From: an uncultured Clostridia bacterium
GTDB lineage: Bacteria > Bacillota > Clostridia > Oscillospirales > UBA644
Direction: 5' to 3'
DNA: 64,000 bases
Assembly (NCBI GenBank): GCA_948443805.1
Contig: CAOJUB010000001.1
Location: forward strand, 1 to 64,000
Part shown: positions 1 through 64,000 of the stretch, piece after piece
How positions within the stretch are numbered: the first letter of the stretch is position 1
How the letters are laid out: the number at the start of each line of letters is the position of its first letter
The notes under the pieces: generated by a model
Seen by the model: the letters and a program-made list of their open reading frames with translations, nothing else
Database searches by the model: none
Told to the model about the DNA's origin: nothing
Translations under genes and position numbers: made by a program

Positions 1-7
1 TTAGAAA

Positions 8-46
8 AGAAGTTCTGAGACCGAAAGGGGCTCAGAACTTCTTTTT
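8..46 (+). terminator. Rho-independent terminator
   Basis: A perfect 12-bp stem (agaagttctgag at 8-19 with ctcagaacttct at 31-42) is followed by a T run. It ends a plus-strand transcript whose gene lies left of the window and separates it from the promoter at 69. Confidence 0.85.
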
Positions 47-68
47 CAATAAAAAATGAAAAAAGGTA

Positions 69-97
69 TTGACAAATGTAAACTTTTGTAGTATAAT
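69..97 (+). promoter_or_regulatory. Consensus sigma-A promoter of the SPFH operon
   Basis: TTGACA at 69-74, a 17-bp spacer and TATAAT at 92-97: both hexamers are perfect. It drives the operon starting at 344 with a leader of about 240 nt. The spacer contains a near-dyad (acaaa...ttttgt) that could be an operator; this is inference only. Confidence 0.9.
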
Positions 98-343
98 AAA
101 ACAAAACTCCTTGTGGCTTATGTTCTTTCAGGATAAATCTTGAAAAAAGAAAAGGTATAACCATGCGCTGTTTTTTAATTGATAGTTCAGATGAAAGAAG
201 TGAGCCAAACGATGAAAATATTTTTTGATATGTTGAAAACAGCTATTTTTTGTATTGGGAAGGATGGCGTTCAATCCCTTTAGACGATAATGAACACCGG
301 AATTTTTTGCATATAACATGCAAAAAGAGTAGGGGATGATTTT
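98..343 (+). promoter_or_regulatory. Leader of the SPFH operon with a 9-bp palindrome and two possible tiny ORFs
   Basis: The leader has no recognised riboswitch. A perfect inverted repeat (tttttgcat at 304-312, atgcaaaaa at 318-326) sits just upstream of the ribosome binding site AGGGGA at about 331. Two ATG-started mini-ORFs can be read, 163-228 (21 codons) and 212-283 (23 codons), but neither has a convincing ribosome binding site. The palindrome could be an operator for the ribbon-helix-helix protein encoded next, or an RNA hairpin affecting translation. Confidence 0.4.
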
Positions 344-556
344 TTGAACAGTAAAAAATTAGTAATTGCCGCAAAAAGGTATCGCGGGGACACTTCCGTT
401 ATTTCCGCCAGATTGCCAAATGATATGGTTAAGGATCTGGATCGGATTGCAGAGAGAACGGGGCGAAACCGAAATGAGATCGTTATGCTTTGCCTGGAAT
501 TTGCCATCGATAATCTGGAAATGGAATTTCCGGAAAAAGAGGAGGCGGTAAAATGA
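344..556 (+). CDS. Ribbon-helix-helix (CopG/Arc-type) regulator
   Basis: A 70-residue protein, probably a dimeric DNA-binding repressor. Residues about 18-60 fit a ribbon-helix-helix fold: a short strand (VISARLPNDMV) followed by two helices (LDRIAERTGRNRNEIVMLCLEF). The start is TTG at 344, preceded by AGGGGATG at suitable spacing; no ATG lies nearer. The stop overlaps the next start by four bases (ATGA), so the two are translationally coupled. As first gene behind a consensus promoter and a palindrome, it may autoregulate the operon. An antitoxin role was considered, but the following genes do not look like toxins. Confidence 0.75.
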   Translation: MNSKKLVIAAKRYRGDTSVISARLPNDMVKDLDRIAERTGRNRNEIVMLCLEFAIDNLEMEFPEKEEAVK

Positions 557-1275
557 AGAAAACAGGATTGATTTTATCCATATATTTCTTTGTTGCCGCT
601 GCCTATTCCGCACTTTTCATTCTTCTTGTTCCGGTAAAAAATGTATTATTTTTCAGCGGTTTGATTGTCGCGCTCGGGGGCTTTGCATTCTCTGCGTCGA
701 TCACGGCTGCAGTGAACCGGAATTCTACATCGGCTTTCCCGGTTTCTTTATCGGTTTCTTTTGTTTCGGCGGTGTATTCGCTGACAGTGATCGGGATTAA
801 TTTTTTATTCAGCTTTTTCTTCCGCGACGCAGTTGTTTTATTTTCTGTTATCCATATCGTTGGCTTTACTTGTTATTGTATGATTTTGGCGTTGTTGCTT
901 TTTGCAAAAAAGCGGATTGAAAAACAAAACAGAAGCGAAGCCGGACGGCTTTGTGAATTGCAGACGATTCTCTGTGAATTTGAACAGATTCGGATTAAAC
1001 TGGCTGCATTTCCGTTCCCGTCGGCGCGGACGGCGGTAAAAAGCCTGGATCGTTTGCTTGACGCCCTTCGTTTTTCTGCTTTTTCTATTTCGGGAGAAAT
1101 TTTTGATGCGGATAGCCGGCTGCATACCATAGCTGCACGGATATCTTCTGAAATCGACAATCTTGCGGCTATCGGAGCAGAGGATTTCAGCGGGGTCGAG
1201 GAGATGCTCAGAGACACGGAAAAAACAATAAGAGACAGGGATATTCAGGTTCGATTGCTGAACCGTACGATATAA
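553..1275 (+). CDS. Multi-pass membrane protein of unknown function
   Basis: A 240-residue protein. The first 120 residues hold about four transmembrane helices (around 5-25, 30-52, 62-86 and 94-116). The remaining half is a charged, mostly helical cytoplasmic region with many Glu, Arg and Leu residues. No enzymatic motif was recognised. It overlaps the ribbon-helix-helix gene by 4 bases and lies 12 bases before the SPFH gene, so all three are one transcription unit. The context suggests a membrane anchor or partner for the SPFH protein; this is inference from position only. Confidence 0.7.
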   Translation: MKKTGLILSIYFFVAAAYSALFILLVPVKNVLFFSGLIVALGGFAFSASITAAVNRNSTSAFPVSLSVSFVSAVYSLTVIGINFLFSFFFRDAVVLFSVIHIVGFTCYCMILALLLFAKKRIEKQNRSEAGRLCELQTILCEFEQIRIKLAAFPFPSARTAVKSLDRLLDALRFSAFSISGEIFDADSRLHTIAARISSEIDNLAAIGAEDFSGVEEMLRDTEKTIRDRDIQVRLLNRTI

Positions 1276-1287
1276 GGAGGCGGAAGA

Positions 1288-2595
1288 ATGGCGGTTGCCG
1301 AGGTTGTGAAATATAATGGCGGACCGGATGTATTTGCCTGGAAATATCCGGAAGACGAATTGGGCACCTGGACGCAGCTGATTGTCAGCGAATCGCAGGA
1401 AGCGGTTCTTTTCAAAGGCGGAAAGGCGCTGGATGTGTTTCAAAGCGGCCGTCATACCTTAGAGACGGAAAATATACCGCTTTTGAATCAAATCCTCAAA
1501 CTTCCGTTTGGCGGAAGGTCTCCCTTTTCGGCAGAGGTTTGGTTTGTCAATAAAATGAATTCTTTGGATATTAAATGGGGGACTTCTTCTCCGATTCAGA
1601 TTCAGGATCCGAAGTATCATGTTTTTATTCCGGTTCGGTCTTTCGGGCAGTTCGGAATCCGGGTGGAAAATGCAAAACAGTTTTTGCTGAAACTGGTTGG
1701 AACATTGCCGGTATTCGATAAAGCAAGTATTGTAAAATATTTTCGGGGCATTTATTTAACGAAAGTCAAAGATTCGATTTCTTCTTACCTGATACATAAG
1801 CAGATCAGTATTATGGAAATCAATGCATATCTGGAAGAATTGTCCGTACATCTGCAGGAAAAAATGAGTCCGGTTCTTTCAGAATATGGAATCCGGCTGG
1901 TTCATTTTTATGTCAACGATATCAGTGTCCCCGAGGATGACAGTGCGGTGAAAAAACTTAAAGATGTTCTGGCGAAAAAGGCGGAAATGAACATCCTTGG
2001 TTATAATTATCAACAGGAACGTTCCTTTGATATTATGGAAGGCGCAGCGAAAAATCCCGGTTCTTCTTCCGGAATGATGGGTTCCGGAATCGGTCTTGGC
2101 ATGGGCGTTGCAATGGGCGGAGCCGCGGGAAATGAGCTGAAAAAAATAACAGGCGTGCTGCATACCGGAAATTCTGTGGTCTGTTCCTCCTGCGGTGCCG
2201 CGGCGTCGGCAGAGAAGCGTTTTTGTTCCGATTGCGGCGCCAAACTGTCAGACGGCAGGAAAAAAGAAACGGTTCAGTGCAGTAAATGTGGTTTTTCCTA
2301 TCAGAATTTTCTGAAATTCTGTCCGGAATGCGGCGATCGGTATCATGCCTGTTTCCGGTGCGGAGCGGACATTCCGGAAAATGCGGCTGTTTGTCCGGAA
2401 TGCGGATATGAACTGCCGGGTCCCTGTCCAGCCTGCGGAAATCTGCTTCCATATAAAGACGCCAGATTTTGTCCGGCTTGCGGAGAATCGTTACGTCGCG
2501 ATTGTCCTTTCTGCCACGCGGAAATCGGCCGGCTGCAAAATTTTTGCCCGCAATGCGGAAAAAAGCTGGAAAGCAGTGTCAAAGGGGAAACATAA
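1288..2595 (+). CDS. SPFH (band 7) protein with five zinc ribbons, YdjI-like
   Basis: A 435-residue protein. Residues 1 to about 250 match the SPFH/band-7 fold of the Bacillus subtilis YdjI group (virion-core-protein-like), membrane scaffold proteins linked to envelope stress. A Gly/Met-rich linker (about 255-285) leads to a tail with ten CxxC knuckles (CSSC, CSDC, CSKC, CPEC, CFRC, CPEC, CPAC, CPAC, CPFC, CPQC), that is five zinc-ribbon modules. This is more than the one or two usual in the family. No signal peptide or transmembrane helix is present, so it should sit on the inner membrane face. GGAGG precedes the ATG. In B. subtilis the homologue is encoded with pspA, ydjG and ydjH; no pspA is present here. 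Confidence 0.85.
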   Translation: MAVAEVVKYNGGPDVFAWKYPEDELGTWTQLIVSESQEAVLFKGGKALDVFQSGRHTLETENIPLLNQILKLPFGGRSPFSAEVWFVNKMNSLDIKWGTSSPIQIQDPKYHVFIPVRSFGQFGIRVENAKQFLLKLVGTLPVFDKASIVKYFRGIYLTKVKDSISSYLIHKQISIMEINAYLEELSVHLQEKMSPVLSEYGIRLVHFYVNDISVPEDDSAVKKLKDVLAKKAEMNILGYNYQQERSFDIMEGAAKNPGSSSGMMGSGIGLGMGVAMGGAAGNELKKITGVLHTGNSVVCSSCGAAASAEKRFCSDCGAKLSDGRKKETVQCSKCGFSYQNFLKFCPECGDRYHACFRCGADIPENAAVCPECGYELPGPCPACGNLLPYKDARFCPACGESLRRDCPFCHAEIGRLQNFCPQCGKKLESSVKGET

Positions 2596-2636
2596 GCTGT
2601 GAACCGTTATGAAATTTTTGGCGATAGGGGGATACC

Positions 2637-3254
2637 ATGCGGAAAAAAAATGTTTCCTGGGGAATCATTGTTGTTTGGCTGATTCTTTTTTTCCCCGTGG
2701 GGCTGGTTCTTTTATGCAGAAAAGTTTCCAGAGAAAAATTTGAACGGGTTGCCAACGGAAAATTCCTGCGGCGTTTCGGTTGGGTTCTTTTTTCTTTTTC
2801 TGTCTTTTATTTTTTGTTGGCTGTGACCGGCCATTTGCAGGCGGAAGACAGGGGAAACATTGTCAGCGGCGTTTTGCTGATATTTATCATTTTTGGCGGC
2901 GGCGGGCTTTTGGCTGTTTCCCGGGGGAATGAAATGATTTATCTCGGACAAAAATATTATCGTTATGTCTCATTGGTCAATGCTTCCGGAGATGGTTCTG
3001 TTGAACAGATTGCCGCCGCGTATCCCGCGGCTTTTGATCAAACGGTTTCCGATTTGCAGGCGATGATCCGGGACGGTTACTTCCGGGACGCCTATCTCGA
3101 TCTGGCCGGGAAAAAGCTTGTGCTGCCGAAGCAAAAAGAAGAACCGGCAGGAACTTCATTTCGTCAGGCTGTCCGCTGCCGGAGCTGCGGCGCGCCCAAT
3201 ACGATTGTTTCCGGCATGGCGGCTGAATGTGAATATTGCGGTTCCCCTTTATGA
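2637..3254 (+). CDS. Membrane protein with C-terminal zinc ribbon
   Basis: A 205-residue protein with three hydrophobic segments (about 8-27, 47-65 and 73-94). A soluble middle part (about 115-165) resembles a small helical or winged domain. The C terminus carries a zinc ribbon (CRSCG near 180, CEYCG near 199). This organisation is common for small Firmicute membrane proteins encoded beside SPFH proteins (compare YdjG/YdjH), but I cannot assign it to one family. It lies 41 bases after the SPFH gene in the same direction. Likely role: partner in the same membrane complex. Confidence 0.7.
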   Translation: MRKKNVSWGIIVVWLILFFPVGLVLLCRKVSREKFERVANGKFLRRFGWVLFSFSVFYFLLAVTGHLQAEDRGNIVSGVLLIFIIFGGGGLLAVSRGNEMIYLGQKYYRYVSLVNASGDGSVEQIAAAYPAAFDQTVSDLQAMIRDGYFRDAYLDLAGKKLVLPKQKEEPAGTSFRQAVRCRSCGAPNTIVSGMAAECEYCGSPL

Positions 3255-3349
3255 AAAAGCGTTAAAACTGGGAGTAACAGGATCGGGAACAATTTTTGTT
3301 TCCATCCTTTTCAAAAATAAAAAATCGATAAAAACGGAGGAAGATTCTT

Positions 3350-4300
3350 ATGAAATGCAACAAATGCGGAACAGAATTTGACGGCACATTTTGCCCGAAT
3401 TGCGATACGCCGGCAACCTTTACTGTTTCTTCGGACAAAAAACCGAAGGAGAAAAAACCTCTTTATAAAAAATGGTGGTTCTGGGTGCTTTTGGTTCTGA
3501 TCGTCGGCGGTGTAATCGGCTGGCTTTTAAGCCCTGCTGATGAAGATGTTCCCGAAAACAATCCCGGGAGTTCCGTCAGCGAAGAAAATCCGGAGAATCA
3601 ACCGGGAAATTCGGCCGGTGAGGAAGAAAATCAGAAACCGGACGTTACGATAATTGATTTCAGTTCGATGACAAAAGAAGAAATCGCCGCCTGGGCTGCC
3701 GAGCATAAAATTACCTGTAAAGTTACGGCGGAGTATTCGGATACCATAGCGGAAGGAAGTTTAATCAGCCAGAGCAAAAAGGCGGATGAAACGGTAAAAG
3801 AGGGCGATACGATTGAGCTTACCTTCTCGATCGGAAAGAAACCTCCCGTGGAGTATATGAACGCCTTGAAGAAAGCGGAAAGTTATTCAAACAATATGAA
3901 TATGTCAAAAAACAGCATTTATCATCAGCTGACTTCCGAATACGGTGAGAATTTTTCTGAAGACGCCGCGCAGTTTGCAATTGAGCATTTGCAGGCGGAT
4001 TATAAAGCGAATGCGCTGGCAAAGGCGGAAAGCTATTCAAGCAATCTGCATATGTCTAAGCAGAAGATTTATAAACAGTTGATTTCTGAATACGGAGAGA
4101 AATTTACCGAAGAAGAAGCGCAGTATGCGATCGATACTTTACAGGCAGACTATAAAGCAAACGCACTGGAAAAAGCAAAAAGTTATCGGGATACCATGAA
4201 TATGTCCAAAGACCGTATTTACAAACAGCTGATTTCCGAACATGGGGAATATTTCACAGAGGAAGAGGCGCAGTTTGCGGTCGATCAGCTGGAAGATTAA
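3350..4300 (+). CDS. Zinc ribbon, transmembrane segment, PASTA-like domain and three Ltp repeats
   Basis: A 316-residue protein. It starts with a zinc ribbon (CNKCG at 3-7, CPNC at about 16-19) and a basic stretch, then one transmembrane helix (about 41-58). An acidic Asn/Glu/Pro-rich linker leads to a PASTA-like domain (about 100-165, ending in GDTIELTFSIG). Three near-identical repeats of about 48 residues follow (starting ALKKAESY, ALAKAESY, ALEKAKSY). The repeats match the Ltp family (PF07553), first known from a streptococcal phage superinfection-exclusion lipoprotein and common in clostridial surface proteins. The topology implies zinc ribbon inside and repeats outside. Strong ribosome binding site GGAGG before ATG 3350. 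Last gene of the operon. Confidence 0.8.
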   Translation: MKCNKCGTEFDGTFCPNCDTPATFTVSSDKKPKEKKPLYKKWWFWVLLVLIVGGVIGWLLSPADEDVPENNPGSSVSEENPENQPGNSAGEEENQKPDVTIIDFSSMTKEEIAAWAAEHKITCKVTAEYSDTIAEGSLISQSKKADETVKEGDTIELTFSIGKKPPVEYMNALKKAESYSNNMNMSKNSIYHQLTSEYGENFSEDAAQFAIEHLQADYKANALAKAESYSSNLHMSKQKIYKQLISEYGEKFTEEEAQYAIDTLQADYKANALEKAKSYRDTMNMSKDRIYKQLISEHGEYFTEEEAQFAVDQLED

Positions 4301-4331
4301 AAAAGTTTTATTGTTTTATTCCTCCTTTGAC

Positions 4332-4370
4332 AAAACCAGCCGGAAGAACATTCTTCCGGCTGGTTTTTTT
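4332..4370. terminator. Bidirectional terminator between convergent genes
   Basis: A stem of at least 13 bp (aaccagccggaag at 4334-4346 with cttccggctggtt at 4353-4365) has a T run on the plus side and a short T run on the minus side. It ends the SPFH operon and probably the acyltransferase gene. Confidence 0.85.
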
Positions 4371-4416
4371 ATCTTTATTAAAGATTCCAAGAATCTCGGC
4401 CTGTCGGACCGGATTT

Positions 4417-5670
4417 TTATTTATCCGAATCTTTTTTTCTCTTTTTTTTGATCCGGTGCAGATATTCTGCGGCAAACTGGATTTTTGTTACGCTGAACTC
4501 GGTTTGTTCCGGGTAAAGGTAATAACAGCAGTCTCTGGTAGAAAGAACCACACAGGTGTCTTTTCCCCGGTAATGGTATTCGGTTTGTACCGATTCCATG
4601 CGTTCGGACGGAAAGAAAAGCTGTTTTTCCGGGACGAGCGATTCCCCTTCTAAAAGAAATCCGTCCGGGGTATGCGTGAGCCGACCGGTTCCGAGGGGGA
4701 GAAATCCTTTTTCATTGGGAAGCGCTTCAATTCGTACCTTTGCGGTAAAAGCATAGTTTCCTAATGCGATTTCCTGCTCTGTATTGTTTCGCTGCCATTC
4801 ATACCATTCCGGTGGGTGGGTGAAAACCGCGCCGTTCAGCTTTCCGTATTCATTGAGAAACCATTCTTTACCACAAGCTTTGCAGAAAAGCTTGTCCCCC
4901 CGGGAGTCCATTTTATATTCAGTTCGGCAGGACGGACATTGGTAAAGCGGCAGATGAAGTCCTTCGGCACGGTTTTTATCGGCAATTTTTATCCTGTTTT
5001 CTTTTTGCCATTGGTATTCATCGTAATGAAGCCGTTCTTGAATTCTGGCCTGGATTTCCTGCAGGGAAAGGGTTTGGAGTTCTTCTTGGGTAAAACAGGG
5101 TGAAAGCGTTGCCTCCATCCGGCTTTTTCTTGTGTGTTTTTCATCCCAGAACGGATTGGCCAGATAGCTGCCGTGAATAGAAAGCGTCGCTACCGGGAGA
5201 GCAAAGCGTTTGATCAGCCGTGCGGCGGTTTCGGATATTTGGGCGGTCGTTCCGATATTGGAATGGCGCGCTTCCGGGAAAAGAACAAGGATATTTTTAT
5301 TTTGAAAAAGAACCGTTTTGCTGTGCCGGATCACGGAATAGTCCGGTACAAACCGTCGTTTTGCAATGCACCCGATCTGACGATAGAGCCATTTTCCGTA
5401 AACGGCGAACCCTTCCATATCCGAAATATAGTTTGCCCGGTGCGGAAAAAGTGCTAAAGGAACGATTGCGTAGTCGGACTCTCCCTGATGGGTGGAAAGT
5501 AAAATATAGGGCGGCTTTAAGCCTTTCATGTTTATTTTGCGGATTTTCAGCTTGAATTTTCTGGTCTGGAAATAAGAAAGCATCCAAATCAGGGGGAGCA
5601 GTAGTGGATTTTGTTTGGCAGGGGGATGTGTTGTGTCAAAGGGCGTCATATCCGGTTTTTTGCAGCGCAT
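4417..5670 (-). CDS. PlsC-like acyltransferase with zinc-ribbon C-terminal extension
   Basis: A 417-residue protein. Residues about 45-215 form a glycerolipid acyltransferase domain with the catalytic HX4D motif (HQGESD near 61) and an FPEARHS block replacing the usual FPEGTRS. The enzyme should transfer an acyl chain to a lysophosphatidate-like acceptor at the membrane. Unlike the roughly 200-250 residue PlsC, it carries a C-terminal half with a zinc ribbon (CPSC near 245, CKAC near 264) followed by a beta-rich region of unknown function. The start has AAGGAAGGG upstream. It is monocistronic, facing the SPFH operon. Substrate cannot be told from sequence. Confidence 0.75.
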   Translation of the reverse strand: MRCKKPDMTPFDTTHPPAKQNPLLLPLIWMLSYFQTRKFKLKIRKINMKGLKPPYILLSTHQGESDYAIVPLALFPHRANYISDMEGFAVYGKWLYRQIGCIAKRRFVPDYSVIRHSKTVLFQNKNILVLFPEARHSNIGTTAQISETAARLIKRFALPVATLSIHGSYLANPFWDEKHTRKSRMEATLSPCFTQEELQTLSLQEIQARIQERLHYDEYQWQKENRIKIADKNRAEGLHLPLYQCPSCRTEYKMDSRGDKLFCKACGKEWFLNEYGKLNGAVFTHPPEWYEWQRNNTEQEIALGNYAFTAKVRIEALPNEKGFLPLGTGRLTHTPDGFLLEGESLVPEKQLFFPSERMESVQTEYHYRGKDTCVVLSTRDCCYYLYPEQTEFSVTKIQFAAEYLHRIKKKRKKDSDK

Positions 5671-5700
5671 GGTTTTTCCCTTCCTTTTTCATAAAAGTGC

Positions 5701-5742
5701 GGAGCGGAAATAACGGTCGGTTTTCCGACTTTTTTCCGCTCC
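5701..5742 (-). terminator. Hairpin after the aminotransferase gene
   Basis: A 10-bp stem (ggagcggaaa at 5701-5710, tttccgctcc at 5733-5742) encloses a second small stem. On the minus strand it follows the stop of the gene ending at 5760 and is followed by a short T-rich stretch. It probably terminates the asnS-aminotransferase transcript. Confidence 0.55.
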
Positions 5743-5759
5743 GGCATAAAAACAGGCGT

Positions 5760-7046
5760 TTATTTGTTTGTTTTTTCTTTGAGTAATTTTTCCGCTGCGG
5801 CGATTTTTGCACAAAGGCAAAAGAGAGCCATGGCCGTTTTCAGTTCTTCGACCGGCGGGAAAGAAGGCGCAATGCGGATATTGCTATCGTGCGGATCGTT
5901 TCCGTAAGGGAACGTTGCGCCGGCCGCAGTCATGATGACTCCCGCGTCTTTCAGCAACGAAACGGTTCTTTTCGCACAGCCGTCCGGCAGGTTGCAGGAG
6001 ACAAAATAGCCGCCCTTCGGTTCATGCCAGGTTGCAATATGTAAGGGCTCAAGTTCGGTTTTCAGCGCATCGATAACCGCCTGAAAACGGGGCTTTAACA
6101 GTTCTGCGTGTTTTGACATATGCGCGCGGATTCCGTCTGCGTTTTTATAATAGCGGATATGACGCAGCTGATTCATTTTATCACAGCCGATTGTCTGCGC
6201 GAACATTTGTTTTTTAATGAGTTCGATGTTGTTTTTGCTTGCGCCGAGCGCTGAGATACCGCTTCCCGGGAAAGAAATTTTCGAAGTGGATGAAAACATG
6301 AAGACCATATCTTCTTTTCCGGTTTTTTTCAGCTCCTGCATGAGGCTCAGCAGTTTTTCATCGTTCTTTTCGTCCAGAAAGTGCACGGCGTAGGCATTGT
6401 CCCAGAAGATACGGAAGTCTTTCGCTTTCGGGTTGAGAGCGGCAAAGGCTCTGACCGTTTCGTCCGTGTAGGTAATCCCATCGGGATTGCTGTATTTCGG
6501 TACGCACCAAATTCCTTTAATCTGCTCATCGCTTTCCACCGCTTTTTTGACGGCTTCCATATCCGGGCCGGCGTTGGTCATGGCTACCGGAATCATTTCT
6601 ATCCCAAAAGTTTCGCACAGGGTGAAATGGCGGTCATATCCGGGCGCCGGGCAGAGAAATTTTATTTTTCCGCTTTTCGCCCACGGTTCGCCGCCGTAAA
6701 CGCCGAACAGCATTGCTCTTGAAATGGTGTCATACATGATGTTCAGACTGCTGTTTCCGCCGATGATAATTTCTTCGGGCGAAAGTTCAAGAATTTCCGC
6801 AAAAATCTGTTTTGCTTCCGGCAGTCCGTCAAGAAGGCCGTAATTCCGGCAGTCGGTATGATTCTGAGAAAAACAGTCTTCATTTTTTTCAAGGACAGAG
6901 AGAAGTCCCTGCGATAAATCCAGCTGTTCCTTCCCCGGTTTGCCCCGGGACATGTCCAGATGAAGATCCATTTTTTTATATTGCTCGTATTCTTTATTCA
7001 GTGTTTCCAGTTCCTGCTTTAGTTCTTCTTCTGAAAAATTCAGCAT
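5760..7046 (-). CDS. AspT-type aspartate aminotransferase (PLP, fold type I)
   Basis: 428 residues from the chosen ATG at 7046; a GTG seven codons upstream is possible, but the AAAGGA motif lies between the two. The N terminus (MSRGKPGKEQLDLS) and overall pattern are those of the aspartate aminotransferase group PF12897, typified by Corynebacterium AspT. The PLP-binding lysine is in SSTSKISFPGSG, and the PLP ring is expected at DNAYAVHF. It converts aspartate and 2-oxoglutarate to oxaloacetate and glutamate in the cytoplasm. It starts 34 bases after asnS in the same direction, so both probably share a transcript; both handle aspartate-family amino acids. Confidence 0.85.
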   Translation of the reverse strand: MLNFSEEELKQELETLNKEYEQYKKMDLHLDMSRGKPGKEQLDLSQGLLSVLEKNEDCFSQNHTDCRNYGLLDGLPEAKQIFAEILELSPEEIIIGGNSSLNIMYDTISRAMLFGVYGGEPWAKSGKIKFLCPAPGYDRHFTLCETFGIEMIPVAMTNAGPDMEAVKKAVESDEQIKGIWCVPKYSNPDGITYTDETVRAFAALNPKAKDFRIFWDNAYAVHFLDEKNDEKLLSLMQELKKTGKEDMVFMFSSTSKISFPGSGISALGASKNNIELIKKQMFAQTIGCDKMNQLRHIRYYKNADGIRAHMSKHAELLKPRFQAVIDALKTELEPLHIATWHEPKGGYFVSCNLPDGCAKRTVSLLKDAGVIMTAAGATFPYGNDPHDSNIRIAPSFPPVEELKTAMALFCLCAKIAAAEKLLKEKTNK

Positions 7047-7080
7047 GATAAAAATCAATCCTTTCACTTTTCATTTTCTT

Positions 7081-8475
7081 TTAAAATTCCGCATTGCCTA
7101 CCGTTCTCGGGAAGGGAATGACATCACGGATATTTCCAATACCCGTTAAATACATAATCAGCCGTTCAAAGCCTAGACCATAGCCGGCGTGTTCAACGCC
7201 GCCGTACCGGCGCAGGTCGGTATACCAGCTGTAATCGGCGGGGTTCAGATGGAATTTCCCAAGCGCTTTTTCAAAATAGTCCAGCCGTTCTTCACGCTGG
7301 CTTCCGCCGATGATTTCACCGACGCCGGGGACAAGAAGATCCATTGCCGCAACCGTCTTGTTATCGTCGTTTAAGCGCATATAAAAAGCTTTGATGTCAC
7401 GGGGATAATCGGTGACAAAAACGGGGCGCTGAAAAATCTTTTCGGTCAGATAGCGTTCATGTTCTGTTTGCAGATCGCATCCCCAGAAAACCGGATATTC
7501 AAACGAGTCTTTATGCTGTTCCAGCAATTTTACCGCCTCGGTATAGGTTATGCTGCCAAAGTCGGAATTGACGATATTTTCCAGCCGTTCAATCAGGCCT
7601 TTGTCTACGAAACTGTTGAAAAATTCCATTTCCTCCGGGCAGGTTTCCAATACGTCGCGGATGACGTATTTCATCATGTCGGTGGCCAGCGCCATATCGT
7701 CGGAAAGGTCGGCGAAAGCAATTTCCGGTTCGATCATCCAAAATTCTGCCGCGTGTCTTGTGGTATTAGAGTTCTCTGCGCGGAATGTCGGGCCAAAAGT
7801 ATAGACTTTTGAAAAAGCCAGTGCATAAGTTTCGGCGTTAAGCTGGCCGGAAACGGTGAGATTGGAGGATTTTCCGAAAAAGTCTTTGGAAAAATCAACG
7901 GCGCCGTCATCGGTTTTCGGGAGTTGATTCAAATCCAGCGTCGTTACCCGGAAGGTTTCTCCCGCGCCCTCGCAGTCACTGCCGGTAATCAGGGGCGTAT
8001 GGACATAGACGAATCCGTTTTCGTTAAAGAATTTGTGCAGGGCATAGGCGGCGGCGGAGCGAACGCGGAAAACCGCAGAAAAGGTGTTGGTTCTTGGCCG
8101 CAGATGGGCGATCTCCCGTAAAAATTCGAAGGAATGTCTCTTTTTTTGCAGCGGATAATCCGGTGTGGACGATGCCTTGAGTTCAATTTTTGCGGCTTTT
8201 ATTTCAAAGGGCTGTTTCATTTCCGGGGTGGCGATTACTTTGCCGGTTACGGTAATGGCCGATCCAACGTTCAGTTTTGCGATTTCTTTATAATTAGCAA
8301 GGGATTCTTCCTCGAAAACAATTTGGGCGGATTTAAAAAAGCTTCCGTCGTTGAGTTCGATAAAACCAAACGCTTTTGAATCGCGCACGGTGCGAACCCA
8401 CCCCGCAACGGTGACTTCCTTTTCCGCAAAAGCGGAAATATTACGGTAAATTTCTTTTAACAAGGTTCTTTTCAA
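7081..8475 (-). CDS. asnS: Asparaginyl-tRNA synthetase
   Basis: A 464-residue class IIb aminoacyl-tRNA synthetase that charges tRNA-Asn. The N-terminal OB-fold anticodon-binding domain ([22 protein letters not shown]) is followed by the catalytic core. Visible motifs: motif 2 [21 protein letters not shown] and motif 3 [13 protein letters not shown] near the C terminus. Length is normal for the family. It sits behind its own promoter (8551-8579) and is co-transcribed with the aminotransferase. Encoding a dedicated AsnRS suggests tRNA-Asn is charged directly, at least in part. Confidence 0.97.
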
Positions 8476-8550
8476 GGTAAAACATCCCTTCGTTTTATTC
8501 TGTATGGGTTTGTTGTTTTTCTGTTCTGTTTTCTCTGCCTATACCTATTA

Positions 8551-8579
8551 AGTATAGCATATTTCGGTTGAAATAGCAA
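8551..8579 (-). promoter_or_regulatory. Promoter of asnS
   Basis: On the minus strand: TTGCTA (8574-8579), 17-bp spacer, TATACT (8551-8556). It lies about 76 bases before the asnS start and 140 bases before the end of tuf. Confidence 0.7.
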
Positions 8580-8663
8580 GGAAGGGGGGGGATTTTTCAA
8601 AAAAAAGCCAAAAAACGGCGAAATGAAAGGAATCCTGCGCAATTTTTTCGTGTTTAATAAAAA

Positions 8664-8691
8664 ACAGGGAAGAGAAAAATCTCTTCCCTGT
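8664..8691 (-). terminator. Terminator of the str operon (after tuf)
   Basis: A perfect 12-bp stem (acagggaagaga at 8664-8675, tctcttccctgt at 8680-8691) is followed on the minus strand by a T-rich tract. It ends the rpsL-rpsG-fusA-tuf transcript. Confidence 0.9.
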
Positions 8692-8720
8692 AAAATTCAA
8701 AGAATACTCTTGAATTTCAA

Positions 8721-9923
8721 TTACGCATCGATACCTGCAACAACGCCGGAACCAACGGTTTTACCACCCTCACGGATAGCGAAACGAAGACCCTGTTCGA
8801 TAGCGATCGGGGTAATCAGTTCAACACTGATGGTAACGTTATCGCCAGGCATACACATATCAACGCCTTCAGGCAGCGTGATAACGCCGGTAACGTCGGT
8901 GGTTCTGAAATAGAACTGCGGTCTGTAGTTGGAGATAAAGGGCTTGTGACGTCCGCCTTCTTTTGCAGTAAGAACGTAAACTTCGCCTTTGAATTTGGTG
9001 TGGGGATGAATCGATCCGGGTTTTGCAAGAACCTGGCCTCTTTCGATTTCGTCTCTCTGAACACCGCGGAGCAGACAACCGATGTTGTCGCCAGCCTCTG
9101 CAAAGTCAAGCAGTTTTCTGAACATTTCGATACCGGTAACAACGGTCTTTTTGATTTCTTCATTCAGACCAACGATTTCGATTTCTTCAGAAAGTTTCAG
9201 CACGCCTCTTTCAACTCTACCGGTAGCAACCGTACCACGGCCGGTAATGGTGAATACGTCTTCGACCGGCATAAGGAAGGGCAGGTTGTCGTTTCTTTCC
9301 GGAGTGGGGATGTGCGAGTCAACAGCATCCATAAGCTCTTTGATGCAAGCATATTCGGGAGCAGCAGGATCCTGAGAAGAGCATTCCAGAGCGGTAAGAG
9401 CCGAACCCTTGATGATGGGGGTGTCGTCGCCCGGGAATTCGTATTTGGAAAGAAGATCGCGGATATCCATTTCAACGATTTCGAGAAGTTCTTCATCGTC
9501 AACCTGGTCGCATTTGTTCATGAATACAACGATAGCGGGAACGCCAACCTGACGGGCAAGAAGAATGTGCTCGCTGGTCTGCGCCATAACACCGTCGGAA
9601 GCCGCAACAACAAGGATTGCGCCGTCCATCTGAGCCGCACCGGTGATCATGTTTTTGATATAGTCGGCGTGGCCGGGGCAGTCAACGTGCGCATAGTGAC
9701 GTACGTCTGTTTCGTACTCAACGTGCGCGGTGTTGATGGTGATACCTCTTTCTCTTTCTTCAGGCGCTTTGTCGATCATATCATAAGCTTCGTATTTCGC
9801 TTTGCCCTGCAGAGCAAGAACTTTGGTGATCGCTGCCGTCAGAGAGGTTTTACCGTGGTCAACGTGACCAATGGTACCAATGTTAACATGGGGTTTTGTT
9901 CTTTCGAATTTTTCCTTTGCCAT
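8721..9923 (-). CDS. tuf: Elongation factor Tu
   Basis: 400 residues from the ATG at 9923 with AGGAGG upstream; a longer open frame upstream is not coding because it overlaps the 3' end of fusA. EF-Tu delivers aminoacyl-tRNA to the ribosome as a GTP complex. The P-loop GHVDHGKT, the switch histidine region DCPGHADY and the NKCD guanine-binding motif are all present. The protein then shows the two beta-barrel domains. Last gene of the str operon, 52 bases after fusA, followed by a strong terminator. It is the only tuf copy in the window. Confidence 0.98.
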
Positions 9924-9975
9924 TTTAATTTCCTCCTTGATTGATGGATTTGTTTTCTTTGATTTATTGAGAATA

Positions 9976-12054
9976 TTAGCCTTTGTTTTTGCCGCTGACA
10001 ATCGCTTCCTGAATCGATTTAGGAACTTCGGTGTAATGGCTGGGTTCCATGGTATAGTTTCCGCGGCCCTGCGTCTTGGAACGCAGGTCGGTGGAATAAC
10101 CGAACATTTCAGAAAGCGGAACAAACGCCGTAATCTGCTGTGCACCGGTCAGCGCTTCCATACCCTGGATCTGGCCTCTTCTTGAGGTCAGGTCGCCCAT
10201 AACGTCTCCCATATATTCTTCGGGAACGATAACAACGACTTTCATGATCGGTTCCATCAACACCGGGTTCGCTTCTTTCATGGCCTCTTTAAACGCCATA
10301 GAACCGGCGATCTTGAAGGCCATTTCCGAAGAGTCGACTTCGTGATAAGAACCGTCGTATAACGTGACTTTGACGTCAACAACGTTGTAGCCCGCAACGG
10401 TACCGCTGAGCATCGCTCCCTGGATACCGGCGTCTACAGCCGGAATGTATTCCTTCGGAATCGCGCCTCCGACAATTTTGTTGATAAATTCATAGCCTTT
10501 GCCCGATTCATTGGGCTCAACCGTGATCTTAACATGACCGTACTGACCTTTACCGCCAGACTGACGGGCATATTTCATGTCCTTGTCAACCGTTTTGCGG
10601 ATGGTTTCTTTATAGGAAACCTGCGGCTTACCGACATTGGCTTCCACCTTGAATTCACGGAGAAGTCTGTCTACGATGATCTCCAGATGGAGTTCGCCCA
10701 TGCCGGCGATGATGGTCTGACCGGTTTCCTGATCGGTATATGCCTTGAAAGTCGGGTCTTCTTCTGCGAGTTTCGCCAAAGCAACGCCCATTTTTTCCTG
10801 GCCGGCCTTGGTTTTCGGCTCGATAGCTACCCGGATAACCGGTTCGGGGAATTCCATGGATTCAAGAATGATCGGATGTTTTTCGTCACAGAGAGAATCA
10901 CCCGTGGTAACGTTTTTCAGACCGACGGCAGCGCAGATATCCCCTGCGTACACCTCTTCCACGTCTTCTCTGTGGTTTGCATGCATCCGGAGCAGTCTTC
11001 CGAATCTTTCCGAAGTCCCTTTGGTACTGTTAATGATTCCGGAACCCTTTGATATTTTACCCGAATATACGCGGAAGAAACAAAGTTTTCCGACAAACGG
11101 GTCTGTCATGATCTTGAAAGCAAGGGCAGAGAACGGTTCATTGTCGTCTGCTTTTCTTTCGTCCGGCTCTTTGGTGTCGGGATCCTCGCCTTTGATCGGC
11201 GGGATATCGGTCGGAGCCGGCATATAGTCGATAACCGCGTCGAGCAGCTTCTGTACGCCTTTATTCCGGTAAGACGTACCGCATACGACGGGAACCATGT
11301 GGTTGCTGATGGTAGCGGCACGGATTCCGGCTTTGATCTCTTCAATGGTCAAATCCTCGCCTCCGAGGTATTTTTCCATGAGAGCCTCGTCCTGTTCCGC
11401 AACGCTGTCAAGCAGTTCCGAACGGTACTGTTCGGCTTTGTCCTTCATGTCCTCGGGAATTTCTTCCTCGCGGATATCTTTGCCGAGGTCATCATAATAA
11501 ACGTAGGCCTTCATCTCGACAAGGTCGATGATTCCTTTGAAGGAATCTTCGGCGCCGATCGGAAGCTGAATGGGAACGGCGTTACACTTCAGCCGTTCTT
11601 TCATCATGGAAACAACGCGGTAGAAATCAGCGCCCATGATATCCATTTTGTTGACATACGCCATTCTGGGGACATGATACTGGTCGGCCTGACGCCAAAC
11701 CGTTTCCGACTGCGGTTCAACGCCGCCTTTTGCACAGAAAACGGTGACCGAACCGTCAAGAACTCTCAGCGAACGTTCTACCTCGACCGTGAAGTCTACG
11801 TGGCCGGGGGTATCGATGATATTGATTCTGTGACCTTTCCAGACGGCTGTGGTCGCAGCGGAGGTAATGGTGATACCTCTTTCCTGCTCCTGTTCCATCC
11901 AGTCCATGGTCGCGGAACCTTCATGCGTTTCGCCGATTTTGTGATTGATTCCCGTGTAGAAAAGAATTCTTTCGGTTGTCGTGGTCTTTCCGGCGTCTAT
12001 ATGTGCCATGATACCGATATTACGGTATAAGTTCAGGGGATGCTGTCTTGGCAT
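9976..12054 (-). CDS. fusA: Elongation factor G
   Basis: A 692-residue translocation GTPase. P-loop AHIDAGKT, switch region DTPGHVDF and NKMD are visible, and the C-terminal domains IV-V ([19 protein letters not shown]-like block) are intact. It moves tRNAs and mRNA through the ribosome after peptide bond formation and works in recycling with RRF. Normal length. It lies 26 bases after rpsG and 52 before tuf, in the conserved str order. Only one EF-G gene is seen here. Confidence 0.98.
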
Positions 12055-12080
12055 ATAGTACTTCCTTTCCTAAAAGCCGA

Positions 12081-12551
12081 TTACCACTTGAAATGTGCAA
12101 AGGCTTTATTGGCCTCTGCCATCTTATGGGTATCTTCCTTCTTTTTCACGGCTCCGCCCTGACCGTTTACGGCATCAAGGATTTCGTTTGCGAGTCTTTC
12201 TTTCATTGTTTTCTCGCTTCTTGTCCTTGCGTAAGCTGTCAGCCAGCGAAGACCGAGTGTCTGTCTTCTTTCGGGGCGAACCTCCAGCGGAACCTGGTAG
12301 TTGGAGCCGCCGACACGGCGAGCCTTTACTTCCAGCAGAGGCATAATGTTTTCCATAGCCTCCTGATAGACTTCCAGAGGATCCTTTCCGGATTTTTCTT
12401 TTACGATGTCAAAAGCCCCGTAAACGATTTTCTGGGCAACGCCCTTTTTGCCGTCGTACATAACGCTGTTGATCAGTTTGGAGACCAGCTTGCTGTTATA
12501 CATCGGATCGGGCAAAATTTCCCTTTTGGGGACAAAACCTCTTCTTGGCAT
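12081..12551 (-). CDS. rpsG: Ribosomal protein S7
   Basis: 156 residues, the normal bacterial length. It starts [16 protein letters not shown] and keeps the conserved [12 protein letters not shown] block and RWLTAYAR segment. S7 nucleates assembly of the 30S head by binding the 3' domain of 16S rRNA. In other bacteria it also represses its own operon through the rpsL-rpsG intercistronic RNA; the 160-nt gap here could serve such a role, but I did not identify the S7 target structure. Confidence 0.98.
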
Positions 12552-12711
12552 TTCTTCTTCCCTCCTTCATTAGAGTGCGAATGCACATGATGATTTCACA
12601 GGTACTCGAAAGCAATAAACCTCCGTTAAATGCCCGATATATATAAAAAATTATACGCGGTGCATATAACGAAACTATTCTTTTTAGTCCTTTGTCTGTG
12701 CAGGCTGATGA

Positions 12712-13134
12712 TTATTTCTTGCCAGCCTTGGGTTTCTTGGCTCCGTATTTGGATCTCGCCTGCTTTCTGTCGGCAACGCCCTGCGCGTCGAGAGTTCCGC
12801 GGATAATATGATACCGGACGCCAGGCAGGTCTCTTACACGGCCGCCTCTGATGAGAACGACGCTGTGCTCCTGCAGGTTGTGACCAATACCGGGAATATA
12901 AGCGGTAACCTCAGCCATGTTGGAAAGACGAACTCTGGCAATTTTACGAAGTGCCGAGTTAGGCTTTTTCGGAGTGGTGGTCTTTACCGTTGTGCAAACT
13001 CCTCTTTTCTGGGGAGCGCTCTGGTTGATCGGCTGTTTTTTCAGGGTATTAAGACCCTTCTGCAAAGCCGGCGCGATCGACTTCTCCGGGAAAGACTGTC
13101 TTCCTTTTCTTACTAACTGATTGATTGTTGGCAT
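12712..13134 (-). CDS. rpsL: Ribosomal protein S12
   Basis: 140 residues. S12 sits at the decoding centre. The classical streptomycin-resistance positions are in [13 protein letters not shown] and in the [14 protein letters not shown] loop, both with wild-type lysines. The strong GGAGG ribosome binding site is at about 13140. It is the first gene after rpoC; unlike in Bacillus there is no L7Ae-like gene between rpoC and rpsL. The intervening 129 bases carry a promoter within an inverted repeat. Confidence 0.98.
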
Positions 13135-13162
13135 ACTGCACCTCCTTTTCTTTCAAAAGAAT

Positions 13163-13205
13163 ACAGCTTGAATTATACCACAAATGTGTGAATAATTCAA
13201 GCTGT
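13163..13205 (-). promoter_or_regulatory. Promoter of the str operon embedded in an inverted repeat
   Basis: On the minus strand: TTGAAT (13195-13200), a 17-bp spacer ending TGG (extended -10), TATAAT (13172-13177). Both hexamers lie inside the arms of a perfect 14-bp inverted repeat (acagcttgaattat at 13163-13176, ataattcaagctgt at 13192-13205). Read-through RNA from rpoC would fold into this hairpin, while new transcripts start just downstream. It probably lets rpsL-rpsG-fusA-tuf be transcribed above the level of rpoBC. Confidence 0.75.
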
Positions 13206-13263
13206 TTCGTTCTTTCAAATATGAAATTTTATTGTTTTTTTTGGAAAACTTTCGTGTTTTTGC

Positions 13264-16200
13264 CTATTCTTCGGTGACTTCGACATTCCGGTAGCGTTCC
13301 AGGCCTGTGCCTGCCGGAATCAGTTTGCCGATGATAACGTTCTCCTTGAGGCCGACCAGCATATCCGATTTGCCTTTGATCGCAGCATCGGTAAGCACTT
13401 TGGTCGTTTCCTGGAACGAGGCTGCGGAAAGGAAGCTTTCGGTTGCAAGCGCCGCTTTGGTAATACCCAGCAGCATCGGCTCGTAGCCCATAAGTTGTTT
13501 TTCTTCTCCGCGGTCGATCGCCGCCCGGATATCTTTATTGATATGGATTGCTTCCGCCCGGTCGATCACTGCGCCCGCCAGATGTTCGGAAGAGCCTTTT
13601 TCCGTGACTCTGACTTTGCGGAGCATCTGCCGGATAATGACTTCAACGTGCTTGTCGTTGATATCAACGCCCTGCCGGTGATATACCTTCTGGATTTCCT
13701 GAATGATATAAGCATGAACGGCGGCTTCGCTCTTGACCCGAAGAATATCCTGCGGGTCGGAAGCGCCTTCGGTGAGTTCATCGCCTTTTTGGATCATATC
13801 GCCGCTCTTGACCTTCAGTTTCAGACCGTAGGGAATCAGATAGCTTTTTTCCTCTCCGGTTTCCTTATTGTAAATGATGGCATAGCGTGCGTGTTTGATT
13901 TCTTCAAAGCGAAGTTCTCCGCTGATTTCCGCAAGAATTGCCAGTGTTTTCGGCCGCCGGGCTTCAAAGAGTTCCTGAACGCGGGGAAGACCCTGTGTGA
14001 TGTCCGAACCGGAAGCAACGCCTCCGGTGTGGAAGGTTCTCATGGTCAGCTGCGTACCGGGCTCGCCGATTGACTGGGCGGCGATAATACCGACAGATTC
14101 ACCGACGTTTACTACTTCGCCTGTTGCCAGATTGGCACCGTAGCATTTGGCGCAGACGCCGTACCGGCAGTTGCAGTTCAGAACCGAACGGAGTTTCACG
14201 TGTGTGATTCCCGCTTTTACGATTCTTTCTGCGTCGGTATCGCGGATAAAGTTTTCTTTGGAAGCCAGAACCTCTCCGGTTTTCGGATCGATGACATCTT
14301 CTACCGGGAAGCGGCCGGTCAGCCGGGTTGCGAGATCTTCAATTCTTTCATCGCCTTCGCTGATATCGTAAACATCAATTCCTTCGGTCGATCCGCAGTC
14401 GTCTTCCCGAATGATGACGTCCTGGGATACATCGACAAGACGGCGGGTCAGATATCCGGAGTCGGCGGTTCGGAGAGCCGTGTCCGCCTGTCCTTTTCTC
14501 GCGCCTCTGGAAGAGATGAAGTATTCCAGAACATTCAGTCCTTCCCGGAAGTTCGCACGGATCGGTACATCGATGGTACGTCCCGAGGTGTTCGCCATCA
14601 GGCCGCGCATGCCGCACAGCTGGCGGATCTGGTCAATCGAGCCGCGGGCACCGGAAACCTGCATCATTGCAATGGGGTTGAACGGATCCAGTTGCTTCTT
14701 GAGTTTATCCGTAACTTTTTCTGTTGTTTTGTTCCAGATCCCAACGACCTGGGCATATCTTTCGTCTTCCGAAATCAGGCCGTGACGGAAATGTTTGGTG
14801 ATTTTTTCAACATCGTCGTCGGCCTCTTTGATCAGTTCATATTTTGCCTGGGGAATTTCCATATCGGCAACCGAAATGGTGATCGCGCCACGGGTTGAAT
14901 ACTTGTATCCCTGTTCTTTGATTTTATCAAGAACTTCCGCGGTTTTGGTGATGCCGTGGACGCGGATGCAACGGTTGACGATCTGGCCGAGGGTTTTCTT
15001 GGTGACGACAAAGGTGACCTCCAGATTGAACAGATTGTTGGCGTCGCTTCGGTCGGTAAATCCGAGATCCTGGGGGATCGGTGCGTTGAAGATAATTCTG
15101 CCGACCGTTGCATCAATAATCCGGCTTTCTTTGAAGCCGTCAACCTTTTTGGTTACCCGGACTTTGATCGGTGCGTGGAGGCCGACTTCGCCTGCGTCAT
15201 AAGCAAGCAGTGCTTCGTCAAAGTCTTTGAATACTTTTCCCGAACCTTTTTCTTTCGGGTTTTCTATGGTCAGATAATAAGAGCCGAGGATCATATCCTG
15301 CGTCGGAACCGCAACGGGTTTTCCGTCCTGCGGACGCAACAGGTTATTGGCGGAAAGCATAAGGAATCTGGCTTCTGCCTGCGCTTCGGCCGAAAGGGGA
15401 ACGTGAACCGCCATCTGGTCTCCGTCAAAGTCTGCGTTAAATGCCGTGCAGACCAGCGGGTGCAGTTTCAGGGCGCGGCCTTCGACCAGAACCGGCTCGA
15501 AAGCCTGAATGCCTAAGCGGTGAAGTGTCGGTGCACGGTTCAGAAGAACCGGATATTCCTTAATCACGGTTTCAAGCGCGTCCCAAACCGGTGTTTCGGC
15601 TCTTTCCACCATCTTTTTCGCGGATTTGATGTTCTGAACGATTCCCAGTTCCGTCAGCCGTTTCATAACAAACGGTTTAAAGAGCTCCAGCGCCATTTCT
15701 TTCGGCAGACCGCACTGATAGATTTTCAGTTCCGGGCCGACAACGATAACCGAACGGCCGGAGTAGTCGACTCGTTTTCCAAGCAGATTCTGTCTGAAAC
15801 GTCCCTGTTTTCCTTTTAAAATTTCGGAAAGGGATTTCAGCGGACGGTTGTTCGGGCCGCTGACCGGTTTTCCTCTTCTGCCGTTGTCGATCAGTGCATC
15901 GACCGATTCCTGTAGCATTCTTTTCTCGTTCCGGATAATGATTTCGGGCGCATGGAGTTCCAGAAGCTTTTTCAAGCGGTTGTTCCGGTTGATGACGCGC
16001 CGATACAGGTCGTTGAGGTCGCTGGTGGCAAACCGGCCGCCGTCCAGCTGAACCATCGGCCGGATATCGGGCGGGATGACCGGTATTACGGTCAGAATCA
16101 TCCATTCGGGGCGGTTTCCTGAAATACGGAACGCCTCCACAACTTCCAGACGTTTGATGATTTTTGCGCGTTTTTGTCCCTGTGCGTCTTCCAGTTCGGC

Positions 16201-16824
16201 TTTCAGTTCTTCTGAAAGCTGCTCAATATCGATTTCTTCCAGGAGTTCCTTGATGGCTTCAGCGCCCATGCCGACCCGGAAGGAATCGCCGTATTTTTCT
16301 CTGGCTTCATTGTATTCTTTTTCGCTGAGAATCTGTTTTTTTGTCAGATCGCAGTCAATGCCGGGATCCAGTACGATATACATGCCGAAATAAAGAACGG
16401 ATTCCAGATTCCGCGGTGCAATGTCGAGAATCTGTCCCAGACGGGAGGGGATTCCTTTAAAATACCAGATATGAGAGACCGGAGCCGCCAGTTCAATATG
16501 CCCCATTCTTTCTCTTCTTACCTTGGCTTTGGTGATTTCAACGCCGCAGCGTTCGCAGATTTTTCCTTTATAGCGGAATCTCTTGTATTTTCCGCAGTGA
16601 CATTCCCAGTCTTTCATCGGCCCAAAAATTCTTTCGCAGAACAGGCCGTCTCTTTCGGGTTTCAGCGTGCGGTAGTTGATGGTCTCGGGTTTTTTTACCT
16701 CGCCCATCGACCAGGATTTTATTTTTTCGGGGGACGCAAGACCGATTTTAATGGATTCGAATACGTTATATTCCTTTTTGCGTTTTTTCTCTCTTGCCAC
16801 CGTGGTTTTTTCTTCAAAACTCAT
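13264..16824 (-). CDS. rpoC: RNA polymerase beta' subunit
   Basis: 1186 residues, close to other Firmicute beta' chains. The N-terminal zinc-binding domain ([20 protein letters not shown]) is present. The active-site magnesium motif NADFDGD and the trigger-loop region are intact, as is the C-terminal zinc site ([13 protein letters not shown]). With beta it forms the catalytic cleft and binds omega and sigma. It is 16 bases after rpoB. No inserted lineage-specific domain was noticed. Confidence 0.98.
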
Positions 16825-16840
16825 CTGTTACCCCTCCTTC

Positions 16841-19800
16841 TTAATAGTCAAGAACATCGTCTTCGGTAGTTTCGTCCTCAAGGGGATCGTAAACGCCGTC
16901 AAGCACATCGCTGTCTTCCATATAGTCGTCGTCGCTCTCGTCGTCGAATTCTTCGTCGAAATCAACCGATGTGTCATTCATTACATCTTTATAATCCGAA
17001 ACTTTCGGCGTCAGGCCGATTTCTTCGTTTTCGTCATCAATGGAAGTCGAAATATCAATTTCACTGTTGTCTTTTGCCAGAACTTTTACATCGAGACCCA
17101 GTGACTGCAGTTCTTTTACCAGCACCTTGAACGATTCAGGGATACCGGGCTTCGGCACGTTTTTCCCTTTTACAATGGCTTCAAAGGTGTCAACACGTCC
17201 GGAAACGTCGTCACTCTTGACGGTAAGCATTTCCTGCAGCGTATAAGCTGCGCCGTAGGCCTCCAGCGCCCAGACTTCCATTTCTCCGAAACGCTGTCCG
17301 CCGAATTGCGCTTTTCCGCCCAGCGGCTGCTGCGTAACCATGGAATACGGACCGGTGGAACGGGCGTGGATTTTATCATCGACAAGGTGATGCAGTTTCA
17401 GGAAGTACATATAGCCGACAGTCACTTTGCCGTCGAAGGGAATACCGGTTCTTCCGTCATACAGCGTGGTTTTTCCGTCTTTGCTGTATCCGGCAAGTTC
17501 CAGGCATTTTGAGATGTCTTCTTCTTTCGCGCCGTCGAATACCGGCGTCATGACTTTCCAGCCCAGCGCTTTGGCCGCATAACCGAGGTGGACTTCCAGT
17601 ACCTGTCCGATATTCATACGGGAAGGAACGCCCAGCGGGTTGAGTACAATGTCAAGCGGCGTGCCGTCGGGAAGGAAGGGCATATCTTCCTGCGGAAGAA
17701 TGCGGGACACAACGCCTTTGTTACCATGCCGGCCGGCCATTTTGTCTCCGACGGAGATTTTTCTTTTCTGCGCGATATATACGCGGACAACCATGTTGGT
17801 AGAGGGGGAGAGTTCATTGGAATTTTCGCGGGTGAAGACTTTCACGTCAACAACAATGCCGTATTCTCCGTGAGGAACTTTCAGGCTGGTATCGCGAACT
17901 TCTCTTGATTTTTCTCCGAAGATTGCGCGGAGAAGGCGTTCTTCCGAGGTCTGTTCGGTGTCTCCCTTCGGCGAGACTCTTCCGACCAGAATGTCGCCGG
18001 AATGAACCTCCGCGCCGATACGGATAATACCCCGTTCGTCGAGGTCGGCAAGCAGATCTTTGCTCACGCCGGGGATGTCGTTTGTGATTTCTTCTGGCCC
18101 GAGTTTCGTTTCTTTTGCGTCGATTTCATATTCTTCAATATGAATCGAGGTGTACATGTCTTCCTTGACCAGACGTTCGTTCAGCAGAACGGCGTCCTCG
18201 TAGTTATATCCTTCCCAGGTCATAAATGCAATCAGCGCGTTCTTTCCGAGAGAAAGTTCGCCGTGGTCGGTCGCCGGTCCGTCGGCAATGATCTGGCCTT
18301 TTTTGATCTTGTCTCCGAGGTTGACCAGCGATTTCTGGTTAAAACAGGTCCCCTGGTTGGAACGCAGGAATTTGATCAGATTGTAGGTTTCAGTCCGGCC
18401 GTCATCGGTTTTAATAACGATTTCTTTTCCGTCAAGGCCGGTGACTACGCCGTCGGATTTGGCAACGATGCAGACGCCCGAATCAACCGCTACGCGGTGT
18501 TCCATACCGGTTGCAACGATCGGCGCTTCGGTTTTGATCAGCGGAACAGCCTGCCGCTGCATGTTTGAACCCATCAGGGCGCGGATCGCGTCGTCATTTT
18601 CCAGGAACGGGATACAGGATGTCGCAACCGAAACAACCATTCTCGGGGAGATATCGATATAATCGATTCTTTCCCGTTCGGTTTCCAGGATGACGTCGCG
18701 GTATCTGGCGGCGACTTTCTTATTTTTCAGGCAGCCGTTTTCGTCCAGCGGTTCGTTTGCCTGCGCTACGATATAGTTGTCTTCTACATCGGCGGTCATA
18801 TATTCTACTTCATCGAGAACCTTGCCTGTTTTTTTGTCGATTTTACGGTAAGGCGCTTCGATAAAGCCGTATTCGTTAATGCGCGAATAGCTGGAAAGAT
18901 AGTTAATCAGACCGATGTTCGGACCTTCCGGCGTTTCTACCGGACACATTCTTCCGTAATGCGTGTAGTGAACGTCACGGACGTCGAAACCGGCTCTGTC
19001 TCTGGTCAGACCGCCCGGGCCGAGAGCCGAAAGACGGCGTTTGTGCGTCAGGGCAGCGAGGGGGTTGGGCTGATCCATGAACTGGGAAAGCGGAGAGGAG
19101 CCAAAGAACTCCCGGATCGCTGCGATAACCGGCCGGGTATTCAGCAGATTCTGCGGGGTCACCACTTCCAGATTCTGCATATTCATCCGTTCTTTGATCG
19201 AACGTTCCATGCGCGAGAAACCGATTCTCATCTGGTTTTGCAGCAGTTCTCCGACCGAACGGATCCGGCGGTTGCCCAGGTGGTCGATATCATCGGTGGT
19301 TCCCAGGCTGAAAAACAGGCCGAGCAGATAATTGACCGCCGAGAACAGATCTTCTACGCAGAAGGTCATCGGGATCAGTTCGGCAAGGCGTTCCTTTGCC
19401 ATTTCCCGGATTTCCTTTTCATCTTTCGCGTTGTTGAGGATATCGCAGAGCACGGAAAATTTAACGTGTTCGTTCACGCCGATTTCTTTCACGTCGAAGC
19501 TGACGAAATTCTGCATATCCACCATGCCGTTGGAGAAGACGCGGATTTCTTTTTCCTCTACGTTGAGGAATACTTCGTTTACGCCTTTGGCTTCGATTTC
19601 CAGCGCTTTTTCAAAACTGAGCCGGTCGCCTGCGTCTGCAAGCAGTTCACCCGAAAGCGGGTCGGCTACCGGACGGGAGAGAATTCTTCCTGAAATCCGG
19701 TTGGAGATGGCCAGTTTTTTATTGTATTTATAACGGCCGACTCTCGTCAGGTCATAGGTCCGTTCGTTGAAGAACAGATTCTCCACATGGGCAAGCGCGC

Positions 19801-20575
19801 CTTCCGCCGTCGCCGGTTCGCCGGGACGGAGTTTTTTATACAGGTCGATCAGCGCGGTCGTTCGGTTGACCGAGTTGTCTTTTTCCAGCGTGGAGGTCAC
19901 GTAGGAACTTTCGCCGTAAATTTCTTTGATCTGCTCATCGGTCTCAATGCCGAAAACGCGGAGCAGCGTTGTAAAGGGGAATTTCTTGCCCTTATCAACG
20001 CGGACATAAACCACGTCGTTTGCGTCGCTCTCAAATTCGACCCAGGGGCCGCGGTTCGGCATAACCGTTCCGCTGAACAGTTTATTTCCGCCCTTGTCTC
20101 TTTCAAAAGAAAAATAGATGCCGGGGGAGCGCACCAGCTGCGAAACCACAACGCGCTCGGCGCCGTTGATGATAAACGTACCGGTTTCGGTCATCAGCGG
20201 GAAGTCGCCGAAGAAAATTTTCTGCTCCTGAATTTGATTTGTCTCATTATTGGTCAGGCGGCAGGTGATTTTCAGCGAGGCGGCAAAGGTCGCGTCTCTT
20301 TCCTTGCATTCTTCCACCGAATATTTGGGCTCTTTGTCTATTGTATAGTCAATATAGTCCAGAGTCAGCGAACCGGAATGATCCGTCACGTTGGAAGAAT
20401 CTTTAAGGACTTCTTTCATCCCTTCTTCGATAAACCACTTATACGACCGCAGCTGAATGTCGATCATATTGGGGATATCCTGGATTTGTTTGATTTTGGC
20501 GAAATTAACTCTCTCCGTGTCGCCCAGTTTTTCATAGTGAGCGCCTACAAGCTTCGGGTCAACTTTAACCGTCAT
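16841..20575 (-). CDS. rpoB: RNA polymerase beta subunit
   Basis: 1244 residues. The rifampicin-binding region is of the sensitive type ([30 protein letters not shown], only partly quoted by others in the family). The C terminus has an acidic, low-complexity tail (about 1180-1244, rich in Asp and Glu) as in many Clostridia. It has its own consensus promoter and no ribosomal gene directly upstream: the neighbouring gene is divergent. The rplJ-rplL pair that normally precedes rpoB is 36 kb away in this window. Confidence 0.98.
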
Positions 20576-20759
20576 ACCGATACCAACTCCTGTTAAATTT
20601 TTTTAAAAAAGCTCTTGATTTTTCTTTCCGTTTATGCTATAATCAGTTATGCTGAACCAACCGGAGGAAAAAAGCGGTTTCTTTCCGGCAAATGCACCGG
20701 TTTTTTATATTATATATAAGGAAGAAACCTTTCAAAAGGCGATTACAATGCAGTTTAGG

Positions 20760-20788
20760 ATTATATCATAAATTGTCAAGCATGTCAA
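20760..20788 (-). promoter_or_regulatory. Promoter of rpoBC
   Basis: On the minus strand: TTGACA (20783-20788), 17-bp spacer, TATAAT (20760-20765), both perfect. The leader to the rpoB start is about 178 nt. A second, weaker element (TTGAAA with TATAAT at 15 bp) lies nearer the gene at about 20707-20736. Nothing else was recognised in the 20576-20948 gap. Confidence 0.85.
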
Positions 20789-20948
20789 GTGATTCTTCGC
20801 GGGGGAAATGATTTTCAGCGTACTTTACAGGTTTTTTGTTTGGAAACATCTGTTTTTTGGTATAAATGACGGGACTTGTTTGCGAAAAAGCCGTATTTTT
20901 GGTCTTTTTGCAATTGTTCATAAAAAATTTGGTTTTGGGGGTGTCAGA

Positions 20949-21248
20949 GTGTCAAACGAAAAGAAAAATAATAATGCCGACATCAGTCAGGGCACGATCT
21001 GGGTTCTCGGTCTCGGCGTGATTATCCTTCCCGCGATTCTGATTTTTTTCGGGCTGAAAACGAGCAATGCTTCGGGGCTTTTCTGGGCCGCAGGCGCGAT
21101 CGCCGTTGTCAGTATTCTTGTTTGTCTTCCGAATCTGATCGGTTGGGCAAAAGGCAAAAAAAGAATGAAGATGATTAAGGAAGGCAAGCTGGTTGAAGAG
21201 CAGAAAAAATCCTATCATCCCGGAAGAAAATTCGACGACGACGAATGA
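20949..21248 (+). CDS. Small two-helix membrane protein
   Basis: 99 residues from the GTG at 20949, chosen because a GGGGG block lies 8 bases upstream; the longer open frame has no ribosome binding site. Two transmembrane helices (about 17-37 and 42-63) are followed by a basic, then acidic tail (KGKKRMKMIKEGK ... FDDDE). No family recognised. It is directly upstream of the RNase P RNA gene and divergent from rpoB. Function unknown. Confidence 0.6.
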   Translation: MSNEKKNNNADISQGTIWVLGLGVIILPAILIFFGLKTSNASGLFWAAGAIAVVSILVCLPNLIGWAKGKKRMKMIKEGKLVEEQKKSYHPGRKFDDDE

Positions 21249-21265
21249 TTTCCGAAAAAAAATTT

Positions 21266-21620
21266 GTAGCCGGCGCAATCGCGGGAGCAGTGCCGAAAGG
21301 CCGCTTCTGAGGAAAGTCCGAGCTCCGATGGACAACGATAACGGATAACGTCCGCCGAGGGCGACCTCAGGGAAAGTGCAACAGAAAAGAACAGCGGCTT
21401 TGCCGCAATGGTGAAAAGGTGAGGTAAGAGCTCACCGGGAGGGTGGAGACGTCCTCCGTCTATGTAAACCCTATCGGGAGCAATACCGGATATAAGGCTG
21501 GGGGATTTCCCCGAACATGTCCATAGTGCCTTACAGGTAGCAGGAGGCAGCCGGCAACGGCTGTCCCAGATAGATGATTGCGGGGATGAAAATCTCACAG
21601 AACTCGGCTTACAAGGCTGC
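21266..21620 (+). ncRNA. rnpB: RNase P RNA, type A
   Basis: The conserved core is clear: the 5' block with GAGGAAAGTCCGAGCTC near 21311, the ACAGAAA block near 21382, and the 3' block with AGATAGATGATTGC near 21570 and ACAGAACTCGGCTTAC near 21598. The outermost P1 pairing is gtagcc with ggctgc. RNase P RNA is the catalytic part of the ribozyme that removes 5' leaders from pre-tRNAs. The ends are set by P1 and may be off by a few bases. A terminator follows at once. Confidence 0.95.
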
Positions 21621-21633
21621 AAAACAGAAATAA

Positions 21634-21666
21634 GAAAAAGCAGAACGGTTTCCGTTCTGCTTTTTT
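21634..21666 (+). terminator. Terminator of rnpB
   Basis: An 11-bp or longer stem (aagcagaacgg with ccgttctgctt) ends in a T6 run at 21661-21666. Confidence 0.9.
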
Positions 21667-21697
21667 GTCGTGCAGATCGGTTTTTGGCGGTAATGGC

Positions 21698-21726
21698 TTG
21701 ACAGTTTCAGGAAAATATGTTATAAT
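21698..21726 (+). promoter_or_regulatory. Consensus promoter of the XRE-cupin gene
   Basis: TTGACA at 21698-21703, 17-bp spacer, TATAAT at 21721-21726. Transcription would start about 28 bases before the start codon. Confidence 0.9.
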
Positions 21727-21759
21727 ATAATAAAATCTGTTTTGTTGGGTGGTGTTCGA

Positions 21760-22308
21760 TTGGATCGGTTTGATTTCGGCCGGCGTTTAAAAATGTTCCG
21801 GCAGAATAAAAATCTGTCTTTGGACGAGGCTTCACTGCAAACCGGAGTCAGTAAACCAATGTTGGGGCAGATTGAGCGGGGATATTCTTTTCCTACGGTA
21901 AATACGTTGTGGAAAATTGCAACGGGGCTGAAAATCCCGCTTTCTTCTTTTTTTCAGCAGGGAAAAAATAGTTATACGGTGATCGACTGGCGGGAACAGC
22001 CGGTTGTTCCGGAAGAAGACGGCGCAATGCGGGCTTATCTTCTGTTTCCGTTTGATCCGGTTGTTTCTTCCGAGGGCTTTTATATTGAATTTGATGCCGG
22101 TTGCCGCCATGCTTCCGACCGGCATGAAGAGGGCGTTGAGGAATTGGTTTTCGTTCTGGAAGGAAAGCTTGATCTGATTTTAGACGGTGTTCGGGTGACG
22201 GTCGGCTCGAAACAGGCAATCCGCTTCCGGGCGGATATTCCGCATGTCTATGAAAATCCTTATACCGGGATTTGCAGTGTGCACAATACGATTTTTTATA
22301 GAAGATAG
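21760..22308 (+). CDS. XRE-family regulator with C-terminal cupin domain
   Basis: 182 residues from TTG at 21760, chosen for the GGGTGGTG motif just upstream; an upstream TTG pair at 21742 is the alternative. A helix-turn-helix (about 5-60, LSLDEASLQTGVSKPMLGQIERG) is joined to a double-stranded beta-helix cupin (about 105-175, with SDRHEEGVEELVFVLEGKLDL). Such proteins repress or activate amino acid, polyamine or sulfur genes in response to a small ligand. It probably shares a transcript with the YbaK-type gene 35 bases downstream. Confidence 0.85.
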   Translation: MDRFDFGRRLKMFRQNKNLSLDEASLQTGVSKPMLGQIERGYSFPTVNTLWKIATGLKIPLSSFFQQGKNSYTVIDWREQPVVPEEDGAMRAYLLFPFDPVVSSEGFYIEFDAGCRHASDRHEEGVEELVFVLEGKLDLILDGVRVTVGSKQAIRFRADIPHVYENPYTGICSVHNTIFYRR

Positions 22309-22343
22309 GTTCGTTGCGGACAAAAAAGAAAGGGGAAATAAAG

Positions 22344-22811
22344 ATGTCGATTCAGAAAGTCAGAGAATATTTTACCGAAAAAGGGATTGCGGACCGGATC
22401 CGGGAATTCGAAATTTCGAGCGCGACGGTTGCTCTTGCCGCAAAAGCATTGGGCTGTGAGGAGTGCCGGATTGCCAAATCGCTGTCGTTTCATGTTGACG
22501 GAGGCGTGGTTCTTGTGGTTGCTGCCGGGGATGTGAAAATTGATAACCCGAAATATAAGGCGCAGTTCGGGACAAAGGCGAAAATGTTGGCTTTTGAAGA
22601 GGCAGAACCGTTAATTGGGCATGCCGTCGGCGGCGTTTGTCCATTCGCCGTTAATCCGGGCGTGAAGACGTATTTGGATGTCTCGTTAAAGCGTTTTGAA
22701 ACGGTGTTCCCTGCCTGCGGCAGTTCAAACAGCGCGATTGAGCTTTCGCTTTCCGAGTTGGAGGAATATTCGGCTTCTTCCGGCTGGATTGATGTTTGTA
22801 AACCAATGTAG
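22344..22811 (+). CDS. YbaK/EbsC-type aminoacyl-tRNA deacylase
   Basis: 155 residues from ATG 22344 with AGGGGA upstream. The fold is that of trans-acting editing domains that hydrolyse mischarged Cys-tRNA-Pro or similar; the catalytic lysine is in CRIAKSLSFHVDG and the closing GGVCPFAV block is present. It matches the clostridial subgroup related to ProX/YbaK; the exact tRNA cannot be told. It follows the XRE-cupin regulator with a short gap. Confidence 0.85.
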   Translation: MSIQKVREYFTEKGIADRIREFEISSATVALAAKALGCEECRIAKSLSFHVDGGVVLVVAAGDVKIDNPKYKAQFGTKAKMLAFEEAEPLIGHAVGGVCPFAVNPGVKTYLDVSLKRFETVFPACGSSNSAIELSLSELEEYSASSGWIDVCKPM

Positions 22812-22831
22812 TGGTTGTTTTTTTTGAAAAA

Positions 22832-22869
22832 GGCCGGGAAGCCGCCTCATAAAGCGGCGGTTTCCCGGC
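22832..22869 (+). terminator. GC-rich hairpin after the YbaK-type gene
   Basis: gccgggaa-gccgcc pairs imperfectly with the segment ending gtttcccggc. No T run follows, so termination is uncertain. Confidence 0.4.
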
Positions 22870-22913
22870 TGAAAACTTTTCCGGCCGGAACAGAGATGTT
22901 CAAATTTTTTTTC

Positions 22914-22942
22914 TTGAAAAAGGTTTGGATTTGTGATATACT
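22914..22942 (+). promoter_or_regulatory. Promoter of the pyridoxamine kinase / metal importer operon
   Basis: TTGAAA at 22914-22919, 17-bp spacer, TATACT at 22937-22942. It lies 70 bases before the first start codon. Confidence 0.75.
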
Positions 22943-23011
22943 TAATAATAAGGTTTGTCTGCGGACAGAAATCCAGAACGTTTGACGTCTCCGGGAAAGG
23001 AAAGAGTTTTT

Positions 23012-23848
23012 ATGCAGAAAAGAGTTCTTGCCGTGAATGATATTTCCTGCGTCGGGCGCTGTTCCCTGACGGTGGCGCTGCCCGTTCTTTCCGCCGCAGG
23101 TATTGAAACCTCAGTTCTGCCAACCGCTATTTTATCAACGCATACCGGGGGCTTTGACGGCTATACGTTTCGGGATTTGACGAACGATATTACACCTATT
23201 GTTCAGCATATCAAAAGCCTTGGCCGTGTTTATGACGGGATTTTTACCGGCTATCTCGGTTCGTTTTCCCAGCTTTCCGAGGTCACCGGGCTGATCCGCG
23301 AACTGAAAACCGAAAATTGCCTTGTTACGGTAGATCCCGTCATGGCGGACAACGGTGAGTATTATTCTTTTTTTTCGGATGAATTTGCCCGCGGGATGGC
23401 TCTTTTATGCCGGGAGGCCGATATTATCACGCCGAATATTACCGAGGCGTTTTTTCTTCTCGGAGAAAAATACAGACCCGGTCCGTATTCCAGAGATTGG
23501 ATTCGGGATTTGCTTTTACAACTGGCGGCTCTCGGCCCTGAAAAGGTTGTTCTGACCGGGGTCAGCCCCCGTGCCGGGTCGGTTGCCAATGCGTCATATG
23601 ATAAAAAGACCGGGGCGTTCGGGTTTTGCGTTTCGGATAAACTTGACGGGTTTTTTCCGGGAACCGGCGATGTTTTTTCTTCGGCTCTGCTGGGGGCGGT
23701 TTTGAATGGGAAAACATTGGAACAGGCGGTGCAGATTGCGCACGATGTTACTTACGCCGGCATTCTTCGGACCAAACGGTCGGGCAGCGATCCGCGTTAC
23801 GGGATCGATTTTGAACACGGGCTCGGCGAATATATCCGCCGCCTTTAA
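23012..23848 (+). CDS. pdxY: Pyridoxamine/pyridoxal kinase (PdxY/ThiD fold)
   Basis: 278 residues from ATG 23012 (GAAAGGAAAG upstream). A ribokinase-fold enzyme that phosphorylates B6 vitamers. Recognised by NDISCVGRCSLTVALPVL at the N terminus, the DPVMADNG segment and the anion-hole motif GTGDVFSSALLGAVL with the catalytic aspartate. The family annotation in Clostridia is pyridoxamine kinase. Only 29 bases separate it from the metal-binding lipoprotein gene, so they probably form one operon, without an obvious biochemical link. Confidence 0.85.
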   Translation: MQKRVLAVNDISCVGRCSLTVALPVLSAAGIETSVLPTAILSTHTGGFDGYTFRDLTNDITPIVQHIKSLGRVYDGIFTGYLGSFSQLSEVTGLIRELKTENCLVTVDPVMADNGEYYSFFSDEFARGMALLCREADIITPNITEAFFLLGEKYRPGPYSRDWIRDLLLQLAALGPEKVVLTGVSPRAGSVANASYDKKTGAFGFCVSDKLDGFFPGTGDVFSSALLGAVLNGKTLEQAVQIAHDVTYAGILRTKRSGSDPRYGIDFEHGLGEYIRRL

Positions 23849-23877
23849 CGGATTTTCCTGAAAGGAATAGAGATGGA

Positions 23878-24837
23878 ATGAAAAATTTCCTGAAAAAAAC
23901 GATTGTTTTTCTGCTTTGTTTCGGATTTTTGGTTTCTTTGCCCGGCTGTTCTTTTTCCTGGCAGGAGCCGGAAGACTGTCGGCTGCGGGTCGTTTCTTCG
24001 GTTTTCCCGACCTATGATTTTGCGCGGCAGATTGCCGGCGACCGTATTTCTCTTTCGATGCTTTTGCGGCCGGGAACCGAGAGCCATTCGTATGAGCCGA
24101 CGGCAAAGGATATGATTGCACTGGAACATTGCGATGTTTTTCTCTGTACCGGCGGCGAGGGCGATCAGTGGGTGGAGCAGCTGCTCGGCGCGGTTTCCAA
24201 TCCGAATCTGCAGGTCGTCCGGATGGTCGACTGCGTTCCTCTTCTGGAGGAAGAAGCAGTAGAAGGGATGTTGCATCACCATGAAGAGGAAGAGCATTCG
24301 GAACACGGCGAATTTGACGAGCATGTCTGGGCTTCTCCGGTGAATGCTGCGGCTATTGCCGAAGAAATCTGCGCAGTTTTTTGCGAAAAAGATCCGGACA
24401 ACGCGCTGTTTTATCAGACGAATATGCGCTCTTATCATGATGAATTGATGAGACTGGATTCTTTGTTCCGGGGAATTGTTTCCGGATCCTCCCGGAAAAC
24501 GTTGGTCGTCGGCGACCGGTTTCCGTTCCGCTATTTGGTGGAAGAGTACGGTCTCTCTTATTTCGCGGCGTTCCCCGGATGTGCTTCAGATACCGGCGCC
24601 TCGGCTTCTGCAATCGCTTTTTTGGTCGAAAAGGTAAAAGCGGAGGGGATTCCGGCGGTTTTTCATATCGAATTCTCAAACTGTAAGATCGCCGGTGTGA
24701 TTTGTGAGGAGACGGGGGCGGAACTGCTGGAATTTCATTCCTGCCACAATGTCTCAGCCGATGATTTTTCGGCCGGTGTAACGTATCTTGATCTCATGCG
24801 GCGGAATGCCGAAAATCTCAGGGAGGCGCTGAACTGA
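23878..24837 (+). CDS. znuA: Zinc/manganese ABC transporter, substrate-binding lipoprotein
   Basis: A 319-residue ZnuA/AdcA-type receptor. A signal peptide ends in the lipobox LPGC (Cys at about 23). The histidine-rich acidic loop (HHHEEEEHSEHGEF, about 139-152) is typical of zinc rather than manganese receptors. Metal ligands are expected at the His in ESHSYEPTAKD, in DEHVWASP and near FHIEFS. It captures metal outside the membrane and hands it to the permease. No Fur/Zur-type repressor gene lies nearby. Confidence 0.9.
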   Translation: MKNFLKKTIVFLLCFGFLVSLPGCSFSWQEPEDCRLRVVSSVFPTYDFARQIAGDRISLSMLLRPGTESHSYEPTAKDMIALEHCDVFLCTGGEGDQWVEQLLGAVSNPNLQVVRMVDCVPLLEEEAVEGMLHHHEEEEHSEHGEFDEHVWASPVNAAAIAEEICAVFCEKDPDNALFYQTNMRSYHDELMRLDSLFRGIVSGSSRKTLVVGDRFPFRYLVEEYGLSYFAAFPGCASDTGASASAIAFLVEKVKAEGIPAVFHIEFSNCKIAGVICEETGAELLEFHSCHNVSADDFSAGVTYLDLMRRNAENLREALN

Positions 24838-25556
24838 TGGCTTTATTATCCTGCCGGAATCTCTCGATGGCCTATGAGGGACATACGGTGATTTCCGGTC
24901 TGTCCTTTTCTGTTGAAAAGGGAGATTATCTTTGTATTGTCGGGGAAAACGGCTCGGGCAAAAGCACGCTGGTCAAGTCTCTGCTGGGGCTGAAAAAACC
25001 GGCGGCAGGTGAAATTGTTTTCGGCAACGGGCTTTCGGCCAACGGCATTGGCTATCTGCCGCAACAGACCGATATTCAGAAAGATTTTCCGGCATCGGTG
25101 AGGGAAGTGGTTCTTTCTGGCTGCCTGAATAAGCTGCGGGGTCGGTTTTTTTTCTCCAAAAAAGAAAAAGCGCGGGCGGAAGAGACGATGTCTCTTCTCG
25201 GCATTGCCGATATTCGCCGCGATTGTTACCGTAATTTATCGGGCGGTCAGCAGCAGCGTGTTCTTCTGGCGCGGGCTCTCTGCGCCACCGAAAGCCTTCT
25301 TCTGCTGGACGAGCCTGTTTCGGGGCTGGATCCGCTTGTTACCAAAGAAATGTACGGCATGATTCAGCGGATCAACAAATCGGGGATCACTGTCATTATG
25401 GTTTCGCACGATATTCCGTCAGCCGTAGAATATGCCAACCGGATTCTGCACCTGCACGGGCAGTCGTTCTTTTTCGGGCGGACGGAGGAATATATCAAAA
25501 GTGATCTCGGCAGCCGTTTTCTTTCGGCTGAACGGAAGGAGCGGAAAAATGGCTGA
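24837..25556 (+). CDS. znuC: Zinc/manganese ABC transporter, ATPase
   Basis: 239 residues. Walker A GENGSGKST, signature LSGGQQQRVLLARAL, Walker B LLLLDEPVSGLD and the switch histidine in MVSHD are intact. It energises import with the permease. The start codon overlaps the stop of the receptor gene by one base, and its end overlaps the permease gene by 8 bases, so all three are translationally coupled. Confidence 0.93.
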   Translation: MALLSCRNLSMAYEGHTVISGLSFSVEKGDYLCIVGENGSGKSTLVKSLLGLKKPAAGEIVFGNGLSANGIGYLPQQTDIQKDFPASVREVVLSGCLNKLRGRFFFSKKEKARAEETMSLLGIADIRRDCYRNLSGGQQQRVLLARALCATESLLLLDEPVSGLDPLVTKEMYGMIQRINKSGITVIMVSHDIPSAVEYANRILHLHGQSFFFGRTEEYIKSDLGSRFLSAERKERKNG

Positions 25557-26433
25557 ATTTTTTGTGTCTCTTCGGGATTCCGTTTTCGGGATGTTTTCGT
25601 ATGGGTTCATGGTGCGTGCGCTGGTCGGCGGGCTGCTGATCTCACTCTGCTCTGCTCTGCTCGGCGTCAGCCTTGTTCTGAAACGGTATTCGATGATCGG
25701 CGACGGCCTTTCTCACGTTTCTTTCGGGGCGATGGCAGTGGCGATGGCCGCAGGGTTGGCGCCTCTTCAATTCGCTATTCCCATTGTGGTTCTGGCCGCG
25801 TTTTTGCTTCTCCGGCTGAACGAAAACAGCCGGGTGCGGGGAGATTCTGCCGTTGCCCTTGTTTCTACCAGCGCGCTGGCTATCGGCGTTGCTGCGATCT
25901 CCTCTTCCACCGGCGTCAATACCGATGTGTACAGTTATATGTTCGGCAGCCTGCTTGGCATGTCGAAAAGCGACGTTTTGCTCTGCGTTGTTTTCTCGGC
26001 GATTATTTTAGTGATGTTTGTCCTTTTTTATAACCGGATTTTCGCGGTAACGTTTGATGAGAATTTTACCCGGGCGACCGGTACGAACGCAGGTCTCTAC
26101 GACATGGTCATCGCGGTGCTGACGGCGGTTACGATCGTTCTTGGGATGCGGATGATGGGGGCGATGCTGATTTCGAGCCTGATTATTTTTCCGGTGCTTT
26201 CCGCATTGCAGCTTTGCCGGAGTTACCGGAGCGTGGTTCTGGTTTCCGCAGCGCTTTCCGGCGTGTGCTTTTTTGCCGGAATCTGGATTTCTTATCATTT
26301 TGACGATCCCTATTCCATTCCGCCCGGCGCCGGGATTGTGCTGATCAATCTTCTGGTTTTCCTTCTTTTTTCGGCGGTTTCTTTTGTCCGCCGCCATAAA
26401 AAGAGCGTTTCTGGGCAAAAAGCGGGCGGCTGA
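25549..26433 (+). CDS. znuB: Zinc/manganese ABC transporter, permease
   Basis: 294 residues from ATG 25549 (AAGGAG upstream), overlapping the ATPase gene. The ABC-3 family permease has about eight or nine transmembrane helices. Family blocks GDGLSHVSFGAMAV and RMMGAMLISSLIIFPV are present. A longer open frame starts within the ATPase gene but has no ribosome binding site. It ends the operon; no clear terminator is seen before the guaB promoter. Confidence 0.9.
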   Translation: MAEFFVSLRDSVFGMFSYGFMVRALVGGLLISLCSALLGVSLVLKRYSMIGDGLSHVSFGAMAVAMAAGLAPLQFAIPIVVLAAFLLLRLNENSRVRGDSAVALVSTSALAIGVAAISSSTGVNTDVYSYMFGSLLGMSKSDVLLCVVFSAIILVMFVLFYNRIFAVTFDENFTRATGTNAGLYDMVIAVLTAVTIVLGMRMMGAMLISSLIIFPVLSALQLCRSYRSVVLVSAALSGVCFFAGIWISYHFDDPYSIPPGAGIVLINLLVFLLFSAVSFVRRHKKSVSGQKAGG

Positions 26434-26467
26434 AGCAGATGTTAGGTGAAAGTTTACATTTATTCCG

Positions 26468-26496
26468 TTGATTTTTGTCGCTTCCTATGTTATAAT
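26468..26496 (+). promoter_or_regulatory. Promoter of guaB
   Basis: TTGATT at 26468-26473, 17-bp spacer, TATAAT at 26491-26496. The leader is about 55 nt and shows no guanine riboswitch. Confidence 0.8.
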
Positions 26497-26544
26497 AATA
26501 AGAATAATAGGGATGTGAAGAGAAAAAGAGTGAAAAATATATAG

Positions 26545-28029
<1,485 letters not shown>

Positions 28030-28048
28030 CGGCGGGAAGCATCGGCTT

Positions 28049-28076
28049 AAAGGGGAGAGGTTTTCTCCCCTTTTTT
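28049..28076 (+). terminator. Terminator of guaB
   Basis: A 10-bp stem (aaaggggaga at 28049-28058, tctccccttt at 28064-28073) with a T run. Confidence 0.85.
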
Positions 28077-28140
28077 GAAAAATCCGATAAAAGCCTCTGT
28101 TCTCCGCTTTGCGGGAACGGCTGGCGGAAAGGATTGTTTG

Positions 28141-29415
28141 ATGGAACAAAGAATTCCCCTGGCGGCAAAGCTCCGGCCGTCTTCTCTTTCGGATATGGTC
28201 GGGCAGGATCATCTTATCGGCGAAGGCCGTCCGCTGCGGCGGATTATCGAAAGCGGCATGATCCCGAATATGATTTTTTACGGATCTTCCGGGCTGGGAA
28301 AAACAACGCTGGCGCAGATTATCGCCGCTTCGGCAGAGAAAACGCTGTATAAACTGAACGCCACTACCGCGTCTACCGGTGATATCAAAGATATTATCGG
28401 TGAATTGGATGCGATATACAATGAAAAGGGCGTTATTCTTTATTTGGATGAAATTCAGTATTTTAATAAAAAACAGCAGCAGATTCTGCTGGAATTTATC
28501 GAAAACGGGAAGATTACGCTGATTGCCTCGACAACGGAAAATCCTTATTTTTATGTGTATAATGCAATTTTAAGCCGGGCGACGATCTTTGAATTCCGCC
28601 CGGTAGAAAGAACGGCCGTGGAAAAGGCGGTAAAACGGGCTTTTTCTTTCGTGGAGACCGACGGCGGAATTCCGGTTGAAGTGGAAGACGGCGTTTGTTC
28701 GCATATTGCCGCTTCCTGCGGCGGAGACGTCCGCAAAGCGGTGAATACCGTTGAACTGCTGACGGTCTGTAAGGTCGGGCAGGAGAAAATTTCGGTAACG
28801 CTGGAAGACGCCAAAGCCCTTTCCCAGAAAAGCAATATGAAATATGACCGCGACGGAGATACGCATTACGATATTTTGTCAGCTTTTCAGAAGTCTATCC
28901 GAGGTGCGGATGAAAACGCTGCGCTGCATTATCTGGCGCGTCTGGTTTCTGCCGGCGACCTGCCGTCGGTTTGCCGCCGGTTGCTTGTTATTGCTTCTGA
29001 AGATATCGGCCTTGCATATCCGCAGGCGGTTTCCGTGGTGAAAAGTTGCGTGGATGCGGCGTTGCAGCTGGGGTTTCCGGAGGCGAGGATTCCTCTTGCC
29101 GAAGCGGTGATTTTGCTTGCTACCGCGCCGAAATCGAATTCCGCTATTTGTGCAATCGACGCCGCAATGACCGATCTTCGCGACAAGGAGGTCGGGGATA
29201 TCCCCGATCACTTAAAAGACAGCCATTATGCCGGCGCGGAAAAAATCGGGCGGGGGCAGGGGTATGTTTATCCGCACGGATGCAAAAATAATTATGTCCG
29301 GCAGCAGTATCTTCCCGACGCAATAAAGAACGCCGTTTATTACCGTTACGGAGAGAACAAGAACGAACAGGCGGCCAAACGGTATTGGGAAGAAATCAAA
29401 AAAAACGGCGGCTGA
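28141..29415 (+). CDS. rarA: Replication-associated recombination ATPase RarA (MgsA)
   Basis: 424 residues from ATG 28141 (GAAAGGA upstream). A clamp-loader-like AAA+ ATPase acting at stalled forks. It starts PLAAKLRPSSLSDMVGQDHL, with Walker A GSSGLGKT at 48-55 and Walker B LYLDEIQYF, and the C-terminal tetramerisation block ends with YPHGCKNNYVRQQYLP. The next gene, nth, follows after 40 bases; both belong to genome maintenance. Confidence 0.95.
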   Translation: MEQRIPLAAKLRPSSLSDMVGQDHLIGEGRPLRRIIESGMIPNMIFYGSSGLGKTTLAQIIAASAEKTLYKLNATTASTGDIKDIIGELDAIYNEKGVILYLDEIQYFNKKQQQILLEFIENGKITLIASTTENPYFYVYNAILSRATIFEFRPVERTAVEKAVKRAFSFVETDGGIPVEVEDGVCSHIAASCGGDVRKAVNTVELLTVCKVGQEKISVTLEDAKALSQKSNMKYDRDGDTHYDILSAFQKSIRGADENAALHYLARLVSAGDLPSVCRRLLVIASEDIGLAYPQAVSVVKSCVDAALQLGFPEARIPLAEAVILLATAPKSNSAICAIDAAMTDLRDKEVGDIPDHLKDSHYAGAEKIGRGQGYVYPHGCKNNYVRQQYLPDAIKNAVYYRYGENKNEQAAKRYWEEIKKNGG

Positions 29416-29455
29416 CTTTCCCTCTCTTATTATTTGTTCGGAACGGAGGATTTTT

Positions 29456-30106
29456 ATGAATAAAAAAACAGCGGCGCAGATTACCGAGGCTCTTTTTGCC
29501 GAATATCCGGAACCGAAATGCGCCCTTACCTTTCAGGATCCCCTTCAGCTGTTGGTTGCGTCCCGCCTTTCGGCGCAGTGCACCGATGTCCGGGTCAATA
29601 TGGTTACCGAAAAACTGTTTGAAAAATACCGTACGGCGGCGGATTTTTCCTCGGCCGATCCGGAAGAACTGGGAAGCATGATTTTTTCCTGCGGGTTGTA
29701 CCGGACAAAAGCGCGGGATATTATTGCGGCGGCAAAAAAACTGGAGACGCTGGAAGAATTCCCCCGGACGATGGAGGAACTTCTTGAATTGCCCGGCGTC
29801 GGCAGAAAAATTGCGAATCTTCTGCTGGGAGAACTGTTCGGCGAGAAAAACGTTGTTATTGCCGATACGCATTGCATCCGGCTTTCTAACCGGTTGGGGC
29901 TTGTCGATTCGAAAAATCCGCATATTGTGGAAAAAACGCTGCTGGAAATTCTTCCTGAAAACACAGGATTCCGTTTTTCGCATTCGCTTGTCGCGCACGG
30001 AAGGAAGGTCTGCAAAGCGGCGTCACCCGCCTGCGGCGATTGCTGCGTCAAAGAATTCTGTAAAGAATACCGGCAAGCGCTAAAAAAAGAGAAAACAAAG
30101 AAATAA
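29456..30106 (+). CDS. nth: Endonuclease III
   Basis: A 216-residue DNA glycosylase/AP lyase for oxidised pyrimidines. The helix-hairpin-helix LPGVGRKIANLL contains the catalytic Lys118; the catalytic Asp137 is in IADTHCIRLSNRLGL. A 4Fe-4S cluster site C-X6-C-X2-C-X5-C is intact near the C terminus (CKAASPACGDCCVKEFC). GGAGG precedes ATG. Operonic with rarA. Confidence 0.96.
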   Translation: MNKKTAAQITEALFAEYPEPKCALTFQDPLQLLVASRLSAQCTDVRVNMVTEKLFEKYRTAADFSSADPEELGSMIFSCGLYRTKARDIIAAAKKLETLEEFPRTMEELLELPGVGRKIANLLLGELFGEKNVVIADTHCIRLSNRLGLVDSKNPHIVEKTLLEILPENTGFRFSHSLVAHGRKVCKAASPACGDCCVKEFCKEYRQALKKEKTKK

Positions 30107-30232
30107 GAATCTATCAATAGATTTTCAGCCGAGAAGTTTTTCACCTTGAAAGCCGGAAGATTTTCTTTCGGCAGGAACGAAACTGTCAAAATTTCTATGT
30201 TTGCAGAAAAATATATCTATAAGCGGAGAGGA

Positions 30233-31171
30233 ATGGTTATACCTATGCAGTATAAAGAGCTGGTTTTTCAGGTTGGAACGTCTCAGGTTTCCGAAGCGGA
30301 GGCGATTATCTCGCTGCTGGATATCGGTGGGATTTATACCGAGGATTATTCGGATATGGACGATTGTCCCTTAGTTCGGAATTTCGCCTTAATCGATGAG
30401 GAATTGCTGAAAAAGGATAAAACTTCGGCGCTTTTGCATGTCTATTTCGGTGAGCATGCTGATATTCCGGCGAATCTGGAATTTATTTCGGCACGTTTTG
30501 CCGCCTGCGGAATTCCCGTTAACCTTCTGGAAAATACGGTTCGTGAAGAAGATTATGCCGAATCGTGGAAGCAGTATTATAAACCGCTGAAAATCGGAAA
30601 AATCACCGTTGTTCCCGAGTGGGAGACCTATACTCCTTCCGAGAACGAAACCATTCTTCGGATTGACCCTGGAATGGCTTTCGGAACCGGAAATCATGAA
30701 ACGACCTCTCTGTGCGTTGAGGCCTTGCAGCAGTATTTTATTCCGGGCGGAACGCTGGTTGATCTCGGCTGCGGAAGCGGGATTTTGTCTATTACCGCGC
30801 TGTTGCTGGGGGCGGAAAAGGCTGTGGGGATCGATATCGATCCGAACGCGGTGAAGGTCTCGGGGGAAAATGCCGCGCTGAACATTTTTCCCGGAACTTT
30901 TACCGGGATTGCCGGCAATATTCTGGAAGAGAAGACGGCGTTGGTCAAAGGCGAGAAATTTGACTGTATCGCTGCGAATATTGTTGCCGATGTGATTCTT
31001 CGCTTTCTTCCGTTTGCACAGGAACTGCTGCGGGAAAAGGGGAAAATGATTCTTTCCGGAATCATTACCGAGCGGGGCGACGAGGTAAAACAGGCACTCG
31101 AAGCCAACGGCTTTTCGCTTCTGGAAGTTCGGGAGAAAAAAGGTTGGCTCTGTATCGTTGCCGGCCGGTAA
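30233..31171 (+). CDS. prmA: Ribosomal protein L11 methyltransferase
   Basis: About 312 residues. Two in-frame ATGs at 30233 and 30245 compete; GGAG at 30225 fits the first better. A PrmA-specific N-terminal domain is followed by a Rossmann methyltransferase: SAM motif VDLGCGSGILSITALLLGA, IDIDPNAV and the active-site ANIVADVI. It trimethylates L11. In many Firmicutes prmA sits by dnaJ; here it follows nth. Confidence 0.92.
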   Translation: MVIPMQYKELVFQVGTSQVSEAEAIISLLDIGGIYTEDYSDMDDCPLVRNFALIDEELLKKDKTSALLHVYFGEHADIPANLEFISARFAACGIPVNLLENTVREEDYAESWKQYYKPLKIGKITVVPEWETYTPSENETILRIDPGMAFGTGNHETTSLCVEALQQYFIPGGTLVDLGCGSGILSITALLLGAEKAVGIDIDPNAVKVSGENAALNIFPGTFTGIAGNILEEKTALVKGEKFDCIAANIVADVILRFLPFAQELLREKGKMILSGIITERGDEVKQALEANGFSLLEVREKKGWLCIVAGR

Positions 31172-31241
31172 CCGCTGGAACCGAAAGGCTAAAAACAGGT
31201 TTAAAGACCTCTTGAAAAACGAAATATTTTTTATCTTCTTC

Positions 31242-31270
31242 TTGACATTTCATTTTTTTTATGATATACT
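31242..31270 (+). promoter_or_regulatory. Promoter of the small lipoprotein gene
   Basis: TTGACA at 31242-31247, 17-bp spacer, TATACT at 31265-31270. The start codon is 61 bases downstream. Confidence 0.85.
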
Positions 31271-31331
31271 GTCATCAATCAGCCGGTTTTTTATTCGGTT
31301 GAAAGAACAGAAAGAAAACGGAGGATTTCTG

Positions 31332-31724
31332 ATGAAGAAACATGTATTTAGAACACTTGCTGCTGTCTTGGTTCTGCTTTTTGTTTTTGCCGGGTGCAGC
31401 AAGGAAACGAAGGCGACGTATCAGAGTGTTTATGATGAATATGCTGCAAAAATTCAGGAAACTGCGCCGGCATTGGCTTCTCAGTTCCGGGAAGAAGCTG
31501 CTGCGGTAAAAGACGATATGTCCGCATTGATTGCGCTTTATTCCGAAAAGGTGGGAAAACTGTCGGAAATCGTAACGGAAGGCGGTTCTAAACTGGGTGA
31601 GGTCCATTTGGAGAATAAAGACGATCAGGTTGAATATAAGGAATGGGCGGAAAAGCTGACGCAACTATATACCGATGCGGCGCAGCAGATTACCGATATT
31701 TATACCGAGATGACGTTGAATTAA
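31332..31724 (+). CDS. Small lipoprotein of unknown function
   Basis: 130 residues from ATG 31332 with GGAGG upstream. The signal peptide ends in the lipobox FAGC (Cys about 21). The mature part is one long, charged, helical stretch with regular hydrophobic spacing, likely a helical hairpin or coiled coil. No family recognised. It has its own promoter and terminator. Its monocistronic, strongly promoted layout suggests steady expression on the cell surface. Confidence 0.75.
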   Translation: MKKHVFRTLAAVLVLLFVFAGCSKETKATYQSVYDEYAAKIQETAPALASQFREEAAAVKDDMSALIALYSEKVGKLSEIVTEGGSKLGEVHLENKDDQVEYKEWAEKLTQLYTDAAQQITDIYTEMTLN

Positions 31725-31760
31725 AATTTCTGCATTGTTATTTTCTGTTTGTTGAACAAA

Positions 31761-31788
31761 AAAACGGCTCTTTATGAGCCGTTTTTTT
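31761..31788. terminator. Terminator between convergent genes
   Basis: aaaacggctc (31761-31770) pairs with gagccgtttt (from 31776), followed by T7. The minus strand also shows four Ts, so it may serve the deacetylase gene as well. Confidence 0.85.
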
Positions 31789-31800
31789 ATCATATGATTG

Positions 31801-32790
31801 TCAGCTTTTTACAAACTGGACTTTGGAATCGTTGGAATCAGGGGAAAGAACATCGAATTTATATCCCCGTTCCTTCAGCCCTTCAATGATGGCCGGCAAA
31901 GCCTCAACGGTTGTCGGTTTGGCGTTGGTGTCATGCATTAAAATGACCGACTGCCGCAGGGCGGTATCCAAAACATTTTTTGTCAGTTTTTCCGGGGCGA
32001 GCGGCGTCTGAGAAGAGGCGTCTCCGGAGTCGACATTCCAGTCGATATAGGTGATTCCCTTTTGGTTAAGATAATCGATTGCCGGGCTGATGATATTTTT
32101 GTTGTAATTTCTGTGAATGGTGTTGTTGGAGCCGCCGGGAAAACGGAAAAGCGTTGGCCTCGTCCCTGTGGCGGCTTCAATTTTATCATTTAAAGTCTCT
32201 ACTTCATTGATAAACCCGTCGAGAGAAGAATATACGCTTTTCCAGTCGTGGGACGCGGTGTGATTGCCCAGTGCGTGGCCGCCGTCGGCAATTTTTTTAT
32301 ATAATTCCTCGTTGCCTTCTTTCCAGTTCGGGAAAAACGTTGCTTTTACGTCGTATTTGGCTAAAATTTCCAAAATTTTTTCTGTGTTTTTCGAAACGCC
32401 GTCGTCAAAGGTCAGATAGGCGACTTTCGGCCCTTTATACGGTATGCCCGCATTCTGGTAGCCTTCGATCTGTTTGTTTGCCTCTTCCAGTTTCTTTTCC
32501 GCTTCTTCTTTTTGCTTCACCAGGGTTTCGTTCTGCGTTTTTGCGTCCTGCAGCAGCTGATCTTTTTCTTCGATATTTTTTTGCGTTTGGGTCAGCTGCT
32601 CCTGCATTTGTCTGATCTGCTGACTGGTTTTCGCTGTGCTGATTCCGAGCCCAACAGCCAGTGCGACAATTAAAATCAGGCAGAAAAAGGTAGACAGGCG
32701 GAAAATGGCAAGTTTTCTTTTCAGCCGCTTTGTTTTTGCCTTGACCCGCAGTCTTGCTTCTTCCGAGGGTTGTCCGGGAATTTGGTTCAT
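31801..32790 (-). CDS. Membrane-anchored polysaccharide deacetylase (CE4)
   Basis: 329 residues from ATG 32790 (AAGGAAG upstream); a TTG-started extension to 32898 lacks a ribosome binding site. A basic cytoplasmic N terminus, a transmembrane helix (about 35-55) and a coiled coil (about 58-110) lead to a NodB domain. Catalytic motifs are intact: TFDDG, the metal-binding HTASH, RFPGGS, DWNVDSGD and ILMHD. It probably N-deacetylates peptidoglycan or a surface glycan. It has its own consensus promoter. Confidence 0.9.
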   Translation of the reverse strand: MNQIPGQPSEEARLRVKAKTKRLKRKLAIFRLSTFFCLILIVALAVGLGISTAKTSQQIRQMQEQLTQTQKNIEEKDQLLQDAKTQNETLVKQKEEAEKKLEEANKQIEGYQNAGIPYKGPKVAYLTFDDGVSKNTEKILEILAKYDVKATFFPNWKEGNEELYKKIADGGHALGNHTASHDWKSVYSSLDGFINEVETLNDKIEAATGTRPTLFRFPGGSNNTIHRNYNKNIISPAIDYLNQKGITYIDWNVDSGDASSQTPLAPEKLTKNVLDTALRQSVILMHDTNAKPTTVEALPAIIEGLKERGYKFDVLSPDSNDSKVQFVKS

Positions 32791-32931
32791 GTTTTTTTCT
32801 TCCTTTCCGCCGCCGCTGGGAGTATGGCGCGTTTCCGACGGCTGTTCCTGTTGTGCTGAAGGTTGTTCTATAAATAGGGTTTTATCCCGATATCTCAATG
32901 TTTTTTCTGTTTTTCAGGAACTCTCTTCCTT

Positions 32932-32960
32932 ATTATATCTCGTTGGTTTGATAATGTCAA
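32932..32960 (-). promoter_or_regulatory. Consensus promoter of the deacetylase gene
   Basis: On the minus strand: TTGACA (32955-32960), 17-bp spacer, TATAAT (32932-32937). The 554-bp divergent gap 32791-33344 holds this promoter, the promoter at 33254 and otherwise AT-rich sequence with no recognised element. Confidence 0.85.
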
Positions 32961-33253
32961 TACTGTTTTCTTTTTTTCGAAAAAAGTTTCAGTTTTGCTT
33001 TGGGATAAAATTCTTTTTGTCCCCTTTTTTTCCGCTTTTTTGACGGTGCTGTCTATTGGGAAAATTTTAATAATTTAGTATAATAATTTGTATTATTTTT
33101 GATTTATTGAAAAAAATACACGATTTCTGTTGGCTGAACCGGATTGGATTTCCGCATCTTTCCCCTGAAACGCATAAACAGTCCCAAAAGCAGACAGAAT
33201 CGTTTATAGGAAGAGAAATAACAATTTGTCGTTATTCTGAAAAAAAAAATTCC

Positions 33254-33282
33254 TTGCATTTTTATAAGTTTTCTGCTATACT
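33254..33282 (+). promoter_or_regulatory. Promoter of the GH2-like lipoprotein gene
   Basis: TTGCAT at 33254-33259, 17-bp spacer, TATACT at 33277-33282. The start codon is 63 bases downstream. Confidence 0.7.
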
Positions 33283-33344
33283 GATAGTAAAATATGGCTC
33301 GGCAACGGCTGGAAGGCCGTGAAAGTGAATATGGAGGTTTTTAA

Positions 33345-36300
33345 ATGAAGAGATTTCTGAGAATTGCATTACCGGCTATTCTTATCGGGCTTCTCGCTGT
33401 TTCTCTTTGTTCCTGCTCCAGCGGCGGGCTCAAGGAAAATAACGACTGGCAGAATAATATCAGCGCCGTTTCTCAGGCAAAAGAGGCTGCGCATGCGCCG
33501 ATCGTTTCTTATGTGAACGATGAGGAAGCCAAGAAAGCGGACATCCGTTCTGCTTCCGGTTACCTGTCTCTGAACGGAGAATGGGATTTTGCCCTTTATG
33601 CAAACAATGGGGAAGTCCCTGCGGATTTCGCTGCGAAAGGCGGCGTAAACTGGGATAAGATTTCGGTTCCCTGCAACTGGGAGCTGCAAGGCTACGGCAC
33701 GCCTCTTTACACCGACAATACGGTTTACCCCTGGGCAAAAGAGGTGACTGCGGCGAAAGTTTCCGATTCGGATAACCCCGTCGGTCTTTATCAGAGAACT
33801 GTGGAGATTCCGTCCGAATGGGACAAAAAAGAAGTCTTTGTGAATTTTGACGGCGTTGCTTCTGCGTACTATGTTTACGTCAACGGCGCAATGGTCGGCT
33901 ATTCCGAAGACACCTACACTTCGCATGATTTCCGGATTACCGAACATTTGAAAGCCGGTCAGTCCAATACCATTGCGGTGAAGGTTTATAAATTTGCCGA
34001 TTCTTCCTGGATTGAGGCGCAGGATTCTATGAAACTCGGCGGTATTTACAGAGACGTTTATCTGTATGCCACGCCGCAGGAAAGAATCCAGGACGTTCAG
34101 CTTTTAGTGAACCTGAATGAGGAAATGACCACGGGTCTTGTGGAGACCACGGTTGATATCCAGTCTTTTAAGGACAAGGACGCGGAAAGCGTTACCCTTC
34201 AGGTTCTGGCTGCCGACGGCAGTGAGTTTATTGCTGAAAAAGCCGTTGGCAATAATGTTGCTTATGGAAAAGACAAGGCTTCTAACGGCGCGCTTACCTG
34301 CACGGTAAAAGGCCGTATCGCTCTTTCCGAGCCCCACTTGTGGAGTGCGGAAGATCCGTATCTGTATACGGCGATTATTCGTCTGAAAAAAGCGGACGGT
34401 AGTGTGATCGACACCGTCAGTCAGAAATTCGGCGTACGGGTTGTTAAACTGGCAGCCGATGATAACGGCAATCAGTCGTTGACGGTCAACGGCGTTCCGG
34501 TTGCTTTGTATGGAATTAACTATAACGAGCATTCTGCCGTGACCGGCGCGTATGTTTCCTATGAAGAGCTGGAAGCCGACGTAAAACGTCTCAAAGAACT
34601 GAACGTAAACGCCGTTCGTTCCGCCGGCCGGCCGTTGAGCATTGATTTCCTGAATCTCTGCGATGAATACGGTTTGTATGTAATTGACGATATGAATCTT
34701 GCCAGCAAACCGTCCTCCAATCTCGGCGATCAGTCGATCCCCGGCGATCAGTCGATCTGGCAGGGCGCAATCATCGACCGCTTGACAAGCGTCGTGGAGC
34801 GGGATAAAAATCACCCGGCTGTCATTGTGATGGCAATTGGGTCGGAATCCGGTTCCGGTTCGGAATTTACCATTCTGAAAAACCATTTGCAGGGCGCCGA
34901 CCCGTCCCGTTATATCATGTATGACGGCATGGACGACGCTTCGGATATTCTGGTAGAAGTCAATCCTGATTTTAACGCCGTTTATGAATATCTGAACAGC
35001 GGCAACACGAAAAAACCGATGATCCTTCACAATACGGCTCTTGGCCTTTTGAACGGCGCCGGCAATTTGGCGACGTATACGGATTTGATCGCAGAAAACG
35101 ATCGGGTTCAGGGCGCGTTCCTTGGCAATTATATCGATTATGCGATTTATTATCCGACCGATATTTCCGCTGTACGCGATACTTTCAAAAATACTCCGTA
35201 TGCGGAGAATATGAATTTGTATCAGCTCACTTACAGCGGCACCGGCGCTTGGGGCGAGGCAGAAAAATATGCTTCCGGTTCTGCGGCGCTTTCGGGTATT
35301 GTTTCGGCGGACAGAACCGAGCAGTCCGATGCTGCGGAAATCAAACGGGCGTATTCGCCGATTGTGATTACAGCGGAAAATCTTTCAGCCGGACAGTTTA
35401 AGGTTGAAAACCGGAATATGTTCCGGAATCTGGAAGATCATTATGTCATTGAATACCGGATCAGCCGCGGTGCGCAGGAAGTTGCCGCCGGTACAGTTGA
35501 AGGCCTTTCGGCTGCTGCTGGACAGAGCGCTTCGTTCACCGTTCCTTATGGCGGGCTGGAAGCCAACGCGGAATATTTCATTGACTTTACCGTGAAATAT
35601 AAAAATGCGCCGGCATGGGCGGCTGCCGATACGGTCGTCACCGCGGAACAGTTTGATATCACGGCTTTTGCTTCTATGCCGAAAAACGCGGTATCTTCGA
35701 CTTCCGGTGCTGCGTTCAACACCACGATTTTTGTTACGCCTGAAGTAAAGACGTCCGCAATTGACGCGGCTTCCGGTGTATTCTATATTTCCAATAATTC
35801 GCTGACCGATCTGAATTCTATTTTCTCTCTTTCTTATAAAGTATATGAAGAAAATGGGCAGGATCCCTATGTGCAGCAGGAAACCGGAGAAATCTGGAGA
35901 TCTCCCGGTAAGATTGTTTATGCCGAAGGAACGCTTGACGGATTCAGTATTCCGGCAAAGACTTCTTACGGCAGAATCCAGCTTCCGTATACGGTCAATG
36001 CCGTCAGCGGCGGCGCTTATTCGGTCGAGATTATTCTGACTACAAAAGCGGCGGTCGGCAATGTACCTGCGGGCTATGAAATGAAATATACCTTTACGGA
36101 ACAGTCTCTGGGCACGCCGATTCCGTTTGCTGTCGACGAGGCCAGAACGCCGGTTGCGGTAATCGATCCGAAGACCAAGAAACCGATGACCGATGAGGAA
36201 TCCGGTTTGGTTATTATGAGTGGTGGCGATCCGCTTCCCACCGCGACGCCGGTTCCCGAAGGCGAAGAAGAAACCCGGATCGAATATGATCCGTTCATCA

Positions 36301-38345
36301 CGGTAGATAACGGAAACGTTCATCTGGAAGTAAATTCCGATACCGGTTTGGTTTCTGACTTTACGGTCAATGGGGTTCAGATTCTGACCAAAAACGGAAG
36401 AAACGGATCGTTAATCGGAAACCTGTACCGTCATCCTACTGGCGGCGACCTCAAGAGCGAGGTTACCGATGCCGAAAATCTGGATAATATGCTGAATCTC
36501 AGTAAAAACGCCGATAATAAAATCCTTGACGGCGGCGTTGACGTTCAGGTTGTTTCTCCGGATCATCTTCGGTTCACCATGAAGTATGTAATGGTTTCCT
36601 ATCCGTATGAGTCTTTCCGGACCTATACGCTTGATACCGAATATACGGTCGTTTATGATTTGTACGGCAATGGTGAACTGGTTGTTTCGGTTCTGTATGA
36701 CCCGTCCTTGTTCAGCGGTGATATTCCGTTTGAAATTTCCAATATTTTAACGCTTGCCGACGGTTACGAAACCATGTCCTGGTATGGCCGCGGCCCGGGC
36801 GAGAATTATGCGGATAAACTCGGCGCTTCCCGGATCAGTGTTTATAAAGATATCAAAGTTTCCGATCAGATTGAAGATTATCTGTATCTGACGGGCGGTT
36901 CTGATAAAACGAATGTCCGCTGGGCTTCTTTTGTCAATAAAGAAGGCAACGGGGTTTTGATCAGCAGCGATACCGGAAACTTCTCGATGAATGTTTCGAA
37001 TAACTATCCGTGGGATACGGCGGATTATGCAAGAGATTCCGGTGCGAAGAATACGATTGTCCGGGTGATCGGCGCTTCAAGGGGCGTCAATGCCGGCGAT
37101 ATTACCAATTCAAAATATGCGGGTATTGCGGCCTTTGTAGACCCCGGAAAAGCTTATAGCTTCACCTATAAACTTTCTCCGCTGACGGCGTCTTCCAATG
37201 CGGAACAGAAAGCGGCTGAAAGAATCGACGGAACGGTTCTTCCGTCTACCGGAACGGTAACGGTCAATTCCGGCGATATCTTTGCTTTGCAGAATGCCGC
37301 CGATGCAACGCTCTTCCTTTCTTCGACAGCCGATGGGGTTGCCTTGAAAGAAGGGTACGGTAGCAATTCTCAGGTCTGGATCCGAGAGGATGCTTCCGAT
37401 ATTGGTATCAAGGGCGCGTTCCGCTTGAAGAATCTTGCTACCGGCGAGTATCTCACTCCGGTTGCCAGCAATTCAGGCGAAGCTCCTTCTCTGGAAATCG
37501 GTTTGGGCCAGTATCACGGCCAGATGTGGCAGAATTTCGTTACCGACTCGAACAACGAGCTCAGTGCGGTAAACATTACCATGTCGGTCAATGCCATGGA
37601 TGTAAAAAATAAATATTATATGGGTTCCCGGGTCGCTTTGAAAGCGAAATCCGGTAAATCCGAAGCCTGCTGGACGTTCCATCCCGTAGAGGGTGTAACC
37701 GAGGGATATATCCTGGAAAACATGTCTACCGGTTATTATCTGTCTGCAGTCGGCAGCATCTCTTACCGCGATCCGGTTGTTCAGGCTATGGCTGAAAGAT
37801 ACAGAAATTACAGCCCGTCTATCGACTGGACGATCTACGATGAGATTATCAGCGCGCAGCCGCAGTCGGCCGCTACCGAGGAGTGGGTTCCGACTTCCGG
37901 AAGCGTTACGCAGTGGCAGCTGCTGCCCAGCGCTTCTCAGAAATGGCAGTTTGTCGCGGCGGCCGGCGGATTCCAGATTGTGAACACCACAACAGGAAAC
38001 GCTCTGACTATTGCCGACGGAAAACTGACAGAAGCTGCAGCAAGCGGCGCTTCCAATCAGATATGGTCTGTCAACAGCGACGGAGGTCTGGTTTCTATCG
38101 TCAATCCCGAGAGCGGTCTTGCGTTGGCTTCTGCGGTTGAAAAGATTAAAATGACGCAGCAGGAAATGGATGCCAATTTCATTACCGATGAATCGGAAGC
38201 TTACTTTAACCGGGTTGTTCTGGATGTTAGCGCCTTCAATCATCTTCCGAATCAGCTCTGGAATTTGGCGGACGATTCTCAGCTGAATATTAATATCGAA
38301 GCTGGAAGCAACTGGTTTGACGTGACCGCGTCTTCCGTCAGCTAA
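33345..38345 (+). CDS. LacZ-like GH2 lipoprotein with degenerate active site and C-terminal beta-trefoil lectin-like domains
   Basis: 1666 residues. A lipobox (LCSC, Cys about 23) anchors it outside the membrane. Residues about 70-620 follow the GH2 beta-galactosidase order: sugar-binding domain (NWELQGYGTPLYT), immunoglobulin-like domain, TIM barrel. About 980-1300 matches the LacZ small-chain domain (WYGRGPGENYADK). The tail (about 1300-1650) has repeated ricin-type segments (QIWS, QLWN, QKWQF). The acid/base Glu is kept (E501 in IGSESGSG), but the nucleophile position of LILCEYAHAMGN is MILHNTALGLLN, giving N563, and the substrate His of SHYPN is G428. Hydrolysis is therefore doubtful; glycan binding is the likelier role. 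Own promoter and terminator. Confidence 0.85.
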   Translation: MKRFLRIALPAILIGLLAVSLCSCSSGGLKENNDWQNNISAVSQAKEAAHAPIVSYVNDEEAKKADIRSASGYLSLNGEWDFALYANNGEVPADFAAKGGVNWDKISVPCNWELQGYGTPLYTDNTVYPWAKEVTAAKVSDSDNPVGLYQRTVEIPSEWDKKEVFVNFDGVASAYYVYVNGAMVGYSEDTYTSHDFRITEHLKAGQSNTIAVKVYKFADSSWIEAQDSMKLGGIYRDVYLYATPQERIQDVQLLVNLNEEMTTGLVETTVDIQSFKDKDAESVTLQVLAADGSEFIAEKAVGNNVAYGKDKASNGALTCTVKGRIALSEPHLWSAEDPYLYTAIIRLKKADGSVIDTVSQKFGVRVVKLAADDNGNQSLTVNGVPVALYGINYNEHSAVTGAYVSYEELEADVKRLKELNVNAVRSAGRPLSIDFLNLCDEYGLYVIDDMNLASKPSSNLGDQSIPGDQSIWQGAIIDRLTSVVERDKNHPAVIVMAIGSESGSGSEFTILKNHLQGADPSRYIMYDGMDDASDILVEVNPDFNAVYEYLNSGNTKKPMILHNTALGLLNGAGNLATYTDLIAENDRVQGAFLGNYIDYAIYYPTDISAVRDTFKNTPYAENMNLYQLTYSGTGAWGEAEKYASGSAALSGIVSADRTEQSDAAEIKRAYSPIVITAENLSAGQFKVENRNMFRNLEDHYVIEYRISRGAQEVAAGTVEGLSAAAGQSASFTVPYGGLEANAEYFIDFTVKYKNAPAWAAADTVVTAEQFDITAFASMPKNAVSSTSGAAFNTTIFVTPEVKTSAIDAASGVFYISNNSLTDLNSIFSLSYKVYEENGQDPYVQQETGEIWRSPGKIVYAEGTLDGFSIPAKTSYGRIQLPYTVNAVSGGAYSVEIILTTKAAVGNVPAGYEMKYTFTEQSLGTPIPFAVDEARTPVAVIDPKTKKPMTDEESGLVIMSGGDPLPTATPVPEGEEETRIEYDPFITVDNGNVHLEVNSDTGLVSDFTVNGVQILTKNGRNGSLIGNLYRHPTGGDLKSEVTDAENLDNMLNLSKNADNKILDGGVDVQVVSPDHLRFTMKYVMVSYPYESFRTYTLDTEYTVVYDLYGNGELVVSVLYDPSLFSGDIPFEISNILTLADGYETMSWYGRGPGENYADKLGASRISVYKDIKVSDQIEDYLYLTGGSDKTNVRWASFVNKEGNGVLISSDTGNFSMNVSNNYPWDTADYARDSGAKNTIVRVIGASRGVNAGDITNSKYAGIAAFVDPGKAYSFTYKLSPLTASSNAEQKAAERIDGTVLPSTGTVTVNSGDIFALQNAADATLFLSSTADGVALKEGYGSNSQVWIREDASDIGIKGAFRLKNLATGEYLTPVASNSGEAPSLEIGLGQYHGQMWQNFVTDSNNELSAVNITMSVNAMDVKNKYYMGSRVALKAKSGKSEACWTFHPVEGVTEGYILENMSTGYYLSAVGSISYRDPVVQAMAERYRNYSPSIDWTIYDEIISAQPQSAATEEWVPTSGSVTQWQLLPSASQKWQFVAAAGGFQIVNTTTGNALTIADGKLTEAAASGASNQIWSVNSDGGLVSIVNPESGLALASAVEKIKMTQQEMDANFITDESEAYFNRVVLDVSAFNHLPNQLWNLADDSQLNINIEAGSNWFDVTASSVS

Positions 38346-38360
38346 TGGCTTTATCATAGA

Positions 38361-38400
38361 AGAACCGGCGGGAGGATAATTTCTCCCGCCGGTTCTTTGC
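38361..38400 (+). terminator. Terminator of the GH2-like gene
   Basis: A perfect 14-bp stem (agaaccggcgggag at 38361-38374, ctcccgccggttct at 38383-38396), followed by a T-rich tract. Confidence 0.85.
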
Positions 38401-38596
38401 TTTCATTCTTTCGCAGAATCAGGAAAGTGAAGATCAGGTCAGCTTGTTTTCTGTTCGGTTTTGAATTGTTAGTTTTTCGGTATGATTTTCTTGGATCGGG
38501 TCGGATAACCGGTGATATGTTTCGTTCTTTTTCCTGGAAAATTTTGAATAAGAGCCAGCTGCTGCATGGACAGCTAGTTCAAAAGAAAAGACAAAA

Positions 38597-38628
38597 AAAT
38601 CCCTCGCGAATAGGATGCGAGGGATTTT
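38597..38628 (-). terminator. Terminator of the DacF-like gene
   Basis: A 12-bp stem (aaaatccctcgc at 38597-38608, gcgagggatttt at 38617-38628) with a T run on the minus strand. Between this and 38400 nothing was recognised. Confidence 0.85.
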
Positions 38629-38633
38629 TCTTA

Positions 38634-39962
38634 TTATTTTTCTTCCGGTTTATGAAAGTTTACACGCTGGTGGCTGGTGATTTTCTTTTTCTTTTGTTTT
38701 TTGCGGTTTTTAAGATAAGTGATAAAAATATAAATGACGATCAGAAGCAGCAGTACCACAATAACAAGGCGAACCGAAGTCTTTTTGAAAAAAATGGAGA
38801 TTTTTTCTGTGTAATTCTGCACCAGATCCAGTTCTGCCTGCGTTTGGGTAATCAGTGCGGTTTCTCCGTAGACGGTATCTTCATAGATTAATGTGATTTT
38901 TCCGACGGCAGTTCCTTTTTCGATTGGCGCCTGCAGTTCGTTTGGTAAGTCGATAATTCGTTCAAGTTTTTCGGAATCCAGATTCTTCGGCAGCAGCGCC
39001 TGAATGGTTTCTTCCGGAATTAAGATGAGCGTGTCTTTGCCTTTGGCTTGCTTGACTTTGATCTCGGAAACCGGCGTGCTTTTATCCAGCAGGGTAACGG
39101 TGTGAAAGGATGCGACCGAATAGTCCAGAAGTTTCCGGATATCCGGAAAGGTTTCAGTTACCGGTTTGGATGATATTACTACGGCGATAAACCGGGAACC
39201 GGTGGAATTGTTTGTGCTGACCATGGAAGAACCGATCCGGGTGTCTCCGTGCACTGAAAGCCCTGATGCTTTGGGGGAAAAGGATTCATCGTTCTGATCA
39301 ATGATTGCGTTCCGAGTGTATAAAATCCGTTTTTTTCCATTGACGGTCAAATTGGCCGTGGCAATGTTGGATTTCGACAGGATTGCATCAAAGGTCGCGG
39401 CCTGCGCCGCGATTTTTGCCGCGTCGATTGCCGTGGTTTTTGCGCTGGTTCCTTCTTCGTAATATCCTGCCGGTTCGGTAAATACCGTGTCTGCCGCGCC
39501 GAGTTCGGCTGCACGCATATTCATTTGTTCAATAAAAGCGTTGATATTCCCGTCGCTGAGATACAGCGCGATCGCATAGGCTGCTTCCTGCGCATTTCCG
39601 ACTAAAACGGCGGTCATCAGGTCTGAGAGTGAAATTGCATCGCCTTCGGTCAATTCTGCGGAACTTCGCTGCTTTGTCAGCGCGTTTACCTGATTGGGCA
39701 CCGTAATTTCCGTTTCGAGATCCTGCCCTGATTCCGCCAGAAGAACACAGGTCATCAGCCTTGGAAGAAAACCGCAATATCCGGTTTCAGCTTCGTTTTT
39801 GCCAAAAAGAACGCGGCCGTTTTTTGCATTGAGAATGACGGCTTTTTCGGCTGTTATTTCCGGAGGGGCGACACTTTGTTCCGGCGGCTCTTCGGCCAGA
39901 GAAGGGGCCGCTGCAGAAAGAAAAAAACAGAGGACGATGAAAAAAAGGAATGTTTTCTTCAT
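38634..39962 (-). CDS. DacF/PBP5-like protein lacking all three penicillin-binding motifs
   Basis: 442 residues: signal peptide (about 1-23), a D,D-carboxypeptidase fold (about 35-270), a PBP5-type C-terminal beta domain (about 290-380), a transmembrane anchor (about 400-421) and a basic tail. The fold is recognised by AVILNAKNGRVLFGKN, INAFIEQMNMRAAELGA and DTVFTEPAGYY. The active-site SxxK is replaced by F65-L-P-R68, the SxN motif reads V-G-N at 121-123, and the KTG region reads SVH near 236-238. No beta-lactam-type acylation is expected. It may bind peptidoglycan stems or regulate an active carboxypeptidase. The frame is open throughout, so this is not simple decay. Confidence 0.85.
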   Translation of the reverse strand: MKKTFLFFIVLCFFLSAAAPSLAEEPPEQSVAPPEITAEKAVILNAKNGRVLFGKNEAETGYCGFLPRLMTCVLLAESGQDLETEITVPNQVNALTKQRSSAELTEGDAISLSDLMTAVLVGNAQEAAYAIALYLSDGNINAFIEQMNMRAAELGAADTVFTEPAGYYEEGTSAKTTAIDAAKIAAQAATFDAILSKSNIATANLTVNGKKRILYTRNAIIDQNDESFSPKASGLSVHGDTRIGSSMVSTNNSTGSRFIAVVISSKPVTETFPDIRKLLDYSVASFHTVTLLDKSTPVSEIKVKQAKGKDTLILIPEETIQALLPKNLDSEKLERIIDLPNELQAPIEKGTAVGKITLIYEDTVYGETALITQTQAELDLVQNYTEKISIFFKKTSVRLVIVVLLLLIVIYIFITYLKNRKKQKKKKITSHQRVNFHKPEEK

Positions 39963-40166
39963 GAAGTTCCCTTTCAGTCGATGACGAGTTAAGATAAAAG
40001 GTTGGAAAAAGATATAGTTTTTTTACAATTTTATGGTACTATGAATAAAAGAAATCGTTGTTTCACACAGAAAATCCGATTTTCTTTTCTGCTTCAATTA
40101 TAGCATATATCCCTTATGTTTTCAATATTATATTTTTGAATTTTTAGAAACAGGAGCTGATATTCC

Positions 40167-41456
40167 ATGAAAAAGAATCTGAAACCGGGAACACTTTGCG
40201 TTCAGGGCGGCTGGCAGCCGAAAAACGGGGAGCCGAGGATGCTTCCGATTTATCAGAGTACCACTTTTAAGTATGAAAACAGCGAGCAGATGGCGAAACT
40301 TTTTGATTTGGAAGCTTCGGGATATTTTTATACCCGTCTGCAGAATCCGACCAATGATACCGTAGCTGAAAAGATTTGCCAGCTGGAGGGCGGCGTTGCC
40401 GCTATGCTGACGGCTTCAGGGCAGGCTGCTTCGTTTTTTTCGATTTTTAATATCTGCTCCGCCGGGGATCATGTCGTTAGTTCGGCGGCCCTTTATGGCG
40501 GCACGTCAAATCTTTTTACCGTAACACTGAAGAAAATGGGAATTGATTTTACGTTGGTTGACCCGGATCTTCCCGCTGAGGAGCTTGCAAAGGCTTTCCG
40601 GGATAATACGAAAGCGGTTTTTGCCGAAACCATTTCAAATCCTTCGGGCGTGATTCTGGATATTGAGAAATTTGCTTCGCTTGCCCACCGTCATGGTGTG
40701 CCGCTGATTGTTGACAATACGTTTGCGACGCCTGTAAACTGCCGTCCTTTCGAATTCGGCGCGGATATTGTCATTCATTCTACCACCAAATATATGGACG
40801 GCCATGCGGCGGCTGTCGGCGGCTGTATTGTAGACAGCGGGAATTTTGATTGGATGGCACATCCGGAAAAATTCCCCGGCCTTTGCACGCCCGACGATTC
40901 TTACCATGGTATCGTTTATGCTGAAAAATTCGGAAAAGGCGCGTATATCACGAAAGCAACGGCGCAGTTGATGCGGGATCTTGGTTCGATCCAGTCGCCG
41001 CAGAACGCGTTTCTGTTGAATCTGGGGTTGGAAACGCTGCATCTTCGTATGAAAAAACATTGCGAAAATGCACAGGCCGTTGCTGAATATCTGGAACAGA
41101 ACGAGCATGTTGCCTGGGTTAACTATGGCGGTCTGAAAAGCAGCAAATATCATGCTCTTGCCCAGAAATATATGCCGAACGGCACCTGCGGCGTAATTGC
41201 CTTTGGCCTGAAAGGCGACCGGGAAACGGCCATTCGTTTTATGGACAGCTTAAAACTGGTTTCTATCGTGACACATGTTGCCGACGCCCGTTCCTGCGTG
41301 CTTCATCCTGCGAGCCACACGCACCGCCAGTTAAATGACCAGCAGCTGCGCGAAGCCGGTGTCAGCCCTGATCTGATTCGTTTTTCCGTTGGTATTGAGG
41401 AACTTCCCGATATTCTTGCCGATGTGGAACAGGCGATTCAGAAAGCATATTGCTGA
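40167..41456 (+). CDS. O-acetylhomoserine sulfhydrylase-type PLP enzyme (first copy)
   Basis: A 429-residue Cys/Met-metabolism PLP enzyme. PLP lysine in HSTTKYMDGHAAAVGG, Tyr-Arg pair in YFYTRLQNPTN. The closest family is O-acetylhomoserine aminocarboxypropyltransferase, making homocysteine from O-acetylhomoserine and sulfide; a methionine gamma-lyase role cannot be excluded. It is a diverged paralogue of the gene at 57903. It has AGGAGC at about 40151 and is followed by a terminator. The TetR gene converges on it. Confidence 0.85.
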   Translation: MKKNLKPGTLCVQGGWQPKNGEPRMLPIYQSTTFKYENSEQMAKLFDLEASGYFYTRLQNPTNDTVAEKICQLEGGVAAMLTASGQAASFFSIFNICSAGDHVVSSAALYGGTSNLFTVTLKKMGIDFTLVDPDLPAEELAKAFRDNTKAVFAETISNPSGVILDIEKFASLAHRHGVPLIVDNTFATPVNCRPFEFGADIVIHSTTKYMDGHAAAVGGCIVDSGNFDWMAHPEKFPGLCTPDDSYHGIVYAEKFGKGAYITKATAQLMRDLGSIQSPQNAFLLNLGLETLHLRMKKHCENAQAVAEYLEQNEHVAWVNYGGLKSSKYHALAQKYMPNGTCGVIAFGLKGDRETAIRFMDSLKLVSIVTHVADARSCVLHPASHTHRQLNDQQLREAGVSPDLIRFSVGIEELPDILADVEQAIQKAYC

Positions 41457-41482
41457 CGAAGTTTTTTAATCATAAAAATTAT

Positions 41483-41513
41483 GCCGAACCGGTTTCGGTT
41501 CGGCGGCTTTTTT
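41483..41513. terminator. Terminator between convergent genes
   Basis: gccgaacc pairs with ggttcggc around a short loop, followed by a T6 run on the plus strand. Confidence 0.8.
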
Positions 41514-41523
41514 ATATGACGTT

Positions 41524-42111
41524 TCAACTTTTGATAAAGATTGCTGATTCCAGAAGGCTTTTCAGCACCTCTTTGGTCTGCCGGCGGATTTCTTCCCGTG
41601 AAAGGTCGGCGCTGTAACTTTCGCTGATAAAGCCCCACAATGCATAATACAGCAGCGCCGTTGTTTGCTTTACGGTATATTGAGAATTGATTTTATTTTT
41701 TTCCTTATCGGCGCGGTGTTCAATATAAGAGGAAACGTATTGATACAATAAATGGTTCAGATAGGGGCTTTCCCGGAAGCTGGTATGGGGAAAGAACAGG
41801 TTATGGTCATAATAAATATTTAAAATGCAGTCGAACATATTACAATAACTGACGATCGGGTCGCCCTGCGGGTTGTTTGTTTTCTGCAGGTCGTGGAATT
41901 CATCGGTTGCAATGGCCACCATATCCTGGAAGATATCGTCGGCAAGATCGTATTTATCATTGTAATGGGTATAAAAGGTGATTCGGCTGGTTTGTGCCGT
42001 TTCGCACAGTTCTTTGACTGAAATCTGTTCAAACGCTTTTTGTGAAAGCAGTTCGATGAGTGTTCGTTTCAGATTTTTCTTCGTTTTAAGAATCCGTCTG
42101 TCCTCCGCCAT
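41524..42111 (-). CDS. TetR/AcrR-family regulator
   Basis: 195 residues. The N-terminal helix-turn-helix fits TetR: KNLKRTLIELLSQKAFEQISVKELCETAQTSRITFYTHYNDKYDLADDI in outline, with YTHYNDKYDL replacing the usual YYHFKSKEEL. The C-terminal ligand domain is of the clostridial TetR_C type. It represses targets until a ligand binds. The upstream DNA contains a dyad of its likely half-site (GAACAG with CTGTTC at 42141-42162), suggesting autoregulation. The ligand is unknown. Confidence 0.85.
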   Translation of the reverse strand: MAEDRRILKTKKNLKRTLIELLSQKAFEQISVKELCETAQTSRITFYTHYNDKYDLADDIFQDMVAIATDEFHDLQKTNNPQGDPIVSYCNMFDCILNIYYDHNLFFPHTSFRESPYLNHLLYQYVSSYIEHRADKEKNKINSQYTVKQTTALLYYALWGFISESYSADLSREEIRRQTKEVLKSLLESAIFIKS

Positions 42112-42140
42112 GGAATCTCCCTTTCTTTTTATTGTAATAT

Positions 42141-42162
42141 GAACAGTTTGCAGTTGCTGTTC
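42141..42162. promoter_or_regulatory. Candidate TetR operator (GAACAG N10 CTGTTC)
   Basis: A 6-bp perfect dyad with a 10-bp spacer, 30 bases before the TetR start and between the divergent promoters. The same half-sites recur twice in the next 300 bases. Inference from position and repetition. Confidence 0.4.
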
Positions 42163-42192
42163 TATTATTGCTACGGTTTTTTCGTTTGGTTA

Positions 42193-42221
42193 TTGTATAA
42201 AACTGAACAATGTGGTATAAT
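42193..42221 (+). promoter_or_regulatory. Strong promoter for the hairpin-rich element
   Basis: TTGTAT at 42193-42198, a 17-bp spacer ending TGG (extended -10), TATAAT at 42216-42221. It fires into the structured region, about 360 bases before degV. Confidence 0.75.
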
Positions 42222-42230
42222 ATACGCAGA

Positions 42231-42437
42231 AAGCCTTACTGCGTAAGCTTTTGCGGTTTCACCGCTCCCGTGCGTTGCACGGGCTGCGACATTGACGGCT
42301 TTGCAAAGAATGCCAATGCAAATAGTATTTGCATGCAAGCAAGCATTTTTGCTTCATGGTATAAAAAGAACAGTAAACTGTTCTTTAGAAATGCAGGGTA
42401 TAACAAGGAACAGAAATCGTTAAAATCTCTGTTCCTT
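42231..42437 (+). other. Hairpin-rich intergenic element, possible non-coding RNA or decayed miniature element
   Basis: In about 210 bases at least six small hairpins follow each other: aag-c-cttac/gtaag-ctt (42231-42250), gcggt/accgc (42253-42265), cccgtgc/gcacggg (42267-42283), atgcaaata/tattTgcat palindrome (42316-42334), aaagaacagt/actgttcttt (42365-42386), aaggaacaga/tctgttcctt (42405-42437). No protein frame looks real. The last two carry the same GAACAG/CTGTTC half-sites as the TetR upstream region. No known RNA family was recognised. Confidence 0.5.
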
Positions 42438-42579
42438 ATTGCTAAACTATATTGAATATTAATATTGTAGCATAGATTTTATGATTTGTCAACCGGAAAG
42501 TGATTTCCGGGAAAAACGCGGATTATTTTCGGCGGCAGTTCGGGCGCGGATCTCGCGGTAAAAGAAAGGAAAACTTTTT

Positions 42580-43467
42580 ATGGCTCCTTATGTTATCAGT
42601 TGCTGTTCTACAGCCGATCTCCCGGAAGAATATCTGAACCGCCGGAATATTTCGCATATTTGCATGCATTTTTCTCTTGACGGCTGTCAGTATCAGGATG
42701 ATCTCGGCCGGTCTGTACCGTTCGATGCTTTTTATGATGCGATGCGCGCCGGCGCCGAAACCAAGACGTCGCAGGTGAACGCCGGGGAATTTATGGAATA
42801 TTTTTCCTCTTTTTTGGAGCAGGGAAAAGATATTATTCATGTTTCTATGTCCAGTGGGTTTTCCGGTACGTATAATTCGGCGATGATTGCAAAAGAACAG
42901 TTGCAGGAACAGTTTCCTGACAGAAAAATTTATATTTTCGATTCTCTCTGCGGTTCCTGTGGCTATGGCATGGTGGTCGACCGTCTGGCCGATCTGCGCG
43001 ACGCCGGGAAGACTATGGAGGAATGCCGCGCCTGGGCGGAAGCGCATATTCTGGATGTAAACGCCTGGTTTTTTGTTTCGGATCTGAAATATTTGATCCA
43101 GGGCGGCAGAATTTCCAAGACGGCAGGCGTTCTTGGTTCTCTTTTGCAGATTTGTCCGCTGATTACCGCCGATACGAAGGGAAAACTGGTTTCCAAACAT
43201 AAAATCCGGACAAAAGCCAGGGCGATGGCTGAATTGGTAAAAAAAATGGAAGAAAGCGCTTTGGGCGGTTTGCATTATGACGATGTCTGTTTTGTCTGCC
43301 ATGCGGGCTGTCCTCAGGACGCCCGACAGGTTGCGGATTTGATTGAAGAAAAGTTTCCGAACCTCGCGGGAAAGGTGCAGATCAACAGCATCGGCACCAC
43401 CATGGGAAGCCATTGCGGCCCGGGAACGGTAGCGCTTTTTTATTGGGGAGAAAAGAGAACCGATTAA
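42580..43467 (+). CDS. DegV-family fatty-acid-binding protein
   Basis: A 295-residue two-domain DegV protein (EDD fold). Typical blocks: an N-terminal ISCCSTADLPEEYL, ETKTSQVNAGEF, the lipid-contacting MSSGFSGTYNSA, and GGRISKTAGVLGSLLQI. Relatives bind fatty acids and in some Firmicutes deliver them to the FakA kinase. No fakA is nearby. AAAGAAAGGA precedes ATG 42580. It might be read from the promoter at 42193. Confidence 0.93.
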   Translation: MAPYVISCCSTADLPEEYLNRRNISHICMHFSLDGCQYQDDLGRSVPFDAFYDAMRAGAETKTSQVNAGEFMEYFSSFLEQGKDIIHVSMSSGFSGTYNSAMIAKEQLQEQFPDRKIYIFDSLCGSCGYGMVVDRLADLRDAGKTMEECRAWAEAHILDVNAWFFVSDLKYLIQGGRISKTAGVLGSLLQICPLITADTKGKLVSKHKIRTKARAMAELVKKMEESALGGLHYDDVCFVCHAGCPQDARQVADLIEEKFPNLAGKVQINSIGTTMGSHCGPGTVALFYWGEKRTD

Positions 43468-43507
43468 ATTTGTTGCTTCTTAAGCCTGAAAATGAATGAT
43501 GAAAAAG

Positions 43508-43540
43508 AAAAGCCGGCGGAATTTCCGCCGGCTTTTCTTT
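43508..43540. terminator. Bidirectional terminator between convergent genes
   Basis: A 13-bp stem (aaaagccggcgga at 43508-43520, tccgccggctttt at 43524-43536), T-rich on both strands. Confidence 0.88.
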
Positions 43541-43596
43541 TCTTCCGGTATAAAAACCAAGGGAAGAATTCTTATGAAAATGAGGAGTGATCGTTT

Positions 43597-44640
43597 TTAT
43601 TTTTTCTTTTTCAGCAAAACGGCTGCGGCCGCTGCCAGCGAAAGCATCGCCGTTGCGCCGAAAAGGTCGCCTGCTGCGGTGTGGGGGTTGCCTTTGCCGG
43701 TGGCTTCTTTGAGAACCACACCGCAAACCGTGCAGGTCTGCGCTTCGGTTTTGGTGGCTTCCGCGCCTGGGGTGTGGCCGAAAAGTTCGCATTCGGTTTT
43801 TCCGCAGTTGCCGCAGCGGTGGTTTTCATCAAAATTGTGATAACCTTTTTCTTCCGGATGTCCGGGAGCGATAACGGCTCCGCAGGCAGAACAGTTTCTG
43901 TCATAGCAGACAATGTCATCACTTACTGTTACTGGGTGCGCGTTCGGGTTAACATCCCCTTCGATTGCACCGCAAATCCTACAGGTTTTGCGGGCGATAC
44001 AGGTTGCGTCTTGCCATTCATGTTCGCAGTCGTAATCTGGTTCTTCCGGCCATTCAATAAAATAGTTGGGGTGGGCTCGCTGTACTTTCGGGTTTGATTC
44101 TAATTTTTTTATCGCGTCAAGCACATTTTGTTTTCCTGCCGGAGATATTGTCAAACAAAGTTTTCTGGCAAAATGGCTTGCTGAAAAGAAAATTTCTCTT
44201 ACGTCTGTACATTCAATTTCCGGGAAATCTTCAACTGTAAAAATCTCTTTTTCCTGATTGTATTTTCCTTGAATGGAAACGATAATTGTGTCTTCCGGAA
44301 AATTGTCGTCAATTGTCGCATTGCAGAGTTCCTTTTCAGCCTCCGCATAGTCAATCCCGGAATGCTTCTTCAACCGATCGATAGCATTATTACGATTGTT
44401 CAGCGCTTCTTCCTCCCGTGCAGACAGCGTAAAAAGGAAAAAACCGGGAACATCGTCTTCTTCTATTGCGATGATTTCAACATCCGGAAAATCTTCCGGC
44501 GTAAACCGACTTTCAGGTCGGTATGCGTGGACTGAAATCCGCACGTTGGGCGGATATTCATAACCTTTTGCAAAAGTGGTCAGGCCGAACAAAGATAAAA
44601 TCATTGTCAGCAATAATAAAAATGCCAATGTTTTTTTCAT
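43597..44640 (-). CDS. Secreted surface protein with CxxC repeats and C-terminal anchor
   Basis: 347 residues from ATG 44640 (GAGGAG upstream). Signal peptide (about 1-22); two similar domains (about 25-95 and 105-195, each with an F-[ST]-x-EDFP motif), then a cysteine-rich stretch with several CxxCG knuckles (CRICG, CSACG, CGNCG, CTVCG) as in the doubled-CXXCG surface repeats of Clostridia. The C terminus has GNPHTAAGD, a hydrophobic helix and KKKK, which resembles a sorting signal. Function unknown, probably cell-wall associated. Confidence 0.75.
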   Translation of the reverse strand: MKKTLAFLLLLTMILSLFGLTTFAKGYEYPPNVRISVHAYRPESRFTPEDFPDVEIIAIEEDDVPGFFLFTLSAREEEALNNRNNAIDRLKKHSGIDYAEAEKELCNATIDDNFPEDTIIVSIQGKYNQEKEIFTVEDFPEIECTDVREIFFSASHFARKLCLTISPAGKQNVLDAIKKLESNPKVQRAHPNYFIEWPEEPDYDCEHEWQDATCIARKTCRICGAIEGDVNPNAHPVTVSDDIVCYDRNCSACGAVIAPGHPEEKGYHNFDENHRCGNCGKTECELFGHTPGAEATKTEAQTCTVCGVVLKEATGKGNPHTAAGDLFGATAMLSLAAAAAVLLKKKK

Positions 44641-44657
44641 GGTAAAACTCCTCTGTT

Positions 44658-45078
44658 TTACTTTTTGTATTCTTTTTTCATGATCCATTCATTGAATTTA
44701 ATCACATTATTTATCGGTTGGAAATAGTGGAGATGCGGCGCATCGTAAAAGTAACTGTATTCCGTGACTATGCCGGACTTCGATGTTCCGTTTATCCGGA
44801 ATGTATCTAAGGATATTACATTGTCCGAAACATAACCGGTACTGGTATACCAGGTTGTCCAGTTATTAAATGTAGCTCCTGTAGAAGAAAAAAGATGGAT
44901 TGACATATTTGTTGTGCTATACCGGTACATGGTAACGACATCGTCTTTCCCGTCTCCGTTAATATCTCCTACCGAGAATCTGTCTTTTACATTATTTAGA
45001 TCATAACCTGTGCTGACCGGCCTCCAGGCCTGCCAGTCGTCAAGCCCTTGTCCGGCAGAACGAAAACATGTTTTTCAT
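44658..45078 (-). pseudogene. Remnant of a secreted FG-GAP/VCBS-repeat protein
   Basis: An open stretch from about 45074 to 44658 encodes the end of an FG-GAP repeat protein: VGDINGDGKDDVV is followed by another repeat-like segment and a stop. The only start with a ribosome binding site (ATG at 45078, after AAAGGGTGAAG) is in another frame and stops after 12 codons. The gene therefore looks internally deleted and frameshifted. A short in-frame protein from the ATG at 44930 (90 residues) cannot be excluded. The remnant ends 18 bases before the next gene and has a promoter at 45197. Confidence 0.65.
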
Positions 45079-45196
45079 TTTTCTTCACCCTTTCGTTGGT
45101 TGTTTCCGCGTTTTTCCTCCTTTCTGTCTGCGGGATTTCGTCTTGAAGTTCTTAAAAATATATCGCTAATCTTTACTATACAGGCTTACTACAGAT

Positions 45197-45225
45197 AGTA
45201 TACCATAAAAAAGAACGAAATGCAA
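45197..45225 (-). promoter_or_regulatory. Promoter upstream of the FG-GAP remnant
   Basis: On the minus strand: TTGCAT (45220-45225), a 17-bp spacer ending TGG, TATACT (45197-45202). It would read the remnant and the surface protein gene. Its -35 overlaps the sigE terminator stem. Confidence 0.65.
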
Positions 45226-45245
45226 GTATTTTTCACATTTCGTTC
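45207..45245 (-). terminator. Terminator of sigE
   Basis: gaacgaaatg (45213-45222) pairs perfectly with catttcgttc (45236-45245); on the minus strand a T6 run follows. It lies 15 bases after the sigE stop. Confidence 0.8.
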
Positions 45246-45260
45246 TCATTTTCTAAACAT

Positions 45261-46016
45261 TTAGACCAGCGCTTCCAATTTTTGGCGCAGTTTTCCCAGA
45301 ATTTTTTTCTCCAGGCGGGAGATGTAGGACTGCGAGATTGATAAAAGGTCGGCGACTTCCTTCTGCGTATATTCCCGGTGATTATTCAGGCCGAAGCGGA
45401 GTTGCATGATTTCTTTCTCCCGGGGTTCCAGATCCTCAATCGCTTTTTTCAGCGCTTCGGTTTCGGCTTCGCTTTCCACTCCGTGGATAACCAGGTCGCT
45501 GTCGCTTCCGAGAATGTCGGACAAAAGCAGTTCGTTTCCGTCCCAGTCGGTATTCAGCGGCTCTTCCAGCGAGATTTCGCTTTTGATGTTGGAATTTTTT
45601 CGCAGATACATCAGAATTTCATTTTCGATGCAGCGGGAGGCGTAGGTGGCAAGTTTGATTTTTTTGACCGGGCAGAACGTATTGACGGCTTTAATCAGGC
45701 CGATTGTTCCGATGGAGATTAGGTCTTCGATGTAAATGCCGGTGTTTTCGAATTTTTTTGCGATGTAGACGACCAGCCGGAGATTATGTTCGATTAATTC
45801 GGTTCTTGCGGCGGTTTTGTTGGTTTTCATCAGTTCCAGCAAAAAGGCTTCCCGTTCGGGCGAGAGAGGTGGGGGAAGCGAGTCGGAGCCGTTGATATAA
45901 TAGATTTCCAGCGCGGTAAGGTCGGAAAACCGTTTGACAAGGCGGCGGTCACTGTTGAGCAGCCCGAAGAAAAACCGGGAAATAAAGTTGTTGTGTGTTT
46001 GTTGTGTGTCTGTCAT
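45261..46016 (-). CDS. sigE: Sporulation sigma factor E precursor
   Basis: 251 residues from ATG 46016, with GGAG 8 bases upstream (a TTG four codons earlier is unlikely). It directs early mother-cell gene expression. The pro-region (about 1-35) is followed by the SigE-specific [13 protein letters not shown] and by region 2 ([31 protein letters not shown]) and region 4 ([31 protein letters not shown]). It sits downstream of its activating protease gene. The sigG gene that often follows is absent; a terminator follows. Confidence 0.95.
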
Positions 46017-46072
46017 AATATACTCCAATCCGCTGCAAAAGCAGCATTATTTTAGCATGATAAAGGAAGGTC

Positions 46073-46942
46073 TTATTCCCCGTAGCAGAGTTCCCGGCCG
46101 ATAATGCCCCGGTATTTTCCGTTCCGGTCAAGATCTTTGGGGACAATTGCCACCACGGCACGGCGAGCCTTTTCTCCGATCATAAAAACATCGGGGCGGA
46201 AACCGGTCAACAGTCCGTTTTCCGCTGCGCCTTTAAAAGGAATCAGAAACAGGCGGTTTCGGAACGCCGGATTTTTGCTGAGCGTTTCGAAGAGATCGGT
46301 TTCCCGAAAGGCTTCCTCCGGAAGGATTTTTTTCAGCGCCGAGCGTTCAACAACGGCAACCGGCAGACCGGAAAGGGTTTCGCGGAGAAAATTTCCGCTG
46401 TCGTAAAGGCAGCAGACGTCTGCTTTTTTTCCGCCGATAGAAATATGGCATTCAAAAAGTTCCTCTTTTGTTGTTCGCCGCTTATAAAAATCGGAAATGA
46501 TCCGTTGCAGCAGGCAGAGGAAAATTCCCATAATAAGCAGATACGGAAGCGGCAGGTTGTAGTAGATTTCTCCGTTATTGACATAAAAAGAGGAATTGGC
46601 GAAGGGAAGGTATTGAAACGCGGTAATCAGGCCGACATAGCCGAACGAAACCAACAGGAAAATAATCAGGTTCTTGAAATAGATCCGCATGCTGCGGAAA
46701 TCGAAAGCGATCAGTGAAATAACGGCGGCAACGGCGATTTTGAAAAAAAGATTCAAGGTGAAAGAAAATGCCGGAAGACAGACGACCAGTCCGTAAACCG
46801 TGGCAAGCGCGGCGGCAAGAAAAAAACGCAGCGGAGAAATTTTTCCTCCGGTTATTTTGTAGGTTATATACAGCAGCGTGCTGTTGATGACAGCGTTTAC
46901 AAAAAAAAGGAGATCAACATATACGGTTACTTCTTCGGACAT
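46073..46942 (-). CDS. spoIIGA: Sigma-E processing peptidase SpoIIGA
   Basis: 289 residues. The N-terminal half has five predicted transmembrane helices (VYVDLLFFVNAVIN onward); the C-terminal half is a membrane-tethered aspartic protease with the catalytic Asp181 in LYDSGN, matching Asp183 of Bacillus. It cleaves pro-sigma-E after activation by SpoIIR across the septum. The order spoIIGA-sigE with a 56-base gap is the classic arrangement. The 402-bp divergent gap 46943-47344 holds the promoter at 47114 and an untranslated leader; I did not find a Spo0A box with confidence. Confidence 0.94.
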   Translation of the reverse strand: MSEEVTVYVDLLFFVNAVINSTLLYITYKITGGKISPLRFFLAAALATVYGLVVCLPAFSFTLNLFFKIAVAAVISLIAFDFRSMRIYFKNLIIFLLVSFGYVGLITAFQYLPFANSSFYVNNGEIYYNLPLPYLLIMGIFLCLLQRIISDFYKRRTTKEELFECHISIGGKKADVCCLYDSGNFLRETLSGLPVAVVERSALKKILPEEAFRETDLFETLSKNPAFRNRLFLIPFKGAAENGLLTGFRPDVFMIGEKARRAVVAIVPKDLDRNGKYRGIIGRELCYGE

Positions 46943-47113
46943 TTTTTTCGCCCCTTTTTGGTATCTGCTTTTATTATACTGTTTCCGGTTGGTATTTTTT
47001 GGCGAAGAAAGTCAGCCGCCAGAGAAAAACAAAGCGCAAAAACCGATAAAGTTTTTATTTGTTTCGTTTTGTTAACAAAATCCGACAAACCGGGAAACCT
47101 TTTTCCGAATTGC

Positions 47114-47142
47114 TTGCAATACGCAAGGTTTTGTGCTATACT
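47114..47142 (+). promoter_or_regulatory. Promoter of the DUF5107 gene
   Basis: TTGCAA at 47114-47119, 17-bp spacer, TATACT at 47137-47142. The leader is about 195 nt, with no known riboswitch; a 20-codon frame (47198-47260) has only a weak ribosome binding site. Confidence 0.7.
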
Positions 47143-47344
47143 ATACGCGGAATCGGAATACGGCCGAGATATGGTATGTGTACATGAGATAGTGGCAATG
47201 TCGGAGGGAATCCTGCCGAAATGGATTGCCCAGCCGGGGTTCCGGAAAACCAGAAGATAACGCCGCCGTTTTTTACCGTTCGGGGCGTTTGGTAAATCGG
47301 ATCAGATAAATTGCATGATAAATAATGGAGGATTGGAGACCGAT

Positions 47345-49354
47345 ATGAAAGTAGAACTTTCCGTTTTGAACCTTCCCGGCGCATCGATCGAGCCGGAGAA
47401 CCCCCTGCCTCTTTTCCGGGACCGGCATCCCGACGGATACAGCGGAAAAGACGATACGCTGACGGAGGAAGAGCAGACGCTGCTGAATTATGAAGCGAAT
47501 TTCAGAATTCTTCCGTACTGTATGCAGGATCGCTATACCCGCGAGAAAAAACCGATGCAGTTAAAAACGGTGATTCTGGAAAACGACAAACTGAAAGCCA
47601 CTTTTCTTTGCGGATACGGCGCAAAGCTGCATTCTCTGGTCAAGAAGGAAACCGGGAAGGAAATTCTGTTTTCCAATACTGTGATCCAGCCCGGGAATTT
47701 GGCAATCCGCAATGCGTGGACTTCCGGCGGAATCGAGTGGAATATCAGTCAGCTGGGGCATTCCTTTACCACCTGTGAAAATATTTTTATGGCTAAAATG
47801 ACCGATAAAAAGCTGGGGGAATTTGTCCGTGTTTTTGAGTTCGAACGGCAGAAGGGACTTTTTTGGTACATTGATTTTTATCTTCCGGAAGGTTCGGAAC
47901 TTCTGTTTGCCTATGTGCGGATTGTCAACCCGAACGACACTGAGTCGCCCATGTACTGGTGGACGAATACGGCGGTTCCCGAAAGCGATAAGACCCGCCT
48001 TTTTTCTAATGTTTCCCGTTGTCTGGTTCTGAAAAACGGCGCGTGGACGGCAACCGATCTTCCGCATCATCCTGCGGTGCCCGGCGTGGATATTTCCTAT
48101 TCGAAAGGGTTTCCTTTTTCCAACGAATTCTTTTTCCAGACCCCGAAGGGAACCTCTATGCCGTGGGAAGCGGTCGTTAATGAAGACGGGACGCTTTTTT
48201 GCGAGGCGTCGACCGAATTGCTGCGATACCGGAAAATGTTTTGCTGGGGAAGCCATCAGGGCGGCCAGCATTGGCAGGAGTATCTTTCCGAGCCGAACAA
48301 GGGGTATTATGTCGAAGTGCAGGCGGGAATGGCGCCGACACAGCGCCACGGGCTGAAAATGCCGGCGAATACGGTATGGGATTTTGTGCAGGCGTTCGGT
48401 GAGACGGTAGCGCCGGAAGAAAGCCATTCGCCTGATTGGAACAAGGCGAAAAAAAAGGTTGAAAAAGCGGTTAAAAAGCATATCAGCGAGAAAAAATTAT
48501 ATAAAATGCTGGAAAAAGGCAGAAGCCTTTCCGAAAAGACGCCGTCGGATTTTCTGAATTTCGGCAGCGGGTGGGGCGCGCTGGAGACCGAACGGCTGGC
48601 ATTGGAAGAAAAAAGCGTGCCGCAGGGATTTTATTTCCCTTCTTCTTCTATGGGCGAACCGCAAATGGCATGGCTTGGTTTGCTCCGGAACGGCGTGCTT
48701 TATGAAAAAGAAGAACATGATCTTCCTTTTTCCTGGATGGTGCAGCCCGCATGGCGTAAAATTCTGGAAGAAAGCCTGGAAAAACAGGAAAACCGAAATT
48801 GGTTTTCGCTGATGCATCTGGGCAATATGCTTTATGAAGATTTTCAGGAGGAAGCCGCAGCGGCTCTGTGGGAGGCTTCGCTTGAAAAGAAACCGACGCA
48901 GTGGGTTTACCGGAATCTTGCCGTGAAAGCCGATCAGTTCGGAAGAAAAGAGCAGGCGCTGAGTTATATGGAGAAAGCCTATGCGCTGGAAAATTCTTTC
49001 TGCGACGCCGGTTTTTATGAAGAATATTTCAAATTGCTTTCCGAACAGGGCGATTATGAGAAAATCTGGCAGGCGATTCAGACAATGCCGGTTTCATTCC
49101 AGAAATTGCACCGGATGCAGATTATTGCCGGCCAGGCGGCGTTGGCAACCGATAACCTTTCTTATGTTGAACCGATTTTTGAGACCGAAAACGCCGTAAT
49201 CCGCGAAGGAGAATTGACGCTTGTGGATATGTGGTACCGTTATTCTGCAAAAAAATTGGCCAAGGAACGCGGTGTGGAATATTCCGACGAACTGTATGAA
49301 GAAGCGAAAAAACTCTGCCCGCCGCCCAAGAATGTGGATTACCGGATCAATTAA
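47345..49354 (+). CDS. DUF5107 / TPR protein, mutarotase-like
   Basis: 669 residues from ATG 47345 (GGAG upstream; an ATG at 47315 lacks one). About 50-370 resembles DUF5107, a galactose-mutarotase-like beta-sandwich expected to bind sugars (TSGGIEWNISQLGHS, WWTNTAVPES, FCWGSHQGGQHWQEYLS). The last third has tetratricopeptide-like helices (YRNLAVKADQFGRKEQALSYMEKAYAL). No signal peptide, so cytoplasmic. Likely a carbohydrate-related protein; the reaction is unknown. Its last codons (PPKNVDYRIN) are the first unit of the tandem array that follows. Confidence 0.8.
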   Translation: MKVELSVLNLPGASIEPENPLPLFRDRHPDGYSGKDDTLTEEEQTLLNYEANFRILPYCMQDRYTREKKPMQLKTVILENDKLKATFLCGYGAKLHSLVKKETGKEILFSNTVIQPGNLAIRNAWTSGGIEWNISQLGHSFTTCENIFMAKMTDKKLGEFVRVFEFERQKGLFWYIDFYLPEGSELLFAYVRIVNPNDTESPMYWWTNTAVPESDKTRLFSNVSRCLVLKNGAWTATDLPHHPAVPGVDISYSKGFPFSNEFFFQTPKGTSMPWEAVVNEDGTLFCEASTELLRYRKMFCWGSHQGGQHWQEYLSEPNKGYYVEVQAGMAPTQRHGLKMPANTVWDFVQAFGETVAPEESHSPDWNKAKKKVEKAVKKHISEKKLYKMLEKGRSLSEKTPSDFLNFGSGWGALETERLALEEKSVPQGFYFPSSSMGEPQMAWLGLLRNGVLYEKEEHDLPFSWMVQPAWRKILEESLEKQENRNWFSLMHLGNMLYEDFQEEAAAALWEASLEKKPTQWVYRNLAVKADQFGRKEQALSYMEKAYALENSFCDAGFYEEYFKLLSEQGDYEKIWQAIQTMPVSFQKLHRMQIIAGQAALATDNLSYVEPIFETENAVIREGELTLVDMWYRYSAKKLAKERGVEYSDELYEEAKKLCPPPKNVDYRIN

Positions 49355-49735
49355 AGTCCTGGCGGGCATCCCGTCGCCCAAGAATGTGGATTACCGGATC
49401 AATTAAAGTCCCGGCGGGCATCCCGTCGCCCAAGAATGTAGATTATCGGATCAATTGAAGTCCCGGCGGGCATCCCGTCGCCCAAGAATGTGGATTCCCG
49501 GATCAATTAAAGTCCCGGCGGGCATCCCGTCGCCCAAGAATGTAGATTATCGGATCAATTGAAGTCCCGGCGGGCATCCCGTCGCCCAAGAATGTGGATT
49601 ACCGGATCAATTGAAGTCCTGGCGGGCATCCCGTCGCCCAAGAATGTAGACTACCGGATCAATTAAAATTCCGGCGGGCATCCCGTCGCCCAAGAATGTG
49701 GATTACCGGATCAATTAAAATTCCGGCGGGCATCC
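49323..49735 (+). repeat. 52-bp direct tandem repeat, about eight copies
   Basis: Units begin at 49323, 49375, 49427, 49479, 49531, 49583, 49635 and 49687, each opening cgcccaagaatgt and holding ggatcaatt and a ggcgggcatcc block. The first unit contains the last codons and stop of the DUF5107 gene. Copies differ at a few positions only (g/a after aatgt, tta/ttg, tcct/tccc/ttcc). The block cggcggg/cccgtcg can form a 7-bp hairpin at each junction. There are no unique spacers, so this is not CRISPR. Confidence 0.95.
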
Positions 49736-49815
49736 GGTTTTAAGGAAATATACTTTTCCGGCAGCCGGGATTGATCGCGTGAAAGCGCTGTCTGTAAAAA
49801 AAACGAAAAATACAA

Positions 49816-49852
49816 AAAAGATTCCACCGGAAAAACCGGCGGAATCTTTTTT
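49816..49852 (+). terminator. Terminator after the tandem array
   Basis: aaaagattcc-a-ccgg pairs with ccgg-c-ggaatctttt around aaaaa, then a T run. It would end transcripts of the DUF5107 gene that run through the array. Confidence 0.85.
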
Positions 49853-49864
49853 GGCAAATATTTC

Positions 49865-49893
49865 TTGACGTTTTGGATTTTTCGTGCTATACT
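49865..49893 (+). promoter_or_regulatory. Promoter of the cytidylate-kinase-like gene
   Basis: TTGACG at 49865-49870, 17-bp spacer, TATACT at 49888-49893. The leader is about 185 nt. Confidence 0.75.
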
Positions 49894-49947
49894 GTAAATA
49901 GGAAAAGGTCTTATATTTTAAATGTACGGTGGGGCGAGGCTGTTTTT

Positions 49948-50037
49948 ATGGGAAAACGGCTTTTATCTGTCAAATTTAAGTTCAAACTATTTTATGGGGA
50001 CTCGGGCAGTCTTTTTCGCGCTGGGATTGCCGGCTGA
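49948..50037 (+). CDS. Possible 29-codon upstream ORF
   Basis: ATG at 49948 follows GCGAGG by 8 bases and opens a short basic peptide (starts MGKRLLSVKFKF). It ends 47 bases before the cytidylate-kinase-like gene. It could be a leader peptide or chance; no homologue known to me. Confidence 0.3.
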   Translation: MGKRLLSVKFKFKLFYGDSGSLFRAGIAG

Positions 50038-50084
50038 AAAAATAAAAACAGATGGAAGAAATAACATCGGATAAGGGGTAAGCT

Positions 50085-50711
50085 ATGGAGAATTTTGTTA
50101 TTACAATCAGCCGCTGCTGCGGCGGCAATGGATCCGCCGTTGGCAAATTACTGTCTGAACGGCTTGGCGTTGCTCTGTACGACAGGAATTTGCTAAACCT
50201 TGCCTCGGAGGCGAGCGGGATTAATCAGGCGCTGTTTGAGCAGGCGGATGAGAAAGTGAAGAATCCGCTGCTGTTTAAAATTTCGAAGAGCGTTTATCAC
50301 GGAGAACTGATTCCTCCTGGGCGGGGAGATTTTACGTCGGATAAAAATTTATTCAACTATCAGGCGAAGGTTCTTCGGGAGTTGGCTTCGCAGGAATCTT
50401 TTGTTGTTGTCGGCCGGGCCGGCGGTTTTGTCCTGAAAGACCATCCCCGGATTCTCCGGTTGTTTGTTTATGCGCCTCATGATATCTGCGTATCCCGGAT
50501 GATGGAGCTGATGGGGCTGAATGAACGGGAGGCGGAAGCGCTGATTGCGCAGCGTGACAAAGACCGGGGAGAGTATCACAAGTATTTTACCGGCGAGGAC
50601 TGGCTGGATTTCCGGAATTATGATCTTTGCCTGAATACGGCTTCTCTTTCCTATGAAGGCTGCGTAGAGCAAATTTTGTATTATCAAAAGCTGAAATTCG
50701 GATCGCTCTGA
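50085..50711 (+). CDS. Cytidylate-kinase-like family protein
   Basis: 208 residues of the P-loop nucleoside-monophosphate-kinase-like family PF13189. The nucleotide loop is the relaxed ISRCCGGNGSAVGKLLSERLG seen in this family; VVVGRAGGFVLKDH and the DKDRGEYHKYFTGEDW block are typical. The substrate is not established; these proteins are paralogues of Cmk common in Clostridia. AGGGGTAAG upstream. Single gene with its own promoter and terminator. Confidence 0.85.
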   Translation: MENFVITISRCCGGNGSAVGKLLSERLGVALYDRNLLNLASEASGINQALFEQADEKVKNPLLFKISKSVYHGELIPPGRGDFTSDKNLFNYQAKVLRELASQESFVVVGRAGGFVLKDHPRILRLFVYAPHDICVSRMMELMGLNEREAEALIAQRDKDRGEYHKYFTGEDWLDFRNYDLCLNTASLSYEGCVEQILYYQKLKFGSL

Positions 50712-50721
50712 TTTTTTGCAA

Positions 50722-50752
50722 AAAAGAAGGGCGTCTGTGACGCCCTTCTTTT
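50722..50752. terminator. Bidirectional terminator before gap
   Basis: A 14-bp perfect stem (aaaagaagggcgtc at 50722-50735, gacgcccttctttt at 50739-50752), T-rich on both strands, between the convergent genes. Confidence 0.9.
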
Positions 50753-50765
50753 GAAATTTTTGAAC

Positions 50766-51779
50766 TTAGATGTTTGCAAAGTATTTGATGGTTCTGACCA
50801 TCTGGCTGGTGTAGGAGTTCTCGTTGTCGTACCAGGAAACGACCTGTACCTGATAGGTATCGTCATCGATTTTGGAAACCATGGTCTGGGTTGCGTCAAA
50901 GAGAGAACCGTAGCGGATACCGATAATATCGGAAGATACCAGCTGTTCTTCGGTGTAGCCGAAGGATTCGGAAGACGCGGCTTTCATCGCGGCGTTGATA
51001 CCGTCAACCGTAACGTCTTTTCCTTTGACAACAGCAACAAGAATGGTGGTCGAACCGGTGGGAACCGGAACTCTCTGTGCAGAACCGATCAGTTTGCCGT
51101 TCAGTTCCGGAATAACAAGGCCGATTGCTTTTGCTGCGCCGGTGGAGTTCGGAACAATATTAACAGCCGCTGCGCGTGCTCTTCTCAGGTCGCCTTTTCT
51201 GTGGGGACCATCGAGAACCATCTGGTCGCCGGTGAAAGCATGGATGGTGGACATGATACCGCTCTGAATGGGAGCGTAATCGTTGAGAGCTTTTGCCATG
51301 GGAGCCAGGCAGTTGGTGGTGCAGGAAGCCGCAGAGATGATTTTGTCATCGGCGGTAAGAACCTTTTCGTTTACGCTGTATACAACGGTGGGCAGATCAT
51401 TTCCTGCCGGAGCGGAAATAACAACTTTTTTCGCGCCTGCATCAATGTGCGCCTGCGCTTTGTCTTTGGAACAGTAAAAACCGGTGCATTCCAGAACAAC
51501 GTCAACGCCGATTTCTCCCCAGGGAAGATCTTTTGCGTCTTTTTCCGCATAGATTTTAATGGTTTTTCCGTCAACGGTGATCGAATCTTCACCGGCAGAA
51601 ACGGTGTCGCAGAGTGCATATCTACCCTGTGCGGAATCGTATTTCAGAAGATGAGCAAGCATTTTGGGGCTTGTCAGGTCGTTGATTGCAACGATTTCAT
51701 AACCTTCTGCGCCGAACATCTGTCTGAACGCGAGACGGCCGATACGGCCGAAACCGTTTATTGCTACTTTAACTGCCAT
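50766..51779 (-). CDS. gap: Glyceraldehyde-3-phosphate dehydrogenase
   Basis: A 337-residue NAD-dependent glycolytic enzyme making 1,3-bisphosphoglycerate. NAD site INGFGRIGR; catalytic Cys153 in [19 protein letters not shown] follows with the catalytic His. The conserved C-terminal WYDNENSY is present. AGGAGG upstream. Monocistronic here: the usual pgk-tpi-pgm genes do not follow. Codon use is strongly biased, consistent with high expression. Confidence 0.97.
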
Positions 51780-51820
51780 AATTTTTTCCTCCTAATATGT
51801 GGTAATCTGATTACGTTTCT

Positions 51821-51849
51821 ATTTTATTATATATTTATGGTGATTGCAA
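51821..51849 (-). promoter_or_regulatory. Likely promoter of gap
   Basis: On the minus strand: TTGCAA (51844-51849), 17-bp spacer, TAAAAT (51821-51826). A TATAAT also occurs at a worse spacing. Confidence 0.5.
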
Positions 51850-52011
51850 GACCTTTTATTAAAAAAAAAGCGAAATTTGTTTAAAAAATCTTTATCATTT
51901 TCCGCTGTGCGGTTTTTCACTTCTTCGGTTTCCCGTTTGATCCCGGGTTTGAGGCATGGAGGAGGCCGGCCGGGTCGGCAGAAAACTGCGGTAGCGGAAA
52001 CCGGAGGGGTT

Positions 52012-53013
52012 ATGACTGAAAAAACATGGAAAAAAACGGAATTGCTGCAACAGCTGGAGGCGGTTTATGCTTCTCGCGCCTGTCCGGCGCTGTTTGTCCG
52101 GAAGAATCTTTCTCCATTTTACTTTAACGCCGCTGCTATGCTGTATTATCCGTCTCTCTGCAAAGACGGGCTGTCGCCGTTTGTTTCTTCAGAGTCGTTT
52201 TCAGAAAACGGTTTGATTCTTCTGAAGGGAAATGCGCGTTCGCCGTTCCCCGAGTATGTTCTCTGTCCGCTTTCTCTCCGGGACGCCGGCGTTTTTCGCG
52301 TGCAGCTTCTGACGGATCCTGCGGCAAACCGCCGGTGGAAGGAGATTTTCCGGCAGGATTTTTTCCTGAATGAGTCCTGCAAAACCGCTTTCCGGGATAT
52401 CCGGAAACTGTCATCCGCGTTATCGCGGATGAAAAAGGGCGGGAGCGATGTGGCTACGGCGGAAAAACTCGTTGCTTCTTTAAAACAGACGGTTTCGGAA
52501 CTTCAGCGGCGGATTTCCGATGATGTTCCTCAAAGAGAAACTTGTTTTGACCCGTTTCTTCTGTTAAAAACGGCAGAAGACCGCATTTCGGATTTTATTG
52601 TTTCCGACCGGAGCCAGACCCGGCTTACGGTTTTTTGCGATCCGCTGCTGTTTCTTCGTTCAGTGCTTCTTGCCGCCAGGTATCTGATGTCCTGTTCCAG
52701 CTGCAAAGGGAAGCTTTTCTGTGAACTGTCGGATCAGGAAGGTCAGGTATCGGTTGCGGTCAGCCGGTCGGCGTCGGAATCTCCTTCGCTGGTTCCCGAT
52801 GCGGTTTTGTCTCTCTGCGAGCAAACAGCTTTGGACGGCGGCGGAAACGTTACCATGTCGGTTTCGGAAGAGAAAATAACGATCGGTCTTCTTTTTGAAG
52901 GGCACTATTACGACCCTGCTGCATTTACTCTTTCCGGGGACGATTTTTTCGATCTTCTGTATCGTTGCGATGATCTTCTGACCGAGGATTTTTGCCGTCA
53001 TTCCAATTGTTAA
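52012..53013 (+). CDS. Unknown protein, possibly a degenerate histidine-kinase-like sensor
   Basis: 333 residues from ATG 52012 (GGAGGGG upstream). The N-terminal third (about 1-110) may be a PAS-like sensory fold; a helical stretch follows (about 120-180, FRDIRKLSSALSRMKK and LVASLKQTVSELQRRI), then a region with DPLLFLRSVLLAARYLMSC, which recalls the start of a HATPase domain. No phosphorylatable His motif, N box or G box is clear. No partner response regulator is nearby. This reading is tentative; I do not recognise the family. Confidence 0.55.
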   Translation: MTEKTWKKTELLQQLEAVYASRACPALFVRKNLSPFYFNAAAMLYYPSLCKDGLSPFVSSESFSENGLILLKGNARSPFPEYVLCPLSLRDAGVFRVQLLTDPAANRRWKEIFRQDFFLNESCKTAFRDIRKLSSALSRMKKGGSDVATAEKLVASLKQTVSELQRRISDDVPQRETCFDPFLLLKTAEDRISDFIVSDRSQTRLTVFCDPLLFLRSVLLAARYLMSCSSCKGKLFCELSDQEGQVSVAVSRSASESPSLVPDAVLSLCEQTALDGGGNVTMSVSEEKITIGLLFEGHYYDPAAFTLSGDDFFDLLYRCDDLLTEDFCRHSNC

Positions 53014-53039
53014 AAAAAAATGAAATTTCACGCCCTTTA

Positions 53040-53068
53040 TTGCAAATCTGCGGGATTTTTGGTATAAT
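53040..53068 (+). promoter_or_regulatory. Promoter of the 437-residue lipoprotein gene
   Basis: TTGCAA at 53040-53045, a 17-bp spacer ending TGG, TATAAT at 53063-53068. Confidence 0.8.
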
Positions 53069-53146
53069 ATGTGATAATAGACGGATTGTTTTGCGTCTTT
53101 TTGCGGCGGATGCTGCGTTTATATTGAAATATGAGGTGGAACAGCT

Positions 53147-54460
53147 ATGAAAAAATTCATGAAGGTTATGGCTTTCGTGCTTGTTGCTGCAATGATGCTT
53201 TCTCTTGCTGCCTGCGGAAAAAAAGTGGAAGATTCTTCTTCGGATTACGCCGACAGCAGTGAAAACCAGCAGCGCTGGCTCAAAACGCCGAACAGCAGTC
53301 TGGTTATCAATCCCGATTTTGTTGCGGGCGCTTCTTCCGAGTCTGAAAAACAGGCTCTGAATCTTGGAATCACGGATGATTCCGGCAATGTATCCAAATC
53401 GTTTAACGATCTGTTGTTCCTTTTGGAAGACCGGAGCGCGAACGGTGTCGGCGGTGTTGAATACTGGTCGGCGGATTTCTCGGCTTCTTCCGAACTGTGG
53501 ATGGGCATGACGGATCTTGACGCGAACAACAGCAGAAACGACGCGCTTGACATTGTTGTAAATGATGAGAAAAAGAGACTGCACGGCGAAGGCGACGAAT
53601 TTGATTTGGACGAAAACAATCTTACACTGGTCGTTGATGTCAAACAGTGCGATGCACCGTTCACGATCCGGCTCAGAACAACCGGCCCCGCTGTTGAAGT
53701 GCCGATGGGGACGATCAACTCTCCGGGAACGTACACGTATAACTTGAGAAACTATCTTCGTTCGGGTACCAGCCAGAATGTTTCTTACGGCACCCGTCTG
53801 GTCAGCTTCGACTTTGATTTCTCTTCCGGCGGTTCTTATAAATTCAACAGCTTTAAGCTGATGAATCTGGATTCCGGCTTGCAGAAAGCGGACGCAAATG
53901 TTTCTTCTACCTGGGCGCCTTATGCGATTACCTCCGAACTGGCTTTCCCGAACGGAACGACCGTCAAAGCCGAAGATTTCTTCTACGGTGCGAACACCGT
54001 TGATAGAAAAATTTCCTGCACGAAAAACGGAATCATCGCTCTTGCCGGAAAAGTATACGGTACGGCGGCTTTTGACGAGGGCGAAAACATGATTTCAATG
54101 GAAAGCGGCGACGGCAATATCGCAATTATTTCCAAGAGAAAAGGCACTCTGATGTTCTATAAAACCGAGGAGGAAATGCTCTCCGGCATGAACGGAAGCG
54201 AGGATCCGGCCGACGCGGCTTTCTGGGTCATGCAGATCGGCGATGTTAACGCTCCCAATGAAGAGGCGGAAGTGGAGGGTGATGTCTTCTATGTTTCCGT
54301 TTCGTTGGATCCGTCAAAATCGGTAGACGAACTGAGAAAGCTTTCTTATGACGGCGTTTCTTCCAAAGGGGAGAGAATTTACAGCGATCTTCCGGCTTAC
54401 TGGACCGGACTTCTTTCCGAAAAGAATATCTCGGATTATATTACGGCGATCGAAAAATAA
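53147..54460 (+). CDS. Lipoprotein of unknown function
   Basis: 437 residues. The signal peptide ends in the lipobox LAAC (Cys about 23), followed by a Ser/Asp-rich linker. The mature part is beta-rich with many short Gly/Asn/Asp turns, resembling carbohydrate-binding sandwich domains, but no motif is diagnostic. AGGTGG precedes ATG. Own promoter and terminator. Its style (acidic, aromatic-poor, surface-exposed) is similar to the GH2-like lipoprotein, but no direct relationship is seen. Confidence 0.7.
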   Translation: MKKFMKVMAFVLVAAMMLSLAACGKKVEDSSSDYADSSENQQRWLKTPNSSLVINPDFVAGASSESEKQALNLGITDDSGNVSKSFNDLLFLLEDRSANGVGGVEYWSADFSASSELWMGMTDLDANNSRNDALDIVVNDEKKRLHGEGDEFDLDENNLTLVVDVKQCDAPFTIRLRTTGPAVEVPMGTINSPGTYTYNLRNYLRSGTSQNVSYGTRLVSFDFDFSSGGSYKFNSFKLMNLDSGLQKADANVSSTWAPYAITSELAFPNGTTVKAEDFFYGANTVDRKISCTKNGIIALAGKVYGTAAFDEGENMISMESGDGNIAIISKRKGTLMFYKTEEEMLSGMNGSEDPADAAFWVMQIGDVNAPNEEAEVEGDVFYVSVSLDPSKSVDELRKLSYDGVSSKGERIYSDLPAYWTGLLSEKNISDYITAIEK

Positions 54461-54470
54461 ACAGGATATT

Positions 54471-54503
54471 AAACCGGACGGGATTTCCCCGTCCGGTTTT
54501 TTC
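54471..54503 (+). terminator. Terminator of the lipoprotein gene
   Basis: aaaccggacggg (54471-54482) pairs with cccgtccggttt (54488-54499), then a T run. Confidence 0.9.
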
Positions 54504-54810
54504 TTTTTCGGAATAAAATCCGTTTTGTCTGCATAAGCATTGAGTAAAGGCTGACTTCGGCGGGAACGGGATCCTTTTCCGCAGGCGCTGTGCGGGAACC
54601 GGACAGGAAAGACCGGGCTGTTTCTCGGACAGACTGTTCGGAAAGTTTCGTTTGTTTCTCCCGGTCGGTTCAGCCGATTATTTTATCCCTTTGTTTCAGA
54701 CCTGGCCGCCGCCGGATGAACGGACGCATAAGAAAGGCTTTTCTGTTGTTGAAACGGGCGGTTTTCGGCTGCAAAGATGATGGCAAAGGAGAAAAGAAGA
54801 GGTGTCGTCA
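54504..54810. other. Intergenic stretch, nothing recognised
   Basis: About 300 bases between the terminator and the SPOCS gene. A 74-codon frame (54590-54814) has no ribosome binding site and unlike composition. A sporulation-specific (sigma-E or sigma-K) promoter would be expected here but could not be placed with confidence. Confidence 0.5.
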
Positions 54811-56304
54811 ATGAATTATGAAAAAGGATCGGTTCTTTGCAGCAAGCTTTCTTTTAACGCCGTCTGTGAAGGGGCTGCGGAGGGGGAATTGATTTTGCCG
54901 GATTATTATCCTCCGATTACGAAAATTGTAAAGAGCGGGGTTTCCCCCTATGTCAAATCGAAAAATTTTTACGGCGATAAGCTTGTCGTGGAAGGAAGCG
55001 CGACTTTCCGGGTGACTTATTTGTCGGAGGACGGGCGGCTCTGCGGCGTTTTCTCTTCGGTTCCGTTTTCTGCTTCGTGCCGTTGGGAAGGGGAGGAAAC
55101 GATGGTTCGGACCTCCTGCCGCTCTGAGTATTTCGACGTTCGGGCACTGAGTCCTCAGAAACTGCATTTCAAAGCGACGGTTTCGGTTGGCGCAGAGGCT
55201 TTTTCTCCTGCCGACCAGCCGGTTCTTCTTGCAGCGCAGGGGGATGGCGAGGTTGAACTTCGTACTTCGGAGGCTGTATGCTGCCGGAACACGGCGTTTG
55301 GTCAAAAAAATATAAATATTTCCGATGAAGTTCCGGTTGAAGGACGCCCTGTGCCGGCAGAAATCCTTGATTATTCGCTGGATTTTATTCCCGGCGAAGA
55401 AAAAGTTCTGGAGGGAAAGGCCGTTGCGAAAGGCGATATGGTGCTTACTGTAATCTACCGCAGTGAAGAGGGCTCTGTGGAGGTTTTTGAACATAAAATC
55501 GCGCTTTCTCAGGTGATTGACGCTTCCGGATTGGATGAGGATACACTTTGCTGCGTTTCGTTTTCTCCGGCAGAATTCTCGCTTTCTTTAAAAGAGGATG
55601 AGAACACGCTGCTGTACGACGGGGTTGTTTCGGCAGAGCTTACCGGCTGGAAAAGTGAGAAATATCAGGTTGTTTCCGATGCTTTTTCTCCCGGATATGA
55701 ATTGGAACTCAAGCCGGGCCGGGCAGTTATGGAAAAAGCGCTTTTTCAGAACGAGACGATTACCTTTAACGAGAGGATTTCGGTTCCCGCCGCGAAAATT
55801 CACAGTGTCGTTCCCAAAGCGCGGATTGAAAAGATTTCCGTTGGCGATAACGGCGAAGGTGTGATTTCCGGCGTTTTTGTCTGTTCGGTTTTTTACGAAG
55901 ATTCCGAAGGCATGTTTTCCGGTTGTGATAAAGAACTTCCTTTTACGATGAAAGCGCCGCTTGACGGGAATGTGATGTCGCTTCGCGGGGATCTTTCCAT
56001 GGGGATTGCTTCTTCCGCCTTTCTCTGCACTGATGCTTCTTCGGTCGAAGTTCGCATGAACTGTACGGTACGGGGGATTTTATTTGCCGCAGAAGAAAAG
56101 GAAATTGTTTCAGACATTACACTGCTTGGAGAAAAGCAGTTTGGTAATACGGCGAATGCGGTTCTTTATTTCGCCCGGGAAGGGGATTGCCTGTGGGATG
56201 TCGCCAAAGAATTTTCTGTTTCCCCAGCTCTGATTATGGCCGATAACGGATTGTCGGAAGAGGTATTTTCTTCCGATCAGCGCATTCTGATTACGCGGGG
56301 GTAA
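54811..56304 (+). CDS. SPOCS (DUF3794) and LysM domain spore protein
   Basis: 497 residues from ATG 54811, with AAGAGG 8 bases upstream; a GTG three codons earlier is possible. About 1-140, 165-285 and 310-430 read as SPOCS-type (DUF3794) segments typical of clostridial spore-coat or morphogenesis proteins (KSGVSPYVKSKNFYGDKLVVEG; VPVEGRPVPAEILDY). The C terminus is a LysM domain (YFAREGDCLWDVAKEFSV ... LIMADNGL), which binds peptidoglycan, here probably spore cortex. It fits the spoIIGA-sigE sporulation genes elsewhere in the window. Confidence 0.88.
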   Translation: MNYEKGSVLCSKLSFNAVCEGAAEGELILPDYYPPITKIVKSGVSPYVKSKNFYGDKLVVEGSATFRVTYLSEDGRLCGVFSSVPFSASCRWEGEETMVRTSCRSEYFDVRALSPQKLHFKATVSVGAEAFSPADQPVLLAAQGDGEVELRTSEAVCCRNTAFGQKNINISDEVPVEGRPVPAEILDYSLDFIPGEEKVLEGKAVAKGDMVLTVIYRSEEGSVEVFEHKIALSQVIDASGLDEDTLCCVSFSPAEFSLSLKEDENTLLYDGVVSAELTGWKSEKYQVVSDAFSPGYELELKPGRAVMEKALFQNETITFNERISVPAAKIHSVVPKARIEKISVGDNGEGVISGVFVCSVFYEDSEGMFSGCDKELPFTMKAPLDGNVMSLRGDLSMGIASSAFLCTDASSVEVRMNCTVRGILFAAEEKEIVSDITLLGEKQFGNTANAVLYFAREGDCLWDVAKEFSVSPALIMADNGLSEEVFSSDQRILITRG

Positions 56305-56390
56305 GGTGCGGAAATCGGTCGGTCTTTGAGAGAGGTTCGGTTGTATGCGGATTGTTCAGGAAAAGTTTTCATTTTTTTTCTTCTTTACAC

Positions 56391-56419
56391 TTGACAGCGT
56401 GCGGAAAATATGATATACT
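56391..56419 (+). promoter_or_regulatory. Promoter of rplJ-rplL
   Basis: TTGACA at 56391-56396, 17-bp spacer, TATACT at 56414-56419. Confidence 0.9.
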
Positions 56420-56425
56420 GTCTCA

Positions 56426-56580
56426 GTCCTAAGACAATAGGTGCTTTCGCTTAAACATACCTATCGAGGAAGAGTTTCTATTATTTTTCTGGAACAAACA
56501 GGTGATTATTGCTCTTTCATAACGGTAGTTGTGAAAGAGCTTTTTTTGGAAAGCGCTGATTTTATATTCCGGGAGGTGAA
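56426..56580 (+). ncRNA. Ribosomal L10 leader with attenuator
   Basis: The leader before rplJ contains the L10 leader core: AAGACAATAGGTG near 56431 pairing with ACCTATCGAGG near 56460. A terminator-like hairpin follows: gctctttca (56511-56519), tgaaagagc (56532-56540), T7 (56541-56547). L10(L12)4 binding to the core is known to control such operons in Firmicutes; the hairpin indicates premature termination. Confidence 0.85.
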
Positions 56581-56584
56581 AATC

Positions 56585-57100
56585 ATGCCGAGTGAAAAAG
56601 TATTGCTTGAGAAAAAGGAAATCGTTGCAAGCCTTGTCGAGAAAATCAAAGGATCTACCGCCGGTGTTTTTGTCGATTACAAAGGAATCAATGTTGCGGA
56701 AGACACCGCTCTCCGTAATGAACTCCGGAAGGCTGGCGTAGAATATTCCGTAATCAAGAACACCCTTGCACGTTTTGCCGTCAAAGAAGTCGGATACGAA
56801 TCTCTTTCCGATATTTTCAACGGAACGACCGCGATGGCGGTTTCCGCCGATCCGATCGCTTCTGCAAAAGTTCTTTGCAAATATGCGAAGGATCATGAGA
56901 ACTTTACCGTAAAGGCCGGATTCCTTGACGGAGAAGTTCTGGACGTTGACGGCGTCAAAGCGCTTGCCGATATTCCTTCGAAGGAAGGTTTGTTGGTCAA
57001 GATGATGGGAAGCATGCAGTCTTCTCTGTACAGCCTTGCATTTGCTTTGCAGGCAATTATCGACAAAGACGGTTCTGCTCCGGCTGAAGCCGAGGCGTAA
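56585..57100 (+). CDS. rplJ: Ribosomal protein L10
   Basis: 171 residues from ATG 56585 with GGGAGGTG upstream. L10 forms the base of the L7/L12 stalk on 23S rRNA; the C-terminal helix that carries L12 dimers is at about 135-165. Conserved N terminus EKKEIVASLVEKIK and FVDYKGINV. Located 36 kb from rpoB and not next to rplK-rplA, unlike in most Firmicutes. Confidence 0.97.
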   Translation: MPSEKVLLEKKEIVASLVEKIKGSTAGVFVDYKGINVAEDTALRNELRKAGVEYSVIKNTLARFAVKEVGYESLSDIFNGTTAMAVSADPIASAKVLCKYAKDHENFTVKAGFLDGEVLDVDGVKALADIPSKEGLLVKMMGSMQSSLYSLAFALQAIIDKDGSAPAEAEA

Positions 57101-57136
57101 GTCTTTTATTATGAAAAAATTAGGAGGAAATTGAAA

Positions 57137-57514
57137 ATGGCTACTGAGAAATCTATGGAAATACTTGAACAAATCAAAACCTTAACAATACTTGAACTGG
57201 CTGACCTGGTAAAAGCAATCGAAGAGGAATTCGGCGTATCTGCCGCTCCTGTTGCTGTTGCTGCTCCTGCTGCCGGAGACGGCGCTGCTGCCGGTGCTGA
57301 ACAGACCGAGTTCACTGTTATTCTTGCTGACGCCGGCGCTTCTAAGATGCCGGTTATCAAAGCGGTAAGAGACGCGACAGGCCTTGCGCTTAAAGAAGCG
57401 AAAGAACTGGTTGACGGCGCTCCCAAGACGGTAAAAGAAAACGTTTCCAAAGAAGAAGCGGAAGCTCTGAAAGCTGCTCTGGAAGCTGCTGGCGCGAAAG
57501 TTGAGCTGAAATAA
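57137..57514 (+). CDS. rplL: Ribosomal protein L7/L12
   Basis: 125 residues from ATG 57137 (AGGAGG upstream; a TTG two codons earlier is less likely). An N-terminal dimerisation helix, an Ala/Gly/Pro-rich hinge (about 40-55) and the C-terminal factor-binding domain ([32 protein letters not shown]). It recruits translation GTPases. Second gene of the rplJ operon, ended by a terminator. Confidence 0.98.
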
Positions 57515-57535
57515 TCAATTCATAGGATTGATTGA

Positions 57536-57573
57536 AAGGACTTGTGTGATTTTTGCACAGGTCCTTTTTGTCT
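57536..57573 (+). terminator. Terminator of rplJ-rplL
   Basis: aggacttgtg pairs with cacaggtcct, then T5. Confidence 0.85.
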
Positions 57574-57641
57574 TTCTTTTTAGGCCGGAAGTTGTCTGAT
57601 CTGCTATTTTATGAAAAAAATGTAAATTCCCGCTTTCTCTA

Positions 57642-57670
57642 TTGACATTGGTTTGCGAATATGATATAAT
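57642..57670 (+). promoter_or_regulatory. Consensus promoter of the leader ORF-metY-cysK operon
   Basis: TTGACA at 57642-57647, 17-bp spacer, TATAAT at 57665-57670. The leader to metY is about 225 nt and contains a translated-looking upstream ORF. Confidence 0.9.
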
Positions 57671-57717
57671 TACATCAACATACAAGGTTGATGGGTAAAA
57701 TAAAGGAGGGAGATATC

Positions 57718-57885
57718 GTGATAAGTCCGCTGTTACTTTTTTGGCGCTGCACCGGAAGAGAACGAATGTGCAGGAAACCGTCTTTTTTTTCTCTGCGGTT
57801 TCGAACCAATGTTTCCGGCGGTTTAATCCGATGTTCCCGGGATGTTGGTATTGACAATCAAAATTTCATGAATTTCATAAAATAA
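57718..57885 (+). CDS. Leader ORF upstream of metY-cysK, with cysteine codons
   Basis: 55 codons from GTG 57718, 5 bases after a near-perfect AAAGGAGGGAGA. It begins MISPLLLFWRC and has Cys at 11, 18 and 39 and a basic, hydrophobic composition. Within it, ctgcac (57747-57752) can pair with gtgcag (57768-57773), with T8 at 57783-57790, while aaaccg (57775-57780) can pair with cggttt (57796-57801). It ends 17 bases before metY. Probably a cis-acting, cysteine-sensing leader peptide; a real small protein cannot be excluded. Confidence 0.55.
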   Translation: MISPLLLFWRCTGRERMCRKPSFFSLRFRTNVSGGLIRCSRDVGIDNQNFMNFIK

Positions 57886-57902
57886 AGAAAGAAGGAATCT
57901 CC

Positions 57903-59195
57903 ATGTCTTACCAGTATGATAACTATAAATTTGAAACCATTCAGCTTCATGCAGGGCAGGAAAGCCCTGATCCGGCTTCCGATGCAAGGGCGGTGCCGAT
58001 TTATCAGACCACCTCTTACGTTTTTAAAAATTCGGCGCATGCCGCCGCCCGTTTCAGCCTTGCCGATGCGGGGAATATTTACGGCCGGCTGACCAATTCT
58101 ACCGTGGATGTTTTTGAACGGCGCGTGGCGGCTCTTGAGGGCGGCGTTGCCGCTTTGGGCGTAGCTTCCGGCGCCGCCGCAATTACCTATACGTTTTTGA
58201 ACCTTGCCGGGGCAGGCGATAATATTGTTTCGGCCAAAACGATTTACGGCGGTACCTATAATTTGCTTGAGCATACCCTGCCGCAGTACGGAATCCGCAC
58301 AACGTTTGTCGATGCTGACAAAGAGGGCGCGTTTGAAGAGGCGATTGATGAAAATACCAAGGCGGTGTTTCTTGAAACCATCGGAAATCCGAATGCCACA
58401 CTGATTGATATCGAGAAGGTTGCGGCGATTGCTCATAAACATAAAATTCCGCTGGTGGTGGATTCTACTTTTGCCACGCCATATCTGGTCCGTCCGTTTG
58501 AATACGGCGCCGATATCGTTGTTCATTCCGCTACCAAATTTATCGGCGGTCACGGAACGGCCATCGGCGGCGTGATCGTTGACAGCGGAAAGTTCGACTG
58601 GGAGGCCAGCGGAAAATTTCCGTCGCTGACCGAACCGAATCCCAGTTACCATGGCGTAAGTTTTACAAAGGCGGTCGGCCCGGCGGCTTTTGTGACAAAA
58701 ATCCGTGCGGTTCTTTTGCGCGATACCGGAGCAACGCTTGCGCCGCTTCATGCCTTTTTGTTTTTGCAGGGATTGGAAACGCTTTCGCTGCGCGTGGAAC
58801 GGCATGTGGAAAACGCGCTGAAGGTCGTCTCGTTCCTGGCTGCGCATCCGAAAGTGGAATCGGTAAACCATCCGTCCCTGTCTGCGCATCCGCATCATGC
58901 GCTGTACCGGAAGTATTTTCCGAACGGCGGCGCTTCTATTTTTACTTTTAATATTAAGGGAGACGCACAGGACGCGCAGAATTTTATCGACCGTCTGAAA
59001 ATTTTCTCTCTGCTTGCCAACGTTGCCGATGTCAAGTCCCTTGTGATCCATCCGGCTTCCACCACTCATTCCCAGCTGACGGAAGCAGAACTTGCAGAAC
59101 AGGGAATTCAGCCGAATACCATTCGTCTTTCTGTCGGAACGGAACATATTGACGATCTTCTTGCCGACCTTTCACAGGCATTTGACGCTGTTTAA
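57903..59195 (+). CDS. metY: O-acetylhomoserine sulfhydrylase (second copy)
   Basis: 430 residues. PLP lysine in HSATKFIGGHGTAIGG, substrate-binding YGRLTNSTVDVFE. Makes homocysteine directly from O-acetylhomoserine and sulfide. AAAGAAAGAAGGA precedes ATG 57903. It is followed by cysK after about 30 bases, so assimilation of sulfide into homocysteine and cysteine is co-expressed. Diverged paralogue of the gene at 40167: same family and length, but different sequence throughout. Confidence 0.92.
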   Translation: MSYQYDNYKFETIQLHAGQESPDPASDARAVPIYQTTSYVFKNSAHAAARFSLADAGNIYGRLTNSTVDVFERRVAALEGGVAALGVASGAAAITYTFLNLAGAGDNIVSAKTIYGGTYNLLEHTLPQYGIRTTFVDADKEGAFEEAIDENTKAVFLETIGNPNATLIDIEKVAAIAHKHKIPLVVDSTFATPYLVRPFEYGADIVVHSATKFIGGHGTAIGGVIVDSGKFDWEASGKFPSLTEPNPSYHGVSFTKAVGPAAFVTKIRAVLLRDTGATLAPLHAFLFLQGLETLSLRVERHVENALKVVSFLAAHPKVESVNHPSLSAHPHHALYRKYFPNGGASIFTFNIKGDAQDAQNFIDRLKIFSLLANVADVKSLVIHPASTTHSQLTEAELAEQGIQPNTIRLSVGTEHIDDLLADLSQAFDAV

Positions 59196-59229
59196 TTGAA
59201 ACCGGAATAATTGTAAAGGAGAGATGATG

Positions 59230-60162
59230 ATGTCTGCTATTTATACTTCTGCCGATCAGCTGATCGGAAAAACGCCCCTTTTGGAATTGACGCATATTGA
59301 GAAAAAACTGGAACTGAAAGCAAAAATCCTTGCCAAACTGGAATATTTGAATCCTGCCGGTTCGGTGAAGGACCGGATTGCGAAGGCGATGATTGACGAC
59401 GCCGAGAAAAAAGGCCTTCTTAAAGAAGGTTCGGTGATTATCGAGCCGACCTCCGGCAACACCGGTATCGGCCTTGCTTCTGTTGCTGCGGCGCGGGGAT
59501 ATCGGATCGTTATTGTTATGCCGGAAACCATGTCGGTGGAACGCCGGCAGCTGATGGCGGCTTACGGCGCGGAACTGGTTTTGACCGAGGGGGCAAAGGG
59601 CATGAAGGGCGCGATTGCCAAAGCGGAGGAAATTGCAAAGGAGACGCCGAACAGTTTTATCTGCGGTCAGTTTGAGAACCCTGCCAATCCAGAGGCGCAC
59701 CGAAACACAACCGGTCCTGAAATCTATGCAGATACCGATGGGAAAATTGATCTTTTTGTTGCTGGCGTGGGTACCGGCGGCACGGTAACCGGCGTTGGCG
59801 AATATCTGAAAAAACAAAATCCCGCCGTTCAGGTCGTAGCGGTTGAGCCGGCTTCTTCTGCAGTTCTGTCGACCGGGGTTCCCGGCAGTCACAAAATCCA
59901 GGGGATCGGCGCGGGATTTATTCCTAAAGTGTTGAATTCCGGGATTTATGATGAGGTGATCGCGGTATCGAACGAGGACGCGTTTGCTTATGGTAAGCTG
60001 GTCGGGAAGGCCGAAGGCGTTCTTGTCGGAATTTCTTCCGGCGCCGCGCTGAAAGCAGCGGTAGAACTGGCAAAACGGCCGGAGAATGAAGGCAAAACAA
60101 TTGTGGTTTTGTTCCCGGATACCGGCGACCGGTATTTGTCCACCCCGCTTTTTGCCGACTGA
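59230..60162 (+). CDS. cysK: Cysteine synthase A
   Basis: About 310 residues. Three ATGs in a row (59224, 59227, 59230); spacing to GGAG favours the last. O-acetylserine sulfhydrylase of fold type II: PLP lysine in [15 protein letters not shown], substrate loop [15 protein letters not shown] phosphate site [10 protein letters not shown]. It makes cysteine from O-acetylserine and sulfide. Co-transcribed with metY. Confidence 0.95.
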
Positions 60163-60291
60163 CGACCGATTTTGATTCTGGCGGAAAACGATAGAATGAC
60201 CGGACTTTTTCCGAGGCGTAGAGACGTCTCGGAAATTGTTCGTATCTTGAGAGTTCGGCATGGAGAGCGAAAAAAGAAAGGCGGCGTTGTT

Positions 60292-60849
60292 ATGGAGATT
60301 ACACGGGAAGCGGCTTGGAATTTGCTGACTGAGTATAATCAGGGAGAATTTCATTTGCGGCACGGGAAAACTGTCGGTGGTGTTATGAAGTGGTTTGCTG
60401 AAACGCTTGGTTATGGGGACGAGGCGGATTTTTGGGAAATCGTTGGGATATTGCACGATCTGGATTTTGAGCAGTTTCCGGAACAGCATTGCATCAAATT
60501 GCAGGAGATCTTACGCTCGCGGGGCGCGGAGGAGCGGTTGATTCATGCAACGGCAAGCCATGGATGGCAGTTGACGGTTACGATTGCTCCGGAACATGAA
60601 ATGGAGAAAGTTCTCTATGCTGTGGACGAGCTAACCGGTTTGATTGGCGCTGTTGCCTTGATGAGACCTTCAAAAAGTGTTTGTGATCTTGAGGTAAAAA
60701 CGGTAAAAAAGAAATGGAAAGATAAAAAGTTCGCCGCAGGTTGTTCCCGGGAAGTGATCGGCCGTGGCGCAGAACTTCTCGGATGGGAATTGGATGATTT
60801 GATTGAAAAAACTATTTTTGCTATGAGAAGTTGCGAAAATAAAAGCTGA
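60292..60849 (+). CDS. HD-domain protein
   Basis: 185 residues from ATG 60292. A small HD phosphohydrolase: the metal site H-D is in GILHDLDFEQFP, with outer His residues in RHGKTVGGV and in ATASHG. A conserved clostridial hydrolase-type protein of unknown substrate. Ribosome binding site AAGAAAGG is a little distant. A 9-bp hairpin without a T run (60211-60232) lies upstream. Confidence 0.8.
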   Translation: MEITREAAWNLLTEYNQGEFHLRHGKTVGGVMKWFAETLGYGDEADFWEIVGILHDLDFEQFPEQHCIKLQEILRSRGAEERLIHATASHGWQLTVTIAPEHEMEKVLYAVDELTGLIGAVALMRPSKSVCDLEVKTVKKKWKDKKFAAGCSREVIGRGAELLGWELDDLIEKTIFAMRSCENKS

Positions 60850-60883
60850 CGAACGCTTCAAAAGAAAGGAACAGGCTACTTAT

Positions 60884-61942
60884 ATGGATTGTTTTGAGAC
60901 ACTGATCGGCCGTCTTGCCGCAGAAAGAAATCTTTCGGATTCGGAATTGGCTTTTCTGATTGAAAATGATTCGGCCGCAGAGCCGCTTTTTGCCGCTGCC
61001 GACCGGGTTCGGCGAAGCATTTACGGCGACGAAGTGTATCTCCGGGGACTGATCGAGTTTACCAATTACTGCAAAAATAACTGTTACTATTGCGGTATTC
61101 GGGCGGGGAATCCAAACGCCGTCCGCTACCGTCTTTCTCAAGAGGAAATCCTTGCGTGCTGTGAAGAGGGGTATTCTCTCGGTTTCCGGACCTTTGTTCT
61201 TCAGGGGGGGGAAGACCCCTTTTTTACCGACGACCGGCTCTGCAATGTGATTTCTGCGATTCGGAAACGGTTTTCCGACTGCGCCATCACTCTTTCTGTC
61301 GGAGAAAAGCCGAAGGAAAGCTATCAGGCCTATTTCCAGGCCGGCGCAAACCGGTATCTTCTTCGGCATGAGACGGCAGATGATGCGCATTATAAAAAAC
61401 TGCATCCCGGTTCGATGTCTCCGGAAAACCGTAAACGCTGCCTTTTTAATCTGAAAGCGATCGGCTTTCAGGTCGGTTCAGGCTTTATGGTCGGTTCGCC
61501 GGGGCAGACAACGGAAAATCTGGTGTGCGATCTTCGTTTTTTGCAGCAACTGCGTCCGGATATGATCGGGATCGGTCCGTATCTGAATCATGCGCAGACG
61601 CCGTTTGCCGGGTCTCCGGACGGGTCTCTTTGGCAGACGCTGCGGCTGATTTCTCTTCTGCGGCTGATGTTTCCGTATGCGCTGATTCCCGCGACGACCG
61701 CGTTGGGTACAATTTCGCCCGAAGGGCGGGAGCTGGGACTGAAAGCCGGAGCGAATGTTGTGATGCCGAATCTGTCGCCGGTCGGCGTGCGGAAGCTGTA
61801 TGATTTGTATGAAAATAAAATTTGCACCGGAGAAGAAGCCGCGCAGTGCCGTGATTGTCTGGCTCGCCGGGTTTTGAAGGCCGGCTACCGTGTGGTTACC
61901 GCTGTTGGCGACGTGAAAAAAGAGCCGGAGAAGAATCATTAA
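60884..61942 (+). CDS. hydE: [FeFe]-hydrogenase maturase HydE, radical SAM
   Basis: 352 residues. The radical SAM cluster motif CX3CX2C is at Cys63, Cys67 and Cys70 (NYCKNNCYYCG). HydE blocks RYRLSQEEIL, LQGGEDPFF, GSGFMVGSPGQT and GPYLNHAQTPF are present. HydE acts with HydF and HydG to build the 2Fe subcluster of the H-cluster. HydF, HydG and hydrogenase genes are not in the window. AAAGAAAGGA upstream. It probably shares a transcript with the HD gene and mnmA. Confidence 0.9.
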   Translation: MDCFETLIGRLAAERNLSDSELAFLIENDSAAEPLFAAADRVRRSIYGDEVYLRGLIEFTNYCKNNCYYCGIRAGNPNAVRYRLSQEEILACCEEGYSLGFRTFVLQGGEDPFFTDDRLCNVISAIRKRFSDCAITLSVGEKPKESYQAYFQAGANRYLLRHETADDAHYKKLHPGSMSPENRKRCLFNLKAIGFQVGSGFMVGSPGQTTENLVCDLRFLQQLRPDMIGIGPYLNHAQTPFAGSPDGSLWQTLRLISLLRLMFPYALIPATTALGTISPEGRELGLKAGANVVMPNLSPVGVRKLYDLYENKICTGEEAAQCRDCLARRVLKAGYRVVTAVGDVKKEPEKNH

Positions 61943-61971
61943 AAGTTGATTGGAGAAGAAAGAGGTTTTTC

Positions 61972-63060
61972 ATGAATCATCGTGTTTTGGTTGCTATGAG
62001 CGGCGGGGTTGACAGCAGCGTTGCCGCCTATTTATTGAAAGAGCAGGGGTATGAGTGTATCGGCGCGACAATGCGGCTTTTTGAGAATGCCGACGCGGGT
62101 TTGCCGCCGCAGAAAACCTGCTGTTCTCTTGATGATGTTGCCGACGCGGAAGACGTTGCGTATCGGCTGGGTATGAAGTTCTATGTGTTTAATTTTACTT
62201 CCGATTTCCGGGAAAAGGTGATTTCCCGTTTTATTTCCGCTTATGAAAACGGCTTGACGCCGAATCCCTGTATCGATTGCAATCGGTATATGAAGTTCGA
62301 AAAACTGCATCAGCGTGCCCGGATTCTGGAATGCGACTATATTGCAACCGGTCATTATGCGCGGATCGAAGAGAAAAACGGCCGGTATTTGCTGAAAAAA
62401 GCGGCCGATCCTTCGAAAGATCAAAGTTATGTCCTATACTCAATGACGCAGGAGGAATTGCGGCATACGCTGTTTCCTCTTGGAGAAATGAAAAAGGAAG
62501 AAACCCGGGAAATTGCTGCGGAGCGCGGTTTTTTCAACGCGGACAAGCCCGATAGTCAGGATATTTGTTTTGTTCCTGACGGCGATTATGCAAAAGTCAT
62601 CCGTTCGCATACCGGAAAAGAGTATCCGCCGGGAAATTTTGTGGATCTTTCCGGCCGGGTGATCGGATTGCATAAGGGAATTATTCATTACACCGTCGGG
62701 CAGCGAAAAGGATTGGGACAGGGTTTCGGCGAAAAAATGTATGTCTGTGCGGTACGGAAAGAAGACAATACGGTGGTTCTCGGAAAGAACAGCGATTTGT
62801 TTACCAAAGAGCTGGAAGTTCAGGATTTTAACTGGATTGCATTTGACGAACCGGAGGTCCCGTTTCAGGCGGAGGTTCGTATCCGGTATCAGCAGAAAGA
62901 GCGCCCCGCAACGGTTCTTCCTCTTGGCGGCGGCCGTGTGCGAATCGTTTTTGACGAAGCGCAGCGCGCCGTAACGCCCGGCCAGGCCGCTGTGGTTTAT
63001 CAGGGGGATGCTGTTGTTGGCGGCGGCGTAATTTGTAAAAATAATGTCGTTGATTTTTGA
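61972..63060 (+). CDS. mnmA: tRNA-specific 2-thiouridylase MnmA
   Basis: 362 residues from ATG 61972. It thiolates U34 of tRNA-Lys, -Glu and -Gln. The PP-loop SGGVDSS is at 10-16; catalytic Cys100 in NPCIDCN and the second Cys in DSQDICFVPDG. The C-terminal barrel is present (YTVGQRKGLG). AGAGG upstream. Sulfur reaches it from a cysteine desulfurase (not in the window), which connects it loosely to the cysteine genes nearby. Confidence 0.96.
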   Translation: MNHRVLVAMSGGVDSSVAAYLLKEQGYECIGATMRLFENADAGLPPQKTCCSLDDVADAEDVAYRLGMKFYVFNFTSDFREKVISRFISAYENGLTPNPCIDCNRYMKFEKLHQRARILECDYIATGHYARIEEKNGRYLLKKAADPSKDQSYVLYSMTQEELRHTLFPLGEMKKEETREIAAERGFFNADKPDSQDICFVPDGDYAKVIRSHTGKEYPPGNFVDLSGRVIGLHKGIIHYTVGQRKGLGQGFGEKMYVCAVRKEDNTVVLGKNSDLFTKELEVQDFNWIAFDEPEVPFQAEVRIRYQQKERPATVLPLGGGRVRIVFDEAQRAVTPGQAAVVYQGDAVVGGGVICKNNVVDF

Positions 63061-63078
63061 TTGAATTTTTGCTATAAT
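63050..63078 (+). promoter_or_regulatory. Promoter of metF
   Basis: TTGATT at 63050-63055 (inside the end of mnmA), 17-bp spacer, TATAAT at 63073-63078. Confidence 0.7.
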
Positions 63079-63084
63079 AAAAAA

Positions 63085-63354
63085 ATAATATCGGCTCTGT
63101 GGCAGCAGGAAATTGTGGTGACAGATATATTGAAATATCCGGCTGTGTGAAAGGGATATCTGCCTTTGCGCCGGGGAAAAGAACTTATTATTGTCATTGA
63201 TGTTGTGGATATTCAGGGAACGATCGGAACGGCGACCGCCAAAGAAATATGATTTGCCGAAAAACAGGAAAAAGAGATTTTTTACCATTCAGCCTATGAT
63301 TTATAAAAATGGCCGGATCAAAAGGTTTTTGCCGGCCTTGGAACGGAGAAACAT
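63085..63354 (+). other. Leader of metF, structured but unassigned
   Basis: About 270 nt. Local pairings: cagatat with atatctg, the competing aaagg with ccttt, and ggccgg with ccggcc just before the ribosome binding site (about 63311-63337). A 34-codon frame can be read near 63160-63261 but has no proper start. It does not match the SAM-I (S-box), T-box or cobalamin patterns known to me. Confidence 0.4.
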
Positions 63355-64000
63355 ATGAAAGTCATTGATACCATAACCGCTTCGAAGCCGACGTTGTCTT
63401 TTGAGGTCTTTCCGCCGAAGACCGATGATAAGTTTGAAAGCGTCAGCCGGGCGGTCGGTGAAATCGCCACGCTTGCGCCCGATTATATGAGCGTGACCTA
63501 CGGTGCGGGCGGCGGGACTTCGGAATATACGGCGAGGATTGCCGCCGATCTGTTGCAGAAAGGCGTGGTTTCTCTTGCGCATCTGACCTGCGTCTCGTCT
63601 ACGCGGGAACGGGTTTTTGAACAGCTTGAAAAGCTGCGCGCTTTGGGGATTGAAAATATTCTTGCTCTTCGGGGCGATATCCCCGAAGGGTTGGACCGGA
63701 CGAAACTTTCCTATCATTATGCCTATGAATTGATTGCTGAAATCCGGGATTTCGGCGGTTTCTGCATTGGCGGCGCGTGTTATCCGGAATGCCATCCTGA
63801 AAGTGAAAACAGCGCGAAAGATATTGAGTATCTGAAAATCAAGGTCGAAAATGGGTGCGAGTTTCTGACAACCCAGATGTTTTTTGATAATTCGATTTTA
63901 TATAACTTTTTATATCGTCTGCTCCGCGCCGGCGTCGATGTTCCGGTTGTCGCCGGCGTCATGCCGGTAACAAACGCCGTGCAGATCAAACGGATCGCGT
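63355..64000 (+). CDS. metF: Methylenetetrahydrofolate reductase (partial)
   Basis: The first 215 codons only; the window ends within the gene. MetF reduces 5,10-methylene-THF to 5-methyl-THF, the methyl donor for methionine. FEVFPPK, SVTYGAGG (with TSEYTARIAADL), LALRGDIPEG and TTQMFFDN are typical. GGAG lies upstream of ATG 63355. It joins metY and cysK in methionine supply, with its own promoter. Confidence 0.93.
   Translation, partial: MKVIDTITASKPTLSFEVFPPKTDDKFESVSRAVGEIATLAPDYMSVTYGAGGGTSEYTARIAADLLQKGVVSLAHLTCVSSTRERVFEQLEKLRALGIENILALRGDIPEGLDRTKLSYHYAYELIAEIRDFGGFCIGGACYPECHPESENSAKDIEYLKIKVENGCEFLTTQMFFDNSILYNFLYRLLRAGVDVPVVAGVMPVTNAVQIKRIA

Follow-up and report, generated by a model that had tools for sequence, protein, structure and literature searches.

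A LacZ-like lipoprotein with an eroded catalytic site, a probable pseudoglycosidase of one Clostridia family

The window, i.e., the 64,000-nucleotide stretch of DNA from an uncultured Clostridia bacterium analyzed in this study, harbors a 5-kb gene whose product resembles LacZ but appears to lack the catalytic nucleophile. This raises the question of whether the encoded protein still represents a glycosidase and, if not, in which role it has been retained. A first-pass annotation, made from the nucleotide sequence, had interpreted the protein as a lipid-anchored pseudoenzyme of glycoside hydrolase family 2 (GH2) acting as a surface glycan receptor.

Gene, domain architecture and genomic neighborhood

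The open reading frame starts with ATG and encodes 1666 amino acids; it has no internal stop codons, in line with the intact frame previously noted, and is present as a single-copy gene in the 1.81-Mb genome, which is 98.9% complete. The features described below are compiled in Table 1. Within the deduced protein, Pfam searches identified all five LacZ domains in order, namely Glyco_hydro_2_N (residues 75-244), Glyco_hydro_2 (247-365), Glyco_hydro_2_C (377-673; 2e-46), LacZ_4 (685-772) and Bgal_small_N (989-1249; 2e-26), followed by RicinB_lectin_2 with its best stretch at residues 1531-1595. These matches and the predicted fold correspond to the domain order and fold of GH2 proteins and corroborate the order and the LacZ small-chain domain recognized earlier. 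The NCBIfam LacZ models matched strongly, yet remained under their cut-offs (e.g., 655 vs. 999 bits), and the nearest solved structures by sequence are those of Thermotoga maritima and other LacZs. Furthermore, residues 786-930 were aligned to domain 4 by hhalign (probability 96.5, E 1e-9) and modelled as a beta-sandwich. The N-terminus shows the signal peptide and lipobox cysteine of bacterial lipoproteins (LCS-C24), and C24 is invariant among the orthologues, which agrees with the proposed lipid anchor.

At the C-terminus, at least two ricin-type segments had been postulated. Two beta-trefoils were indeed modelled, featuring QxW motifs at residues 1343, 1393, 1532, 1572 and 1637 as in R-type lectins and CBM13 modules; in the window protein, however, the second trefoil alone exceeds the Pfam threshold, while RicinB_lectin_2 was matched in all 15 orthologues searched (15/15). 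Foldseek searches with the C-terminal model mostly returned two-trefoil lectins at global TM values <0.35, a poor superposition that supports the repeat fold alone and not the arrangement of the trefoils.

Regarding the claim that the gene possesses its own promoter and terminator, the terminator downstream of the stop codon is strong, whereas the promoter shows a weaker consensus, though TTGCAN/TATA(A/C)T elements are similarly placed 5' of several orthologues. The gene looks monocistronic. Its divergently oriented neighbor encodes a NodB-type polysaccharide deacetylase related to PdaB/PgdA that scored under equivalog cut-offs. Several other genera likewise carry such a deacetylase gene no more than about 3 kb upstream, with a prolyl-tRNA synthetase gene lying between the two, whereas g7 does not. 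The remaining neighbors are housekeeping genes, which rules out a polysaccharide-utilization locus, and no Rfam match to an RNA leader was obtained near the gene.

Elsewhere in the window, clear Rfam matches were obtained for the RNase P RNA (class A; 21263-21627) and the ribosomal L10 leader (56410-56555). A 679-aa DUF5107 protein is encoded at positions 47315-49354 (+), and two ORFs of 296 and 363 aa without Pfam or NCBIfam match are located at 42523-44688 (-). Genes for SpoIIGA and a sigma factor at 45-47 kb point to a probably spore-forming organism.

Table 1. Features of the pseudo-GH2 gene and its immediate surroundings, in window coordinates.
Feature	Position	Strand	Basis or remark
NodB-type polysaccharide deacetylase, divergent upstream neighbor, N-terminal TM and coiled coil	31801..32898	-	domain match
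Probable promoter, TTGCAT-17 nt-TATACT	33254..33282	+	sequence; weaker consensus, under consensus-scan detection
Whole gene, pseudo-GH2 lipoprotein of LacZ architecture	33345..38345 (stop codon included)	+	domain matches, orthologues, dN/dS
Lipoprotein signal peptide, lipobox L-C-S-C24	33345..33416	+	sequence; C24 invariant among orthologues
LacZ domains 1-2 (GH2 jelly-roll, residues 75-244; immunoglobulin-like, 247-365)	33567..34439	+	Pfam
TIM barrel, residues 377-673, eroded catalytic site	34473..35363	+	Pfam, alignments, model
G428 codon (LacZ H391 position)	34626..34628	+	Gly in all orthologues sampled
Loop IPGDQSIWQ, residues 465-473, beta-3/alpha-3, former catalytic face	34737..34763	+	near-invariant in clade, absent from active LacZ
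E501 codon (former acid/base, E461)	34845..34847	+	E, D or Q among orthologues
N563 codon (nucleophile position, E537), end of barrel strand beta-7	35031..35033	+	N/S/D/E among orthologues
LacZ domain 4, residues 685-772	35397..35660	+	Pfam
Second copy of LacZ domain 4, residues 786-930	35700..36134	+	hhalign, model
Acidic/proline linker, residues 931-984, low-confidence in model	36135..36296	+	model, sequence
LacZ domain 5/small chain, residues 989-1249	36309..37091	+	Pfam
Two beta-trefoils, about residues 1312-1480 and 1519-1655	37278..38309	+	model, QxW motifs
Intrinsic terminator, 18-bp stem	38359..38398	+	strong, after stop codon

Catalytic residues and predicted structure

Catalytic residues were mapped by MAFFT alignment with E. 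coli LacZ as reference for alignment and numbering. The acid/base residue E461 is retained as E501, and the nucleophile E537 is replaced by N563 (MILHNTALGLLN). When profiles of 16 orthologues and of 22 active LacZs were aligned (hhalign, E 9e-143), the nucleophile block was ungapped. Further substitutions concern H357 (N394), H391 (G428), E416 (A453), H418 (K455), Y503 (N540), H540 (L566), W568 (G594, within FLGNY), F601 (A647) and N604 (S650). Accordingly, none of the Mg ligands E416/H418 and of the substrate residues H357, H391, Y503, H540, W568 and N604 is left in the window protein. Four assignments of the first-pass annotation, i.e., E501 as acid/base, the exchange of the nucleophile for Asn563, the loss of the His at Gly428 and the altered aromatic block FLGNY, were thereby confirmed; the other losses listed had gone unnoticed there.

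A search for orthologues sharing the nucleophile substitution, as had been suggested, showed that the Glu is mostly lost throughout the clade, but that the residue replacing it is not always Asn. At positions 461/537, the window protein features the pair E/N and its orthologues E/S, D/D, D/N or Q/E, with Asp at both positions in the g7 orthologues; a complete LacZ site was found in none of the orthologues examined. Glu occupies the nucleophile position in a single orthologue (L033, uncultured Clostridia BRZ_P bin18), which carries Gln as acid/base, as if, judging from these residues, both losses had occurred in differing order across lineages. This Glu was rejected as a working nucleophile because of the Gln and the absence of the galactose residues, which are also missing from two orthologues with Glu one residue earlier (L034 and L045), so that a neighboring carboxylate was likewise discarded. 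True LacZ paralogues within the family retain the catalytic residues.

Among the 45 barrel positions conserved to at least 95% in active LacZ, those with a structural role are mostly kept by the clade (24 of 34), those with a catalytic role never (0 of 11; Fisher 3.5e-5), a division that follows known LacZ roles and was drawn after the table had been inspected. Conservation of the former first shell amounts to 0.51, compared to 0.67 for the remaining barrel (permutation p = 0.006), and is far under that of positions equally conserved in active LacZ. Residues Y393, G428, D449 and P456 and the loop IPGDQxxWQ (465-473) have become newly fixed in the clade. On the former catalytic face, the carboxylates E395 and D449 are invariant, and D201 is retained in most members. 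The barrel side from beta-1 to beta-4 is preserved, whereas that from beta-5 to beta-7 drifts and is the least conserved.

An AlphaFold2 model of residues 30-1229 (pLDDT 82, pTM 0.79), whose input alignment held active LacZ sequences and was thus biased towards a LacZ-like backbone, contains the eight strands of the barrel; beta-7 terminates in N563, and E501 closely follows beta-4. The best PDB matches to the model are all LacZ (1DP0: TM 0.81 by target length, rmsd 5.0 A). The proposed comparison with 1DP0, based on topology and alignment and not on distances, placed no Glu at the nucleophile site, and no carboxylate contributed by another segment lies where beta-7 ends in the predicted topology. 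With the nucleophile and nearly all first-shell residues lost clade-wide, the earlier designation as a pseudoenzyme is upheld: based on alignments and the predicted model, the protein very probably no longer works as a retaining glycosidase of the LacZ type. Residual or changed hydrolytic activity is conceivable in view of the retained E501 and the Asp/Asp pair of the g7 orthologues.

Occurrence, phylogeny and selection

All 20 genomes examined from the GTDB family contain a copy or fragment of the gene, whereas no match was obtained in the other 374 genomes of the order. Applying the C-terminal 442 aa as query, matches were obtained in 19/20 family genomes, while in the 20th (G013) a contig end cuts the gene; one of the family members (G002) is represented by a C-terminal fragment only, on a short stretch. 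The 59 relatives examined include full-length homologues from the same GTDB family (identity about 38-42%), in which separate true LacZs of about 1000 aa are encoded alongside them. Profile searches in further class and phylum samples yielded no full-length match. The named copies, located by an alignment-based scan of genome contigs after a single-protein query had given no match, originate from metagenome-assembled genomes (MAGs) of uncultured Clostridia, many of them from the gut of goat, cattle and water deer.

Phylogenetic analysis of 64 GH2 proteins united the pseudo-LacZ copies in a single clade (SH-aLRT 100), with the LacZ paralogues of the family branching elsewhere. Among active enzymes, two giant secreted LacZs from the same order (L147 and L148; support 88) are closest to this clade, but the exact sister group is unsure, since the clade stem is long (1.12) and the tree represents a quick run without bootstrap.

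Pairwise dN/dS values (Nei-Gojobori, closest pairs, whole gene) ranged from 0.04 to 0.24, and are approximate because many pairs approach saturation at synonymous sites; the TIM barrel belongs to the most tightly constrained regions. These data strongly support intense purifying selection on the gene, which, together with the occurrence of the gene across the family, substantiates the earlier statement that it appears maintained. It combines glycosidase homology with the loss of essential residues and with maintenance by selection across species, as expected of a pseudoglycosidase. Moreover, the window's genome and a second one that is 96% complete (G008) contain the pseudo copy only and no active LacZ, as judged by the LacZ small-chain domain, indicating that the gene outlives active LacZ.

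Apart from the pseudo-LacZ gene, a single GH2-like gene was found in the window's genome (L002, G000:C2:93929-97612; 579 aa); it encodes domains 1-2 and a TIM barrel that scores under the Pfam cut-off (18.8 vs. 21 bits). Judging from its sequence, it may represent another divergent or degenerate GH2.

Possible function and relation to known systems

Considering all results, the best overall explanation, which we regard as probable, is a lineage-fixed bacterial pseudoglycosidase kept as a non-catalytic surface lipoprotein. In this view, a LacZ-type GH2 protein present in the ancestor of a single Clostridia family would have ceased to act as a beta-galactosidase. Its descendants would be tethered to the outer face of the membrane and may provide a platform for binding or for structural support, the most likely partner being a glycan of the envelope or of the extracellular space. 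Such a partner would be contacted via the jelly-roll domain 1, which shows the highest conservation of any domain across the clade, via the newly fixed beta-2/beta-3 loops (RSxGxxxS; IPGDQxxWQ) and/or via the tandem trefoils, not via the old galactose pocket. A non-catalytic binding or scaffold function at the cell surface is likewise rated as reasonably likely. It is suggested more tentatively that the protein constitutes a family-marking core envelope protein, either as a former LacZ turned receptor or scaffold or as an enzyme with its active site moved to the beta-1 to beta-4 face. If this applies, its function would differ from lactose cleavage to such an extent that the lineage retains the protein despite the loss of real LacZ.

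Three other readings were weighed. Decay of a pseudogene or an assembly artefact could account for the missing catalytic residues, but was rejected as practically negligible, since intact frames occur in many independent MAGs, dN/dS is well below 1, and lipobox and neighborhood are conserved. The old galactose pocket might also bind a glycan without cutting it, in the manner of chi-lectins and aided by the R-type trefoils, as D201 is present in most members, the trefoil fold carries QxW motifs, and YKL-39 exemplifies pseudoglycosidases that retain glycan binding (PMC7828330). Such a receptor is nevertheless rather unlikely: the first-shell residues H357, H391, H418, Y503, H540, W568 and N604 are all lost, most of these positions vary freely, and the erosion of the pocket relative to the remaining barrel implies that there is probably no conserved sugar site. 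R-type sugar sites typically carry an Asp in each active lobe. Inspection by eye of the repeats located by QxW, with divergent lobes lacking this motif lying outside the comparison, revealed S, T, A or G instead of the canonical sugar-contacting Asp. No sugar site is recognizable in either the old pocket or the trefoils, and the locus contains no carbohydrate-utilization cluster; the glycan-binding surface receptor envisaged in the first-pass annotation is a plausible conjecture rather than a finding.

Neofunctionalization, in which catalysis would have shifted to new residues of the same barrel face, such as E395, D449 and E501 together with the IPGDQ loop, and would act on a glycan other than a beta-galactoside, is considered improbable as well. 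The two invariant carboxylates could, from their sequence conservation, serve a relocated active site, and the near-invariant clade-specific loop and the conserved beta-1 to beta-4 loops of the catalytic face fit this scenario. However, the GH2 acid/base itself varies between E, D and Q, conservation is lowest in the barrel half from beta-5 to beta-7, and retaining chemistry in clan GH-A is known to require carboxylates on both beta-4 and beta-7.

To our knowledge, bacterial pseudoglycosidases have seldom been documented. In the preferred reading of a non-catalytic surface lipoprotein, a whole clade has lost catalysis while preserving the fold, as predicted, and the gene is present in every member sampled, including a near-complete genome without active LacZ. 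The clade thus makes the purpose of a dead glycosidase a directly testable question. Annotation pipelines will probably label the pseudo-LacZ as beta-galactosidase, and it should not be counted as a lactose or galactan utilization gene in gut metagenomes.

Compared to the LacZ enzymes of E. coli and T. maritima, the window protein shares the five domains in order, about 29% identity across the first four domains and TM values of 0.78-0.81 by target. It differs in lacking the nucleophile, the Mg site, the transition-state histidines and Trp568, and in possessing an extra domain 4, an acidic linker, two trefoils and a lipid anchor. In contrast, the giant secreted LacZs L147 and L148 have intact catalytic residues, a Sec-type N-terminus without lipobox and different accessory modules (laminin-G, NPCBM, FIVAR, F5/8-C and InlB repeats). 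The C-terminal part resembles CBM13 and R-type (ricin B) lectins in its beta-trefoils and QxW repeats, but not in the canonical Asp. In the open-access literature searched, no LacZ-type GH2 pseudoenzyme of this kind was found described. The closest parallels are the GH18 chi-lectins, klotho (GH1) and CyRPA (GH33), whose glycosidase scaffold was likewise kept by selection after catalysis was lost and which act in surface or extracellular roles (PMC7828330); these, however, are animal or protozoan proteins of other GH families, whereas the window protein is a bacterial GH2 member whose old pocket is unconserved.

Follow-up and report, generated by a model that had tools for sequence, protein, structure and literature searches.

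The window analysed here, a stretch of 64,000 nucleotides from an uncultured Clostridia bacterium, carries on its minus strand (positions 38634-39962) a single open frame of 442 amino acids, read from ATG to stop codon, which Pfam matches, alignments and orthologues in genomes of the same GTDB family identify as an S11-family pseudo-D,D-carboxypeptidase. Its features, all on the minus strand, begin with a signal peptide (residues about 1-24, 39891-39962; sequence MKKTFLFFIVLCFFLSAAAPSLAE; helix at 2-17 in the model), followed by a Peptidase_S11 domain (residues 29-265, 39168-39878; PF00768, 89.7 bits against a cut-off of 27.6) and a PBP5_C domain (residues 286-374, 38841-39107; PF07943, 46.8 bits against 21.2), the two-domain arrangement of PBP5-type proteins. 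A C-terminal transmembrane helix (residues about 397-419, 38706-38774; model helix 395-431) is supported by a KD hydropathy of 3.24 at residues 399-417 and leads into a basic tail (38637-38705), presumably cytoplasmic, in which R433 is invariant in the family and is followed by I or V. The protein is therefore presumably bitopic, with external S11 and PBP5_C domains, one membrane-spanning helix and a basic tail on the inner side. In E. coli PBP5, by contrast, the anchor is an amphipathic helix. The DacF/PBP5-like assignment first made by reading the sequence is thereby upheld, along with its signal peptide and membrane anchor, the latter now specified as a true transmembrane helix.

Structure prediction, suggested in that reading as a check, gave an AlphaFold2 model with a mean pLDDT of 90.9 and a pTM of 0.74, for which Foldseek returned PBP5, PBP6, PBP4 and the single-domain K15 DD-transpeptidase (best target-normalised TM 0.87, for 1es4). 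Homology to peptidase S11 is thus indicated by PF00768, by the model and by Foldseek alike, and the S11 fold is predicted to be intact.

Genomic setting

A promoter-like site, TTGAAA-17-TATAAT (11/12 matches; 40097-40125, minus strand), lies upstream of the gene and a terminator-like inverted repeat (38595-38629) just 3' of its stop codon, each recognized by consensus match only; the repeat is listed on the plus strand, and its symmetrical stem may serve both strands. The gene probably forms a single transcription unit in the window. Convergent with it is an adjacent GH2 gene (33345-38345, plus strand), encoding a beta-galactosidase-like protein of 1666 amino acids with a C-terminal ricin-B lectin match. 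Aligned to LacZ-type enzymes, this protein has Asn (HNT) in the column of the nucleophile Glu (CEY) and keeps the region of the acid/base Glu (GSES). The original prediction had drawn attention to this neighbour as another pseudoenzyme, and the Asn at the nucleophile column agrees with that description, but the adjacency itself was absent around the orthologues examined, which makes a functional link unlikely.

No conserved operon partner was found for the orthologues, whose neighbours differ between genera. Most of genus g2 has the orthologue near beta-propeller, SMC and GHL10/amidase genes, and in most sampled g2 members (L039, L041, L043, L047 and related loci) its flanking genes encode a PF09826 beta-propeller and a large Big_2/GHL10/Amidase_3 protein; methyltransferase/Hsp33 neighbours occur in g7 and partly in g4, and a member of the O-acetylhomoserine sulfhydrylase cluster is a neighbour in the window and in one other genome (G005). 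Since the neighbourhood is not conserved between genera, context names no partner.

Elsewhere in the window's own genome a second S11 match devoid of the motifs (L005, 376-1926, minus strand; G000:C15:8496-10046) has EVAL, RSQ and LYG in their place, as well as a transmembrane helix and a tail that is long and acidic, with Lys/Arg at its end; a search for it in the other 19 genomes of the family at E 1e-25 gave no match. That genome also encodes three motif-intact S11 paralogues, and each of the 19 others encodes at least one, so that other proteins can carry out the D,D-carboxypeptidase reaction. Clear D-Ala-D-Ala ligase-family matches were present in 18 of the 20 family genomes, the two with weak matches only being 57-61% complete; the pentapeptide is therefore probably made, and the substrate pathway appears to be retained. 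Loss of the D-Ala-D-Ala pathway as a cause of motif erosion is thus unsupported, given these matches and the motif-intact paralogues.

Replacement of the three catalytic motifs

Phmmer alignment to the B. subtilis enzyme (3mfd) and MAFFT alignment agree in placing F65-L66-P67-R68 (39759-39770, minus strand) at the former SxxK and N123-A124-Q125 (39588-39596, minus strand) at the former SxN, and the MAFFT register, for which the conserved G234 serves as anchor, places S236-V237-H238 (39249-39257, minus strand) at the former KTG, in columns that are unconserved in the family. None of the motifs expected of an active D,D-carboxypeptidase is therefore present in the aligned catalytic columns. The original prediction had described the loss of all three, proposing an alignment with inspection of these columns; its FLPR at 65-68 and its SVH at about 236-238 both stand, while the V-G-N that it took for SxN (121-123) was two residues out of register.

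An alternative SxxK in the pocket had been named in advance as evidence against this view. None occurs in the catalytic domain, the sole SxxK of the whole protein being SEIK at residue 299, beyond it. Neither is there a K[TS]G anywhere in the 442 residues, nor a Lys or His conserved in at least 18 of the 20 family sequences within residues 36-284. Two cysteines are widely conserved (19 of the 20 sequences have C63 and 18 have C72); both are missing from family member L025, which argues against an obligatory Cys chemistry. From these sequence comparisons we strongly infer that the protein is without catalysis, and covalent binding of beta-lactams is predicted to be negative because there is no Ser nucleophile.

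Conservation of the altered motifs

Exactly one orthologue per genome was found in all 20 genomes searched in the GTDB family (7 genera, the window's own genome included), the other orthologues being 30-38% identical to the query. L66, P67, R68 and N123 are invariant in the family alignment, F65 and Q125 each occur in 19 of the 20 sequences (one member having MLPR at the former SxxK), and position 124 is either S or A, giving N123-S/A-Q. The replacements at SxxK and SxN, whose conservation in relatives had been proposed as a check, are thus fixed or nearly so across the 20 genomes. We compared 12 representatives of the family, chosen by clustering at 75% identity, with 71 motif-intact sequences, which carry S/K and S/N where the representatives hold fixed replacements. 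Nine columns are fixed in the representatives (C63, F65, P67, R68, T96, N123, Q125, V164 and V207), with residues that are rare among the 71, and five of these fall within the ten motif columns (hypergeometric P about 8e-7, post hoc), a comparison that is partly self-fulfilling, as lost motifs must differ, but that leaves the fixation of new residues unexplained on those grounds. The KTG columns (236-238), on the other hand, rank only 182, 183 and 129 of 341 in conservation within the family, and the column of the old Lys holds A, F, S or G. Taken together, the new residues fixed at SxxK and SxN and the drift at KTG suggest that two catalytic corners were refixed in these orthologues and that the motif of the substrate strand was abandoned.

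Pairwise dN/dS inside the family was 0.05-0.15; in the more distant pairs, changes at synonymous sites approach saturation. The loss of catalytic residues is therefore shared by relatives under purifying selection, as expected of a selected pseudoenzyme. A degenerate 27-base DNA pattern for [GA]FLPRxMTC, used as a probe, matched 16 of the 20 family genomes, the rest varying at residues that flank the motif or carrying MLPR; it had no match outside the family among 394 genomes sampled from the order, and among 391 sampled from the class only the window's own matched.

Possible stepwise erosion among related families

Similar long S11 proteins with a transmembrane anchor occur across the order, and many families have them with every motif intact. 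A FastTree phylogeny was built from sequences drawn by similarity to the profile of the window's family, a sampling that favours degenerate copies. In it the family is monophyletic (SH 1.0), its sister being a single sequence from family f10 (CAAK/TSN/KTS). With the motif columns excluded, these two group with f6, f11, f16, f17, f20 and f21 (SH 0.939), in an eight-family clade of 43 sequences, of which 42 lack the KTG Lys and many still have SxxK. This distribution suggests a stepwise erosion of S11 in the clade, for which a plausible order, judged from the extant sequences, is KTG first, SxN next and SxxK last. A long-branch f8 sequence is unstable, leaving the clade once the motif columns are removed, and f10 retains its Lys (KTS); for these reasons it is unproven that all KTG-eroded sequences are monophyletic, and hence that the KTG Lys was lost just once. 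It is likely that losses occurred independently, in f22, f23 and f26 among others, given this instability, the Lys kept in f10 and the sampling in favour of degenerate copies.

Several of these relatives are of interest in themselves. The f10 protein (L081 of G028) has Cys for the catalytic Ser (C-A-A-K), together with TSN and KTS, and might possess a Cys nucleophile or represent an intermediate of decay. In f6, f11, f16, f20 and f21, Asn (NYG, NAG, NSG, NVG) or some other residue commonly replaces the KTG Lys, with SxxK often kept; such loci include L029, L030, L031, L033, L084, L103, L123, L124, L130, L151 and L155, among others, and their products are possibly enzymes of altered specificity or, again, decay intermediates. 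Another group of long S11 proteins, distinct from these and belonging to f16 and f26 (L161, L164, L167, L171, L175, L177), has SxC for SxN and keeps SxxK and KTG/KSG.

Discussion

The 442-residue protein is most likely a maintained, non-enzymatic protein and not the product of a decaying gene, judging from its loss of motifs, the want of a conserved Ser/Lys alternative, purifying selection and the conservation of what replaced the motifs; in this the non-enzymatic role first proposed for it is well supported. As it is S11 by homology and fails on each catalytic motif, the appropriate annotation is S11 pseudoenzyme instead of D-alanyl-D-alanine carboxypeptidase. Our preferred reading, which we consider probable, goes a step further: that it is a selected, membrane-tethered S11 (DacF/PBP5) pseudoenzyme acting by binding, as an adaptor or regulator in the cell wall. 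Formation of a Ser acyl-enzyme should be impossible, because Phe has taken the place of the nucleophile Ser and Arg that of the general-base Lys, SxN has exchanged its Ser for Asn and its Asn for Gln, and no KTG is left. Two places, the N-terminus of helix alpha-2 and the corner formed by SxN, would have been rebuilt, as C63-x-F-L-P-R and N123-S/A-Q respectively; both are now fixed, unlike the motif of the substrate-binding strand, which appears to drift. Binding, which we propose with moderate confidence, would then take place at the rebuilt corner or on an adjacent surface. By analogy with EnvC and DipM, two degenerate LytM factors, the tethered protein would act as an adaptor for the cell-wall machinery or regulate it, its target being, for instance, an amidase or an active paralogue of the S11 family. 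That it regulates an active carboxypeptidase is possible, since the genomes of the family also encode intact S11 paralogues. The conserved corner could, alternatively, be needed solely for folding after the catalytic residues were lost.

The broader historical formulation, in which a family-wide pseudo-D,D-carboxypeptidase with C-x-F-L-P-R and N-S/A-Q, acting as a membrane-tethered regulator, is the end point of a KTG to SxN to SxxK erosion that a single group of S11 orthologues underwent in eight or more families, we advance more tentatively, as a proposal with slightly less than an even chance of holding in all its parts.

Among other explanations, the one that fares best is that the old pocket still binds stem peptides or lipid II without catalysis, as a lectin-like sensor or shield. 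In its favour, the fold is retained, a peptide carboxylate or amide could be contacted by Arg68 and Gln125, and the ligase-family matches indicate that the pentapeptide is probably available; however, in S11 enzymes the KTG strand holds the substrate carboxylate and backbone, and it is this strand whose columns vary freely in the family, while a bulky Phe occupies the place of the nucleophile Ser. Stem-peptide binding, as entertained in the original prediction, is therefore unsupported in its canonical mode, and we regard this explanation as a whole as rather unlikely; binding of a protein partner is more likely than canonical recognition of D-Ala-D-Ala. It is less probable again that the S11 domain is a folded spacer and that function resides in the PBP5_C domain, transmembrane helix and basic tail: residues of PBP5_C and tail are indeed also conserved, the invariant R433 among them, but a spacer leaves unexplained why columns that were once catalytic rank with the best conserved of the family. 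An enzyme with a new chemistry in the remodelled site, working for instance through Cys63 or Arg68, might account for the conservation of C63 and C72 and the invariance of R68 and N123, but the domain offers no conserved Lys or His as a partner and the family member without either Cys speaks against it, so that we hold this to be very doubtful. Decay of a pseudogene, or an assembly error, to which the absence of catalytic residues in the neighbouring GH2 and in the second S11 protein of the genome might lend some colour, can safely be rejected in view of the open frame, the low dN/dS and an orthologue in each of 20 separately assembled genomes.

Preserved in single copy throughout a family, a dead carboxypeptidase with a selected new motif offers a test of a non-enzymatic role for the penicillin-binding fold, and its graded relatives, in which KTG is lost with SxxK kept and then all is lost, would make the order of loss traceable. 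Pseudoenzymes of LytM type regulate cell-wall hydrolases, but no counterpart with the S11 penicillin-binding fold, nor any description of an S11 or PBP pseudoenzyme, came to light in a search of openly available literature, which omits most subscription journals. Two reports document degenerate LytM factors as a precedent for regulating cell-wall enzymes (PMC10336132, PMC8360153).

Like the degenerate LytM/M23 factors EnvC, ActS and DipM, the protein is a secreted peptidoglycan-hydrolase fold without catalytic residues that is kept by selection; those factors differ in having an unrelated metallopeptidase fold and known partners. L005 resembles it as a motif-less S11 match with a transmembrane helix, and is set apart by its long acidic tail. 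With the S11 D,D-carboxypeptidases (B. subtilis DacB, 3mfd; E. coli PBP5 and PBP6; Streptomyces K15) it has the S11 fold, secretion and membrane anchoring in common, and with the two-domain members PBP5_C as well; it departs from them in its replaced motifs, its fixed FLPR and N-S/A-Q, its unconstrained KTG strand and its transmembrane helix with a cytoplasmic tail. The long motif-intact S11 proteins of its own order (f2, f3, f7, f12, f13, f15, f18 and most of f23), at about 430-535 amino acids, have the same domains, a C-terminal transmembrane helix and mostly an Arg/Lys-rich tail, but have kept SxxK, SxN and KTG.

Follow-up and report, generated by a model that had tools for sequence, protein, structure and literature searches.

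A 52-bp tandem array at the 3' end of a DUF5107 gene of an uncultured Clostridia bacterium: a likely lineage-specific minisatellite founded by the gene's own last codons

We identified an array of eight 52-bp units that runs on from the last codons and the stop codon (49352-49354) of a DUF5107 gene, within a 64,000-nucleotide stretch of contig CAOJUB010000001.1 from an uncultured Clostridia bacterium (hereafter the window). TRF described it as 8.0 copies with a period of 52, 93% matches, 0 indels and a score of 717, and a unit-by-unit alignment confirmed the eight-unit structure that a sequence-only reading of the window had reported. The end which that reading had assigned, 49735, was recovered exactly, but the start had been placed at 49323, 5 bases later than the position returned by TRF (49318). 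With 8.0 near-identical head-to-tail units, the array is by definition a bacterial minisatellite (units of 10-100 bp, at least 3 copies). We consider it likely that this minisatellite, a candidate VNTR, is lineage-specific, that it grew by tandem duplication and by slippage or unequal recombination, and that it is tolerated because it lies past the stop codon but ahead of the transcription terminator. The features of the locus are as follows.

47315-49354, + strand: gene for a DUF5107 and TPR-like protein, 679 aa, ending ...CPPPKNVDYRIN-TAA (ORF, Pfam, PDB relative)
49316-49368, + strand: inverted repeat TGCCCGCC / GGCGGGCA around the gene end, 8-bp stem
49318-49735, + strand: tandem array, 8.0 copies of 52 bp (TRF, unit alignment)
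49323-49374, + strand: unit 1, the founder, made of the last 10 codons, the stop codon TAA and 20 nt of 3' sequence (unit alignment, conserved C-terminus)
49360-49376, + strand: first of seven junction hairpins, 7 pairs and a 3-nt loop, recurring every 52 bp to 49672-49688
49375-49735, + strand: units 2-8, copies past the stop codon (unit alignment)
49394-49600, + strand: remnant of a duplication of two units (104 bp), seen as 103 bp repeated exactly at an offset of 104 (49394-49496 / 49498-49600)
49813-49853, + strand: hairpin terminator with A and T runs, 78 bases past the array (called on the - strand by the scan)
49865-49893, + strand: promoter-like site for the next gene, 10 of 12 positions, consensus match only
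50085-50711, + strand: next gene, cytidylate-kinase-like (Pfam PF13189, E 7.5e-50)

The protein encoded by the DUF5107 gene matches Pfam PF17128 (E 6.3e-32), and its nearest PDB relative by sequence is 5cd6, a 'TPR-domain containing protein' (E 6.8e-13). Unit 1 encodes its C-terminal signature, ...PPPKNVDYRIN. Homologues were taken from the best 80 of 94 loci in species genomes and from three loci of relatives (L003-L005), giving 83 loci, 81 after L004 and L005 had been dropped for a reversed match; the alignment reached the protein end in 75 of them. Within this sample of 75 complete ends, the pattern [ILV]D[FY]R is found near the C-terminus in 65 and is without a match in 10, and it is directly preceded by PP in 56. 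Because the C-terminal signature is conserved in distant homologues, the array was founded by the gene end, and the seven other units are copies of it. Judging from these alignments, PPPKNVDYRIN is an old coding motif from which the repeats were copied, and not the reverse, in agreement with the growth from the 3' end of the gene that had been proposed earlier.

The locus is a clear example of a minisatellite whose origin can be traced, its founder being the conserved end of a gene: which way the array grew, where its first junction probably lay and a subsequent step of two units are all visible. The end sequences suggest that the first tandem duplication would have joined a downstream GCATCC to an upstream CCCGCC through a 2-bp overlap (CC). 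Slippage during replication, or unequal recombination, may then have multiplied the unit, and in at least one step two units would have been copied together, units 2-3 giving rise to units 4-5.

The pattern of variation among the units bears on this history. Eight sites vary, and no stretch longer than 103 bp recurs exactly. Units 3 and 5 have the same sequence, T38 is common to units 1 and 6, and A34 and T36 are common to units 7 and 8. The sharing of single-base variants by non-adjacent units (3 and 5, 1 and 6), which had been remarked on earlier, is therefore real and mostly reflects one two-unit duplication: units 2 and 3 were probably duplicated together, because units 3 and 5 are identical and the 103-bp repeat recurs at an offset of 104. 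Furthermore, all four allele combinations occur at four site pairs (14/31, 14/34, 14/36 and 31/38), which calls for either recombination or recurrent mutation. The recombination between copies hinted at by the sequence-only reading is thus plausible, but recurrent mutation could also yield such pairs.

A change in copy number would spare the protein, as had been proposed. However, the reason put forward, that 52 is not a multiple of three, does not hold: the protein would be unchanged at any unit length because the extra copies sit behind the stop codon. No open frame runs through the array, as stops inside it break every frame on both strands.

We also considered that units may have cycled through the coding slot, with gene conversion or unequal crossing-over swapping unit 1 with later units, so that selection on the end of the protein would have left its mark on the copies. 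This would be an addition to the minisatellite reading rather than a full alternative to it. Five sites vary in the codon part of the units. Read in the frame of the gene, four of the changes are silent (GTG/GTA, GAT/GAC, TAC/TAT and TAA/TGA) and the fifth is Tyr to Ser; the other two frames that were read have 1 and 2 silent sites out of 5. For a set of four transitions and one transversion, four or more silent changes have a probability of 0.035. This mild oddity, which hints that units had passed through the coding slot, is not predicted by pure drift of non-coding copies and counts against our preferred explanation; the four-gamete violations at the site pairs listed above are likewise consistent with cycling. 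However, the silent-site test was chosen after the variants had been seen and bears on five sites only, one of them replacing Tyr with Ser, and units farther from unit 1 are not steadily less like it. We therefore regard cycling as rather unlikely, and give the same low credence to the broader view that the array keeps a reserve of gene ends with slow turnover, the coding-end unit of the DUF5107 gene being swapped by unequal recombination or gene conversion. If this view were true, the units past the stop codon would keep marks of purifying selection on the conserved C-terminus.

Given the strong terminator hairpin downstream, the array is probably transcribed as part of the 3' UTR, which it would lengthen by only ~364 nt. 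The reading of this terminator on the + strand rests on its fold and sequence; on that strand, too, the hairpin has a run of T at its end. Promoter-like sites such as the one ahead of the next gene were not found above chance (5 versus 4.1 expected).

In this position, the array could be a 3' UTR element: its seven hairpins, rich in GC, could bind a protein or retard degradation of the DUF5107 mRNA in the 3'-to-5' direction. The earlier statement that a hairpin lies at each junction is correct for all seven internal junctions, with an exact match in five, but the last end of the array has a 4-bp stem only. In the hairpins that follow units 1 and 6, a T at the first position gives a T-G pair, and this C38T change, the only variant in the stem, thereby retains pairing. 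Each of these 7-pair hairpins, which lie ahead of the terminator, has a folding energy of about -9 to -11 kcal/mol. Nevertheless, a stem as long occurred in 228 of 2000 shuffled units (11%), and the array (49355-49735) folds no better than dinucleotide shuffles, with z scores of +0.2 on the + strand and +0.8 on the - strand (59 and 80 of 100 shuffles, respectively, folding at least as well). A longer stretch that includes the terminator gave a z score of -2.4, which probably reflects mostly the terminator, because the array without it folds like the shuffles. No Rfam family matched at the array; elsewhere in the window, Rfam matches were an RNase P RNA (21263-21627) and a ribosomal protein L10 leader (56410-56555).

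Together with the absence of the array from 58 related genomes, the folding scores differ from what a conserved structured 3' UTR RNA would show, and we consider a 3' UTR element quite improbable. The role as an mRNA stabiliser or RNA target suggested earlier is accordingly unsupported, the fold being that of shuffles and Rfam giving no match, and simple slippage fits best among the three functions that had been offered. No function is indicated for the array as a minisatellite: its effect on the mRNA is probably small and, given the lack of signal, it is most likely near-neutral.

An assembly artefact, or a wrong copy number, is very unlikely even though the genome is a draft (metagenome-type) assembly of 35 contigs, because the 8 variable sites, the 103-bp maximum repeat and the location of the array inside a 305,486-base contig suggest that usual k-mers could resolve it.

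A search for the unit elsewhere in the genome, which had been suggested as a check, returned one place only, both for the whole array and for a three-unit query. The array was found in none of 58 related genomes, its genus being represented by this genome alone, and the three-unit query was absent from the 19 other genomes of the family, all of them among the 58. Should it vary between strains, this candidate VNTR could serve as a strain marker. Plasmid and phage searches gave no match, nor did the unit pattern in IMG/VR, which argues against a mobile or phage origin. A 19-base junction pattern had one IMG/VR match (L092), roughly what chance would be estimated to give in so large a collection.

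A TRF survey (score of at least 60) of 17 stretches of this genome, the window plus 320 kb more and in total 384 kb out of 1.81 Mb, returned 7 arrays, among which the 52-bp array had the top score. The sole other array with at least 3 copies in these 384 kb was a 36-bp x 6 array at the start of a contig (L100). A 123-bp x 2.4 tandem repeat with 96% matches lies across an ORF start at 10375-10672 of another stretch of this genome (L098). In the window, three diverged 150-bp (50-residue) repeats are located at 3860-4278, at the 3' end of what looks like an ORF; we take them to resemble the Ltp-type lipoprotein repeat.

REP and BIME elements consist of a palindromic unit dispersed over many intergenic places. 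The array shares with them palindromes located behind a gene; unlike them, the array and the three-unit query occur at one genomic place. According to PMC2734929, the MIRU-VNTR/ETR loci of M. tuberculosis are tandem units between genes that vary between strains, MIRUs occupy 41 genomic places, the ETR-F array, with units of 55 and 79 bp, begins 40 bp past a stop codon, and one locus is linked to expression of the downstream gene. Compared with the loci described there, the 52-bp array has a similar unit length and intergenic tandem units, but it was founded by the final codons and stop of the gene itself, it has no copies elsewhere in its genome, unlike the MIRUs, and, unlike the expression-linked locus, it is separated from the next gene by a terminator and a promoter-like site. 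Being confined to one place, the array does not count as an interspersed family of the MIRU or REP type. A search of the open-access literature with few terms found no title or abstract start on a minisatellite that originated from the final codons and stop of a gene, and we make no claim that such a case is unreported.

Similar arrays were looked for in the 3' flanks of 73 DUF5107 homologues. Duplications across the stop codon were found in a Spirochaetia homologue (65 bp x 2.2, L066) and in a Clostridiaceae homologue (20 bp x 2.2, L042), and arrays just past the gene were found in Cohnella (50 bp x 14, at 5113-5824 of L021) and just past the stop codon in Diplocloster (21 bp x 4, L034). Growth of this kind at gene ends is thus not confined to the window, with the L066 and L042 duplications being comparable cases in unrelated species. 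The Cohnella and Spirochaetia cases resemble the 52-bp array in their position at the end of a homologous gene or just past it, but their unit sequences look unrelated by eye, and the three arrays presumably had independent origins.

Whether DUF5107 gene ends are a hot-spot for duplication is unproven. An earlier count at a score of at least 60, with the window included, gave 4 stop-spanning arrays in 751 ORFs, 3 of them at DUF5107 genes. With the window left out, a TRF score of at least 50 and a period of at least 15, stop-spanning arrays were present at 2 of 100 DUF5107 ends versus 2 of 694 ends of other ORFs, an excess that is not significant (Fisher P 0.079); ORFs with less than 150 bases of room were excluded, L082, L083 and L134 were dropped as duplicates, and L001, L002, L006, L007 and L088-L092 were not included.

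Inverted repeats as triggers of the arrays gave a mixed result and are not claimed. The best perfect stem at the array start was matched or exceeded at 1 of 150 random places from the same source for the Cohnella array, 5 of 150 for Diplocloster, 43 of 150 for the Spirochaetia duplication and 147 of 150 for that of Clostridiaceae. For the window the count was 14 of 150, a stem as long as the 8 bp bracketing the gene end occurring at that many random places, and this inverted repeat may be due to chance. In Cohnella sp. SGD-V74 (L021, 5099-5824), a 15-bp perfect inverted repeat lies behind the DUF5107 gene, and the array, of 14.2 copies of 50 bp, starts in its right arm.
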